Shown here piece by piece: positions 1 through 64,000 of a stretch of DNA of 64,000 nt. The notes beneath the pieces were generated by a model that saw only the letters and a program-made list of their open reading frames with translations, was not told where the DNA came from and did no database searches. The DNA comes from Gautieria morchelliformis (Eukaryota; Basidiomycota; Agaricomycetes; Gomphales; Gomphaceae): the NCBI GenBank assembly GCA_015179125.1, contig WHVA01000125.1, positions 179,974 through 243,973 of the forward strand. Direction: 5' to 3'. The first letter of the stretch is position 1; every line of letters begins with the position of its first letter. The position numbers and the translations under genes are program-made.

Positions 1-1234
1 ATTTTGAGAAGAAGACTGCAGCTATCGAGGATCGAGATGCAGTTTGTCCTAATCCATATCTTCTCGTCAGTCCTTGATGCAGTTCCACAGGTTGAAGAAC
101 AGCGACGATATCTTGGAGGAGACAAGGATCATACCATTCTGGTCAAGGGCCTGGACTTTGCTCTTCTCGAGCAGAATAAAGCTCGCGAGATGGCGGCGCA
201 CGAAGACGATGAATCTCTGGAGGCCGCCTTCCAGGAAGCTCAGCCGAAGAAGCCCTTGGTTCCTAAAAAACGTACTAGAGAGGATCTTATACGAGAACTT
301 AAGGAGAAGCGAATCCCAAGAAGTACAGATGCCACCAAGCAGGGGCCAACAACAGACCAAGCATTTGAAGAAGCGAAAAAGGTCGGGAAATTTAAGCCTA
401 TTGGCGCTCCCGACCACTCTACAGACCAATATCATGCTAAAGGGGCGAAGGGAAAGGGTCGAGATACAACGGGGCACCAAAATAAGAGGAAACGGCGCAA
501 GATTAAGCAGGGACCTCCGGCCGCCACCAACAGCCATGACCATAATTCGCCTTTGTCACAAACGAACACCCCAACTACGTCTGATGTTCCTAAAGGCTCG
601 TCGTTGCCCTCAGTAGAAACCTCGACAGGTCCCACGGGTGCAGTTAACGGTCATGGCGCCCGACTCTTGGATCCTGATCTTTCCGTGGGAAATGACGATG
701 AGATCGATATATTTGCAGATGCTGGTGAATACGAAGGTGTTGATTTTGGCGAGGATGAAGATGGGGAACAGCCAACTGGCTCTGTAAACACGAAAGAACG
801 TGTGCGCTTGGATGCCGAGATGGACGGACCAGCAACTGTAAAACGCTGGTTTACAGAAGACGAGCCCGACTTAGTCCCTGGTCCCTCCATTGCATCCCCC
901 CCACCTGCACCAATTGCAGCGCCTGAAGAGCAAGAGCAAGAGCAAGAGCAAGAGCAGGTGACACGACTTGTCCCTCTTGCTTCTTCTGCTCTTCCATCGA
1001 TCAGTGAATTTCTCACCATGGATGCACAGGCCGAGGCTCAAAAGAAGAGGAAAGCGAAAAAGGAGAAGAAGAAAGGAGGGGAAAAGAAAGAGAAAACAAG
1101 TACGGAGGTGAAGGTGGACAGGGATTATAAGAAGTCAGTGGAACCACGATCTCTTAGCCTTTCATGCGCACTCATCGTTTAAAAGGCTCAATTCTTATCT
1201 CGCCAAGAAAGGTGACGTCTCGAAAGGCGTGTAA
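1..1234 (+). CDS. RED/IK family splicing factor, 5' end outside the window
   Basis: Spliceosome-associated RED (IK) family protein, a nuclear pre-mRNA splicing cofactor. The diagnostic part is YLGGDKDHTILVKGLDFALL (about 109-168), the core of the RED N-terminal domain. After it come low-complexity charged stretches, a glutamate/glutamine run (EQEQEQEQEQ near 925-955) and a lysine-rich tail. I place introns at 42..90 and 1134..1185 (52 nt, GTCAGT-AG). With the second one the C terminus reads LNSYLAKKGDVSKGV and stops at 1232-1234; reading straight through would stop at 1182 with an unrelated tail. The start codon lies left of the window. Family assignment is firm. The last intron is inferred from reading frame only. 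Confidence 0.82.
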
Positions 1235-1451
1235 CATCGGGTTTGTCGGATAAAACTGATACCAAGTATGGACGTACAGTGGACAGAGCATGTAGTACTA
1301 GTTACTGAAGTGACCGAATTACTTGAACTCAAAGAGACCTATGGTCGAAGCTGTGTCAATGCCAGCGATATATGAGTTTCCTACTGTATGTATAAATCAT
1401 GTGCAGTTTATTGCCGCCACACGCGCGCCAAGTCCGAGTACTCCGCCAAAA

Positions 1452-2563
1452 ATGTTACCGTCATGGATCCAAACTGCGGCTAGTGTCGGAATGGCGGTGG
1501 GTTATATGCTCCTTTTCAGACCTGTATAGTGATATCTGAATAGGCTGTTAGGTTGGGCCTCCACTCGTGTACGCTGATCAGACCTATAGTATCGTGAGGA
1601 AGGGTGATTCAACAGGTGGGGTTATTTGCTTTTCACTTCTGTGGCTGGGCCTGATGATACGACAGGTTTCTCTCGTGATGTTTGCGCCATACTATTGATT
1701 GCCAACATCACAAGGTGTTTCTACTGGCTGGGCAACCGATTCGAGTTTGCTCTTCTCATCCAATCCCTCCTAATGATCGCGGCTCAAGTTAGAACATTGT
1801 GCTGGCAATGGTTTTTTCCGATTCAACTGACTTCTTTTGTGGACGCTAGCTTTTTTTACTCTACATTTGTCTTCGGTACCGGTCTCGGTTGTCACCTGAA
1901 GTTTTGGGAACATCATCTAGACCTTTGTCTTTTTGGCAGTGGCCGGATTATCGAAACTATATCGAATTCCTGGCCGCTTTGATGTGACGAGTACTTCCAT
2001 TATGTCCCTATGTTTGGTCGCTAACTTGTTTCTCAAGATTGTGTCACGCCATTGCGTATTTAATATTCGGAAGGTCGCAGTGGTTTATTCAAACGCTTGG
2101 TTTCCTTGCGCTAGGAATAGAGAGTCTACTGCCCGTACCTCAGTTAATTAGGTGGAGGCTTACCTTGCCACATAATGATACTACACTTACCGAGGTGTTT
2201 ACAGCAATTTTAAACAACGATCTTTATGGGGTTTCCGGTTATCCACGCTCCTGGGTTGGCTGGGGGGGACTCGTTCAAGTAAATACGACGTCATCACAAT
2301 ACGATTATGTTGCTAACGTGTATGGTTTGCAGAACGGCGTACTTCTTCGTGCAACATTCTCCCCTCCCATTCAAAGTGGGAGCAATATTCCAGCTTTCAG
2401 TCGACGTTGGTAGGCTATCCACTGCTTTGCGTTTTTATCAATCAATCTGAGGGCAAATTCCTCAGGTATATTAGTGCAAAAGCTGGTTTATGGAAGCCCG
2501 CCTCCAACAACTGTGCTCGAAGAAGAAGATATTGAGCAAGCGTTGGCCCTTGATGAAGACTGA
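1452..2563 (+). CDS. PQ-loop membrane protein, ANY1/CFS1 (SLC66A2) type, with an apparent frameshift
   Basis: PQ-loop repeat protein of the yeast Any1/Cfs1 and animal SLC66A2 family, which acts at Golgi/endosome membranes and counteracts phospholipid flippase defects. Seen: first PQ-like segment after MLPSWIQTAASVGMA, then RCFYWLGNRFEFALLIQSLL (1711-1770), RPLSFWQWPDYRNYIEFLAA, and a second PQ loop VPQLISNFKQRSLWGFRLST. Introns: 1497..1551, 1616..1665, 1788..1849, 1984..2037, 2152..2204, 2279..2332, 2410..2465. The last exon ends EEEDIEQALALDED. After the run of seven G at 2262-2268 the family-like reading (KTAYFFVQHSPLPFKVGAIF, 2332-2390) continues in a different frame; one extra G would join them. 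So this is either an assembly error or a damaged gene. It lies 228 bp before clathrin on the same strand. Confidence 0.8.
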
Positions 2564-2790
2564 GAGACCAACACGCTTGTTTATTTATTGTACACCAGTT
2601 GGCTGTTATATATAAATCAGCTACCTGAAGAAGTTTTATGGGATACTCTTAAGTATACAGTACTGGCTTAGCCGTGGGAAGAGACGGCGCATTATCCAGT
2701 GTCACACGCCGCGTTTCCGTATCCGTATCATCCAACCTCACTTTTAACGACTCCTCATTCCCATAATACTGTAATAAGCTAGTTGCTCTG

Positions 2791-5700
2791 ATGGACGCGT
2801 CGAAACCTATTGCTTTCTGCGAGCATCTCCAACTCTCTAGCATTGGCATCCAACCCGGTTCAATATCCTTCCAGGTTGGTACTTCGTTTCGGTCCCTTGA
2901 GCATTTCCAATTGACCACACTGCAGACACTCACACTAGAGTCAGATCACTTCATATGTGTCCGTGAAAAGGTCAACGAGCAGAACCAGGTCGTTATCATC
3001 GACCTCTCCGACGCGAACAATGTCTTGCGGAGACCCATCACTGCAGACTCTGCTATCATGCATCCCAAGCAGAAGATTCTTGCGCTCAAGGGTATGCGTA
3101 TCCTCGCGAATGCTCATACTTATTAACATGCCTATACAGCCCAACGACAGCTTCAAATCTTTAACATCCAGACCAAAATGAAAGTCAAGTCCCATATTAT
3201 GAACGAGGATGTCGTGTTCTGGAAATGGGTATCCGAGACTATCATAGGGCTTGTTACCGACACGTCTGTCTACCATTGGACAATAGCAGACGATAACTCC
3301 CCCCCTCATAAGATTTTTGATCGACACGGGTCACTCTCTGGCGCCCAAATCATCAACTATCGCATTACGCCAGGAGAGAAGTGGTTTGTGCTGGTTGGTA
3401 TTGCTGGTAATACGAGCAACCCAGCAGGCTTCAAGATCAAGGGTTCCATGCAGTTGTATAACAAGGAAAGGGGTGTCAGTCAGGCGATTGAGGGACACGC
3501 AGCTGCGTTCGCCGAGCTCAGATTAGACGGGGGTCAAAGTCCAACAAATCTTTTTACATTCGCTGTGCGAACCGCCACTGGTGCTAAGGTATGACCAAAT
3601 GTGCAACTCTTCACCGAATATTAACAAAATCTGTGGCCAGCTTCACATTGTTGAGATCGACCATAACGATTCAAACCCTGTATTCCAGAAAAAGGCCGTC
3701 GATGTGTATTTCCCAGCCGAAGCTACCAACGATTTCCCCGTCTCAATGCAAGTATCTAAACGACATGGTATTATCTATCTTGTAACCAAATATGGTTTCA
3801 TACACCTTTACGACCTGGAGACCGGCGCATGCGTGTACATGAACCGAATCAGTGGCGAGACAATATTCGTCACTGCAGAACACGAAGCGACGGATGGCAT
3901 CATTGGCGTTAACAAGAAGGGTCAAGTGCTCAGTGTCAATGTGGACGACCAAACTATTGTCCCCTATATCCTGGCTACTTTGAACAATACCGAACTTGCC
4001 TTCAAGCTCGCTAGTCGCGCCAATTTACCTGGTGCTGATGATTTATATGTTCGCCAATATCAGCAGCTTTTCCAAAGCGGACAGTACGGAGACGCTGCCA
4101 AGATAGCCGCAACTTCGCCAAGGGTAATTGCGTTCTTCACTCTTTTCGGATTTACCGACAGTGACCTGCCTGCAGGGAATTCTCCGTACGGTAGCCACTA
4201 TCGAAGCCTTCAAGGCTGCCCCCGCAGCACCTGGTGGACTTTCTCCCATCCTTCAGTACTTTGGCATATTACTTGAGCGTGGAGAATTGAACAAACTAGA
4301 ATCCGTAGAACTTGCCAGGCCAGTTCTTGTGCAGGGTCGAAAGCAGCTGCTTGAGAAATGGCTCAAGGAAAACAAGGTTTGTCATTCTTGATTCCATGGA
4401 CGCATCATTTGATGTCTTGGATTAGCTGGAGTGCAGCGAAGAGCTTGGTGACATCGTACGCCTACACGATATGACCTTAGCTCTAAGCGTCTATCTCCGC
4501 GCCAACGTTCCCAACAAGGTTGTCGCATGCTTTGCAGAGACAGGCCAAACAGATAAGATTGTTTTGTACTCGAAGAAAGTTGGATACATCCCGGATTATG
4601 CTGGCCTGCTTCAGCACATAATGCGCGTAAACCCCGAGAAGGGTGCCGAGTTTGCTGGCCAATTGGTCAACGATGAATCTGGGCCTCTAGTAGATGTTGA
4701 ACGTGTAAGTTGAACGTGTTTAGCTATCTTCCACATATCCACATTGAGTCTTTCATACAGGTGGTGGACATATTTATGGGACAAAACATGATCCAACCCG
4801 CAACGTCCTTCTTACTCGATGCCCTCAAAGACAATCGACCAGAACAAGGACATCTGCAAACCCGTCTACTGGAGATGAACCTTGTGCACGCACCTCAAGT
4901 CGCAGACGCCATTCTTGGCAACGAAATGTTCACACACTATGATAGGCCAAGGATTGCTAATCTGTGTGAGAAAGCAGGCTTACTGCAGAGGGTGAGCAAT
5001 TATCACCTGTGCCTGATGCTTGTCACGTTACTCAGACTTGTTTTTACAGGCCTTGGAACATTACGAGGATATTGCGGACATTAAGAGGGCCGTCGTGCAC
5101 ACCAATGTTTTGCAGCCGGAAGTACGTTGGAAACTCAGGATGTGCGAATTCATAGCTGACTTTAACACTCTAGTGGCTTGTGGGCTACTTCAGTCGCCTC
5201 ACGACTGAGCAATCGTTTGCGTGCATGCAAGAGATGCTCAGAGTGAACATCCGCCAGAATCTGCAGGTTGTCGTTCAGATCGCGACCAAGTACTCCGACA
5301 TCCTAGGTCCGGTCAAACTCATAGAAATGTTTGAGTCATTCAAGAGCTTCGAAGGTAGTAGTCTCCTGTCTTCGTATGCAAAACCGGCTTGTTTACAGTG
5401 GCCCAAGGTCTTTATTATTATTTGGGCTCTGTTGTCAACCTCTCCCAAGACCCTGAAGTGCATTTCAAGTACATTCAGGCAGCCACGCGAACAGGACAGA
5501 TAAGGGAAGTGGAGCGTATCTGCCGAGAGAGCAACTATTACAATCCCGAAAAGGTCAAGAACTTCCTCAAAGAGGCCAAACTTTCCGACCAGTTACCCCT
5601 TATCATCGTCTGCGACCGGTTCGACTTTGTCCACGATCTTGTGTTATATCTCTATCAGAACGGATTGACCAACTTTATCGAGGTATATGTCCAAAGGGTC

Positions 5701-8700
5701 AATTCCGCGCGGACGCCGCAAGTCGTTGGTGGTCTCCTCGATGTTGATTGTGACGAGCAAACAATCAAAAACTTACTGGCGTCAGTTACAGGAAACTTTC
5801 CTGTGGATGAGCTAGTTGACGAGGTTGAGACACGGAACCGTCTGAAGCTCATTCAACCCTGGCTTACTTCCCGCATTGAGAGTGGGAACCAAGACCCCGC
5901 CTTATACAATGCCTTGGCCAAAATTCTCATTGACAGCAACAACAACCCGGAAGCTTTCCTCAAGGACAACAATGTAGGCTGTCTTAAGTTTACAATTGTT
6001 GCTTACTAACAATCTTTCTTGATCTTTAGATATATGAACCATTAGTTGTCGGAAAATACTGTGAGAAACGGGATCCTTACCTTGCATTCATCGCATACGC
6101 GAAGGGACTCTGCGACGACGAATTAATCGTGATTACCAACGACAACTCCATGTTTAAACATCAGGCACGTTACCTCGTCAAGCGGCGCCGACTCGAACTT
6201 TGGGCACAAGTATTAGTACCTGATAACCTTCATCGCCGTCAGCTTATCGATCAGGTACGTTATTCATCGAATTCCCCCTCGTAAGATGACTGATCACTGC
6301 ACATAATGTCTAGATTGTGGCTACTGCCCTTCCTGAGTCCACTGACCCTGATGATGTTTCTGTGACAGTCAAAGCCTTCATTGCCGCCGATCTCCCAATG
6401 GAACTGATTGAGCTGCTGGAAAAAATCGTCATTGAGCCTTCACCCTTTAGTGATAACCGCAACTTGCAGAACCTTTTGCTCTTGACTGCTATCCGCGCGG
6501 ACAAAGGCAAGGTCGTTGGCTATATCAACAAGTTGCAGAACTACGACTTCCAAGATATCGCCAAGATTGCCACTGAGAATGGATTATTCGAGGAAGCCCT
6601 CATGATATACAAGAAATACGACGAGCACGCGCTGGCAATGAATGTGCTAGTGGAGCACATCGTCAGTCTTGACCGAGGCGTTGAGTATGCCAACAAGGTC
6701 AATCGGCCGGAGGTATGGAGTCGACTTGCCAAAGCACAACTCGACGGCTTGCGTATCAAAGATTCCATTGGTAGGATCGAGTCTAACATTGCCTCTTTTC
6801 CACTGACTCCATTGACTCATGAGTGTCATGTGCATAGATTCGTATATCAAGGCTGAAGATCCTACTAACTTTTCAGAGGTTATCGAGATCGCCAATCAAG
6901 CGGGCAAACATGAGGATCTTGTGCGCTACCTTCAAATGGCACGCAAATCCCTTCGGGAGCCCAAGGTCGACACGGAGCTTGCATATGCATATGCCAAGAC
7001 CGATAGGCTCCATGACATGGAAGACTTCCTCGGAATGACCAATGTTGCAGACATTCTGGTGGTCGGGGAGAAGTGTTTTGATGACGAACTGTACCAGGCG
7101 GCCAAGCTGTTGTTCACAAGTATCTCCAATTGGGCTCGGCTTGCGACGACACTCATATACCTGGAGGAGAATCAAGCTGCCGTAGAAAGCGCTCGTAAAG
7201 CAGGAAATACCCAGTAAGATCCCACCGCCCACAAGTTGTCGTTCAGTGCTGAGGTGTGTCGCAGGGTTTGGAAGCAAGTGCACGCTGCTTGTATTGCGAA
7301 GAAAGAATTCCGTCTGGTAGGCCGTTTCACAATGCATCAAAATTTTGCTTCGTTGACAAATATATAACAATTGCAGGCACAAATTTGTGGTTTGAACATT
7401 GTCGTGCATGCTGTACGAAGATATTCTTCTCGTCTCCAGCTGGACACTGATGCCTCCTTTCTCACTCTTCAGGAAGAGCTTCAGGGGATCATTCGCGAAT
7501 ACGAGAAGCGTGGATACTTCGACGAGATCATGGCACTGTTGGAGGCCGGTCTTAGTCTTGAGCGAGCACATGTCAGTCTCATTAACCATCAACCCATTGT
7601 ATTCTCCTCATCCGCTCTGCAGATGGGCGTTTTCACGGAACTCTCTGTTCTGTACAGCAAATTCAGGCCGGAGAAACGCAAGTATATTCAAATTCTAGCC
7701 CTTCGGCTTGTACCTTACCTTGAGATTACTGAGTAGTTATGGAACACTTGAAGCTCTTCGTATCCCGAATCAACATCCCCAAGGTCCCTTCCATACCCTT
7801 TGGAGTTAATACCCTTGCTGACGCGAGTATTCAGGTCATTAAAGCTGCCGAAAAGGCTCATCTGTGGTCCGAACTGGTATTCCTATATGTCAAGTACGAC
7901 GAATTTGTGAGAGCTGCCCATAGTTAATGACCGCCCGATCTTGGCTTACCCTTGAATTTTAGGACAACGCCGCCCTTTCGATGATGGAACGTGCAGCCGA
8001 TGCTTGGGAGCACAACCAATTCAAGGATGTTGTTGTCCGTGTAGCCAACGTGGAAATGTGAGCACTTGGTCCTATCTCTAGTCAAGAACCCCTAATAAGT
8101 TACTAAACAGTTACTATAAAGTTTGTTGGCATGAACGTCAACTGTGCACTTGCCGCTGACGTATTCTTCAGGCTCTCACGTTCTATCTTCAAGAACAACC
8201 GACTCTTCTCTCTGATCTTCTCACCGTCCTGATTCCTCGCATTGATCACGGCCGAGTCGTCCGCATGTTCCGCAATCAGGACAATGTGCCGCTCATTCGG
8301 TCGTATCTCATTGCTGTCCAACATGCAAGTCATTTTGTGATCTTGGAAACCTAGATTATCCTAAGCTTGCTATTCCAGCTCAACATCGAAGCCGTGAATG
8401 ACGCGTACAACGAGTTATTGATTGAGGAGGAAGATTACAAGACTCTACGTGACTCTATTGACAGCTTCGACAACTTCAACAACATTGGTCTCGCAAAACG
8501 CTTACAATCACACGAACTACTAGAATTCCGACGATTAGCTGCTCATCTATACAAGGTTGTTTGGACTCTGGTTTGGGAGCTCGTACTGATGAATTTTCTA
8601 GAAAAATGGCAAATGGGAGGAGTCGATATCACTTTCTAAGCAGGATAAACTATTCAAGGACGCAATGGTTACCGCAGCTGCGTCCGCCTTGACAGAAGTC

Positions 8701-9252
8701 GCCGAGGAACTCCTGACGTACTTTGTGGATATCGGGAACAAGGAATGTTTCGGGGCCCTTCTCTATATTTGCTTCGACCTTCTGCGGTCGGATGTTGTGG
8801 AGGAATTGTCTTGGCAGCATGCTCTGAATGACTTCTACATGCCCTACAAGCTTCAGAGTCAACGGCATCTTGTCGAAAAGGTGCTGTGTAGCTCGAATTT
8901 CAAATTTTCTCCTATGCCTGACCCGCACCCCGTGTAGCTGGCTACTCTTGAGAAGGAGGTTCGTGAGCGGTCGAAAAAGGATACCCAAAAAGAGCAACAG
9001 GAAGCCGACCAACCCATCATCAATCCTGGCGGGTTCGGTGGACGCCTGCTAATAACTCAAAGTAATGGGTACGTGGTCACTTATCGTTGTCTGTTGTCTG
9101 AAACCTAACATCACATATACTAGCTTCCCTGGTACTGCACCTCCTGCTTTCCAGAATGGCGTGGCTGCCGTAAGCGTACCTGTCTGACGTTCACGGATGG
9201 CTGCTGACATGCTTGTTTTCCGCAGAACATGACAGGGTTTGCTAACTACTGA
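2791..9252 (+). CDS. CHC1: Clathrin heavy chain
   Basis: Clathrin heavy chain, the triskelion leg of coated vesicles in endocytosis and Golgi traffic. Colinear with the family over its full length: N-terminal propeller starting [20 protein letters not shown], ankle and leg repeats such as [20 protein letters not shown] and [20 protein letters not shown], to a short tail ending NMTGFANY. Start at 2791 puts the protein in register with known N termini. Twenty-six introns: 2875..2925, 3092..3139, 3589..3640, 4124..4175, 4377..4425, 4705..4760, 4992..5049, 5122..5173, 5355..5398, 5974..6029, 6255..6313, 6771..6837, 7214..7264, 7317..7376, 7413..7472, 7572..7622, 7678..7736, 7784..7834, 7907..7962, 8058..8110, 8121..8171, 8325..8378, 8556..8601, 8881..8937, 9069..9123, 9180..9225. 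Those at 7678 and 8325 are GC-AG. Exon 8111..8120 is only 10 nt. No frame damage. Confidence 0.97.
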
Positions 9253-9437
9253 GCGCTAGATTCAGGTGTATATAATTGATTTCCTCTTTCGCTTTTGTGT
9301 GCACAGAAGGCAAGGAATGATTACTCAAGATATTGGAGATACATGCGGATGAGGTGAAAACGATGTGGTATAGTAATAAATGCGAGCGAAAGCCATGGCG
9401 ATGAGAAGCCACCCGTGAGAAATAAAACGGTGCAGTA

Positions 9438-10667
9438 CTACATAATTAGACAAGTGTTACTCCCCGTATAACTTCCAGCCCCTTTCCTACGAGCTGAAAC
9501 GGAACAACGAGCAGCTTCATACTGAATGTTTGAGAATTTAGTCACGGCTATGCTATATGAGTATTGAGATCAACGACTCACGAATACTTGCTCCACCCCG
9601 CGATTATGCTTGCTACTACACTCTTTAGGTGACGGGTTCGTTTAGTGATGTGAACTCTTAGTTAACGATGCACCAACCTAGATATCGACTGGCTCGTATT
9701 CGACGAGCTGTGGCTAACCCCTAAACGAAGCCTGAAGGTTAAGAAGCATCTGAGAGTAATCGGTGTGCACAAACCTCCTCGTATTCCACAGGACGTTGGC
9801 CATACCGCGCAAGACGCGCCCTCACGTCGCGGTCATCTCGTAAATCACATTTTAGGGCTGGTGATTCTCAGTGACGGCTGATAGGTGAAACAAAAATGTG
9901 TTTACCGACAAGAATAATCTAGGCATGGATATCTGTAAAACAGGGAGGGTCACTAGTAAGAGAACGACGCACCTTCACCCCTGGACAGTACTCGAGAATC
10001 TCGTCTATCCACTGGATACAGAGTGAACAATTTAATAATCATCAAACTCGTCACGATCTGTGCCGTACTTTAGACTCCACGTTCTCCAATGAAGACGGGC
10101 TCTCGACCTGAAAACTAGGTAAATGGGCATTTAAAGTGTCGTTGGGCAACCTAGCTTACTGAAAAGCACAACATCACAATATGTGTCTCTGCATAAGAGA
10201 GAGACCGTAACCTATCGAAGTCTTCCTGGCCTGGGGCATGCTCTAGTGTCAAAATGATAGAGGTCCATGTTGAAGAACCCACCCGCAGTGTCCCATAAGC
10301 TCAATTCAATGAGTTGATCGTCCACATGTATATCGTGGACGTAGTTCTCGAACACAGTAGGCTCACTGCGCCAGTTTCAGTGCTCACATCCCCGAATACT
10401 CAAATAGCCCAGCATACTATATTTGTGTAAAGAATCCACGGGTGAAGACGTTGAGTCTGGAGCCACGAGTTAGACAAAGACGCCTATCGCTCTCACGCAC
10501 TCACAATGACGTCTGGGAAGGGGTCTAAACTTGTGTGGCTCAGCTTGAGCTTGTGAATTGCTCACCTTTCCACATCCACCGTCTCCGATGACCACGACTT
10601 TGCGTTGCAGAGGTCTTCGGCCAAGTGGCCCAAAGCCAGTGGAGCTGCTGGACGAACAGAGAGGCAT
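9438..10667 (-). CDS. RHO3: Rho-family GTPase, Rho3 type
   Basis: Small Rho GTPase closest in motif pattern to fungal Rho3, which acts in polarised exocytosis and actin organisation. Seen: P-loop GDGGCGKTSLL, effector region [13 protein letters not shown], switch [19 protein letters not shown], base-recognition [11 protein letters not shown] and YLECSSK, and a C-terminal CAAX box CLIM for prenylation. Start at 10667 ([13 protein letters not shown]) gives a normal Rho3-like N-terminal extension; a longer in-frame start is less likely. Exons on the minus strand: 10566..10667, 10505..10512 (8 nt), 10418..10456, 10283..10365, 10160..10230, 10069..10107, 9973..10011, 9906..9918 (13 nt), 9775..9857, 9678..9720, 9582..9622, 9438..9521. 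Because of this fragmentation no long open frame exists, and the gene is easily missed. It converges on clathrin with 185 bp between stops. Confidence 0.93.
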
Positions 10668-10951
10668 GGTTAGGCGGAGATGAATCACAGAACCGCGGCG
10701 TGGGCAAGGACCATACTCCCGGTGCTGGGCGAAGTTCAAACTTCTTCCAAATTGCAACCGAATTATTAGATAGTCTCAAAGATGAGACCTCTGGTCCGTA
10801 AAGATTGATATAACAAGTCTATCTATCATCTGACGTATGGTGGCTGGCTGGCGTGGCTAACTCGCTAGGCGATATTGTACGAGGCGTAAACGGGGCGTTA
10901 ACTTCGGGGCAGAACTTGTCACTTAATGGTAGACCGCATGGGTGCAAGGAC

Positions 10952-13894
10952 TTACCAAGCAGGAGACGTGAGCGGAATCTTGACGGTCGTCTGTTTATAT
11001 CGTTATGGGCGGTATTGATCGTCAAGACAGCATAACTTCTTACAGCAAGACCTGAAAGGCTTGTTTCCTTATACTTGACAGACATATCTTTGGCGGTCAG
11101 TCGCATGGCTTCGATGGCCTCGTCCAAGGTTACTGAATACACGCCATCGCTCGCCATGGCAAGTTGAGATGCTGTCACTGCCTTGACAGCTGATGACAAT
11201 CTCAATTTGCAAGTCATGGTAAATAACGGTGGACATTACCTCCAAGACTGTTGCGCTCTATGCAAGGTACTTGCACAAGACCATCAATTGGGTCACACGT
11301 CAGACCGAGATTGTGCTCGATGCCTATCTCCGCGGCTTGTAGCACGATCTGGGGAGAAGCACCCATGCAGGCAGCGAACCCTGCACTTGCCATGGAACAG
11401 GCGACTGCTCGAACGTTCGTAAGGGCTTGCGCTTTCATCCACGTACAAGTAAATGCTCACCACCTACTTCGGCCTGGCACCCTCCTTCCGCAGCGGAAAT
11501 GGTGCTTCCACGCTATTGCAGCATGCGTTAGCCGAAATGCGCATGTTCCAGACACGTAAAGGCATCTCCCTGCGAACCTTGAACAGCATACCAATGGCTG
11601 CCGCCGTAAGCAAGAACGTCGAAATACTCTTCTCCGGATCCTCACTGACGAACTACAATGGATACGTGAAGTTGGGAGAGGCGACGGATACAGGATGAGA
11701 CGACGCTTGCCTCCACGATGTACTTCAATACAGCGGGTATCACGCCAGCAGCACCATTGGTGGGGCTGGTGACAATGCGTCCACCACTGGCATTGACTTC
11801 ATTCACACTTATGGCATAACAGCTCAGCCAGTCCATTGCCTACGCACAGTCAGTGCCTTGAGATATGAATGAGACGTTGATGGCGTCAAATGCTCACAGG
11901 GAAAACATTCTTGCGCTATCAACTAATCTATCAGCCCAATCGAGTCACGAAGAGCCACAAGAGGAACTGCATACAGGAGGCATAGGCAGAACAGGGTGAT
12001 CAAACGATCCAACGACGCGTGCAGGTCTCGAGCGCACTCGAACTGGGGGGCGATTATCCAATGGCGGATGTGTGAATTCACGAGACTTTTCATCTTTATT
12101 TCGCTCATTCTCGGGAACTCGTGGACTATCTTTCACAGGTAAGTCAATCGCAACGGGCATCTCACCAGGACCAATTGCAGGTAGATCTGAGGGAGATATG
12201 GCGGGGTAGAAACTGTGAACGTGTGGTCAACAATGCTGATTAATACAAAACACGCATGACAACGAACCCTCGCATGAGACGACGGTATAAGACCGGTGCC
12301 CGCCTCCGCAGTCCTAACCTGCCGGGCAAGATTTTCTCCGACGTCAACACCCCAGTCCGAATACAATCGTCCATTACTGTCCAAATTCGCATCAACTGGA
12401 AAAAGTCAACGTACATGTCAGTCGCGACGGACGTCGTACGCCACCTTATCATGGATTTCCTCATGAGTATGAAAATGCAGCTCGTTGTCATAGACCAGCT
12501 GTGCAATAGTCATCTAGTCCTGGCTCAGTAGAACCCCAGGCGGAAATTGGCAGTTTCAGCACATACATTGTGCTTCTTGGTCAAAGCAAGGAGGGAATCG
12601 CCCGATGAGAATAGGTATGACGGTTGAGCTGGCTTGCTAGATCCTTGACTGCGGGCGTTTTCAGCCATCGTTGTCGGATCCGTCATGGAAGCAGACTTTA
12701 TGCTCAGAGTATCAAGACCGTGCATCTGTGAAAGACGGGCAGTTTCGACGGCAAGCTTATCCACTCCCTTATAGTAAAGATTCTCGTCAACTAGTGGGTA
12801 AAACTTGTTAGAACTAGAAATCCTGTGCATCAGGTTAGGATGACCTTTTGTCTTGTCGTTGACCACAAAACCACCTCCGACGCTGTACCGGTATCAGCGG
12901 AATGTCACATGAGCGAATTTTACGAACCTGAAGTATTCGTTCGTGGCAAGTAGGTCCCCATCCGCGTCAAACGCTGAGAATCGCATGCCGTTTGGATGCG
13001 TCTTTAGAACTTGATCCCACCTGATCAAACAAAGCGCAGTGAGGTAAAAAAAGGAGGGGGGTGTCAATAGATTTACCTCCAAAGCATATCACGGTCTATA
13101 TCATAAGTTATGCGCTGGCTACCAGCGAGTAATAAGGTCTTGTTCTCCAGTATTGTTGCATAGCGAGTAGGAATTGTACCGGTGTCAATGGTTTCGGGAT
13201 CGGAACCTAAGCACGGCGAAATGAGTGGACATATGCGCCCAGACTACGAAGATATGAACCTTCCATCCCGAGCAGGATCGCTTGTGGGGTATGATGTCTA
13301 TATGGGCACGTGTTAGATGGTGGGCCACAAATGTCTGGGTCGTCATTATACCCTTTTCCGGTTGCAGCCAAGCTCCCATAGCTGCGTGTGAGGGTCAGTT
13401 ACAGCCACATCTTCGGAACGCACCCACAGCAGCGTACAGGGTTATCTTAAGCGTTCTGACCTTCACAAGGTCATTACTCTCAGTACCCTGGCCAACTCGG
13501 ACATGGAGAAGTACCTTATCTAGTAGATGTAGTTCTTGCAAATCAAAAATAAAAATGCGCGCAGCTCGCATTGGTCCCACTGTGTGAGAGCTCGACGGGC
13601 CCACTCAAGATAGAACAGCGTGTCAAAGACATGCTTCGACAATGTGGGACCAAGCTCACCGCCAATGCTGAAGAGATCAAACGTCGAGATGACCGCATGC
13701 TCGGGACGCACTGGCTCCTCGGACGTGGCGCCTTTAAGCTCGGACGCACCTGTATCCGTAGAGTAGTTTCTCTTGTAACCGGGACCAATTGCGAGAGAAG
13801 ATGGATATGAAAAATGACGAACGCGACGTGGATGCAAAGAGGAACGTAACGCGCCTCGCCGCGTAAGCCCAGGCGACAGCGTGTGACGGAGCAT
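10952..13894 (-). CDS. Iron-sulfur L-serine ammonia-lyase (bacterial-type single chain), probably mitochondrial
   Basis: L-serine deaminase of the oxygen-sensitive [4Fe-4S] family (L-serine to pyruvate plus ammonia), not the PLP enzyme usual in fungi. Beta domain: [32 protein letters not shown] and SVGGGFVVN. Alpha domain: [65 protein letters not shown]. The three cluster cysteines keep the C-x41-C-x10-C spacing. The arginine-rich first 45 residues ([14 protein letters not shown] start) look like a mitochondrial presequence. Fixed introns include 13604..13659, 13461..13502, 13382..13437, 13281..13328, 13207..13259, 13021..13076, 12883..12927, 12514..12566, 12396..12444, 12213..12267, 11916..11974, 11840..11897 (leaving an 18-nt exon 11898..11915) and 10991..11043. 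The ending [12 protein letters not shown] is inferred from splicing. Introns between 11200 and 11730 are not resolved. Confidence 0.9.
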
Positions 13895-14188
13895 GCTGCG
13901 AGACTGCGACTTCGAAGCGCGCAGACGCCCGTCAATGCTTATTTAAAGCTTATTTGTGCTAAAGCCGGAAATCGGTTTCGGTATCTAATCTTACTTATAG
14001 GTGAGGCCCCAGTAGTAAGTAATTATAAGCAGTCACCAAAATAAAGCTCCAAGACTTACCGGACCGTGATTCGGGCCAAGGCCACTCGACCACAAGGTCG
14101 ACCAATTTCGCATGCACTTGCCCGGCAGTGGACTGGTACAAAATGCGCGACTCGAGTTACATCACTGTCCCCGTTTTCACTTCCCACC
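13895..14188. promoter_or_regulatory. Shared upstream region of two divergent genes
   Basis: About 294 bp separates the serine dehydratase start (13894, minus) from the PIN-like transporter start (14189, plus), so both promoters must lie here. I see AT-rich stretches (for example near 13940-13960 and 14015-14045) but no clear TATA box or known operator. Confidence 0.4.
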
Positions 14189-16356
14189 ATGGCGTTCTCT
14201 CGAGCTGGATTCCTCATCTACTCGGGTATAATGCCCCTCATCAAGACGTGTGTCCTGCCTTTTTTTGTGTATTTTAATCAGAGCTCACCGTCCGGTGCAG
14301 CTTCCTCACTATCCTCTTCGGCTATGTACTCGCTAGGAAGGGCCGCTTCACTCCCGCTGCCTCCCGTGGTGCCTCCCAGGTCACCATGAATATTTCCCTG
14401 CCAGCCCTCATCTTCTCCAACATCGTCCCAGGTCTTCCTTCAATCATTTGCTTCGCGTGTCCCCCTTTAATATAAGTGCGTACTGTAGCCTTTTCTGCTG
14501 CCAACGTATCCGCGATCCTTCCTCTATTGGTGTCCGCCTTTGCATACGAGGGAATGGGCTTCGTCTTTGGTGCTTATACGACTAATTTATTGCCGTCGTC
14601 ATTCCATTTATCCCACTGACCCTCACCAGGCCTCATCATTCGCGAGGTCTGCTATGTCCCGCGGAATTTTTACCAGGGCCTCGTCGTCTTGACAGGCATG
14701 TCCAATTGGGGAAATCTTCGTCAGTACTCCCTACATCCCACCCCACTCTGCCAGTCTCTAAGTATATCCATGCAGCGACCGCCGTGGTCCTCACCGTGAC
14801 CCAGGAACCACCCTTCAATCCAAATACTGACCCTGCCTGTGAGCCCATCTCCGCTTCATTTTTCCCGTCACTGACCGATACGACATTAGTGGGTGTCTCT
14901 TTCGTTGCCATCTTCATCCTGTCGTACCACCTCGTCTTCTGGGTGTGCGGGGCCGCTCACTCCCTGTCGTGGGATTACCTACCAAATGTACCCCAGGGAG
15001 AAGCGGCAGAACGTAGGGTTTCATGGAAAGAAAAGCCAATAGGGGGTTGGATCGCTCGTGTCCTTCTTGGACATACTCCAGTAGTACCAGAGGTTGGACC
15101 CAGCTCAGAAACTGAGAAGGCGAAGGAAACGACAAGCAGTGATCTTGGGCATGCCCTCGAGTCGAATATAAACATGTCTGATCGACACGTCGATCATGAT
15201 CTGTCCCACGCAGAACCAGACACACAACTAACACCGCATATATCCAGTGTATCCGTAACATCTTTTCGTTCCAGGCAAACGTCCGCTTCTGTCCTCCCAT
15301 CCTTTAGAGCTCAAGGTACCGCATCCTCGCCATACCTGCCCGCGGAATTAACCGTACCCCCATCTACCCACCCCCATCCCGGGTCGTCTACAGCTCAGTC
15401 AACATCGCCTGGCCTGCATGAGTCTAAGTCTCAGATCCCTAGAACCCTACCCCCATTCCTATCCCGAATATTCCGTCCCTTGTCTAACGCTGTAACCCCA
15501 ATAACCATAACACTTTCAGTATCCCTTGTTATTGCGCTGATCAGGCCTCTCAAGGCACTTTTTGTCGACACCACCCAGGCGGGTGGACCGAACTGGAAGG
15601 GACCAGACGGTCGACCTCCTCTTTCTTTCGTCATCGATACCGGTGAGTGCCTTCCCGATAGTGAGACTGCCGACAAGACGACTCCCCCATTCGCGTAGCC
15701 ACACTTGTAGGAGGTATCACGGTGCCTATGGCTTTGATTGTTCTCGGAGCGAGCTTTGCGCGTTTGACCATTCCACGCCCTCTCTCACGCCTTCCGATTC
15801 CAGCCATGGTCTTAGCGGGGTTGGCCAAGATGTTCTTCCTACCTGTGATAGGCATCTTCATGGTTCAGGCCATGGTGAATAAAGGACTGATACCCAGGTG
15901 CCCAGGGTTATGTCATGTCTGAATATCTGAACTGACGTTCCCTTATTCTCAGAGAGAATAAAGCCGAGCGCTTTGTAGCCATGTTCCTCAGTGGCACACC
16001 TGCAGCTGTTAAGTGAGTTGCCCCTTTGACTATTGACTGTCGGTCTAACTGAACAACTTGACCATGCAGTCAATTGATTGTATCCCAACTGTATGCGCCA
16101 GATGGAAATGTAGACACGCTATCGGTGAATAACGATGTCGACTGTGACGTCAACACCACTAACTCCTTCCAATTCAGGCGTTCCTTCTCGTGCAATGTAT
16201 GCTTATATACCTTTGTCATGCTCCTATTCTTACCCTTATTGCTCAGATATTCTCATGTTTTTCTCATCCGCGTACGTGTGGTGTATTTCTTGCTGAAGCG
16301 CTTCCATCATGATCATTTTCAGAGCCCTTACTGCAGTTTCACTAGCATTGTTGTAA
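14189..16356 (+). CDS. PIN-like / auxin efflux carrier family membrane transporter
   Basis: Membrane transport protein family (Pfam Mem_trans, relatives of plant PIN/PILS carriers and yeast Ecm3). In fungi these are mostly ER or plasma membrane proteins of unknown substrate. Seen: N-terminal helices MAFSRAGFLIYSGIMPLIKT and LTILFGYVLARKGRFTP; the family block TMNISLPALIFSNIVPA; GLIIREVCYVPRNFYQGLVV and LTGMSNWGNLP; a long hydrophilic Ser/Thr-rich loop (about 14990-15470); then C-terminal helices with GGITVPMALIVLGASFARL and AERFVAMFLSGTPAAVNQLI. Introns: 14248..14300, 14432..14488, 14570..14629, 14720..14775, 14839..14889, 15643..15698, 15898..15952, 16013..16069, 16125..16177, 16197..16246, 16272..16322. 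It stops after ALTAVSLALL. The two five-helix halves around a loop match the family. The substrate is unknown. Confidence 0.92.
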
Positions 16357-16779
16357 ACCTCAGGCCTGGACATGTACACTTTCTCTTCGAATTAGAATTC
16401 AAACTTCAGGGAAATTTACCCTCTCATTGATCACATGTATGTTACATACAAAATTCCGACATTTGAATTTGTTAGTGAGGTTTGAAAAATCATTGACCCT
16501 TATATGTTCATGCATCCACATGGGACCACAACGTGTTCACTTTTTGCGGGCCGTCACGTGATGCTGTGATGTAACCCTGGCATACAACCCTTCTCAATTT
16601 GCCAGCTCGCTAAACTTCATTTTTGCATTCATATTGTAGGAGGAACTCCTATTTCGGATATCTCCTTAGTGTCCTGATTGTATCTTCCACGTCGTTTTCC
16701 GCGACGGCGATCTGCTCTAGCTTAAGCAGCTCACTGGGCCTAACGCTCCCGCCTTGCACGGCAACGCCTTTCCTTAGCC
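16357..16779. other. Intergenic region, no gene seen
   Basis: This stretch holds the 3' end of the PIN-like transporter and the promoter of the GDP-mannose transporter. A CACGTG-like core (gtcacgtgatg near 16554-16564) is present. No coding or structural RNA signal recognised. Confidence 0.4.
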
Positions 16780-18357
16780 ATGTCTGGACCTGGTGGCGGG
16801 GCTGACGACAAAGGAGGTACAAGAGGAGATTATCAGTCTGTACCGGTCGCAGATGATATACTGGAACTGAAGAAAGCAGTTGCCCAGGGCGTATCGTTAG
16901 AAGGGGTCATATCCCACTCGCCAGTGCCACCAGTGCTGTCGTACTGCGCCGCCAGCATAATGATGACAGTAGTCAACAAGGTGCGGGTGATTCAAACGCT
17001 AAACGACACGCTTACGATTGAATACACACCTACAGTTTGTTGTCTCAGGGAAAGGATTCTCAATGAATTTCCTTCTCCTTTTCATCCAATCTGCCGTTTG
17101 CGTGGGTTGCGTATGGCTATCAAAAACGGCTGGTTTAATATCATTTCGAGATTTTGACATGGGTGATGCCAAGCGATGGTTTCCTATCAGTTTCCTACTC
17201 GTTCTAGTGATATATACAGGATCGAAGAGTCTTGTGAGTATCTTTTATTATCTCTGCGTACTTATGCTATATCAGGGATAATTGTTGCCCAGCAATTCCT
17301 TAGCATCCCTGTGTACACGATATTCAAGAATTTGACTATCATCCTCATTGTGAGTCTTGAACTGGTGCTTCAAATTTGTCTTACAGGACATCAGGCATAT
17401 GGCGAAGTCCTATGGTTCGGCGGTCGCGTAACAGGTTTAACAATGGTCTCATTTGTACTGATGGTTCGTAGTTTCCTTTTTGGGCATTCAATTGGCCGCC
17501 TCTGACGCAAGAGTCAGGTTGTCTCGTCAATAATCGCGGCTTGGAGCGATATCACCCATACATTTTATACTTATAGCTCTTCGCCGTTGTTTAGTTCGAC
17601 TGTGGTGCCATCGGATGTGCAACCGCCAGCGGCCGTTATTGGGCAACTGAATGCCGGATATCTATGGATGCTCGTTAATTGCCTAGTAACCGCTGCATAT
17701 GTGCGCGATAACCAGCATTCGACGTTGATGTTCCCCTTTTAATATTCATATCCGCTCTCTGCATAGGTCTTGGCTATGCGCAAACGGATCAAAGTCACTG
17801 GGTTCAAGGACTGGGACACCATGTTTTACAACAACTTACTCTCGATACCAGTGCTTGCTGTGCTTTCGATCATCGTTGAGGACTGGGGTTCTGACAATTT
17901 ATCCCACAATTTGTATTGGCGGATTCTCAGTATCACGCTGACTTATCACTGACTTCCAAACGTCACACAGCCCCCCGGAAAGGAAGAACTTCCTTCTGTT
18001 CGCGATTGCGTTTTCAGGGGCGGCGGCGGTATTCATTTCATATACAACGGCCTGGTGTGTGCGAACCACGAGCAGCACCACTTACAGGTGGGTGGGCGCT
18101 GGATTCATGAAAGGACGGGTATACGGGTATTGATGCACCTATCATATAGCATGGTCGGCGCTCTGAACAAGCTACCGGTCGCGGCGTCCGGAATGGTGTT
18201 CTTTGGGGATCCGGTCACGCTTGGTTCTGTCTCGGCGGTGTCGACAGGATTTGTCGCTGGGATTGTCTACGCGGTTGCGAAGAACAACCAAAGCAAGGCG
18301 GATAAGGCGCGGAATGTATCAGAAGCTGTTATCCCGTTGCATAATCGCAAAGGATGA
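16780..18357 (+). CDS. VRG4: GDP-mannose transporter (Golgi nucleotide-sugar transporter)
   Basis: Golgi GDP-mannose/GMP antiporter of the Vrg4/GMT family, supplying GDP-mannose for protein and lipid mannosylation. Seen: N-terminal cytosolic part, [19 protein letters not shown] as first helix, [19 protein letters not shown], the [19 protein letters not shown] segment, and the substrate-binding GALNK motif in [20 protein letters not shown]. Hydrophobic segments are consistent with ten helices. Introns: 16981..17035, 17234..17292, 17350..17394, 17464..17517, 17701..17766, 17913..17970, 18088..18149. The start at 16780 is the first ATG in frame. The ending VIPLHNRKG stops at 18355-18357. All motifs are intact. 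Confidence 0.95.
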
Positions 18358-18601
18358 TCGCAAGCGATAAGTAGGGACGGAATTTACTTAGTGGGGAGGC
18401 GTGTGGCTTGATCTATAGACTTTCGTTTAGATGTGTGACCTGTGCCTGCCAAGAGAATAGCTGTATCGGATCGGGGCCGGAGTCCGGATAGCAACGGCAG
18501 CCCGTCGGTATAGGACACTGACAAGCCGTCGTATCGGGGTCCGACCCGGCTACATAAACATTTACTCAGTTGAGGTTTAGCAGTACTTGCTCTTGACCGC
18601 C

Positions 18602-21600
18602 ATGTCGTCGTCGATGCATCCGCGTTTTCCCTTGACTCCTGGTGCCGGTTCCCCCAGCGCGTCGAGCACTCCAGTGCATTCGATTCAGACGATACGACGC
18701 AAAGCAGCTGGGCACCATGGCCCTCTCACGAAAATCCTGGTTGCCAATCGCGGCGTACGTACATTGAGCTTATGTTCGAGCATGTTTTAGTAATATGTCG
18801 TGCAGGAGATAGCAATCAGGGTGTTCAGGACATCTCATGAGCTCGCAATGCACACCGTGGCTATCTTTTCGTACGAAGATCGTATGTCTGCTCACCGTCA
18901 AAAGGTTAGCTCCCCCAATATGCGCTTATAGTATACTGACTTTCCGGCCGAAAGGCGGATGAAGCGTATCAAGTTGGCAAAGGACTCACACCGGTTGGCG
19001 CATACCTCGCCCAGGACGACATCATAAGGATTGCGTTAGAGCATGGCGTAGATATGATCCATCCCGGGTGAGCCTTATTGACTGCGATTGTCACGAGACA
19101 CCTCAATTCCGTGCTGGCCATAGCTACGGGTTTTTGAGTGAGAATGCAGTTTTTGCTAGAAAAGTGGAGCAAGCCGGGTTGGCGTTTGTTGGTCCATCCC
19201 CCGAGGTCATTGATAGCCTTGGAGACAAAACGAAGGCACGAACTCTAGGTGAGTAATTCGGGTAGTTTGGGACGATGATATATGACGTCTGGTTTAGCTA
19301 TGAAGGTCGGTGTCCCCGTCGTGCCTGGGACGCCCGGCCCCGTTGCTTCGTACCTGGAGGGTGATGCATTCATTAAGGAGTATGGTTTCCCAGGTCGGTT
19401 CCACGCATATATGTATTTTGTCCTGGATGCTGAAAGCTATCCAGTCATCATCAAGGCTGCGATGGGTGGTGGTGGCCGTGGCATGCGTGTTGTACGAGAG
19501 CAAAGCGAGTTTAAGGATGCGTTTGAACGTGCCGTCAGTGAGGCCAAGTCTGCGTTCGGAGACGGCACTGTTTTCATCGAGCGTTTCCTCGAACGACCCC
19601 GTCACATCGAGGTCCAGATCCTGGCTGATGGAGAAGGAAACACAATTCACCTCTTCGAGCGTGATTGCTCTGTGCAGAGGAGGCACCAGAAGGTTGTAGA
19701 GGTCGCCCCTGCAACCCATCTTCCAGAGGAAGTTAGGCAGGCAATGCTCGCAGATGCTATTAGATTGGCAAAGAGCGTTGGATACAGGAACGCCGGAACC
19801 GCTGAATTCTTGGTCGATAGCAAGGGCCGCCATTATTTCATTGAAATCAACCCACGTATCCAGGTTGAGCACACTATAACCGGTTTGTTGTTTTACTTAT
19901 TTTGGCGAAACTGTATTTACAACACGTATACAGAGGAGATCACTGGCATTGATATTGTGGCAGCGCAGATTCAGATCGCGGCTGGTGCGACTCTTTCCCA
20001 GCTCGGTCTCACTCAAGATGCCATCACGAAGCGTGGATTTGCCATACAATGCCGTGTGACCACCGAGGATCCTGCTACCAATTTCCAACCGGACACCGGA
20101 AAGATTGAGGTATATCGCAGTGCTGGTGGAAATGGTGTTCGTCTGGATGCTAGCTCCGGTTTCGCGGGAGCGCAAATTACAGTAAGGGAACTCGTGATAG
20201 CAGTGCGAGAGTCGGTGATAACTTAACTCTCTATCAGCCCCACTATGACAGCTTGCTGGTCAAAGTCAGTGTCAGCGGTACTACTTACGAAGTAGCGCGG
20301 CGGAAGATGCTTCGTGCACTAGTGGAATTCCGTATTCGTGGGGTCAAGGTGTGCCCTTCCTGCAAACAACCACATTCTCGTTATTAATCGTGTTTTCCAG
20401 ACGAATATTCCTTTCTTATTCCGTCTCCTTACGCATGATGTATTTATTGGCGGTAAAACATGGACCACTGTTTGTATCATATTGAATGGGCGTGGACTTG
20501 GCAGCTAACGCACACCTGTCTTAGTTCATCGACGACACGCCCGACCTCTTCAAACTTGTGCAGAGTTTGAATCGCGCCCAAAAGTTGCTTGCGTATCTCG
20601 GAGATTTGGCCGTCAATGGTAGTTCGATCAAGGGCCAGCAGGTAACGAATTGCTGTTGGGTTCTTCAATGTCGTATCTCTCTGACACCTTCATCAGGGTG
20701 AGCCAGGACTGAAGACCGAAATCGTGGTTCCGCCCTTCCCAAACCGCGATGACCCCGAAAATGGTCCTCCTCTCGATGCGTCGCACCCGTGTACTCACGG
20801 CTGGCGTAACATAATAGTCGAGAAAGGCCCGGAAGCCTTTGCTAAGGCGGTACGAGAGTACCCCGGTACTCTGATCATGGATACCACCTGGCGTGATGCG
20901 CATCAGTCTCTTCTGGCCACTCGTTTAAGAACCATAGATATGGTTAACATTGCCAAAGAAACAAGTCACACGTTGGCCAACGCGTACAGTATAGAATGCT
21001 GGGGTGGAGCAACCTTCGACGTTGCCATGCGGTTCTTATACGAGGATCCTTGGGAACGTCTGGTGAGTCAAAAAATCATCTAGGGTTCAACTAGTGGCTA
21101 ATGGAATGGACAGAGGACTCTACGTAAACTTGTTCCAAACATTCCCTTCCAAGCACTTGTCCGTGGCGCAAACGCAGTAGGGTACACTAGTTACCCGTGA
21201 GTCATCCTACATAAGGCTAATACTTGCTACCGCTTATATGTTCGGTATTGCTGGATAGTGACAACGCTATCTATGATTTTTCAAGGAAAGCCGTGGAGAA
21301 CGGTTTGGACATTTTCCGAGTGTTTGATTCCTTGAATTATATAGGTACGTTGTGCCATGCTACATTTGGATCGTACTGACAGTTGTTTTTGTAAACAGAG
21401 AATGTTAGTTCATTTCTCACGTATTTGACATGGTACTGAGATATAGACTTTCTCGTGCAGATGAAACTTGGCATTGACGCAGCAAAAAAGGCGGGTGGTG
21501 TCTGTGAGGCCGTTGTTTGCTACAGCGGTGATGTTGCGGATCCCAAGAAGACCAAGTATACTCTGCAATATTATCTTGATCTCGTGGATGAACTCGTCGA

Positions 21601-23530
21601 GGAAGGAATCCATGTCCTGGGCATCAAAGATATGGCAGGGCTCCTGAAGCCTGAAGCAGCCAGAATGTATGTCTCTTTTTCGCTGTGACAGTGGCATTGG
21701 ATTCACCTTCATGTAACAGCTTGATTGGTGCCATCCGCAAGAAATATCCCGACATTCCTATTCATGTGCACTCGCACGATACAGCTGGAATTGCTGCTGC
21801 GAGTATGATCGCTGCTGCTGCTGCCGGCGCTGACGTTGTGGATGTGGCAATCGACAGTAAGTCGATTTTTGGTAGCCGGCGATTAACCTGATGATGTGCC
21901 AGGCATGTCTGGACTCACCTCGCAGCCGTCTATGGGTGCTGTCTGCATGGCATTGGAGCAGACAAATCTTGGAACTGGCATTCGCTATGCTGATATTCAG
22001 GCGTTGAATCTTTACTGGAGTCAGGTCCGAGTACTATATGGCTGCTTCGAAGCCAATGTGCGCGCCTCGGATTCCAGTGTATTCGACCATGAGATGCCTG
22101 GCGGTCAGTACACGAACTTGATGGTGAGTATGGCGGACACGGCATGTATTGTAGCTGACATTCGGTCGTACAGTTTCAAGCTTCTCAGCTTGGCCTTGGT
22201 ACTCAGTGGGCTGGTGAGTAGAGATGTCGATAGCTAATGTTTATGACTGACAATCCTGGTCAAGAGATCAAAAAGAAGTACATCGAAGCAAATCAATTGG
22301 TAAGCTGGTTCACTCGAAATGTTGATGCCACGCAAGAGACTCACCGATGTAATTCGCAGTGTGGAGAAATTATCAAGGCACGCCAGATCCCATAGTCTCA
22401 CATTTCGCATACTCATCTGTGGCCTCTTAAGGTTACACCTTCGTCGAAGGTCGTCGGAGACTTCGCCCAATGGATGACTTCTAACTCGTTGTCCAAGCAA
22501 GACGTACTGGACAAGGCAGAAACCCTCGATTTTCCGTCATCCGTGGTGGAGTTCTTCCAGGGCTACCTTGGTCAACCCGTAGGGGGATTCCCGGAGCCTT
22601 TGCGTACCCGTGTTATCCGTAATAAGGCCAGGATTGACGGACGACCTGGTGCGAACTTGCCACCTCTTGACTTCAAGAAAATCAAGGCGGACCTGCGAGC
22701 TAAGTTTGGCAAACATATATCGGATGTAGACGTCACCTCATATACTATGTTTCCCAAGGCAAGTACAAGCACCATACACTCGTTTTCTTTTCTTTGCTCA
22801 TGTCCGGCAGGTCTTCGAGGAATATCAAGGTTTCGTAGAGAAGTATGGTGATCTGAGGTGTGTGTAGTGTTTGATTGTAATTGTGTTGTGCAGAAAGTGA
22901 CGGCTCATCTCAGTGTTATCCCTACGCGCTATTTCTTGGGTCGACCGGATATCGGCGAGGAGATGCACATCTCTATTGAAAAGGGAAAGACACTTATCAT
23001 CCGATTGTTGGCCGTTGGTCCTGTTGTAGAAGGCAAGGGTATGCGCGACGTTTGGTTCGAAGTCAATGGAGAAGTACGCCCATTATCTTCTCATGGCACA
23101 AGTACTAGCTAAGGTTGTTTTCTCACAGGTACGCGCTGTACCAGTGGAGGACAAATCCGCAGCTGTGGAAACAGTCACTCGCGAGAAGGCTACCACAGAC
23201 CCTGGTTCAGTTGGAGCCCCCATGTCTGGTGTGGTAGTGGAGGTCCGAATCAAAGAAGGGCACGAGGTAAAACGCGGAGATATTATCAGTATCTTGTCAG
23301 CAATGAAGGTACGAGCCTGCTACTCGTCTAGATAGAGATGTCAAAAGGCTCATCACTCCATTCAGATGGAGAGTGCGGTGTCGGCCCCTGTATCTGGGCA
23401 CATCAAACGTGTTCTCGTTCATGAAGGTGCGTTCCTGATCACCAATCTCTTCAATAAATCAATTCTGATAGAGATTGGCACAGGTGATTCTTTGAACCAA
23501 GGCGACTTATTGGTAGAGATCGTACAGTGA
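18602..23530 (+). CDS. PYC1: Pyruvate carboxylase
   Basis: Biotin-dependent pyruvate carboxylase (pyruvate to oxaloacetate, anaplerosis and gluconeogenesis). Domains in order: biotin carboxylase ([45 protein letters not shown]), carboxyltransferase ([28 protein letters not shown]) and a C-terminal biotinyl domain with AMKM. No transit peptide is evident, so cytosolic as in other fungi. Introns: 18755..18805, 18906..18955, 19068..19123, 19249..19297, 19394..19444, 19883..19933, 20182..20237, 20349..20400, 20470..20524, 20642..20696, 21063..21113, 21197..21258, 21345..21398, 21404..21460, 21667..21719, 21857..21902, 22134..22173, 22214..22264, 22300..22359, 22378..22431, 22759..22810, 22858..22913, 23074..23128, 23309..23365, 23427..23483. 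The introns at 22378 and 22759 are GC-AG. A 5-nt exon (21399..21403) is needed to keep frame. The biotinyl lysine codon is the last before the intron at 23309. Confidence 0.97.
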
Positions 23531-23700
23531 TCAGCCGTTTATGGTTATTTGGCATTATTTGCCTTGGAAGCCACATGAATCCTGTTTCTACCCTGTCACA
23601 TTCCTTGTACTTGTTATATCTAGTTAGCGCTTTCAAAGAAAGAATCATACGTATCTGTATCTTCCCCTTCACACACATCAACCTGCACGACCCTTGAATT

Positions 23701-23969
23701 ATGCCTACCACGCCAGTGCTAGCTCCTGTTACCGGAGTAATTGGTGAAATACGAGTCGCAGACGGGTCAAAGGTGAATGCTGGAGACATCATTATAGTCC
23801 AGCATGTTACAAAGGTACATGGAACTGGACGTTCGTCGTAATGCATCGCTCACCAGGTTATTAGACGGAGACAAATGTCTCGTCACCAGTAGCAGGACAA
23901 CTCAAGGTGTTAGTGGAGAAGGGAGCCCAAGCGAATCAAGGGGATCGAATTGCGGAAATTTCGGCATGA
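23701..23969 (+). CDS. Free-standing biotinyl/lipoyl-like domain protein, 72 residues
   Basis: Small two-exon gene 170 bp downstream of pyruvate carboxylase on the same strand. Exon 1 (23701..23814) reads MPTTPVLAPVTGVIGEIRVA and on to HVTK; the intron is 23815..23864 (50 nt); exon 2 gives TETNVSSPVAGQLKVLVEKG and ends RIAEISA. This is the two-half fold of a biotinyl/lipoyl carrier domain and nothing else. It aligns end to end with the last domain of the neighbouring carboxylase. The intron lies at the identical place, phase 0 directly after the lysine codon. The lysine is kept but the M-K-M context is T-K-T, so biotinylation is doubtful. I infer a tandem duplication of the terminal exons with loss or change of function. 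A decayed fragment is possible, but the frame is open and spliced. Confidence 0.72.
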
Positions 23970-24366
23970 GTGGCTGCGGGGCAGGGCGCACGTGAATTTT
24001 GCCATTGTTGTAAGAAGTGTATGGGTGTATGGGATTGCTGTATTACGATCAGTCACCACAGAATGCGTTAACAATCGCACATAATGGCCTGTATTGCAGA
24101 GAACAGCGGAATAGAGAAGACTTACTCCAGACTGCGGCCATGACGCAACAGATTATTGTCATCGTCATCGATGATCATTCCGTGGATTCTATGACATGTT
24201 TTGCATCCTAACTTCCATGCAAAGCAGTGCCTGCCCCAAAAGATCTGTCCACAATACACGAGATTCGACGTACAGATTCGTTCCACCTCCATTCCCCGCA
24301 GCCGGAGGGGGCCGGTAACCGGTTATTGAACGTAGAAAATCGGGTCGCTCGAGGTTGAATAGCAAG

Positions 24367-24674
24367 CGCAAATCTTACATGCGCTTGTTATCACGGCGCT
24401 TCAAACTGGAGAGTGCGAAGTGGATGATCTGATGAGTGGTAGCAGTCACGGGGCTTGGCTTGGCTATTACGGCTCCGAGGCTGCAGCTCTAGCTGAGGAA
24501 TAGACGCACTGCGATAGCAAGCGCATGTAAGATTTACATGCGCTCGCTATCACAGCCATTCAAATTGGAGAGTGGGAAGTGGATGGTCGATGAGTGGTAA
24601 TAGTCACGGGGCTTGGCTTGGCTATTGCGGCCTCCGAGGCTGCAGCCCTAGCAGAGGAATAGACGCACTGCGAC
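24367..24674. repeat. Two tandem diverged copies of a roughly 150-bp unit
   Basis: The segment from about 24367 to 24512 recurs at about 24515 to 24674 with scattered differences. Shared strings include gtcacggggcttggcttggc and gaggaatagacgcactgcga. Each copy starts with an inverted repeat around AGCGCATGTAA. No coding potential recognised. Confidence 0.75.
24513..24551. repeat. Near-perfect inverted repeat
   Basis: GATAGCAAGCGCATGTAA, a 3-nt centre (GAT), then its reverse complement with one mismatch, ending at 24551. A looser version is at about 24358-24392 in the first copy of the tandem unit. Confidence 0.75.
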
Positions 24675-24769
24675 CCTCAATAAATGCCGGTACCCTCAGT
24701 TTGGGTGTACTGGGGACATTTTCCCGACAGAAGACATTCAACATGCTACGCGGAAAATATCAATCAACT

Positions 24770-25350
24770 TCGCTTGTTGAATATCCGGCCGAGATGCAAG
24801 GGGGTTGAGATAACAGCTTCAAGATGCAATATTGGGTACAAGGGTAGTCGAGCTCCAGGGGTTATAGCGTCAAGCTTGTAAACGTCACTCCTTGAAACAC
24901 TGCCAGCAGCGGCGACCAACTTTGGCATCAGCCTGCAGCAGGACATGAGTTATGAACTTTTGAGGGAGTCTGAGGTGAGCTGGTTTCATAAACTCGAGAG
25001 GGAGGCGGTTGTCAAAGCAAGAGACCTTGGAAATATGCGTAGAACCCGCCAAGAAATTGAATAGTGAGTGTCTAGGTTTGGGTTGACGAGTTCGCTTGTT
25101 GAATAACCGGCCGAGAAGAGTTGATATACCATAGAAAGGATAACAGCTTCAAGATGAAATATGTGTACAAGGGTAGTCGAGCTCCAGAGGTTATAGCGTC
25201 AAGCTTGTAAATGTCACTGGTTGAAACACCAGCAGCTGCGACCAACTTTAGCATCAGCCAGCACCAGGACTTGAGTTATGAACTTTTGAGGGAGTCTGAG
25301 ATCAGCTGGTTTCATAAACTCGAGAGGGAGGCGGTTGGCAAAGCAAAGAG
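24770..25350. repeat. Second tandem duplication, roughly 240-bp unit in two copies
   Basis: The stretch 24770-25015 recurs at about 25088-25345. Shared strings include acaagggtagtcgagctcca, ttatagcgtcaagcttgtaa and ggtttcataaactcgagagg. Both copies keep an open + frame of about 40 codons (SYELLRESE, then SWFHKLEREAV), so a short exon is possible. I recognise no family. It fills the space between the biotinyl-like gene and Sm B. Confidence 0.65.
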
Positions 25351-25465
25351 ACAACAGAAATGAACCTAGTGGTCTAAGGTTTGGGTTGACGAGTCTGAGT
25401 TGAAAATAAGTTGTAGCTCCGACAGAGTTGCCATCGTTGTCGTTCGCAGTTATACATCTGCAACT

Positions 25466-26217
25466 ATGGCAAGTTCACTGTTTTTGATGTGTGGTGATTA
25501 GACCTAACGTATTTATGCTCATGTCTCTTGCGCAGGCGCCTCCCAAAGCGAAAGGTGGGAAGATGTTGAGTCTTATAAACTGGAGATTGAAGATCACGTT
25601 GAACGATGGACGCGTTTTGACGGGGCAAATGCTCGCTTTTGACAAACACATGAACCTTGTACTTGCGGACTGTGAAGAATTCAGGAGGGTGAGGCCAAAA
25701 AAAAGCAAGGCGAGGCGGAGGCAGGCCCCCCGCAGGACATGAAACGGACGCTTGGCCTGGTGATTTTGCGGGGCGAGACAGTCGTTAGTTTAAGTGTGGA
25801 GGGACCGCCTCCCGTTGTTGATGAAGACAAGAAAAACGCGGTGAGATTCTCAAGTTTGATTTTTTGATACTTAGACTAACCGCGATTTGTCTTGCAGCTC
25901 CTCCCAGGGCCTGGCCGTGGTCTTCCCGCAGGGCGCGGGATGGGCATGATGCCCCCAGGTGCGTTAAGCTTGTTGCACACAAGCCACGGGTCATGAAAAC
26001 TGACCACTTGTCCTTCACGGTTTAGCTCTGGCTGGCCGTCCCATGCCATACGGACCTCCAGGAATGCCGGGACCTCCTCCAGGGTTCCGCCCCCCTGGTA
26101 TGCCTCCGGGCATGCCTTTCCCCCCGCCTCCGCCTGGATTTGGGTCAGTCTAGATACTCTTGGTGTTGAGATTTGGTGCTAACCGGAGATAACAGGTTCC
26201 AGCCGCCGCCTCAATAG
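25466..26217 (+). CDS. SMB1: Small nuclear ribonucleoprotein Sm B/B'/N, with an apparent frameshift
   Basis: Core Sm protein B of spliceosomal snRNPs. Sm1 motif: LINWRLKITLNDGRVLTGQM, then LAFDKHMNLVLADCEEFRRV. Sm2: KRTLGLVILRGETVVSLSVE. Then a Pro/Gly/Met-rich tail (GPPGMPGPPPGFRPPGMPPG) ending FGFQPPPQ. I favour the start ATG at 25466 joined through a GC-AG intron 25469..25535; an unspliced start at about 25521 (MSLAQAPPK) is the alternative. Other introns: 25841..25897, 25959..26025, 26144..26195. At the run of eight A (25697-25704) the frame breaks between RRVRPKK and GEAEAGPPQDMK; nine A would restore the family reading. As Sm B is essential, a homopolymer error in the assembly is the likeliest cause. 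Confidence 0.85.
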
Positions 26218-27397
26218 CGTTTCTTCCCTTTGTTTACCTACTTGGCTATTCCAAAAGGTTGTAACGTAGCGACGACACGTATATTGAGATGTATGTTTGT
26301 TTGACGCGTGCACGTTGATTTCAGTGGATCCCTATTTTGCAATGGAGCGCCCGATTCTGTCACTTGTGGAGTGCCCGATACTTATGCAGTGGAACTTGAT
26401 TATCTTGTCGCTGGCTTTGATACCGAGACTAACCAATTCCGTCGACGAGGCGGCTAATCATGGGCAAGTTCTGCTCGAACATTAAGCCTAGCGAGAGACT
26501 GTGCTCCGCGGAGTCGTCGACGGCTGCGAAGGTGAAGCTCGACTAAGAATATTATTACTGCGCGACGGACGCATAAAGGGTACATAAGAATAGCCAGCAA
26601 ACTCTCGCCCTTAAAGAAGAGGGCCCTTTTCTGGCCAAGAAGGTTCTGTGGGGCATATCACTCGTAAGGAAGGTAAGGAAGGTCCCAGTCGGCGGCTCTC
26701 GGGTGCACTTGGCGAACGCCCGTGAGACTGCATACATGAGCGTGGGCCATTCCTACGCCGCCTATGCGTGCGCCGCCTGAGAGGCATATTGTAGCGCGGG
26801 TCCGGTACCGCATATAATGATATAGGGATAAATCGCTTCTAATTGACGGGCTACGTCTGTGTACATGAAAGAGTACAGGGGCCACGGACGGAAGATGAGC
26901 GAGGAGCGAAGAGAGCTGATAGAAAACAGACAGCAGGATAGAGAGTGTGCGGAGAATTGCAAAAAAAAATCAAAAATCAAGGCATGTCTGATACGCGAGT
27001 CTCACGAAAAAGAGGTCAACTGCCAAAGAAACATTTTGGAAGATGAGATGTTCGTGTTTTTCCTTCTTGGCGAAACGGATGATGGGTGTCAGAAAATCAA
27101 GAAAATACCAGAGTGGCGATGATGGAGAGGGTTGAAAGGGGATAGAATTGTGAGAAGGAAGGGCGGAAAGGGACCATAGTTGCGGGGAGGAGGGGGAAAG
27201 GTCGAGATTCTATGCAGACCAAGATACAGCCGTTACACTAGGCAGCATCATACTTGTAAGGACCACCGCCTAGGATAGTCATCGACCGCGGGTGTCGGTC
27301 GGTGAAACAGAGACAGGGGACCTCGGCACTGGACTTGTAACCATAACAGGGGGGCAAACCGAGACGGGCATCATCATCCGAGCGTCCCGCTACACAG
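26218..27397. other. Intergenic region, no gene recognised
   Basis: About 1.2 kb between convergent Sm B and the Ecl1-like gene. It contains a purine-rich block (about 26880-27200) and only short open frames with no family likeness. Probably 3' untranslated regions and spacer. Confidence 0.4.
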
Positions 27398-28206
27398 TCA
27401 TCGGCGGATGGCGGCGGGGGTGTTCCTCTCTTGGCTGGTGGGCGGGTCCCGCGGCGGACTCACGATCCACGAACACATCTTGAGCATGAGAGAACCAAGG
27501 CGTGCTTTAGCCTTTGGGGACGCGGTTTTGCGTGATCTCGAAAACGTGATCACAGATTGGGTGGCAAGGGAGGCGCCGTCCGGACGCGAGGGCGCCCTTG
27601 GATCCTCAGGATAGGAGGGGAGCGTCGAGGTATGAAGGAGTAATGCGTGCCGGGGAACGACCGTCACCGAGGGGGGGACGAGGTTGGGTGCCGTGACAGG
27701 GAAAGGAGGCCGGGTATGAAGTCTGTCGTCCGTGGACGAATGCTCAATTACAGGGGAAACAGAGTCTTCGTCCAGGCCAGCACAGACGGCACGAGCCCAC
27801 ACACGGATGCCCTGACGATCGCTGCCTGTCCATCGTGAACCGACGATGGAGCTTGGCCCCGCCTCCTGCAGCTCCTCATCGCGAAAACGAGCCACGTTGT
27901 AGGGTGCCCAGTGTGAAAAACCATCCGACGTTCGCGAGCGAGTCTCTATGCATGCAAGCGGTTTTGTGCGAGGGGTGCGCCTTCGGGGGGACACTTCCGG
28001 AACCTCAAAGCTGGGTAGGTAGATGAGCGTGTTTGGGGGGAGGGAAGATATCATGGAGCGGCGGTCCATAATCATGCAGGTGTTTGAGCAGTAGATTTTG
28101 TCGTCGTCGCACTGTGTGGCGGACACGTTTCACGACTGTGAGGCATACGAATAGGGAGTGAGCTTACTGTTTGACGACCGCACGTGAAGCACCAGTTGGT
28201 CTCCAT
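27398..28206 (-). CDS. Ecl1-like zinc-binding protein (life-span regulatory factor family)
   Basis: N terminus METNWCFTCGRQT, spliced to CDDDKIYCSNTCMIMD: a CxxC...CxxxxC-type zinc-binding head as in the fungal Ecl1 family, small proteins linked to chronological life span and nutrient or stress response. The rest is a low-complexity Ser/Pro/Arg region ending TPAAIRR. Exon 1 is 28168..28206, the intron 28112..28167, and exon 2 runs to 27398. More introns in the tail cannot be excluded, since the tail is not conserved. Family call rests on the short N-terminal pattern. The start is the ATG directly before the zinc motif. Confidence 0.68.
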
Positions 28207-28871
28207 GGTGGTGGGCACTGGGACGAGAGATACAAGGTGGAGAGTGTGGGGGGGTTGAGGGGCGAAGGAGAGCTGGGGCCCAGCATTTAGCAGGGACCTA
28301 AAAAGGACTGGGGAACAAGCCAAGGAAGCGGGTGAGAAACGGAAGGCCCCCCAGGCCCCCCGTGACTCAGCCGCGCGGTCCCAATCGACTGGCGACCGCT
28401 GACAGGCTCATAAAGTTTGCGAAGCTTGCTTTGAATACTTACTCATAAGAGTATTGCATTGATATCAAGCAGCTGTACAAGTATCAATAGGTCCGGTTGA
28501 CAATGAAATAAAACAGTGACTGGGGGCGGCACTAGAACTCAGGGCCTGCATGAATTGGGATCAATCAACGCTGTACGCAAGATTCGCGAGATCTTCTACG
28601 GCGTCCGTATATATCCCTCGAAGGGCTTTGCCAGTAAGTACCCTCACTTCTAGCTTTTCAGTCGCTACGCCAGCATCCGCTGGCGCCGCGCGCAGTCTGG
28701 TGGAGTAGCGCAGCACCTTCGGTGAACCCTTTGAATGCGCGTCAAGATCTGGGATCTTCCTCGGTGACTAGGAAACAATGGCTCACGGTTGGTATTATGT
28801 CAATCTAAATATCACACACCCAGTCCCTGCAAATTGTGGGTCCCGTGTTGTTCCCTTCCCATCCATGACTT
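28207..28871. other. Intergenic region with a short orphan coding-like fragment
   Basis: Upstream region of the Ecl1-like gene and 3' side of the SET gene. Around 28556-28629 the + strand reads SINAVRKIREIFYGVRIYPS followed by a GTAAGT. This looks like an exon end, but I cannot assign a family or find flanking exons. No tRNA fold identified. Confidence 0.35.
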
Positions 28872-30737
28872 TTAGGCGGAGTCGCTAATCAAAACACCAG
28901 CCAAGAGACTCACCGACGAGCCAGCGCACTCGGCGAATTCTGCCCAAGCCTCCAGACAGGCCTCAACCATCTTTCTCTCCTCCAGAGCATAGGAGATCGC
29001 CAGACGGGTGAGCCGTCTTTCGGCGGGCATTTCCTGTTGTAGAATATATCATTTCAGCCAGCCTCGTGCTCCGACTGTCGACCCACATCAAGCAGTTCCC
29101 CAATTCGAGACGCTGCCATTCCGGCATGGTGAGCGGATCCAATCTTGGCCTCACAGATCTGGATGAGTTTCTCGGCGATTATTCGCAGAAGGTATAGTGC
29201 ATCCCGGTATTCATCGGTCCAGGGGCGTCCCGCGTCCAATATAGTCACCCCAGAGGTTACAGCTTCAATTAGTTCCTGCGCTCGAGCAGCCTGCTGTGCT
29301 TCAAGCAGTGCTTCGTTAGTTCCGGCTGGGACACCCGACCGCCCGAGCGTGAACAAAAATAACCAAAGCTGGTGTGATATCTGTCCATCTGCATTCAGTT
29401 CTAACTGTGAGGAGTTGGCGCGCTTGAGTGTCACTCCGTCTTCATTCTCCCCACCTATCCGGGGATTAAACACCAATTGCACATCGTCCCAGCCTGGGTT
29501 GCTCGGCCACCGAGCCACTAATGCCCGCCATAGGTTGCGCGTCTCTTCTGGAGAATCCCGTAGGAGCTCATCAAATGTAACGATATTGTTCTCGTTTACG
29601 TCCAGAATGAAGCCATACTGGCACAACAGTTCCGCATTGGTTAGTCCCTTTTCGTACGAGTTGAATACCTCTTCGCCCGGGCCAATCGGGAGCTTGGTCA
29701 CCATTTCGCAGGTATCATCGCCGTTGTAAGCGATATCCGGCGACTCAACCGGAGCTTCAGTGTCACGGTCGTGCTCGCATTCGTCAAGAGAACCGCAGGC
29801 TGGGCACACATAGTGATCACTCTAGTGATATGTCAATGGCGCGTGATACAAGCGAACAACTTTAGCACCTCCAAATGGATGTGGTTATCTTCCACGTGGT
29901 TGAATCTAGGCATGTCGTTGTTACGGATATATTGGCGTCAGCGGAGTGGGACTAAGTGGTACTTACGCATCAGCAACAGGCACAAGAGACAGTCCGTGAT
30001 AGGCATCCACGAGAAATGCCCTAGATGATATCATGGAGTATGCGCGGTGGAAATCCTTCAATGAGCTTGGTAAATGCAAACGATGTAAGACCTCTTTCGC
30101 CACGTTTGAAAAATACGCGTTGACCCGGTCCTAAGTGAGATTTAGGGACTACCTCGAGATTTGCCAAGTGACGTCGCTCACCAGGTGTTTGGGACCGGTT
30201 GGTGGTGAAAGTATTTTGACAGCCTCGGTTCCATCAAGCCATTGCCTGGCATCCAGTCCATCTTGGCCACCGTCCAGTCCCCAAAACAAGGCTAGGTCTA
30301 CGCCGTCTTCTGGAAGAGATGAGAAGTAGGCATGCCAAGGTGACTTGGGGCCAATATAGCTGCCGCCCCAGTATGAGAATAAGTTGGATCAGAGTGGCAT
30401 CCACCTACGTTTCAAGAAGAAAAGCGAGCGAGAGCTCCAGAGCCGGGTCGCCCTTGCCTGCTGCCAGTGTAGGAATATCACGTGATCGAGAGCAGCTCTT
30501 AACTGAGAATACAGACGACTTTGGGATGCGGACCACTTCCATAGACCTCTTAATCTTTGTGAAACAGCCTAGAGAGCAGGAAAGCGCACAAGAGTCTCCA
30601 ATGGGGATTGTTGCATCCGACTTGGAGAACACACTCCAGCTGCCATCAATTAGTGACTCGCGGATTTCCAGTCTATCGTCGATCTCGATGCCATGTGTAG
30701 AACACCATATTAAAAAACCGGCGACTCCGCGAGGCAT
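28872..30737 (-). CDS. SET-domain lysine methyltransferase, Rubisco-LSMT/SETD6/Rkm type
   Basis: SET-domain protein with the split SET plus substrate-binding layout of SETD3/SETD6/Rkm enzymes, which methylate ribosomal or other non-histone lysines. Seen: FLIWCSTHGIEIDDRLEIRE near the start, LVRIPKSSVFSV, the insert block GPKSPWHAYFSSLPEDGVDL, the catalytic core FNHVEDNHIHLESDHYVCPA and VFNSYEKGLTNAELLCQYGF (NHV and the SY tyrosine visible), and the C-terminal helices MPAERRLTRLAISYALEERK. Introns (plus coordinates): 30536..30589, 30360..30408, 30131..30181, 29906..29966, 29822..29868, 29034..29096. The stop is at 28872. The substrate cannot be told from sequence. Only 98 bp separate its start from the end of the Shr3 gene on the same strand. 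Confidence 0.9.
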
Positions 30738-30835
30738 AAGTAACAGACAGGTGGGAGCCAGAGGTCGAGGAGCTATTAGATCACTACGGCGGAGTACACA
30801 GGCGCGACGTGATTGTGATTACAAAGCAAGCTAAT

Positions 30836-31570
30836 CTACTGTGTTTTTTTCTCCTCTGCCACGGGCTCTGCAGCCAATTTTGCCACCGCCTTTGCTTCAA
30901 CCCGCCTCGCGTATTCTTGCCCGCCCTAGACCAAGAGCGCGGTCAGAAACCACCACCTATGGGGTAGCAAGACGCACCTGCAACAAGAGCACGCCGACGA
31001 GACATAAGATAATAAGCGTGTTTCCGGCAGACAGGATACGCAGGGCTTCTATCCTGTCTGATTCTGTGTCCTCATCGCCAGGGTAAACGATGGTCCGCAA
31101 GCCAGCAATGGTGACTGATGTATAGATGATAACACCTATTACGTAGAGAGCTGAAGAGCCATTAGTACCAGAGCATATAATAGCTAGCACTGGCTGACCA
31201 AGGCTAGAGCCATCAAAGAATATGGCGCTTTCGTCCCAGACGTTCAGCTTGCCTACCAAGCCCAAGATCCCCATCCCAATCATCGCGTGCATCAACCCCT
31301 TAAAAGTCCATGGGTTTCCTAGATATGAACTAAAGTATAACTGACACACCTTTACGGCTAAGGGCGCATCGTAGAAGGTGGTATAGAACTGGAAAGCATC
31401 AGCGATGGACTTGTCGGTTAACGTCTGGAATAATAATGTCCGGTCGATGTTGAAACAGATAAACAAGACGCCTGGAGAACCATCCTTGAGACTCTGAATT
31501 GTCGACGTCTCACGCACGTACCTAAAAAGAACGAGACGGATGACAAGACAGCCGCTTGCATGAATCCCAT
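30836..31570 (-). CDS. SHR3: Shr3-family ER chaperone for amino-acid permeases
   Basis: Shr3 helps fold and package amino-acid permeases for ER exit. Family features: an N-terminal membrane part MGFMQAAVLSSVSFFLG, then TLLFQTLTDKSIADAFQFYT and TFYDAPLAVK, the conserved HAMIGMGILGLVGKL and WDESAIFFDGSSLALYVIG, TSVTIAGLRTIVYPGDEDTE, IEALRILSAGNTLIILCLVG, and a charged cytosolic tail ending AEEKKTQ. Introns: 31472..31521, 31299..31349, 31151..31198, 30926..30977. Start at 31570 is chosen because the first helix follows directly. All segments are present in order and in frame after splicing. Confidence 0.92.
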
Positions 31571-31903
31571 GACGCTGAGAGTAAGTTTGCAAATAAGGGA
31601 CGCGGAATTACTACTACGGCTACTGTACGCCAATGGGTGCGCGCTTGTCACGCATCACGGTTGCCTCTGAGGGCAAGGTCTGAGCCATATTGGGGTGTGT
31701 CACGCATCACGTCAACCTTGGAGCCATTGTCCCGGCGGTAGGTTTAGTCGTAAGCGTACAGTATTTACGTCCGCTGAAGATCCAGAATTGAATAGCTAAT
31801 CTACAGCAGTAACATGGGTATACCAAATGGGAAGATGCGCAACAGGTATCAAATAATAATGCCACGGTAACACTTGAAAATGAATGATAAACAGGGTGGC
31901 ATA
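31571..31903. other. Intergenic region, no gene recognised
   Basis: Short spacer between the Shr3 start and the end of the RhoGAP gene, both on the minus strand. A string tgtcacgcatcacg occurs twice (about 31648-31661 and 31698-31711); its meaning is unknown. Confidence 0.35.
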
Positions 31904-34900
31904 TTAATGAGGGGTATTAGGAGCGGATCCTGAGAATGTTGACACAAATGGTGGTGTGCTCTTGGGGCCTGATGGGCGGGGTGATACAGGTAAGCCTGGT
32001 GTAGGGAGATGGAGAGTTAGTCGCCATGTAGCTTCGTCATAATATTTACGAACCTGGAGCGCCAGACCGTCGACGGTCTGTTGTAATCTGCAGGCCTCGC
32101 GTGGCAGCGACGGTGGCAGCCTTCGCAGTTGTACGTGTTGGTGTGTCGGCCTGCGACGTCGAGTTGGCACGTTCCCGACGTTCGCCCACTGGGGACACAT
32201 TAGCCAGGTCGCCAGTCGACCTGTTATAAGTTGCTGTCGCATCTGGATCAGTTTCAGTTCCAGAGATACTGTCGGCTATGGTAGCATCATCGCCGCTGTC
32301 TGAATCTTCGCCTGGGGCTATAGGACACGTTAAACCCTGTCCGAAACTCGCAAGATGAACATACGTTTAAGACTGCGTCCCGCCAGCCCGAGCATCTTAT
32401 CGGCAGCACCATCTGCATAGCTTCGGCTGTTGCGGTTGTTCTGCATGGAACTGCGCCTGGACGGTTTCGTACTAGGTTCTGCCTCTGTGGACGCTGGGGC
32501 GTCCGGCTCCGCAGCATCTCCCTCTACATTGAACACTCGGTTGAATTCACCAAGCATCAGGCTAAATACGCCAGCAGGGATGCCCAACGTTGGGCTGAAT
32601 ACGATCCCAACATTCCTCATAGTCATCTTGTTGACGTTTGCGTTTTGTACGATAAGGATGAGATGAGCTGTCAAGGCCCGCAGCAGACTGTAGTTGGGGA
32701 GCGGGAGTTGGGAAATAAGCTGTGTAAGTTCACTGACTCGTTCCTGCGAATCGGTCAAGTCTGCCAGGACACCTCGGACATGAGCAGAGAGGAACAGGAA
32801 ACAACAGAAAGTGCAGACGAACCAATAACAGCCAAGAACCTTAAGTGAAGGTCGCGGGTCAAAATACTTGTAGGCAATTCACGGAGGAAGCTCTTCAGTA
32901 AACCTGCAATGGCATGCGGGTCCCAGAATTCGTCGGAAGCAAGAAGATCTACATCGCCCTCTTTAAAGATGACTGTGATGAGAAGCGAAATGCCCTATAG
33001 TCAACTTGGACACGTACCAGCATTGAACCGGTCTTTCAAGCTCTTGATGACCGCAGAACTTCCACTCAACCGGTAGATGCCCTCTTCTTGATCAGCCTTC
33101 TTCGCTTCTAAGTACTGAATACAGCGGAACGCAACGGCAGGAAGATTTGCAATTTGCGCGACCGCCAGGGCATCTGTAAGGGGGATCGCGAACACAGCCC
33201 TCGGGGTAGCGCCGCTAGGAACGCCACCAGCCTGTGCCTTGTCTGAGGGAGAAGCAAACGTTAGCTCATAGGTCAAAGCGGTAAGCAAGATTATACGTGC
33301 CGCCTCGTCCGAAGTTCCAGAAGTTTCTCGACTTCGCCTTGCGGTCTCGGTCGCTGCTGCCTGGATCAGCTGGAGTGTCCTTGGCACCGAACTTGTATCC
33401 AGCTGGTATGGGGGTTCCATTGATTGGCCCTGAAATTTTGACTTTATTCGATCCGTCTGGTGGTACCAGTAGGGACTGGTCGGGGGAAGGCGCGCGATCA
33501 ACTGAGCCGTTCGCGCTGGGGAATGTTGGAGACGAGTGTACCGTCGATAGCGACGGAACCCCCGAGCCTCGACTTTGCGTTCGATCCAGACGCAGGCCAC
33601 CTGGGCCTCGGGTGTCGTGATAAGCGGTTGTGTTACGTCCGGGGGTCAGATCGGCATAATGACCTAGCTCCGAAGCGGCGCGCTGGGATAACAATCCACC
33701 ACCGCCTGCGACATCCAAATGCGTAGGAAGTGAGCTGGATAATGGCACCTCATGTATGGCTTGAAGGCTTCGATCGAGTGGAGAGGTAGTAGTCGTGGAA
33801 GAGGAAGACGAGGAGGACGAAGACTCTGGAAGTGGTGCGGACTGAAATAATTTGGCGTTCATTTGGTCGTGGTTTAGTTGCGATATTGGCACAGCACTGC
33901 CTTTGGCAATATCAGCTTTTGTCATGCGTTTCGCAGATGTTGCCTCGATTGATGTTATCGAGCTAGTAGAAGGGCGGGGTTGACTGGGCATGGCCGTGTT
34001 TGCCGCTGACGTCGAACTTGTAGCGGAAACGCCGGTGTCATCATACGAACCCATGACATATCGCACCAGTACGTCGACCCAGCTGTCGCGCTCTGCATCA
34101 CTCTCGGCACATAAAACGTGTCGGGTGTGTTGCACGCCAGCACCTTTTTTGGCTTCAATAATGAGGAACGCGTGTCGGTACTCATTGTCATCGTCTGATG
34201 AACCTGTAGCAGAGGTTTTTTGCTGTCGACCGATCTGGGCACCTGTGATAATAATTGAACCCAAATGTGTTCCTCCGCGCTGAAATAGTGCGTCAACCAC
34301 GGAAACAACCATATATTCGCTAAAGCTCACGTTTTCGTAGTATTCGAGGACCGGCCCTTGCAGAACAAAGTAACGAGTCTTCCAACTAATGCGACGGCAG
34401 CAGTTAGTTGTGAACCTGAACACGAAGAACACATACCCTCCGAAATTCTTTCCACGCTTGGTCAAATACCCCTCCTTGTAACCTGACTGAGTCACTGGAG
34501 CACTGGCCTCATTTATAACGTCCGTGCTAAAAAAGTCGCAGATATCTTTTGTGTCTTTGAGTGGTGCCCTGACTACCGTTTGCAGATAGTTCTCCAGGAC
34601 CGCCTTCATAAAAAGAGGGAGAGGTGTCAGCAGATAACGCCAGCAACGTTGCCAGGCTCACCTTCCGCTGATCAACCTTCGCTGGAGCGTGGTCTTTGAA
34701 CAGCTTATTATCCGGCAGATTACCCAACTTCTTCAAGTTGTTCCTGCTCAATCTACCCCTGATCCGTCCATCTATGCCCAGGACTTCACTATACAGTTTC
34801 TCCACCTTCCATGAGTCGGCAGCATCCGGGGAACCAGATGGTGAGACTTGCACTACGAAAGAAAGGACCTCTTTCCCGCGCTCATTAGCTCGGATATTGG

Positions 34901-36766
34901 ATCCAACGACTGACACTCGACAGTGCCGAAGGTCTGATTCCACGAGCCGGGCTCGCGCGCTAGGATTGCCATACACTGGTCCGGCACCATGCGGTTGTGT
35001 GCCTCGCGCAGATTGAGTATACTCTGGGTGATGCGCCTGCGCGTAGGCCATTCGTTGTGCTTGCACTTGGGCGTGGGTAGAGATAGGAGCTTGAGTCCTT
35101 GTTATGGCAGGCGGAGGTGTCGAGCGTGATGTTCCTGTTGAAATCGGACTGGTAGCAGCCGTCATCGTATCATTGTCAGATCCTGAGAGAAACATGTCAC
35201 GGGACGTCGAAGACTCGGACACTAGGGTAACCAGGGAATGGGGCCGATATGACGTGTTTTCAGAATTCGAGGCCTGCAGTGTGACGACCGGATCAGTCGA
35301 AGGAGACGGAGATTCTTGTTGCAGTGTCGATGAACTAGCGTGATTTCCAAATGTCGAGTCCAGTGAGAGTGGTGGGGCTGTTGCTTTCATGGAAGCCATT
35401 GTCGTTCGCGCATTCGACGGAGTATCCGCGTAGTCCGAGTCATCGTCATCGCCCAACTCTAAAAAGGCGGATGGTTTGTCAGCAAGGTTGCTTGGACGAG
35501 GGGCATCATGTGTCTGGGTTAGATCTTTATCGCTCAACTCTTGCGACGGGCGTCCAGGAGCGGTAGCGAAGTTGCTAGCACCGTAGCCGCTGATGCCATG
35601 TGATTCATGGTCGCTTGCCTCTATGGAGTTGGGCTCTTCCACGATGCGGCCATTAGTGACGCCAGTGAATGCTGTTTGCCGTGGAGAAGGTATAGGCGAG
35701 TCTTGCATGCTAGCTATGTAGCGTCGAGCCTCATCCGGGAGAGAGATACGACTCTCACGAGAAAGCGATCGATTTTGGATAGATGGAACAGAAAGGCCGG
35801 AAGGCTGGGAGGGGGCGAGGGTTTCAGAGTTTGCATGTGGGAGAGGAGCAGGGACCTGAGGAGAAGAAGTGGTAGTCGTGAGAGAAGGGACCATGGTGGT
35901 GCTGGGCGGTTGAACCACTGGTGATGGTGCCTTGGCTGATGCTGCTGCGGTTTGTTGGGGAGGTGGTTTGTTGAGCTGAAGAGGCTGGACAGACACATCC
36001 CGGGCTGCAGGATCGAGAAGGGGAAGGGAGCCAGCGCGAGTTGGTGGGGCTGGTGGAGCGGAAGGATGATCGGATGGTGACGGGATGCCATTAGTTAGTG
36101 GGGTTGTGGATGTATCCACAGTAGAAGATGCGGAGAGAGGTTCTTGGTCTTGGGACCGAAGAGGCTCGTGGGAGCGAGAGGCTGAGAGAGCCAGAATGGG
36201 GATGGTAGACGCTCGTGGCGAGGCAAGGGTGACTGCGAAAATATGAGTAAGAACGTATCATCTCAGTTACGCTACGCACCGTCATCAGATTGGTGTCTGA
36301 TCATAGGGAAACGATGGCCATTTTGACGGTCTTTGGCGGGAGACGGGGACTCGGTCAAACGAGGTGGAGGGGCAGTGGTGCTCGAGCCTGAGCTCCTGTG
36401 GGTAGTGGACTTTCTATAGGCACGCTCGGGATCGAGTTTGGCCAGGGCCCTATCACGCTCAGCGCGAACACGTTCGAGCTCTTTCATGGCATTGCCATGG
36501 ACTGCACGCTGCTTCTCAATCAGCTTCCAAAGCTGTGTGTTCTGGCTAGAAAGCATGTTTCTCTCTGCAAGAACGGACTCGAGAGCAACAGCGGTGTTGC
36601 CATTGGCGCTGCTCAAGGCGGCCTCCACGGTGAGCGGTGAGGTAGTTTGTTGACGGGATGATGAGGGGTTTGTGAAGAGCTGGGTAGAGCGGGAGGCTGC
36701 GAACGGGGCTGCCGTCCTGTCCTCCGAGCTGGTTGTCCTACGCTCTGGAGTTGCTAGCGTGGTCAT
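31904..36766 (-). CDS. BEM3: Bem3-like RhoGAP with PX and PH domains
   Basis: GTPase-activating protein for Cdc42/Rho in polarity. Order: N-terminal coiled coil (SVLAERNMLSSQNTQLWKLI, about 36500-36600), a long Ser/Pro-rich linker, PX (CRVSVVGSNIRANERGKEVL to LGNLPDNKLFKDHAPAKVDQ, about 34660-34940), PH (YKEGYLTKRGKNFGGWKTRY to RDSWVDVLVRYVMGSY, about 34480-34040), a second low-complexity linker with nine serines then TTTT, and RhoGAP (VFAIPLTDALAVAQIANLPA; arginine finger in EEGIYRLSGSSAVIKSLKDR; NKMTMRNVGIVFSPTLGIPA). Introns: 36233..36279, 34604..34661, 34386..34436, 34280..34330, 33243..33300 (GC-AG), 32973..33017, 32761..32822, 32318..32364, 31996..32053. Start at 36766 (MTTLATPERR). The domain order is that of yeast Bem3. 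It shares the window with Rho3 but is not adjacent to it. Confidence 0.92.
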
Positions 36767-37471
36767 CGATGACCGGCAAAGAAAAGAAATCAAAACAAAT
36801 GCGGACTACGTAAGAGCGGAGTTCGAAATACAATCGCAACCGAAGTAAGAACCTGTTTGGAGCTCGCGTTGTCCTATCAGCTGTCTGTCTGCTGACCACC
36901 TTCCTGCCATCAGCAGCGATCATTTTAACCACTGGCGCAACGGAAAGGCGCTGCGACCAGAAGAATCAAATGATCAAGCAAGTTTATGAAACTGCGCAAG
37001 GGTACAAAATGTACGCACATGCACGTCGCGCTGCGTCCGAGCTCACAGAGATACCATCCCGTCACGGGATGCCATCAAGGGGCCCTACTTTCGCCGGGCA
37101 AGGCGACAAAGCTGTTTGGGAGTCGATCCACTGACGTTAGGCGAACAGCCGCGCATCCCACGAAATCGGAACGGCCGATAGGAGCGTCCACTCGCGTTGA
37201 TGGTAGTAGTCAAACATCGGGCTCCTCGCCCAGGAACGCAAGCGTTGGGGTACTCGGAGCTTGTCAAACATACTTTAGTTGCCTGCTAAGGGGATATACG
37301 TGAGCGTCCCTTGTCTGTATTTGCGAGTCAGTTCCTGTACGGCAAATCCACGAGAAATAAATAACAAAGTGGTATATAGTGCGCAGAGCCAATGGCGCGG
37401 TAAGCGTGTCACGTGACCATGGTTTGAGCGCGCTCGCTCACACTTTGCAACCACAACCGCGCCTGGTGGCC
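36767..37471. promoter_or_regulatory. Divergent promoter region
   Basis: About 700 bp between the starts of the Bem3-like gene (minus) and the BRCT gene (plus). A perfect CACGTG E-box core lies at about 37410-37415. Pyrimidine-rich stretches precede the plus start. No further elements identified. Confidence 0.45.
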
Positions 37472-40156
37472 ATGTTCCCAAGCTCGCGGCCACAACATAC
37501 TCATACACAGTTTTCGTCCAGCATCCGCACACGCTCACAGCCAGGGCTTCCTCTTACCCCCGTCGACTTATATGCCTCCCCGCTCAAGAAGGCAATCCGC
37601 GACCAGACAAGACGCGAACCAAAGACAGAGAACTTGGTACTTCAAGACACCGTTTCTACAGACAACCACATACACGACCCATTTTCTTCGCCCAAGAAAC
37701 GCGCTTCCTCTCCATCTTTTGCCAGTAATGACAATGCTGGGAAGCGTACAAGGGTTCTTGCTCAGGATGACATACCTACAGCTGGCGTAAGTCATGATTC
37801 CTGACAATGCAGCTCGGTGTTCTGATGAGTACATTCAACCTTCCGATGGTCTTCAGATACAACCATGTATTCTTCCGTCAGCGACGGACGATCTAATCCA
37901 TATGCAGTCACATCTAACACCCGGCCGCTCAGAGTACCTTGGACAGCATCTACTCCTTGGGGAAGGATCACCACTTGCACCCCTTCCACCTATACCACAT
38001 CCAAATGGCTCGACCCGTAACCCTATTATCCCTCTCAATATTTCGGGTCAGACCGCCACACCAACAGCTAGGCCAGTGATACCCTCAACGCCTTCGGGCA
38101 TACCTCAAACATCTCCTTCCAAGTCCCGCCTTCCCGTGCCCTCAAGCGCTTCTCTGTCTCGCATTCCCAGACAACCTTCCTTCTCCAAATCGACCCTACT
38201 GGTAACAGATCCTTCAAGTCCCATCAAAGCTCCAGTCAGCCCATCTCCTGTCAGACCCGAAACTCGAACCAAGGGTAAAGTAAGATCTGGTGCTCGGTCA
38301 AGGGCGCCCCTGACAAGACTAGCCGCGAAGCGAGGCTTGAGGAGGACGTCGTCATCTTTGACGGGATTGCGCACTGGGACTGCCTCAGCGGGTCATAATG
38401 TGCCTGTACTGTCGTCTGATTCAGCGGGGACCTCAAACGCTGCCACGGCGTGCGGTCGGCCGCCGGCAGAGAGGAAATCACTTGTCACATCCTCTCTTCG
38501 TTCCTCGGAGAATGCTCAAATCTTACCGAGTAGCCCAGGCCGCCTTCCCTCCAGCTCAAGTTCGGGGTCACCCAAGAAACCGACCGCTTTAACGGCGCTT
38601 TCAACCGCCTTGCAGAAGTTGAGGGCTACCCCACCTGCTGCACCCTTGCCGCGTCCCCGTCCGCTGCAGACTCCAACCCTGCCTGCATTTAATACCCAAG
38701 ATGACGGCCATCTCGGTACAAAAACGCCCGGAAGCTCAAAGCCGGATTCTGCTGTGTTACACAGGTCAAAAACGTTAGGACAATTGCAGCGAGACAAAAC
38801 GAATCTAGGCTTGGGGAAGATGGGTCTTCCGCTCCGCAGGCCTTCCACGGCTGATACCAACGGCAGGTCTGTGCCATGGGCCGGCGCGCCATTTGCGAGC
38901 AAACAGACCCCTTTGTCTACTGTTCCAGCTTCGCCACGCCGAAGCGCTGTACCCACAGAGGCAGATGGCTCGTCAACAACTCGAGAGGCCGCAGTTGGAA
39001 TCTTCGATGTTGATGCCTGGGTACCATCGCATCCTAATGACAACGGCAAAGATAAGGTCGACAGCAGCACGCCAAACGTCGAGTACTTGGTTCCGCTGGC
39101 TGACGAATCACGCATAAGGCAGCAGCCGCAACCAGGGCTTGTTTCCCCAAGCCGTCGAGCATCTCAAGCGTCCATGTTACTTAGTCAATCGCTTTCACAC
39201 CCCCGGGAGCCAGTCATGCGCCCTCCAGCTCGCTCGGCTTCCACATCGACGGCTGTGCCGGCTATTCCCCGTACGCCCGTTAAGACTAGAGGTAGGACAA
39301 GGCCTCCCCCACCTGCACCGCAGCCGGGGTCAGAAAGGGGCGTAGTTGATGATCCTATGGGTGGAAAACGTTCCAATGCTCGTATGCCCGGCTCGCTGGA
39401 CGTGCTTAAGGACTGCATTATTTTCGTGGATGTAAGAACGGAAGAAGGCGAAGACGCTGCCGCATTGTTCGTCGACATGCTCAGAGGCCTGGGAGCTAGA
39501 GCAAGTATTGGTGTGATAGCTCGCTACATACATATATTGACTTTATTAAACCATTTAGATCCTTGCAAAGCCGGGGAAGAGTTGTACACACTTGGTATAT
39601 AAAGCCGGGTTGCCGTCGACGATCTCAAAATACAAGTATGTCCCCTAATAATAATTCGGAAACAATCCTTACGTTGCAACAGGTTGCTTCCTGAGCCTCG
39701 ACCGCTTCCCGTCAGCATCGGCTGGGTGGTCGAGTGCGTAGAGAAGAGAGCGCACGTGGACGAGACCAGATTCTTGGTCAACCTCAATGAAATTGGTGTC
39801 GCAGGCGGCATCCAGGTATGTACGCTTGGGCTCTCAGTTACCATGAGATTGACCATCTCTGCCCTTGGTAAAGCGTCGACGCTCCATGCAACCCAGGCAG
39901 ATGAGAACACTAACATTGGGACAGTTGGATAGCGGAGAGCCAGCCGATATCAGCGTGAGGGCGGATTCATCATTCACCTCTGAGGAGCCATCCACCTCGG
40001 GTTCGTATCGTTAATTGCGAACACTTTATACCAATTAACACTACGCATTTAGGTCTCATCCTTGCTAGTCTTAGTCCCCCTGCACGATGCCCCCACGACG
40101 ATTTACCTCCGTTAGAGCGGGCACGACAACGGAGCTTGCGCTTGCCGCGAGAGTGA
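37472..40156 (+). CDS. BRCT-domain protein with long Ser/Pro-rich N-terminal region (microcephalin-like)
   Basis: Long disordered protein rich in SP/TP sites, with one BRCT domain near the C terminus: LKDCIIFVDVRTEEGEDAAA, LFVDMLRGLGAR, ILAKPGKSCTHLVYKAG, VSIGWVVECVEKRAHVDETR. The GW and the W-x3-C pattern of BRCT are present. Such proteins act in DNA-damage or chromosome-condensation control. The many SP/TP motifs (for example around 38180-38240) suggest CDK phosphorylation, which is inference. Introns: 37787..37856, 39501..39558 (GC-AG), 39636..39682, 39816..39873, 40001..40052. The ATG at 37472 starts MFPSSRPQHTHTQFSSS; the ending is RLPREstop at 40156. The first intron's 3' border is the least certain. 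Confidence 0.82.
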
Positions 40157-40381
40157 ACGAAATTTACGTTTTACGTTTTACGTTTTGTTTTGTTACGACT
40201 CGGTCACACAACCTACTTGCTTATCCCTATCATGTACCACCCGGTGCTTTATATTTTCTCATGTTATGCATGCTTTGTGATGTATTACCTTGGATAGAGC
40301 CCATATGGGTTCCAGAGCTAGCTCTTAAGTGTGGATATGTTGTCTATCTACATACAAATCAGGAATACAGTATTACTGCTG

Positions 40382-43300
40382 CTACAAATCCAGATAATCC
40401 ATAACCGGCTGCCATTCCCCCGCGAGACCTAACTGTTCGAGGAGGGTGTTGGGGCCTGGAGTGGGTGGGGGCTGGGGAGCCGGATCCCCCAACGCAGCAA
40501 AAACGTCAAAATCAGGAGGCAATTCGTTGGCTGAGGGCACCGGCAAGTAAGATGAATAATCGAACTCTGTCCAATCGAACGCAGATGGGAGCGAGTCAAC
40601 GACCGCAGGTGGTGCTGCGGACGGTACATCCACATTAGGATTATATATCTGGGGAATGTAGTTATCAGAAGGCTTGATGGGTGGAGGATCAGGCGGCAAG
40701 CTAAATGGGAGGTCAGATGGGTTGTTTGATGGGGCATCAGGTGGGTTGCTCGAGGGAGGGTCGGATGGGTTGCTGGAAGGGGGGCTTTGAGACGAATCAG
40801 AATGTAACCTTGGTTCCGGCGCATACGGTGACGGTGTCGAGGAAGCGGACTTGGCTACCGTTGAGATTACACGTGGACCATAACCACCAAGGGCATGAAT
40901 CTCGTCAACGACTTCAACACCTCGAGGAGCAGCGCCGTGAATATCCCCTGGTGCCTTGCTTCGCGTGAAAGCCATGAATGCCTTCTGCTTCAGCCGCCTG
41001 ACTACTTCCTGAATCATGGCCCCAAAGCAATCACAACCCGAGTCAGACGGGTGAAGTTCCAAGTCCTCACCAAGACCTTGCCACCACAGACACTTTCAGA
41101 TGCTGTCTCCCAGAGCTGAGATACCTTCTCCAGACACAGCAGAGACGACAATGCAAGGGAGCAGCCAGGACTGCGTGCCACAATGGATCCGAGAATCTGT
41201 ATACTGTAAGCAATTAGTCGGTTTGTGACATCCAAGCATACCAATGTGGATACGAATACATGTGGCCTGTTAACTCGCAACGTCTCAGTTGAGTGTTGAT
41301 ATGGAAAGCAAGCGAAATATCACTACCAAATAAACCAGATGCGCACCGACAACGCCGGAAGCGTTGAGTGTAACTGCCCTATTCTGGAGATGTATGCAAT
41401 TGCAATACGATGACATACCATCACAGAGGGCGCAAAAGGACTTTTCAAAGGGTCTTCGGGATAGTCTCTTAAAGCAAGTGCGAAGCAATGCCTATGGAGG
41501 TACGAGAGGGCTGGCACGCAAGGACCGACATGAGTCGTCATGTATGAACCAATGATCAACGATAGGTCCTCACATATATCCTTGACGTTGTGCAGAAATC
41601 CCCTCAGCATAGTAGTTCCCATGCCAAGCCCTTCGGGACCCTCTGAGTTGCCGCAGGGCAGGTCAAGTAAAGGATACTCTCTGATCTGTGCGTCCAATTG
41701 CAAGATGGAACTGTAGTTGGTCGCCTTGTTTCCCACCACGGTCTCCAATACCTTGCACGAGCAGTCGCGCATGAAACGTGCCATCCACTGGCGGGCAGCT
41801 TCCGATATGTGAAAAACATATCTCTGTAACGCAGTTTACTATCGTGACGTACGGGAGTATGGCGACTCTTGCTCGGTGTCGCTGTGATTATCCCTGTTGG
41901 AGACCCAGTCGAAGTTGGCGAAGCTCTGCGAAGGTAGTCTTCCTATAAGATAAAGCGGATTGATAATACTACGCTGTTTCTTAGGCACAGTACATACCTA
42001 CGCATAGGGCCTGACAGGCGGTTATTACGTGCAATCGGAATAACGCTGTCAAAACGCACCTGCCAAATCTCCACGAAGAGCACAGATACTAATATATCTC
42101 GTCGATTCTCAACCTCATCTAGGGCTAACTGTACCTCAGGACTATATCGAACGACACATAAAACATGTTACATACGGAGATTGAATTTGTTCGCATCGTG
42201 TTCTAGCAAGCATCAGTCAAAGACGAGGTATAGTGAGAACATGTTGATTTACGAAGGCCGAGCTGTGAATGGAACTCAGTGCTGCATCATCGAGGAGAAA
42301 TTGAGTGCTAACTGTAAGTGCTAATTTGATATTGATCCCGGACAGCACCCATGCATTTTCGGGCTCGTTCGTTCCACGGGACATCAAAAAAAATATTGAC
42401 ATTAAGTGCTAAGTGACACGTAAGTATATTGAAAGAAATGACAGTTACTAGAACGGATACCATGGCTTGAAGAGCAGTTACTGTTGGAGACTCAAGAACG
42501 GGATCGATGCATAGGCTAGCGCGAGCAAGGAGGTAATATCGCAGGCCCCTTGATGATACCCAGGGCTGTGTGAGATCCAAGAGATCGCCGATTGCAAACA
42601 CCTGACAACCAGGCGATTGTCAATGAGTCAAAGGCTGGTAATGGTGAAACAACGGAAAATACCATGAGCAACAGGCCCAATCGATGTCCCAAGGGGCTGT
42701 CACTACTGCCTTGAGAGCGATGATATAACGGGGAAAATATTCGCTTCACAAACCAGGGGCGTGTCATGGGCGTAAATCTGCGTCGTATTGAAGTTCCATC
42801 AGTTAAAAGGAATTCACAAACGCACTGCCAGGGCAAATGTTCCCAATAGTTCTCGACGAGAGACCAGGCTTCCGGAAATGGCGGAAGGCAATTCTCGAGC
42901 ATCCATGTGCCCAGATGCGAGACATCAAACATAGGCAGACGGATCGGAAAAGCGTGGGCCAAATGCGCGATTTCAGCTGGGATATCTGCAAGAGCCAGTG
43001 ACACATCGCCTCTCCGCTGATAAACTGCGCCATCAGGGTCATCGTTGTCCTAAAACCAAAATCACTCCGTAAAAGTTCATGTCTTACAAAGCGACTAATT
43101 TACCCGCCACAAGAACTAGGTGATAGCAGCGATCAAAATGAGCCAAAATGAGAGCACGAATTGCTTACTGCATAAGCTCCGGTTGTACCAAAGTACTGAG
43201 TTCCACTTTTTTCCAGGGAAAGAGTTCCCAGAGAATCAGCTAACTCATCAACCTTCCCAGCATGGTCGGATGCAGACATGACAGGTTCTATGGGAGCGGC

Positions 43301-43837
43301 AATGAGGCGAAGCTCTTCCTCTAATAGTGGGTGAGTTTCGCGCGAGTGAAGTGAATGTGACGTCTCTAAAGCGATTTCAAGTTGACGGACGCGACATATA
43401 AGTGCATCAATTTTCTCGTGCTGAACAAATGTCAAGATTTATGGGCGGCATCTAACAGGCAGCGAGAGGACATACCAGTCTCTCAGTATCAGCAAGGATA
43501 AACCTGCAAACAAGGTCAATCAATAGCTGAGCTAGGAGAGAAGAGCAAAGTTAACTGACCGGGATCCTTTAGGCACCATGCGACCTTGAGGGCATATCGA
43601 AGCGCATCTAGTCCAAGGATAATGATAAATGCCACAGCACAGTAAAGTGAACATACCCTCTCCTCAGACAACTCGAACAAGGCTGGTTTTTGTCACACTT
43701 CAACTGCATCATGTTTCGGTCAGCTTGATGTCTGACAGTGTAACTAGGCTGGAAAGGAATGGCACCTTGAGACGTCTACATTCCGCGCAAGCTACCGGCA
43801 TTCGCGAACGTGACGAAGAATCCACGGGGAGAGGCAT
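40382..43837 (-). CDS. Zn2Cys6 fungal transcription factor
   Basis: Gal4-type binuclear zinc cluster near the N terminus: CAECRRLKLKCDKNQPCSSC, then LRRGC, preceded by MPLPVDSSSRSRMPVA. After it come a coiled-coil-like stretch HEKIDALICRVRQLEIALE and a middle region likely equal to the fungal-specific transcription factor domain (MFDVSHLGTWMLENCLPPFP, 42810-42930). The acidic, proline-rich C terminus (FDWTEFDYSSYLPVPSANEL, ending MDYLDL) looks like an activation domain. Start 43837. Introns fixed: 43704..43765, 43608..43656, 43504..43559, 43421..43475, 43050..43168. Further introns between 41100 and 42800 were not resolved. Targets unknown. It converges on the BRCT gene, 225 bp apart. Confidence 0.83.
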
Positions 43838-44145
43838 GCAGCCCAGTTGTGCGAGTCTTACGTAATTCAATGTCACGAGTAAGTAGTTGTTGCCGCGGCG
43901 CAGCGCCGAGCCACGCTTACGAAAGCCGGTTATTATAATTATAGCTAAGTATAAGCCAAGCTGAGGAACCGAATTCCGGTAAGTATTGGAAACATTAGAA
44001 CGACTATCTTCTAATCATGAACAATCAATTAATCAAGGCCTTATAAGTTCGAGTCTAGACGAGAAGAAATGGGGACAATGCGCCGAGATGTCACGTGCCT
44101 CATCCAGAGAACCCGGACAAAGGCGTTTGCACGAATCATGAAATA

Positions 44146-44173
44146 CTAGGTGGGTACCCGCGCTTCGCGCGGG
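44146..44173 (-). mobile_element. Helitron-like 3' terminus A
   Basis: Read on the minus strand this is a hairpin CCCGCGC-GAA-GCGCGGG, seven bases (TACCCAC), then CTAG followed by T. A short GC hairpin 11 nt before CTRR and insertion before T are the marks of a Helitron 3' end. The body would extend to higher coordinates; I could not identify its 5' TC end or a Rep/helicase gene. Confidence 0.5.
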
Positions 44174-44189
44174 GGTTTAGGTCAAAGTA

Positions 44190-45352
44190 TATATCCTCAA
44201 AAGGTGTGATGCTTATATGCATTTTCACCGTATGGGATGTTCATATATACCTATCATCTACTTCATAAAGGTCTGGGTCATATTCCTCATTATCAGCTGG
44301 GTTGCCCAAGGTGCAGGGATACTGACTTAAGGGCCTTGAGGAGCTTTGATAAAGTGTTTCTGTGCTGCAACCTGCACTGCGGTTCTTCTAGTGCACCCCA
44401 GTATGCGTAGGGTGTTCCCTGGTGTAGTGTGCGTACACAGATACGAACATGCAGACCTCCCTCTCTACATCTGTGATGGTCCTCGCAGCAACTCTAGACA
44501 TGAAAGTGGTAATGGTCTTGACTGAATCATCAGGTATTATAAGATTGTGCCTGTTGTCATGATCCACAGGTTTCAAAGCTTTGAGAAGGCTTTCATCTTG
44601 AAGAACAGAAAAGTGGCTCCATTCCATAGTTGATGTGCCACTTTGGGAGTCACTGCACTGTCTTGGAACCATGCAGGAATGCCATCAGGAAATCCACCAT
44701 GAAAGGACTCATCAAAATAATGGAATCCATGCACACCAGACACATGTCAAAAGTGAACAGTTTACATGTTACATTCCAGTAGCAATTCCTTGCCCTTGTG
44801 CATTGTGAAATAGATCCAATAGTGATCTTGGGGATCCTTAATTTTGACAATGCTTTTATATAGATATGCCAGCTGATCCTCCAGTGACACTCTCAGAGAA
44901 ATAGAAACAATACCAAAATCAGAAATGGGGTAAGACCCAAAATCTAGTTGGATTTGATGTGCTCTGTCCCTTCCTTGGTTGTTGTTGAGTAAATCCCAAG
45001 CATGAGTCCAAGGCAGACAGATGTGATGATAGGCAGGACATTTCCTTCTCTTGTGATGCATGTCCTCATTTTACTCTGCACAGCTGCGGTTGGTGCTGTA
45101 GGCCACCTATTGCTCCCATCCAAGTTGCCTTCATTGATCGGTGTTCCAAGCTTGACAATAAAGGCAGTTGATCAATCAGGGAGTGGTAAATTGATCCCTT
45201 TGTATCTGAGGGCTGGGTGCCCCTCGCTCACACTCATGTGAGCTAACTCCGCTATACATGCCAGGACTGGATAGTACGAAGTCAGATCTATGCGATCTGT
45301 TTTGCCTGGTGACCAAAGAGGCAGTTGAACTGCTAATAACCTCAGTAGATAG
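44190..45352. other. Gene-poor stretch, probably transposon body
   Basis: Only short open frames with stops between them, on both strands. Minus-strand fragments such as MCLVCMDSIILMSPFMVDFL and SVSEGHPALRYKGINLPLPD look like decayed coding sequence, but I recognise no family. Codon use and lack of consistent splice sites argue against a live gene. Confidence 0.4.
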
Positions 45353-46420
45353 CATGTCCTCACCCGTAGCGTGTCCTCACCCGTAGCGTGTCCTCACCCG
45401 TAGCGTGTCCTCACCCGTAGCGTGTCCTCACCCGTAGCGTGTCCTCACCCGTAGCGTGTCCTCACCCGTAGCGTGTCCTCACCCGTAGCGTGTCCTCACC
45501 CGTAGCGTGTCCTCACCCGTAGCGTGTCCTCACCCGTAGCGTGTCCTCACCCGTAGCGTGTCCTCACCGTAGCGTGTCCTCACCCGTAGCGTGTCCTCAC
45601 CCGTAGCGTGTCCTCACCCGTAGCGTGTCCTCACCCGTAGCGTGTCCTCACCCGTAGCGTGTCCTCACCCGTAGCGTGTCCTCACCCGTAGCGTGTCCTC
45701 ACCCGTAGCGTGTCCTCACCCGTAGCGTGTCCTCACCCGTAGCGTGTCCTCACCCGTAGCGTGTCCTCACCCGTAGCGTGTCCTCACCCGTAGCGTGTCC
45801 TCACCCGTAGCGTGTCCTCACCCGTAGCGTGTCCTCACCCGTAGCGTGTCCTCACCCGTAGCGTGTCCTCACCCGTAGCGTGTCCTCACCCGTAGCGTGT
45901 CCTCACCCGTAGCGTGTCCTCACCCGTAGCGTGTCCTCACCCGTAGCGTGTCCTCACCCGTAGCGTGTCCTCACCCGTAGCGTGTCCTCACCCGTAGCGT
46001 GTCCTCACCCGTAGCGTGTCCTCACCCGTAGCGTGTCCTCACCCGTAGCGTGTCCTCACCCGTAGCGTGTCCTCACCCGTAGCGTGTCCTCACCCGTAGC
46101 GTGTCCTCACCCGTAGCGTGTCCTCACCCGTAGCGTGTCCTCACCCGTAGCGTGTCCTCACCCGTAGCGTGTCCTCACCCGTAGCGTGTCCTCACCCGTA
46201 GCGTGTCCTCACCCGTAGCGTGTCCCCCGTAGCGTGTCCTCACCCGTAGCGTGTCCTCACCCGTGTCCTCACCCGTAGCGTGTCCTCACCCGTAGCGTGT
46301 CCCCACCCGTAGCGTGTCCCCACCCGTAGCGTGTCCCCACACACATAGCATGCCCTCACAGGTAGCGTGTCCTCACATGCAGTGTGTCCCCAAACATGTA
46401 GTGTGTCCCCAAGTATAGCA
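45353..46420. repeat. 17-bp minisatellite array, roughly 55-60 copies
   Basis: Unit GTAGCGTGTCCTCACCC repeated head to tail with almost no variation from about 45353 to 46290, including a copy lacking one C near 45567 and a shortened copy near 46225. From about 46290 to 46640 the units decay (gtagcgtgtccccac, then gtagtgtgtcccc and similar), so the array grades into diverged repeats on its right side only. Confidence 0.95.
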
Positions 46421-46639
46421 TGTGTAGGGTAGTCTGACCCTCAAGTATAGCATGCGTGGCATGTCCCCCATGCAAGTGTCCCCCAAGTATAGTGTGCATA
46501 ACATGTCCCTTGTTTGTAGCGTGTCCCCCATGCATGGTGTGTCACCCTGTAGTGTGTGTAGCTTGTCCCTTGTTTATAGCATGTTGCCCTATAGTGTGCA
46601 TAGCATGTCCCTATAGTGTGTGTAGCATCCCCATGTTTA

Positions 46640-47008
46640 ACATATCCCCAAGAGCCTCAAAGTGAATTTATTGTAGGGGCAATATAACAGAGGGTCTATA
46701 GTGAATATTAGAGGAATAGACTTATTTATATTTGCAAGCAGAGGCTGTTACTTATCATTAACTTTAGCAAACTCAGGGAAATTTATTAATGTTTGTTTTA
46801 ACATAGACAGTATACAAAATAAAATAATAACAAAAGAAACTACATTGCAAGCAGAGCCTGTTGTCATTAGTTTTAGCAAGTTCAGGATAATGTATTGATA
46901 TCTATTTCTCGAAAAAATGTCAAAAAATGTACAGTACATATGGTAAAATACAATAACAAAAGAGATAAAAATAAGATTACAGAATTTACATTGGATCAAA
47001 TAGCAATA
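46640..47008. other. AT-rich stretch with an imperfect tandem duplication
   Basis: Strongly AT-rich. The motif gcaagcagaggctgtt at about 46735 recurs as gcaagcagagcctgtt near 46847, with similar following sequence (tttagcaa, attaatg/attgata), giving a period near 113 bp. No gene seen. Confidence 0.5.
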
Positions 47009-47099
47009 TTACCCCCAAGGAGACCCAGCAACAGCAAGAGACACCCAGAGAAAGTTTCTCTGGGTGTCTCTTGCTGTTGCTGGGTCTCCTTGGGGGTAA
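47009..47099. repeat. 91-bp perfect palindrome (45-bp arms, 1-nt centre)
   Basis: The left arm 47009-47053 (starting TTACCCCCAAGGAGACCCAG) is the exact reverse complement of 47055-47099, with a single G at 47054 between them. RNA from either strand would fold into a long hairpin. It may be the paired ends of a minimal foldback element. No target duplication was confirmed. Confidence 0.95.
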
Positions 47100-47403
47100 A
47101 AGAGTAAGCCAACCACCAGTACAGCAGCCAGAGAGGAGTGACCGGGGATAGCTCCGTGGCATTGCTCTTTTTATACTGAGTGAAGGGTCGTGCATGGACC
47201 TCGCTTTGCGTAAGGGCAGACACGGGCCTCGCCCTGATCACATGACTGCGAACTGCGCAGCGTCAATGGCTCGCAGCTGCGCCACTCGCTCGCGATTGGA
47301 CTGGTAAGTGGCGCTGGCTCGTGATTGGTTGGCTGACTAAGATTACCAATCATGACATAAGCAACACCCACAACCACCCTGACCTGCGCGTTTCACTTTT
47401 TGA

Positions 47404-47431
47404 CTAGGTGGATACCTGTGCTTTGCACAGG
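47404..47431 (-). mobile_element. Helitron-like 3' terminus B
   Basis: On the minus strand: hairpin CCTGTGC-AAA-GCACAGG, seven bases (TATCCAC), then CTAG and T. Same layout as terminus A with a changed but still self-complementary stem. The flanking motif ggtcaaac repeats several times at 47450-47520. Confidence 0.5.
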
Positions 47432-47602
47432 GGTGCAAGTCAAATGCCTCGGTAAGGTCAAACACATCAGCAAGGTCAAACGCCTTGGGTAAATCAAACT
47501 TGGGATAGGTCAAACACATTTGGATAAGAAAATTTCTTTCAGATAAGTAAAACACATCTTATTGATTGAAAGTAGCTCTAAGTAACACATCAAGGTAGGT
47601 AA

Positions 47603-48173
47603 TGTTATGACCATGCTGCTTGACCAACTCTGGTACCTCCATGCCTCCTCTGGCTCTATTCCGCAACATCCACACTTTGACCTTTTGATCCCCTTGTTCT
47701 TTACTATTCACATACTTCCCCTTTTGACTCTATTCACCGGCCTTCCCTACTTGACCCTTAGCATAGCAAGTCTGGAGCATCAGGAGATCCATTTGTTCCA
47801 CTATCAATTAGACCCACATTCCCCTTGTTCTTTTGCCTATTGATTGTTCTTAGTTCTACCCGGCACCCCCTTGTAGTTCCTCTTGTTCCGTATTAGTTAC
47901 TTACTCCATTTATCCTAGTTACTTTTGCTTGCACTGGAATTGCTTACCTCTACCTTCTGACATGTTGTCTCAGCTCTTTGTATAAAACCCAGTCATGTGT
48001 GCCTCTGTTCTGCAATCAGATAATTGACTTTGATATGTGACTCCCTTTGCACTGTTTCCTGTTCTTACCACAGCAAGTACTTGCAAGGCCTCTGTCTCTC
48101 TGACCTCTGCCTTCCAACTCGATTTCTGATATCCAACTTAACTCGATTCTTGAACCCTTACCTCTAGGTGGAT
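47603..48173 (+). repeat. Old degenerate LTR related to element 1
   Basis: Begins TGTTATGACC, the counterpart of the element 1 LTR start on its coding strand (TGTTACGACC). It contains cagctctttgtataaaa (47971-47987) and aatcagataat (48014-48024), both shared with the LTR of element 1 in the same order and with identical 33-nt spacing from TATA to the 11-mer. Most of the rest has diverged. It ends at the Helitron-like border near 48174. No internal region is attached. Confidence 0.7.
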
Positions 48174-48201
48174 ACCAATGCTTCACACGGGGGTGTAGGT
48201 C
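48174..48201 (-). mobile_element. Helitron-like 3' terminus C, decayed
   Basis: The sequence ctaggtggataccaatgctt resembles terminus B, but the stem no longer pairs fully. Downstream sequence (gggtaaatcaaacttgggat, gaaagtagct) matches that after terminus B, so B and C are copies of one family. Confidence 0.4.
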
Positions 48202-48362
48202 AAACGCATTGGGTAAATCAAACTTGGGATAAGTAAAACACATCTCATTGCAATTGAAAGTAGCTATATGTAAAGATATCTATCTTAATCCTCAGGTCAC
48301 AAGAGCACGACAGAACTTGACCAATGTGTGGTATTCTGATGCTACGTAGTGACAGTGTAAGG

Positions 48363-49078
48363 TGTTACGTATCGAGATTTCCACTAAGTCGGAACTGGAA
48401 AGGACAGCGGCTTCAACTTATAGGTTGCGCCCCCGATGAACTATCGTCCTAAGTATTTCGGAACTGAGTCGGAAGTCGGAAAGTACTGAACCAAAGGTTT
48501 GGTCGGAACTTGGGTCGGGACTGAGGCGGAAGGCAGAAAGACGGAAAGCGGAGAGACTGAGATCTTGCTAGACTCGCTGTGCTAAGAACAGGAGATGGAG
48601 TGAAGGAAATCAAGTATCGAAGGCGATTATCTGATTGCAGAATAAGAGACATACATGACAGGCTTTTATACAAAGAGCTGAGACAACAGGTAATGACATA
48701 GTACTAAGCAAATTCCGGGGGAAGCGGAAGTCGAGTAGACAATGCGTGGGAACTAACTATTGGGAACAATGGGACTACAAGGGGGTTCAGGGTAAGGTAG
48801 AACAATGGCAAAGAACAAGGGGTCGGGAAAACATATCTGACAATGAATTACAAGGGTGACCGGATATGTGGTTTTGATGAACGATGAAACGGGTCCGGTG
48901 GGTCCGAGTAATTGAGTCGAAAGAACAAGGGAATAGAACAATGGGCGGAATGTCGGAAATATCGGAGGGGCGGAATGTGTTGCGGAAATATCGGAGGGGC
49001 GGAAGGTGTGGAAATATCGGAGGGGTGGAAGGTGTGGCGGAACTGAGGGTCGGAAGTTGGAAATGAACGGTCGTAACA
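48363..49078 (-). repeat. Element 1, 3' LTR
   Basis: 716 bp, TG...CA borders. Contains the LTR promoter (ttttata on plus strand, near 48664) and the 11-mer attatctgatt at 48626-48636. Confidence 0.93.
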
Positions 49079-49200
49079 GTATCTCCCTTCTAAGGTCGAG
49101 CCCTGCGAGACCACAGGTCGGATCACGTGACCTGTGAACAAACGCGTCGGAGTTCTAAAAAATAGGCTGAGGAACAAACACGTCTTCTGTCCATTCCATC

Positions 49201-50432
49201 ATGAGTGCTCCAGTAGACTTCTCTAAAATGTCCAGCGCCAAGATGAAACAGCATTTCGCTGATATGCTCGCGCAAAAGGAATTGGCCGAAAAACGCGAGG
49301 CTGAGGAAGCTGCGCGGAAAGAGAAGGAACGTCGGGAGAAAGAGCGGAAGGAGCAGGAGAGGAGGGAACGCGAACGCCGCGAGGAGGAGGAACGCGTCCG
49401 TGAAGAGAAACGGAAATGGAACGCGGCACGGAAAGCTGCTGCGGACAAAGCTGCTGCAGAGAAGGCGGCTGCGGAGAAAGTTGCTGTGGAGAGGGCGGAA
49501 AAGGAACAGGTGAGTCGGGAATGTCCGGCGGAAAAAGTTCTTGAATCAACTAAAAGTTCTTCCAGGACGAGTCAGAGTCAGACTCGGAAGGTTCGGCGGA
49601 AAGTACACCGTCTCCGGAAGGAAAAGGGAAGCAAAAGGAAATTGCTACCCCGGTGAACCTTGTGGTGGAACGGAAACGTCGGGCGGATGCATTCCAGAAG
49701 GCTCGAAAGGACAAGTTGAGTCAGATGTTGGAATTGCGTGAACTGGGGCCGGAAAATCCCGCGACTAAGAAGCGGAAAACTCGGGACGGCGATGAGGAAA
49801 AGGCCCCTTGTGACCCATGCGAGTCTAAGGGGGCGGATTGCACGTGGTTGAGCAATCCACGGGAAACGTCGTGCGACCAGTGCCGTGACAGGAAAAGGCG
49901 CTGCGTTGTGGATGGGTGCGCTTCGAGGCTGGAGCGAAAGAAACAGAGGGTTGAGGAGTCGAATCCGAAGGCGGAACCGAGACCGAGCGGAGGGAGGGCC
50001 GAGGAATCGTTTCCAGTGACCGGAAAGTCGGGACAGGCGGTTTTGAACCGGTTTACGATGTCTTATCCCCTTCTTGACATTGCCGGGTCGCTGAGGGCCA
50101 TGCGGGAGCAGCAGCGCGAAATCCGGGATATCATGATTGATATGGCCGAGGTTCAACAGCATCAGGTTCTGTCAGTTCAGAACCAGATGACTGTTATGTC
50201 TACCGTACTGCAGCAGTTGACACGGGAAATGCGGTGGCGGAACGATCTGGTCCGGGACCGAATGGATGCGCGGCTTCGGGAGCAAGGAATAGGGGCGGAA
50301 ATGGGTCCGAGCGGGGAGGCGGAAACGAGGGAAGGGGTGGAAACGGAGTTGGTGAGTGTCGAGGTAGGAGAGGCGGAAAAAGAGCCGGAAGCGGAAAAAG
50401 AGGTCGAGGCGGAGACAATGAGGGAGGAGTAG
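49201..50432 (+). CDS. Antisense accessory gene of element 1: coiled-coil protein with Zn2Cys6-type cluster
   Basis: Spliced 391-residue gene on the strand opposite to gag-pol, between the chromodomain and the 3' LTR. Exon 1 49201..49509 encodes MSAPVDFSKMSSAKMKQHFA and a very charged Glu/Arg/Lys coiled coil; intron 49510..49565 (GTGAGT-AG, phase 0); exon 2 runs to 50432. Residues 185-216 have CDPCESKGADC, ten residues, then CDQCRDRKRRC: a C-x2-C-x6-C-x10-C-x2-C-x6-C pattern as in Gal4-type clusters, with the basic residues in the second half. A second helical part follows (LRAMREQQREIRDIMIDMAE) and an acidic Glu-rich tail. No damage seen, in contrast to pol. Function unknown; DNA binding is inferred from the cluster. 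Confidence 0.8.
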
Positions 50433-51232
50433 GGGTATCAAAAGACTTGTAGATAATTTCTTGAAGTGTCGGAAAATAGAGTAACGGAAGAATTTAATCG
50501 GATTTTGACAAATGACTTGAGAACTGTAAGAATCAATGGGCGTCGGAAATGAGGTCGGAAATGACTAGGGTGCGGAAATGGGGCCGGGCTTATCAGGATA
50601 GGACTTGTGGAAATCAGAGACGAGGTCAGAGGCGTGGTCTAGTTCCGTGGCGGAAATCCACGAGGTCTCTTCGTCGGTGTTTTCATAGCCTGCCCACTTG
50701 ACTAGGTACTGGAGTTGGCAGCGGTATCGTCTGTCGAGCTTGGAGTTGAGAATTTCCGAGATTTCATATTCCGGTTCTCCGTCGATGACGACTGGTGGAG
50801 GTGGAGGTTGTTCCCGATTCGGAATTGTATTCGGAACTGCGGGCTCAAGCATAGAGACATGGAATACCGGGTGTACTGCGCGCATATTGTCAGGAAGTTT
50901 GAGGGTGAAAGAACAACTGCCGGCCTTAGCAATGATCTCGTAAGGACCGAGGTATTTCTCAGAGAGCTTCTTCGAGGGGTGAGTGGTGCGGAAGTTTTCA
51001 GCTTTGACAAAGACTTTGTTGCCTATCTCGAATGCCGGTTGCGGAAGTCGTTTCCGATCGGCGGAAGTTTGGTATCTCTTTTGTGCAGCGGAAATGTTCT
51101 CTTGGAGGTGCTGGTGAAGGTCGTCAAGTTCCAAATCTCGGGCTCTTGCAGAGGCGAGGTCACGTTCGGGGTGGATGGCAAGATTCGGGTGGTAGCCCTT
51201 GTTGGCGTAAAAGGGTGAAATTCCAGTGGTAG

Positions 51233-51720
51233 TGTTAGCAACTCGGGGCTATGGCAGGGAAGGTTCGGTAGAGTTCTTAGAAAGCTAGAATCAAATACAC
51301 TCTCTCAGTGAATTTATTGTCACTGATGTATTAATACAATACCTAGAATCAAATACACTACATGATTTTCAGTCAACATGCTATGTAAATATGAAAGATA
51401 CTACTCGCCTCTCTCAGTGAATTTATTGTCACTGAGAGAGGAGCACTATCCTGTCTCAGAAGGCATATACGTACACCCGGCTCTTTAGCGCCCATGGGCT
51501 CGCACGTCGAAGTCATTTCAAACTCCGCTGGGTGCAGCCGCCTGTGAAAATAGAAATAACAAAGTGAAATGGAGAGATAAGGAGTGATTGGAAAATTTCG
51601 AAAATAATCAGAGAAATAGATGCATGGTACAAGAACAATGTGAGAAAGGGTTGAAACACCATACAATAAGTCGAATATATTATGCTTGATTTTGGTGCAG
51701 GAGCATAAATGCACCCAACA
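51233..51720. mobile_element. Insertion in integrase, solo-LTR-like, TSD GGTAG
   Basis: 488 bp beginning TGTTAGCAAC and ending CACCCAACA, flanked by GGTAG at 51228-51232 and 51721-51725. Removing it and one GGTAG restores a continuous integrase frame. TG...CA ends and a 5-bp duplication fit a solo LTR. It contains a 13-bp-arm hairpin (51408..51441) and a partial second copy of the same string at about 51300-51327. Confidence 0.8.
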
Positions 51721-53768
51721 GGTAGCGGAAGGCGCGTTGTTGTAGGCAAATTCCGCGAGCGGAAGAAGGTCGGACCAATTGCTGTGTTGGTAGTTGCAAT
51801 AGACGCGGAGATACTGCTCAAGGGTCTGATTAGTATGTTCCGTTTGTCCGTCTCCTTCGGGATGATAACCGGAAGTGAAGTGGAGCTTCATGTCGAGGGC
51901 CTTGCCGAGCGTGCGGAAAAAGGATGACACGAATTCTGATCCACGGTCGGAAGTGACATGGGAAGGGATTCCGTGCTTGGAAAAGACGTGGAGCACGAAG
52001 AGCTGTGCGAGCTGGGCGGAAGTTATGGTGTCGTAGGTCGGAATAAAGATGGACTGCTTTGTGAGGCGGTCAACGATTACTAGAATGGTATCATAGCCGG
52101 ATGACTTGGAAGTTTCTCAATGAAATCCATGGATATTGAATTCCACGGTTGTTCCGGGATCGGAAGTTGCTTCAGGAGGCCGTAGGGTTTGTGACGTTGA
52201 GGCTTGGCTCGCATACAGGTGGTGCATGACTTGCAGTAGTCTTGGACCATCGTGCGGAGGAGAGGCCAAGTATAGGTACGTCGGATTATGTCAAGGGTTT
52301 TGTTCTGGCCTTGGTGTCCTGAGAGCGGATGATCGTGGCTTTGCTGGAGTACGCGAAGTCGTAGATCGTTGGTATCCGGAACGTAAATCCGGGACTTGTA
52401 CCGGAGAAATCCGTCGGAATCGAGGGACCATCCAGGACTGGTGGGGTCATCGAGGTGGGTTGCAGAGATGGGGTCGGAATGGAGTGCGGAACGGATGTCG
52501 GAATGGAGAGACTCGGTGTCCATAATAATTGAGGCGCGGAGTAGCGGAAACTGCAATGCTGTGGCACGCAGGGACGATGCCAGTTGCTCAGTAGAGAATA
52601 CTGGGCGGAAATTGTGCGGATTAACGCTGGCATAGTCGCTACTTCCCTCTTTTGGGTAGATGTCCCAACGTCTAGTGAGCGCGTCGGGTTTTGCTCCGAG
52701 CTTTCCGGGGCGGAAGCGGATCACCATGTTGAACTGTGAGAGATATTCAGACCAGCGGACTTGACGGCGAGTCAAAATCTTAGTAGTTGCGAAATACTCA
52801 AGGTTCTTATGATCCGTTACAACGTCGATCGGATAAGTTGGACCTTCGAGGTAGTGTCTCCAAATTTTGAAGGCTTCGAAAATCGCAAGTAGTTCCTTAT
52901 CGTGGACGTCGTAGTTGAGTTCCGTGGGGGAAAAGGTGCGGGAATGAAAGGCGATCAGATGAATTTTTCCGTCGTCGGGGGAAATGATGGAAAGAATGGC
53001 GGCTAGTGCATAGTTGGAAGCGTCGGTTTCGAGTACAAGTTGGGCATCAGGAATCCAGAAACCGAGTACAGGAGCCGTAGTGAAGGCCGATTTGAGGGCT
53101 TCAAATGCGGAACGGCATTCCGGAGTGAAATTCCATGGGGCACCCTTCCTGGTGAGATGCGTGAGCGGAACAGTAATGTCGGAAAAATTATAAATGAAAC
53201 GCCGGTAAAAGTTGGCGAAGCCAAGGAAAGACTGTACATCCTTAACACGTCGGGGTTCCGGCCATTCTTGAATTGCCTTGACTTTGTCCTCTGCCATGGT
53301 AAGACCTGTTGGAGAGAGGATGTAGCCGAGGTATTCGACCGTGTCGCGGTGCCATTCGCATTTCTCTGCTTTTGCATAGAGATGGTGTTTGCGTAGACGG
53401 CGGAGTACTTCGCGGACATGTTCCCGATGTTTTTCCGGTGTGTCGGAATAGATGAGGATGTCGTCAATGTAGACTAGGACGCATACGTCGAGGAGGTCGG
53501 AAAATATGTCGTTCATGAATCGCTGAAAAGCGGCGGGAGCATTGGTTAGACCAAAAGGCATGACAGTCCACTCAAAAGCACCGTAGCGGGTGCGGAAAGT
53601 GGTTTTCCACTCGTCACCTTCCCGGATGCGGACAAGGTGGTAAGCGAGCCGGAGGTCAATTTTGGTGTAGATCTTCGCCCTGTGGGGGGTGTCGAGTAAG
53701 TCGGAAATGCGCGGAAGCGGATATTTGTCCTTCTTAGTGAGGGCATTGAGTCCGCGGAAATTGACGCA

Positions 53769-54230
53769 TGTCAGGGGACACCCTGTTTTCCATTTCCAGT
53801 TCCGACTCCATTTCCGACTCCGCTTCCGGTTCCGATTCCATCTCCGCATCCGCTCCCGGGAACGATTCCGCGTCTGGGAGAACTTCCACCAGTTCCGTTC
53901 GCCTTGCCAGTTCCACTCCAATTTCCGACTTCCGCCCCGGAACAGTGTCGGAAATCAAGCGACTCGCATAATAGGTGGCATCAAGGGTCGATCAAGGGTC
54001 AGGGGGATGCAGGGTTGATGGCGGGTGCCAAGTGTTGTCCCTGGCTGCGCAGCGTAGTATAATACGGGCTCGCTGACATTGGGGGTCCTTAGACTTTTCT
54101 CTTTGGATTTCCCCTTGTCAGGTGAGAATCCCCTCTCTTGTATGCTCTGTTCATTTATACATACTTTGGATTTCCCCTTGTCAGTTGTGTGGTAGTGTGA
54201 TCTCCACAACTAGCCAGGGTTGCCCTTACA
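53769..54230. mobile_element. Insertion in reverse transcriptase, solo-LTR-like, TSD ACGCA
   Basis: 462 bp beginning TGTCAGGGGACACCCTG and ending CAGGGTTGCCCTTACA (imperfect inverted ends), flanked by ACGCA at 53764-53768 and 54231-54235. Without it the RT frame joins exactly. It holds a repeated string CTTTGGATTTCCCCTTGTCA (about 54101-54120 and 54164-54183) and eight TTCCG pentamers between about 53800 and 53950, that is, CGGAA on the other strand. Confidence 0.8.
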
Positions 54231-55220
54231 ACGCAGAGGCGGAGAGATCCATCCTTCTTCTTAATGAAAAGGACCGGAGCGCCGTGCGGAGACAGCGAAG
54301 GGCGGATAAAGCCCATGTTGAGATGTTCATCGACGAACTCGCGGAGAGTTAGGAGTTCACTTTGCGAGAGGGAGTAGATTGGTCCAAGGGGCGGAGATGC
54401 TCCTTCTTCCAATCTATCTTCAAATCGTAGGGTCGATGTTCAGCTGGTTTGTCGGCTTTGGCCTTGTTGAACACGTCTGGTAAGTCACGATATTCTTCCA
54501 GAACTGAGCTCATGTCGACCGGAGTGGAAGTCGAGGCGGAACGAGCCTTGACTGAAGCCGAATCGGAGAGGTGAAGCTGGAAAACGGTCGTATCTTCTTG
54601 CCGTTGCAATACGCGGAAAGCGGTGGCGGAGACGAGCGCAATTTGAGGAGCTTTGAGGGACGGAGGTGCTAAAGCGGGACCGGAGTGCGGAACTGAATCC
54701 ACGATCGGAGTTGCAGAAGAGGCCTGGGCCATCTTTGCGGAAGACGTCGGAATAGACGGAAGTTGATCCGGGGTACGGAACTGTATTTGACCCAATGCCC
54801 AGTTAATCGACGGATTATATCGGGTGAGCCAATTGTGTCCTAGTACAACGGAGCAGCTAGCATCTAGCGGAGTAACGTAAAACGTAACTTCATGGTTGTC
54901 CCCAGTAGCGAAACAGATAGACAGATCCACGACTTGAGAAATTGCCGTGTTGGAAGACCCGTCGAAAAGGCGGAGCAGAATTGTCGGAATGTTGCGGGTC
55001 AGAAGTTTATGTTTCAAAACAAAGTCGGAATCGAGCAAACAATGAGTCGAACCTGAGTCGACCAGTGCTGTGAACGGGGGTGCGGAAATGGTGTCGGAAG
55101 TGAGCGGAACAGAGAGGGGGTCGGAGGACGAAAGAGCGGATGCGTTGAGTTTAACCTCGTTTGTCGCACGAATGGGGTCAACACAGCCCTCAGCTCGTGC
55201 GGAGGCCGGAGGACTGCTGA

Positions 55221-55230
55221 CTATTTTTTT
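55221..55230 (-). promoter_or_regulatory. Predicted -1 ribosomal frameshift site at the gag end
   Basis: On the coding strand: TCA AAA AAA TAG. The seven A form a perfect slippery heptamer A-AAA-AAA directly followed by the gag stop. A -1 slip continues as ATA GTC AGC into the protease frame that holds DSGST. Confidence 0.7.
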
Positions 55231-56639
55231 GAATCCGCAGCGGGAGCCGCTTCGGATTTCTCTTCCGTCTTTGCTGCGCGGCCCTTGGCCTTAGCAGCGG
55301 AGGCGGAAGCGCGAGTGCAGTCGCGAGCGACGTGACCTCCTTTGCCGCAGAAAAGGCAAAGGTTGTTGTCCATGCAACGCTGGCGTTCTACAGGGGTTAG
55401 TTTTCTCTCCTTCCCAAGTTTGTCGGAAAGGTCCGGAGTGCTCTTCTGGGCGTTGGTGTTGGAACCAGAGGCCTGGTTATTGCGAGGGGTGTTGTTGTTG
55501 TTGTTCCGGTTACCGGAGTTGGATCCGGAACTGTTGTTGTTGTTGTTTCCGGTGTTGTTATTTCCGGAATTGGTCTTCTTCTTGTCCTTATCAGGCTTTT
55601 TGTCGGAAGACTTGTCGTTCTTGCTCTGGGTGGAAGTTTCACGAGCGATCTCGGAGTGTCTTTCCCAGTAGCGTGAATCGATGGATTGGGCGAGGTTGGG
55701 AAGGTCGGTAAGGGTGGCGGGTTTTCCGATGCGGGCAATTTCATCCTTGATCCGGGATGGCAAGCCCATGTAAAACTGGCGTCGGAGTGCGGCTTCTCCC
55801 CATTGGACTCGAGGAGCGAGCTGCTGAAACGTGACGATATATTTAGCTATCTTATGAGTGTCTTTCATACGAAGCTTATTGAGTTCATTTTCCGCATCGG
55901 CTTCCATGTCAAATGGTCCGAAGTTGCTGCGGAGTTCGGAAATGAAATTGGGGTAATCGTCGGCCCAGTCAACAAGAGCGAATGGATCCATGAGGGCGGG
56001 TTCGAAATAGTCGAGCGCCGTGCCTCGGAGATAGGAAAGGGCATAATTGACCTTTCGTTCGTCGTCGGGAAAGGCGTCGGGACGATCATGGAAATTGAGT
56101 TGAAGCTGGACCAGGAATGGCTGGAGCTTCTTGGGGTCGGAACTGTCGAACTGATCTGGTTCGCGGACCTTTGTCTTGGGGCGTGGTGGTGCTTGGGCCG
56201 GGCGCTGAAGTTGTCCGGCTAGCATGGTGATGGCTTGTGCAAGATCCGGAACTGGCGCGGGCGGAACTGGGTTGGCGGGAATCTGAGGTGGAATTGGAGG
56301 TGGAGGACCGCCTGGGGGACCGCCGGGTGGGCCGCCATGAGGGCCACCTGGGGGTGGTCCTGGTGGAGGTGGTGGTGGTGGAGCTGGGCGTTGGAATGAT
56401 GCTGCTGTTTGTTCGCCACTGCTACTCGTCGAATTCCCGTCATAGTCGGGATTGTCGTCGGGATTAGCGTCGGGAACTTCTTCGAAACGTTGCGGAAAAG
56501 CATCGGAGAGCTCATCGTCGGCACGAGAGCTACCGGAGGGTTCCGCGTGCCTTGGTGCTGCAGATCTAAGACTGCCAAAATAAGAGAGAGCTTCGACAGC
56601 TCCTGCTCGAGCTGAAGTAGCTGTGGTACGAGGAGGCAT
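55221..56639 (-). CDS. Element 1 gag polyprotein
   Basis: Intact 472-residue frame. N-terminal low-complexity region with a Pro/Gly run, then the gag/capsid core (VREPDQFDSSDPKKLQPFLV, ALSYLRGTALDYFEPALMDP, YIVTFQQLAPRVQWGEAALR, FYMGLPSRIKDEIARIGKP), an Asn/Gly-rich stretch and a CCHC zinc knuckle CLFCGKGGHVARDC near the end. The start is only about 20 nt after the primer-binding site, so the leader is very short. Stop TAG is part of the frameshift site. Particle assembly and RNA packaging are the expected roles. Confidence 0.93.
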   Translation of the reverse strand: MPPRTTATSARAGAVEALSYFGSLRSAAPRHAEPSGSSRADDELSDAFPQRFEEVPDANPDDNPDYDGNSTSSSGEQTAASFQRPAPPPPPPPGPPPGGPHGGPPGGPPGGPPPPIPPQIPANPVPPAPVPDLAQAITMLAGQLQRPAQAPPRPKTKVREPDQFDSSDPKKLQPFLVQLQLNFHDRPDAFPDDERKVNYALSYLRGTALDYFEPALMDPFALVDWADDYPNFISELRSNFGPFDMEADAENELNKLRMKDTHKIAKYIVTFQQLAPRVQWGEAALRRQFYMGLPSRIKDEIARIGKPATLTDLPNLAQSIDSRYWERHSEIARETSTQSKNDKSSDKKPDKDKKKTNSGNNNTGNNNNNSSGSNSGNRNNNNNTPRNNQASGSNTNAQKSTPDLSDKLGKERKLTPVERQRCMDNNLCLFCGKGGHVARDCTRASASAAKAKGRAAKTEEKSEAAPAADSKK

Positions 56640-56659
56640 AGTGATAGTTATCGGGTGGG

Positions 56660-56670
56660 AATCAGATAAT
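56660..56670 (-). promoter_or_regulatory. Predicted self-primer binding site
   Basis: Plus strand aatcagataat, 2 nt inside the 5' LTR border. On the RNA strand ATTATCTGATT pairs over 11 of 11 bases with the predicted first bases of the transcript (56936-56946). No match to a tRNA 3' end such as TGGT was seen here. Confidence 0.65.
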
Positions 56671-56672
56671 AC

Positions 56673-57388
56673 TGTTACGTATCGAGATTTCCACTAAGTC
56701 GGAACTGGAAAGGACAGCAGCTTCAACTTATAGGTTGCGCCCCCGATGAACTATCGTCCTAAGTATTTCGGAACTGAGTCGGAAGTCGGAAAGTACTGAA
56801 CCAAAGGTTTGGTCGGAACTTGGGTCGGAACTGAGGCGGAAGGCGGAAAGACGGAAAGTGGAGAGACTGAGATCTTGCTAGACTCGCTGTGCTAAGAACA
56901 GGAGATGGAGTGAAGGAAATCAAGTATCGAAGGCGATTATCTGATTGCAGAATAAGAGACATACATGACAGCTTTTATACAAAGAGCTGAGACAACAGGT
57001 AATGACATAGTACTAAGCAAATTCCGGGGGAAGCGGAAGTCGAGTAGACAATGCGTGGGAACTAACTATTGGGAACAATGAGACTACAAGGGGGGTTCAG
57101 GGTAAGGTAGAACAATGGCAAAGAACAAGGGGTAGGGAAAACATATCTGACAACGAATTACAAGGGTGACCGGATATGTGGTTTTGATGAACGATGAAAC
57201 GGGTCCGGTGGGTCCGAGTAATAGAGTCGAAAGAACAAGGGAATAGAACAATGGGCGGAATGTCGGAAATATCGGAGGGGCGGAATGTGTTGCGGAAATA
57301 TCGGAGGGGCGGAAGGTGTGGAAATATCGGAGGGGCGGGAGGTGTGGCGGAACTGAGGGTCGGAAGTCAGAAATGAACGGTCGTAACA
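56673..57388 (-). repeat. Element 1, 5' LTR with promoter
   Basis: 716 bp. On the coding strand TATAAAA (56973-56979) lies 33 nt before AATCAGATAAT (56946 down to 56936), the predicted transcript start. I count 17 CGGAA on the plus strand, against about 0.7 expected by chance. Confidence 0.93.
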
Positions 57389-57512
57389 TAAGGGTAAGAT
57401 GCGATGGGGACCGCTAGCCGGTTCCCACGCATAAACTATACAGTGGGTCCCTAAGGGGCCCACTGGGATTATGTAATAACTAATGTACATGTAGATACAC
57501 GGGGTATTTACA
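57389..57512 (-). repeat. Element 2, 3' LTR, split by element 1
   Basis: Ends ...GGTATTTACA at 57512, next to a ten-C run (a G10 purine tract on the coding strand, 57513-57522). Its other end, TGTAAGG, lies at 48356-48362 on the far side of element 1. Joined length is about 126 bp with TGTAA...TTACA ends. Confidence 0.72.
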
Positions 57513-57549
57513 CCCCCCCCCCTCTATAGATAACTATAGGGGTTAACTA

Positions 57550-59600
57550 CTACTCATAGAGGTCGTCCATGAGGGAGTCCTCTAGAGTGGCCGATACGAT
57601 GACGTCGTCGTCGTACGGGGCCGGAGGAGCACGTGACACCTCCGGGGGCACCTCCGCATCATCGGTGGTGATTGGGTGAGGGTGGTTGGCCTCACCACTA
57701 GCGGCGGTCTCCGCTTGGGTGCTGGGGCCCATGTCCTCGCGGAGCATGGCCTCAACGGCCGGGTCCTCCGTTTGAGGAGGGGGCCGGAAGCGCGCCAGCT
57801 CTTGGTCGAGCTGAGCGTGAGTGAGGGGTTGCGGCACCGCGGCCCTCACATGGCTGGTCTCGATGACCTTTTGTTGGCCCTCACGGGCGGCAGCGCTGAA
57901 TGCCGCGCCGGTGATGCTGCGCTGAACGTAATGTTCAATGCGTGCCACTCGCTCGCGAGTGACTCCCGCGTAGCGGGCCAACCATCTTGCGATCTCCGCG
58001 AGTGGGATGTCGGGGCCGGCTCGGCCCTCCACAGGGAATGGGCCCGTGATTGAGAGCCGCAGGGTGGTGCTCTGAGGCGTCAGCACTTCCCTGGCATCGA
58101 CGAGGCTCGACCATTGGTCTGTCGAGCCGAAGAGGTCGAGTAGCCTCGCCCTGAGCGGTGATGCGACCCCTTTGACCCGGGGTGCGAGGGCCTTCAACCA
58201 CATCCAGACGTCCATGTTGTCTAGGTTGAAGGTGCCGTCCGCATTGTCACGGATGGCGGAGGGGATTCCTTCAGGGTTGTGTATCCAACCCTTCAGGATG
58301 GCCACGATGTTGTGTGGGGTACCTACCGCCCACTATCACGAGACAATCCCTTTTGGATTGCGAGCGCGTTGTTCACGCTCGATGCGTTTGAATACCCCGA
58401 TCATCTCGCGTGTACGCACGAGCTGCGGCATTTCTTTTGCCCGCGCTATGAGTTCGACGAAGCTTGGGTCGTCGAGCAGGCAGATGTCATACCATTGAGT
58501 ACGACGCTGTTGGGCCTTTCCTACCGGCCGTGGTAGGAGGCCCATCTCAGAGATCGGTGGGTCTCCGAGTGGTATGATCACTCCCTCCCCCGGGTAGGGA
58601 GGGTGAACTGTCCCCGCCGGTGGAGGCAGGGCCACGCCAGGCCCGATGTACTGGGCCTCAATCTGTGCTACCTGCCGCTGAAGGGCGGGGTCGTTGATGG
58701 TGTGCGACGGTGACGCCGCTAGGTAAGCGCTAATTGCGCTTTCCTTCGCAATGGCTAGCCCATTGACGGTGTGGGGGGAGCCGCGCTTTTTCTTTGGCTA
58801 TTCTTCCAGCCGCTGTGCCCGTTCGGGGTCGTACGTCTTCCAGACGGATGAGTCGGACTCCCATCCATCTGGGATGCCATACGCAGAGTCGGAAGGTGCG
58901 CTCTGCCCTTCCGTTGTTGTTGTTGTCGGGGTCGGCGCCGACAATCGGGACGCTAGCCCCAATGTTGGGTGCGCCGGCAACAGCGCCGTTGCGCGGGGTG
59001 AAGATGGCCCGGCCACTGGGTCCGTGGCTGGGTCATGTCGTGGCCTTTTTGAGGCAGCGTGGACCAGGGTAGCCTGGAGCTGGGCTGCGCTCAGCTATTG
59101 CTCCAGTTCCTTGATCCTTGCGCGCTCGGTTGCGAGCGCGTCGTCGCGGTCCTCGACCGCGCGTTCCAGCTCCTTGACCTCCTTTTTAAGGTCATGGATG
59201 TCCTGGAGGGGCTCCTCCCGTGCGTCATGCACGATGCCCCGCGGGAGCCATCCCCAGGCTGCATCGACGGCGTCGCCAATGTCCTCATCCCACAATTTGA
59301 CCTTGCGGGTGCCGGTCGCGGCCCTAAGGTGCGCGGCGTAGTCCGCGCGCATGTTGAGCAATCGTCCGGGTGGACGATGGCGAGGGCGTCCTCCCAGCCC
59401 ACGATCATCCAGTGCTCCTGGTATATTGGAGCACGGAGAATGTCAGCGGCCCCTTGTCTCGGGCCGATGTCCGCGTTGTGGACGTTGACGGGTCAACGTC
59501 CATCCCATCTTTGGGGGCATCATCTTTGTGGGTAGATGATGGTGGTTGCTTCCAAGAAGCGATGCACCCTCGGAAAGATCCGAGGTGAAAATTTAACCGC
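57550..59600 (-). pseudogene. Element 2 accessory reading frame (sense, after integrase), decayed
   Basis: Pieces in minus-strand order: a coiled coil (HDLKKEVKELERAVEDRDDA, about 59110-59220), a Thr/Pro-rich linker with a basic PKKKRG, IGVFKRIEREQRARNPKG, and the longest open piece 58305-57550 with GWIHNPEGIPSAIRDNADGT, FNLDNMDVWMWLKALAPRV and an acidic end. Stops or shifts occur near 58800 and 58336. It lies between the integrase end (59616) and the LTR, the same place where element 1 carries its antisense gene. I recognise no known domain. Confidence 0.6.
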
Positions 59601-59615
59601 GCCGTGGCCGGCGCG

Positions 59616-62600
59616 TCACGTGGTCTGCACGTGACAGACGCGTCTAGTGGCGTCTGGGGAGGTCGCGTGGCTTGCCCACCCCCGAAGCTCTAGATAGCTA
59701 TCTAGGGCTTCAAGGTCCTTGCAGGACGACATGGGTTCCCATGTCACGTCGCCTAGGGTCCAACGGACCTGGAACTCCAGGTCCGTCGAGTTTATCCATC
59801 GATATGCGATAATCTCGTCGACGAGCCACTCCTCGTCATTATTTGCTCCGAAGTCATAAAATGACTTGGCCTCGCGACGAGGGAACAATTCGTCGTTGTT
59901 AGCCTCGTATCGCCGCACGAGGCTGGAATGGAAGACCGGTGAAATGCGACGGCTTTTCAGTTCGTCGGGAAGATCGAGGGTCACCGTCGAGGCGTCGTTG
60001 TGAGCCTCGACGACGCGGTACGGTCCGATGTACCGCGGGACTAGCTTTCTGGCTCTTCCTTTCGGGAGAGTTAGGTTTTGTGTCGAAAGGTAGATGTGGT
60101 CGTTGGCCGCGTACCTGTCGCTCGCCATACGTTTCTTATTTGCGTGAAACATTTGCGTCACTCGATGCTCTATGATTGCATCATGTGCCGCCATCAGGTT
60201 CCATTTTGCCTGATGTGCGAATCGGGCCACCCCCTTGAACGGGGTGTCCGCGGATATGGGGAGGTCTATCCGCAGCATATAGCCGTGGTTCAGCTTGAAA
60301 GGTGCGAATCCTGTGGTCGCGCTGATGTTGCTGTTGAGGGCAACCTCAACCATTGGGCATTTCACTGCCCAATCCTTCTGATCGTCTCTGATGACCGTGC
60401 GCAATATCTGGCCGATCGAGCGGTTTGCCCGCTCGGTGGCTCCATCCGTTTGTGGATGGAAGGCAGTTGACATGAGGAGCTTAGTCCCCATGAGTCGCTG
60501 GAGTTCATGCCAGAAGATCTACGTGAACTTTGAGTCTCTGTCTGAGACGATGGAGTCGGGAACTCCGTGCAGTTGGATGACCTCTTTCAGAAACAGCCAG
60601 GCTACTCCCTTGGCTGACACGCTCGTCGTGGTTGGCACGAGGTGTACGAGTGACGTTAGTCGGTCGATGACTACCATCAGGTAGTCACAGTCGTTGGATT
60701 TGGGCAGGGGCCCCGTGGGGTCAATGCCAATCGACTGCCACGGCCTATCTGGAATGGGTAGGCTGTGTAGTAGGCCTTTGGGCCGTTGTGGCCCGGTTTT
60801 CGTCATCTGACACCTCGCACACGATGTGCAGAACGCTTCTATGTCTGGGTTCATGCCTGGCCACCAATATGCTCTTCGAACGTAGTTCGAAGTCTTCAGA
60901 TGGCCGTAGTGGCCAACTATCTGATGTGCCCGATCGATGATAATTTCGATCAGCCTCCTTCCCCCTTGAAGAACAGAGCGGGGGACGGCAATGACGTCTC
61001 TCTTGAGCTGATTCTTAGTCCAGATCAGCCCGTCCCGGATCCCGAATCTCGGGTGCGCGTCCGGGTGCGCCATGATCTTTGTGAACATGGTGTCCCTATG
61101 GTACGCGTCTCATAGGACCATAGACAGGTCTACGCCTTGCTCGACGATCCGGCGCAGGGGTGCGCCGTCATTCCTGGGCGATGGCTCTGACATCATCGTC
61201 GTCGTCGCGGGCTCTGGTGAGCCCTCGTTTAATGCGGCAGCTTCCGTTACTCTCGCCTCTGTCTTCTCAGCGAGGCATTTAGAGCGTCTTGTCGCCGCTG
61301 TTCGCAGCTCGACATACCGGTCGGTGGGCAATAACTCACCGTCCGGGTCTAAACGCGCATCCGCGTTCACGAAGACATGGTCCAGGTGATTGTCATCACT
61401 CGTGTCGCTCTCGTAGTAGCGCGACAGGCAGTCCGCTACCTTGTTCTCTACACCGTCTACATGAACGGTGTTGAAATTGAACCGGGATAGAAACTCCCAC
61501 CATCTGACCTGTCGGTCAGATAGGCTCTTTTGGGTCTCGAAGTACTCGAGTCCCTTGTGGTCTGTGACGAGGGTGAACCTTCGCCCAGCAGTTTGTCCTC
61601 CCATTTCATGAGAGCCTCGAGCACCGCGATCGTCTCGTGCTCGTGAGTCCGGTAGTGCTGCTGAGCAATGCTGAACTTCTTTGACAAGAAGCCTGCTGGT
61701 TGACAAGTTTTCCAGTCAGGACCTTGGCCATAGACCGCACCGACGCCGGCTTTTGATCCATCGGTGATCACCCAGATCGGCTCTGGGCACCTTGCGTCTA
61801 CTAGACGCAGGATCGGGCCTTACAGGCCAACGCCTTAATGCATTGCCAGCATTTGTCGAGCAGTGGTGTCCACTCGAATGGACGGTTAGTACGCGCACAG
61901 CCCGATAGTGGGGTGGTATATGTGCTAACATCCGGCATGTAGTGTGCCAAATACTGTACAAGCCCGAGGAAACGCTGGACGTCGTTGAACGTCCATGGCC
62001 TGCGCCACTCGCAGATGCATTGCATCTTATCCTCGTCGGCATGTACCCCTCAGCCATCGATCATATGGCCGAGGCACTCCATTCGGATGGAGTAGAGGTC
62101 CACCTTTTTCTTTCTCAGAAAGAGGTGGTTCTTCCTCAGTCTGTCAAAGACGATGTAGAGGTGCTCTTCATGCTCTTGTATTGAGAGCGAGAATATGAAG
62201 ATGTCGTCCATGTATAGACGAAGCGACCTATGCAGTCGCGGAAAATGGCTGTCATCAGCCATTGGAATGTTGATGGGGTGTTACAGTCCCCCATCTGTAT
62301 CACCTGGCTCCTGAAGGTGCCGAGGATCGTGGCAAAGGCTGTCTTTGCTACGTGATCCGGATGGAATCCGGATCACGCTCATATGCTTCTGACATATCGA
62401 GTTTAGTTCGATATTGGCAGCGAGCCATGTCGCTGCGTATGATATCCTGATCCGGGAAGGGCGTGACGTCCTTCACCGTGTTTTCGTTCTGCTGGCGCAG
62501 ATCGAAGACGGTTCTCAATGTACCATTCTTCTTCGGCACACACAGCATGGGCACTGCCTGCTGCGCTACTGCCGGAATCCACCACTTTGCAGTGGTGTAT

Positions 62601-63250
62601 CGTTCTATCTTTGCCGACAGTTCCTCTCGGAAGTGTTCGGGGCATTTCGGTAGTCGATACCGCATGTGCTTGTTGGGATCGATGAGGTTGATCTCATGGT
62701 TGATCTCCCGCAGTGGCGGGAGTTCTAATGGAATTCCACTGACTAGGTCAGTGATTCTTTCCATCCATTCCTCGCGGAGGCGAGGAAGGTCATCATCCGT
62801 GAGGATGATGGTCGTGGTTGGCTTAGAAGCCATTAGGGGCTGTTGGCGTCTATTAGGTCCCGTGGCGCACGGGCCCGCTTTCCTCTTTCCCATCGCTTTC
62901 ACCGTTAGGTGAGAGCGTCTCTCCCTACGACTGTAGGGTGAGTTCGAGGACGAGTCGTCCCGCAACTCGTCCTCCTGGCTTCAATGAGCCAGGTTCGGCG
63001 TCGGCGCTTGGGTGATCCTGCTCACCCGTGGCCCTTTGTCCTCGTTCTTTGATTCGTCGTCGTCGAATGAGACCTTGCCCATGGGGATCACCTCATTTCC
63101 CCTGCAGATCGTCCCTGGGTTCGAGAAGTCCAGGGCTATGCCGAATCTCCTTAGGAATGGTGTCCCTAAGATCACGTCATAATATTCGACGTTTGCTACG
63201 TTGAAGTATTCGTCGTATGTCCACGACCAAACTTGATGGTCGTGTTCATT
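59616..63250 (-). pseudogene. Element 2 pol, decayed Ty3/gypsy
   Basis: Protease part MILGTPFLRRFGIALDF (about 63125-63175). RT: LCVPKKNGTLRTVFDLRQQN and the catalytic YMDDIFIFS (about 62190-62215). RNase H: HKGLEYFETQKSLSDRQVRW, DGVENKVADCLSRYY. Integrase: HYGHLKTSNYVRRAYWWPGM, CTSCARC, SDRDSKF, STAFHPQTDGATERANRSIG. C-terminal chromodomain-like LEFQVRWTLGDVTWEPMSSC. Breaks include frameshifts near 62300, 62040, 61790 and 61600, and an in-frame TAG directly after SDRDSKFT (about 60520). Confidence 0.85.
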
Positions 63251-63299
63251 CCATAGTTGATCGTGGAATGCTGCCTATGCAGGCTAGCTGCAGTGTGAT

Positions 63300-64000
63300 T
63301 GGTTGCTCCAGGGAGAATGTCTTCATTCCTGTAGCTCGCGTGAATTCGGGGACAGCAGTACCCCTTCGCTGCCGCTATCTAGCAGGCAGTGGGCTTTTAC
63401 GCCGTTTATTTCCCAGTACCCCAATAGGGTATGGTTCTCACTGCGCGGATGCGTTGGCCGCGTCCTGTGTTTGCTTCGGTGGTGATACACCGGCTTGGCC
63501 GCCTTGTCTGGCGTGATCGATGTGCGTGCTGCCATAACCTTCGTGCGGTCCTGTCTTCCAGCGCGAATCTGATCGCGCTGGACCTGTAGGTGGTATTTTC
63601 CACCTCCTCGTCCATTCATAGTATTGGGATGGCTCTGGGTCCCATTCTTCAGTGGGCGCCTCTCCGTTGTCCGGAGTGTCATTGGGTTGGGGATCACCCT
63701 CCCCTCTTCGTCAATTTGTTGAAGAGAGTTTTGACTGAGATCCGTTTCCGGGTCCTCGGCTTCATTGTCGTGCCTCACGGCCGCTGTCCTCATACCGGAC
63801 CTAAGGGGGGGCACTCTGCCTTCTTGTGGCCAGGTTGGCCGCATTCAAAGCATGTGGTGTTGCTTTGGCTGCCGCTGGGCCTGTCGTTGGGCCGGCCCGT
63901 TGTTTCGTCGGTGGGGAGGTCGTGGGACGACCCTGACGCTTGAGGCTGTTTAGCTTCAGGCGGGCATCCAGCTTGTGCTGGGCATGAGGGCGGTAGCCGT
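63300..64000 (-). pseudogene. Element 2 protease start and gag end, cut by the window edge
   Basis: Protease active site GVKAHCLLDSGSEGVLLSP (about 63340-63400). Further right, a CCHC knuckle with CFECGQPGHKKAEC at about 63810-63855, marking the gag end. The remaining gag and the 5' LTR lie beyond 64000. Confidence 0.7.

Follow-up and report, generated by a model that had tools for sequence, protein, structure and literature searches.

The locus examined here raises the question of why a retrotransposon with a broken pol keeps an uninterrupted gene on its opposite strand, and what such a gene would do for the element that carries it. The element lies in a 64,000-nucleotide stretch of Gautieria morchelliformis DNA (the window), where it occupies 9,026 bp between two LTRs of 716 bp each that differ at 12 of 715 aligned bases (1.7%). 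Its termini are TGTTACGACC...GATACGTAACA, and the CCTTA on either side was taken, by eye, for a target duplication of 5 bp. The LTRs and the Pfam matches to reverse transcriptase (RT), RNase H, integrase, integrase zinc-binding, and chromodomain families place it among the Ty3/gypsy chromoviruses, with the integrase core (rve) falling under the Pfam cut-off in the interrupted pol piece. Pol is broken in this copy, and two of the lesions are insertions with sequence recurring at other Ty3 loci (Table 1). Of 150 listed chromodomain matches in the own genome (3940 candidates), 17 had a stop-free pol frame of exactly 1257 aa by our own count, and the family was therefore recently active and has intact-looking copies. 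Immediately outside the 3' LTR, a 47-bp direct repeat with 94% identity occurs at 47473-47519 and 48197-48243. Further out, at about 45350-46400 (end estimated), lies a minisatellite with the 17-bp unit CCTCACCCGTAGCGTGT, in which at least 62 register copies of a 73-nt reference follow each other in 17-bp steps.

Two exons that together encode 391 aa, uninterrupted by stops, run antisense to pol in the interval that separates the 3' LTR from the chromodomain ORF. Such a gene had been proposed in an earlier note on this DNA, and both its coordinates and its stop-free frame were confirmed. The frame was also clean beyond the window, with exon 2 open in 14 of 14 allele representatives and each of the other five frames stopped in at least 12 of the 14. 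The stretch between the edge of the 3' LTR and the antisense ATG is presumed to be the promoter and 5'UTR of the gene. This leader was recognizable in 20 of 21 copies compared, the exception being L051, where the start was miscalled, and TCACGTGAC was exact in 16 of 21 leaders by eye. A palindromic operator in the leader (CACAGG...CCTGTG) was a weak candidate, kept in only 5 of 21 copies. The Rfam scan at the gathering threshold yielded no match.

Table 1. Features of the Ty3/gypsy element and its antisense gene, in window coordinates.
Feature	Coordinates	Strand	Basis or remark
Ty3/gypsy chromodomain element	48363..57388	-	9,026 bp; LTR pair and pol Pfam matches
3' LTR	48363..49078	-	716 bp; direct repeat of 56673-57388
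Leader, 3' LTR edge to antisense ATG	49079..49200	+	contains TCACGTGAC; presumed promoter/5'UTR
Antisense gene exon 1	49201..49509	+	charged, K/E/R-rich; coiled-coil type by eye
Intron	49510..49565	+	56 nt, GTGAGT...TTCCAG; in-frame
Antisense gene exon 2, including stop	49566..50432	+	open in 45 of 53 copies
Six-cysteine cluster, Zn2Cys6-like, halves order-swapped	49809..49904	+	Cys pattern, Pfam
Long C-terminal coiled-coil-type helix	50031..50282	+	AlphaFold2; segment swapped in mosaic alleles
Acidic tail	50292..50429	+	predicted disordered; pLDDT <50 at exon-2 residues 243-285
Gap between convergent ends of antisense gene and pol	50433..50564	.	4 sense TTCCG
Pol end: Tf2-type SH3 (SH3_Tf2-1) and chromodomain ORF	50565..51134	-	Pfam
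Integrase insertion	about 51285..51720	.	similar stretches at other Ty3 loci (L073, L080), about 84-85% identity
RT-RNase H-integrase zinc-binding part of pol	52080..53921	-	Pfam; initial codons derive from an insertion
RT insertion	about 53768..54230	.	recurs in L084 and L079 at 95-98% identity
5' LTR	56673..57388	-	716 bp

Homologues in other copies were found in large numbers in the own genome (122 Mb). A DNA search gave at least 40 matches scored among 358 candidates. With the window exon 2 protein as query, 135 of 718 candidates were scored and at least 142 rows were obtained. Identities reached as low as 63%, a few copies were split over two rows, and 26 rows contained stops by our own count. 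A diverged allele as query returned at least 134 rows. A set of 53 distinct copies was analyzed, consisting of 33 best matches that remained after removal of five duplicates and of 20 copies from the more diverged rows; all were located via exon 2, so that the presence of this exon is by construction. In 52 of the 53 copies (exception L056), the chromodomain lay next to exon 2 and on the other strand. Exon 2 was stop-free in 31 of the 33 best matches and in 14 of the 20 more diverged copies. In 39 of 53 copies, a full exon 1 was followed by an intron of 40-60 nt that keeps the frame and has a GTGAGT donor, as called by a splice finder that favored this donor, and 33 of these read through to at least 380 aa. 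The remaining 14 copies were either damaged around exon 1 and the intron or missed by the splice finder. Among 12 extra copies, chosen for a good chromodomain and no listed antisense match, exon 2 was unbroken in 4 and damaged in 6, while L067 was hit by a nested element and L064 had mostly lost the gene. In L064, a deletion took most of the antisense gene and kept both gene ends, making it a possible non-carrier. By its antisense position and its presence in most copies, the gene is an antisense ORF between pol and the 3' LTR (aORF-3R).

Purifying selection on the antisense frame was strong. NG86 was applied to the 45 open copies with 986 of 990 pairs binned, and omega, which is somewhat lowered by the use of open copies alone, amounted to 0.19, 0.17, 0.17, 0.17, 0.13, and 0.13 across bins from 55-65% to 95-99.9% protein identity. 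Between subfamilies dS was about 1.2 with an omega of about 0.17. For the same columns read in other frames, omega was 1.19 in forward +1 (86 pairs), 1.08 in reverse 0 (227 pairs), and 0.36 in reverse +1 (518 pairs), and two further frames had zero pairs with dS above 0.3. Third codon positions differed in 27%, vs 13% and 9% of the other two. A gene on the sense strand was rejected as the source of the constraint, since the best sense frame had an omega of 0.36 and stops in 12 of 14 alleles. The broken pol of the window element would fit a left-over frame that is open by chance or as a fossil, and this reading has practically no probability left: dN/dS and frame conservation rule it out, and the gene is multi-copy with its two-exon structure and cysteine signature kept. 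This Ty3 family thus possesses a genuine antisense gene under selection, beyond the one copy of the window.

In the encoded protein, the six-cysteine pattern C-x2-C-x6-C-x10-C-x2-C-x6-C that had been noticed in the window was exact in 50 of 53 copies, and 18 aligned members had a mean column identity of 81%. The Zn2Cys6 domain (PF00172) has the spacing C-x2-C-x6-C-x5..12-C-x2-C-x6..8-C, which the antisense protein fits. The designation of the cluster as Zn2Cys6-type held for its spacing and not for its Pfam score or its internal order. PF00172 was matched at E<=1 by 15 of 18 members (best 0.0009), and the members with reported bits reached 15.2-18.2 vs a cut-off of 21. The two triads were cut apart and matched singly for the window protein alone. 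The first (CDPCESKGADC) aligned to model positions 16-36 with 17.5 bits and E 0.0044, and the second (CDQCRDRKRRC) weakly to positions 1-13 with 11.4 bits and E 0.37. Because these matches are swapped, the halves stand in reverse order relative to the classical domain, and the classical order with the basic, DNA-reading half first is absent from the window protein. The cluster thus resembles a Zn2Cys6 domain with swapped halves that scores below the Pfam cut-off, which was unexpected.

AlphaFold2 placed helices at exon-2 residues 29-59, 104-132, and 156-239 with a mean pLDDT of 58. Values above 80 were reached only at about residues 31-50 and 171-240; the cysteine region and the acidic tail were low, and the model over the cluster was too weak for a fold search. 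Protein database searches, run without a positive control, gave no match at E 0.001 and 0.01 (2127 and 5659 candidates), and a PDB search gave none at E 10. The TRP28 domain (PF04195) was not among the 8 Pfam families matching the 18 members at E<=1.

Identity profiles against the window element were drawn for 15 copies, some of which (e.g., L040 and L054) had an unaligned LTR or RT. L042, L045, L050, L055, and L057 are close to the window element in the RT part (96-98% identity), the chromodomain ORF (94-95%), and the LTR part (91-94%). Identity was lower in the antisense gene, at 69-74% for exon 1, 62-91% for pieces of exon 2, and 36-62% for the intron. Identity of the antisense gene thus falls to about 70% in copies that are 96-98% alike in RT. 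The pair L045-L057 had a pol dS of 0.10, a chromodomain dS of 0.13, and an LTR K of 0.06, vs an antisense dS of 1.28 and an intron K of 1.44. Medians over 190 pairs were 0.87 for antisense dS, 0.80 for intron K, 0.25 for chromodomain dS, 0.20 for pol dS, and 0.11 for LTR K, the last three being inflated by a few copies with unaligned pol or LTR. A local mutation hotspot was rejected as the cause of this island, as antisense divergence does not track pol divergence: over the 190 pairs, identity correlated at -0.04 between exon 2 and pol and at 0.60 between chromodomain and pol.

Maximum-likelihood trees of the antisense gene and of pol for 18 copies, which left out L039, L044, L053, L054, L056, and most close copies, were each rejected for the other by AU tests (3e-22 and 6e-62). 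L059 is a mosaic that was L057-like over the first 450 nt (89-100% per 90-nt bin), 71-77% identical to L057 across the coiled-coil segment, and 99% identical in the ninth bin; L060, L061, L065, and L070 resembled L059 in the frames compared. From the island, the tree conflict, and the mosaic alleles it follows that the antisense gene is an exchanged and internally shuffled cassette, with deep alleles in otherwise young elements. A deeply allelic, reassorting gene within near-identical elements is unexpected in itself. Deep alleles with young flanks suggest an advantage of rare alleles or repeated import.

The sense strand of the element is rich in one short word. TTCCG occurred 113 times in the 9,026 nt, vs 19 expected from a first-order Markov model with both LTRs counted, and had a density of 0.9 per kb in window positions 1-45000. 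One LTR contained 15 TTCCG in sense vs 1 CGGAA, the antisense gene region 20 and 0, and the spacer between the convergent genes 4 and 0. In synonymous shuffles, which hold amino acids and codon usage, pol with its insertion left out reached on average 5.6 TTCCG vs 18 observed (0 of 500 as high) and 2.1 CGGAA vs 7 observed (1 of 500), and the antisense CDS reached 8.4 CGGAA vs 19 observed (0 of 500). The z score of TTCCG in pol was 6.3, vs 3.4-5.0 for the top pentamers of 13 control ORFs of the window. For CGGAA in exon 2 of 15 alleles, the observed count was reached by at most 18 of 300 shuffles in 13 alleles, with no clear excess in L054 (28 of 300) and L051 (79 of 300). The RT insertion (Table 1) contains CGGAA as well and is perhaps a small non-autonomous element with the same word.

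Individual motif positions turn over, and L057 had 7 of 16 in common with the window copy. Conservation of the motif was scored vs the window copy in copies that cover 80% or more of the stretch at an identity of 60% or higher. In the LTR part (47 copies), motif positions changed in 2.4%, vs 9.1% for the remaining positions and 10% for other CpG pentamers; 0 of 5000 sets and 127 of 5000 plain random sets were as low. The motif changed in 6.6% vs 15.3% in exon 2 (52 copies, 0 of 5000 sets as low) and in 5.8% vs 12.6% in the spacer (52 copies, 287 of 5000 random sets as low). In exon 1 and the intron (49 copies), the motif did not stand out clearly from neighboring sequence, and 1283 of 5000 random sets were as low. 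A spacing code of 12 nt was a weak candidate, with 10 of 112 spacings to which the twice-counted LTR contributes. Genome-wide paired-motif matches (284 and 322 vs 13 and 3 for the reversed pattern) stem mostly from one LTR sequence and are not independent evidence. Zn2Cys6 clusters bind two zinc ions and CGG-type DNA, and the CGGAA excess may be a hint of such binding here, which is only suggestive.

The comparison was extended to eight stretches from other Ty3 elements, which form about five families judged by their identity to each other. The TTCCG excess was absent in L071 and in L074, L077, and L078 (two families) and mild in L072 and L075; L072 had 6 vs 3.1 expected, and L081 had 4 in 2.8 kb. 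It was strong in the L073/L076 family, where it lies within pol, on both strands in L076 and mainly as CGGAA in L073. L082 and L083, 3' stretches of yet another family, contained 7 and 10 TTCCG in 2.6 and 3.0 kb, respectively. A milder excess of ATCGC was observed in L074/L077 and of TTCGC in L071/L082, and L080 contains a 15-bp tandem repeat with ATCGCAC.

The sister family L072/L081 is 72% like the pol part of the window and carries beyond its chromodomain an antisense ORF of 291 aa with the cluster CARCAERDYTC...CVWCRTRSLGC and charged and acidic parts. This ORF is multi-copy, with at least 143 rows, 34 of them with stops by our own count. The clusters of the two families gave a weak hhalign alignment (E 0.074, probability 0.8%); common descent of the two antisense genes is suggested by position and cysteine spacing. 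CCTCG was in excess in this family, with 32 vs 5.6 in L081 (z 11.1) and 14 vs 3.4 in L072 (z 5.8), the latter being within the range of the top z scores of 20 host slices of the window (3.1-7.0). In the pol of L072, CCTCG occurred 8 times vs 3.8 in synonymous shuffles (2 of 200 as high) and was not the top word.

HBZ of HTLV-1 is a coiled-coil regulator that is encoded antisense, from the 3' LTR side, and spliced. The window gene is like it by placement; HBZ is a bZIP protein with known function, and the window protein has a Zn2Cys6-like cluster. HBZ is described as nuclear (PMC11963269), and an antisense promoter is reported for the HTLV 3' LTR (PMC7264820). LTR retrotransposons with antisense accessory genes have been described in plants and in Botrytis, where these genes have no assigned function (PMC7264820). 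The same antisense site between pol and the 3' LTR of Ty3 elements is occupied by the plant Retand ORFs with a TRP28 domain (PMC11963269) and by Grande gene23 and in RIRE2 (PMC7264820). The Retand-type ORFs are likewise conserved across copies and predicted to bind DNA (PMC11963269, PMC7264820), and Retand also has family-specific tandem repeats and a proposed regulatory role (PMC11963269). Retand is, however, a non-chromovirus plant lineage with a different domain, and its main text does not contain the word intron; cassette exchange and an element-wide dispersed word, as described here, were not found in the parts available of that account (PMC11963269). Closer in host and element type, brtn of Boty/BcGypsy1 in Botrytis cinerea (Zhao et al. 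2011, Virology 417:248) is an extra antisense gene of a fungal Ty3 chromodomain element, likened here by its mentions in other papers (PMC7264820, PMC8365987, PMC4227169). Tcn1-like fungal chromoviruses are likened by description, as they have an additional ORF of unassigned function, and the main text of their account does not use the term antisense (PMC2864245). A literature search on fungal LTR-element antisense genes, Zn2Cys6 or swapped clusters, and fungal anti-silencers gave no matching fungal case by title and start of the abstract, which does not prove absence in print.

By mode of action, the gene is likened to the VANC proteins of VANDAL transposons, which are also element-encoded and go with a dense, oriented short word (PMC5735166; PMC10398659). 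Words differ between related VANDAL families and protein regions are variable (PMC5735166; PMC10398659). Protein regions are variable here too, and the word is dense and oriented in the window family; CCTCG takes its place in the sister family, but L073/L076 is rich in TTCCG/CGGAA as well. VANDAL is a plant DNA transposon whose motif lies mainly in non-coding tandem repeats (PMC5735166), and for VANC binding and demethylation are proven (PMC5735166; PMC10398659), whereas binding by the fungal protein is inferred.

Taken together, we tentatively propose, at slightly less than even confidence, that the antisense gene encodes an element-borne, sequence-specific self-regulator that would read TTCCG/CGGAA and is exchanged as a cassette. 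The self-regulation or targeting module of the earlier note is plausible, and the dispersed TTCCG adds support to it. A promoter on the inner side of the 3' LTR would probably drive the gene, and splicing and translation would yield a nuclear protein that dimerizes and combines a Zn-cluster head with a coiled coil and an acidic tail. This protein would bind the TTCCG/CGGAA sites accumulated in LTRs, genes, and spacer and thereby recognize and regulate copies of its own family, most likely by anti-silencing and less likely by limiting copy number. Recombination passes the gene between element lineages and also swaps a part of it, the coiled coil, so that deep alleles persist in young elements. 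As an antisense intron stays in the sense RNA that is reverse transcribed, following the logic of reporter cassettes, a retrotransposon can carry a spliced gene with it.

Against this proposal, TTCCG/CGGAA is also frequent in L073/L076 and TTCCG in L082/L083, which lack an established antisense gene. The strand bias of TTCCG outside pol counts against it as well, as an RNA target would also explain this bias. The protein would then bind UUCCG in the sense genomic RNA and aid its packaging, export, or protection in the manner of a second nucleocapsid, to which its many charged stretches and the sense-strand preference of the word in LTR (15:1), spacer (4:0), and antisense gene (20:0) would be suited. 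Such a role appears improbable, since both orientations exceed the synonymous shuffles in pol and the cysteines are spaced as in Zn clusters that bind DNA. In addition, the DNA sites of Arabidopsis VANC21 are one-orientation arrays as well (PMC5735166), and orientation is therefore no proof of an RNA target. Somewhat less improbable, and still unlikely, is that the word is a host-factor site or a by-product of mutation or chromatin, with the protein employed otherwise, e.g., in tethering the integrase to chromatin. The recurrence of the word in L073/L076 and the milder excesses of ATCGC and TTCGC in families without an established antisense gene are in line with this, but words that differ between families of one genome are unlike the outcome of a single host process, and in LTR and exon 2 TTCCG was better conserved than other CpG pentamers.

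The antisense transcript might also outweigh the protein, if pairing of sense and antisense RNA led to small RNAs and the region diverged to escape those of other copies. The transcripts would overlap within the element, and it is at intron and silent sites that the copies have diverged most deeply. However, the low omega, the kept frame, and the kept cysteines argue for selection on the protein, and the divergence is allelic and recombinant and not rate-like, which makes this explanation very improbable. The self-regulator reading can be extended to all Ty3 families of this genome, each of which would have a private self-recognition code of an order-swapped antisense Zn-cluster protein and a matching CpG word present more than a hundred times in the element. 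Its allele pool would be exchanged as at an immunity or compatibility locus, and copies would recognize and activate or limit their own kind. This wider proposal is doubtful, if less so than any of the alternatives above.

For the self-regulator reading, the gene has a candidate target in its own element, a sister protein with a word of its own, and swappable alleles, which makes its function testable by a binding assay. If the reading is true, sequence-specific anti-silencing encoded by transposons would extend from plant DNA transposons to fungal retroelements.
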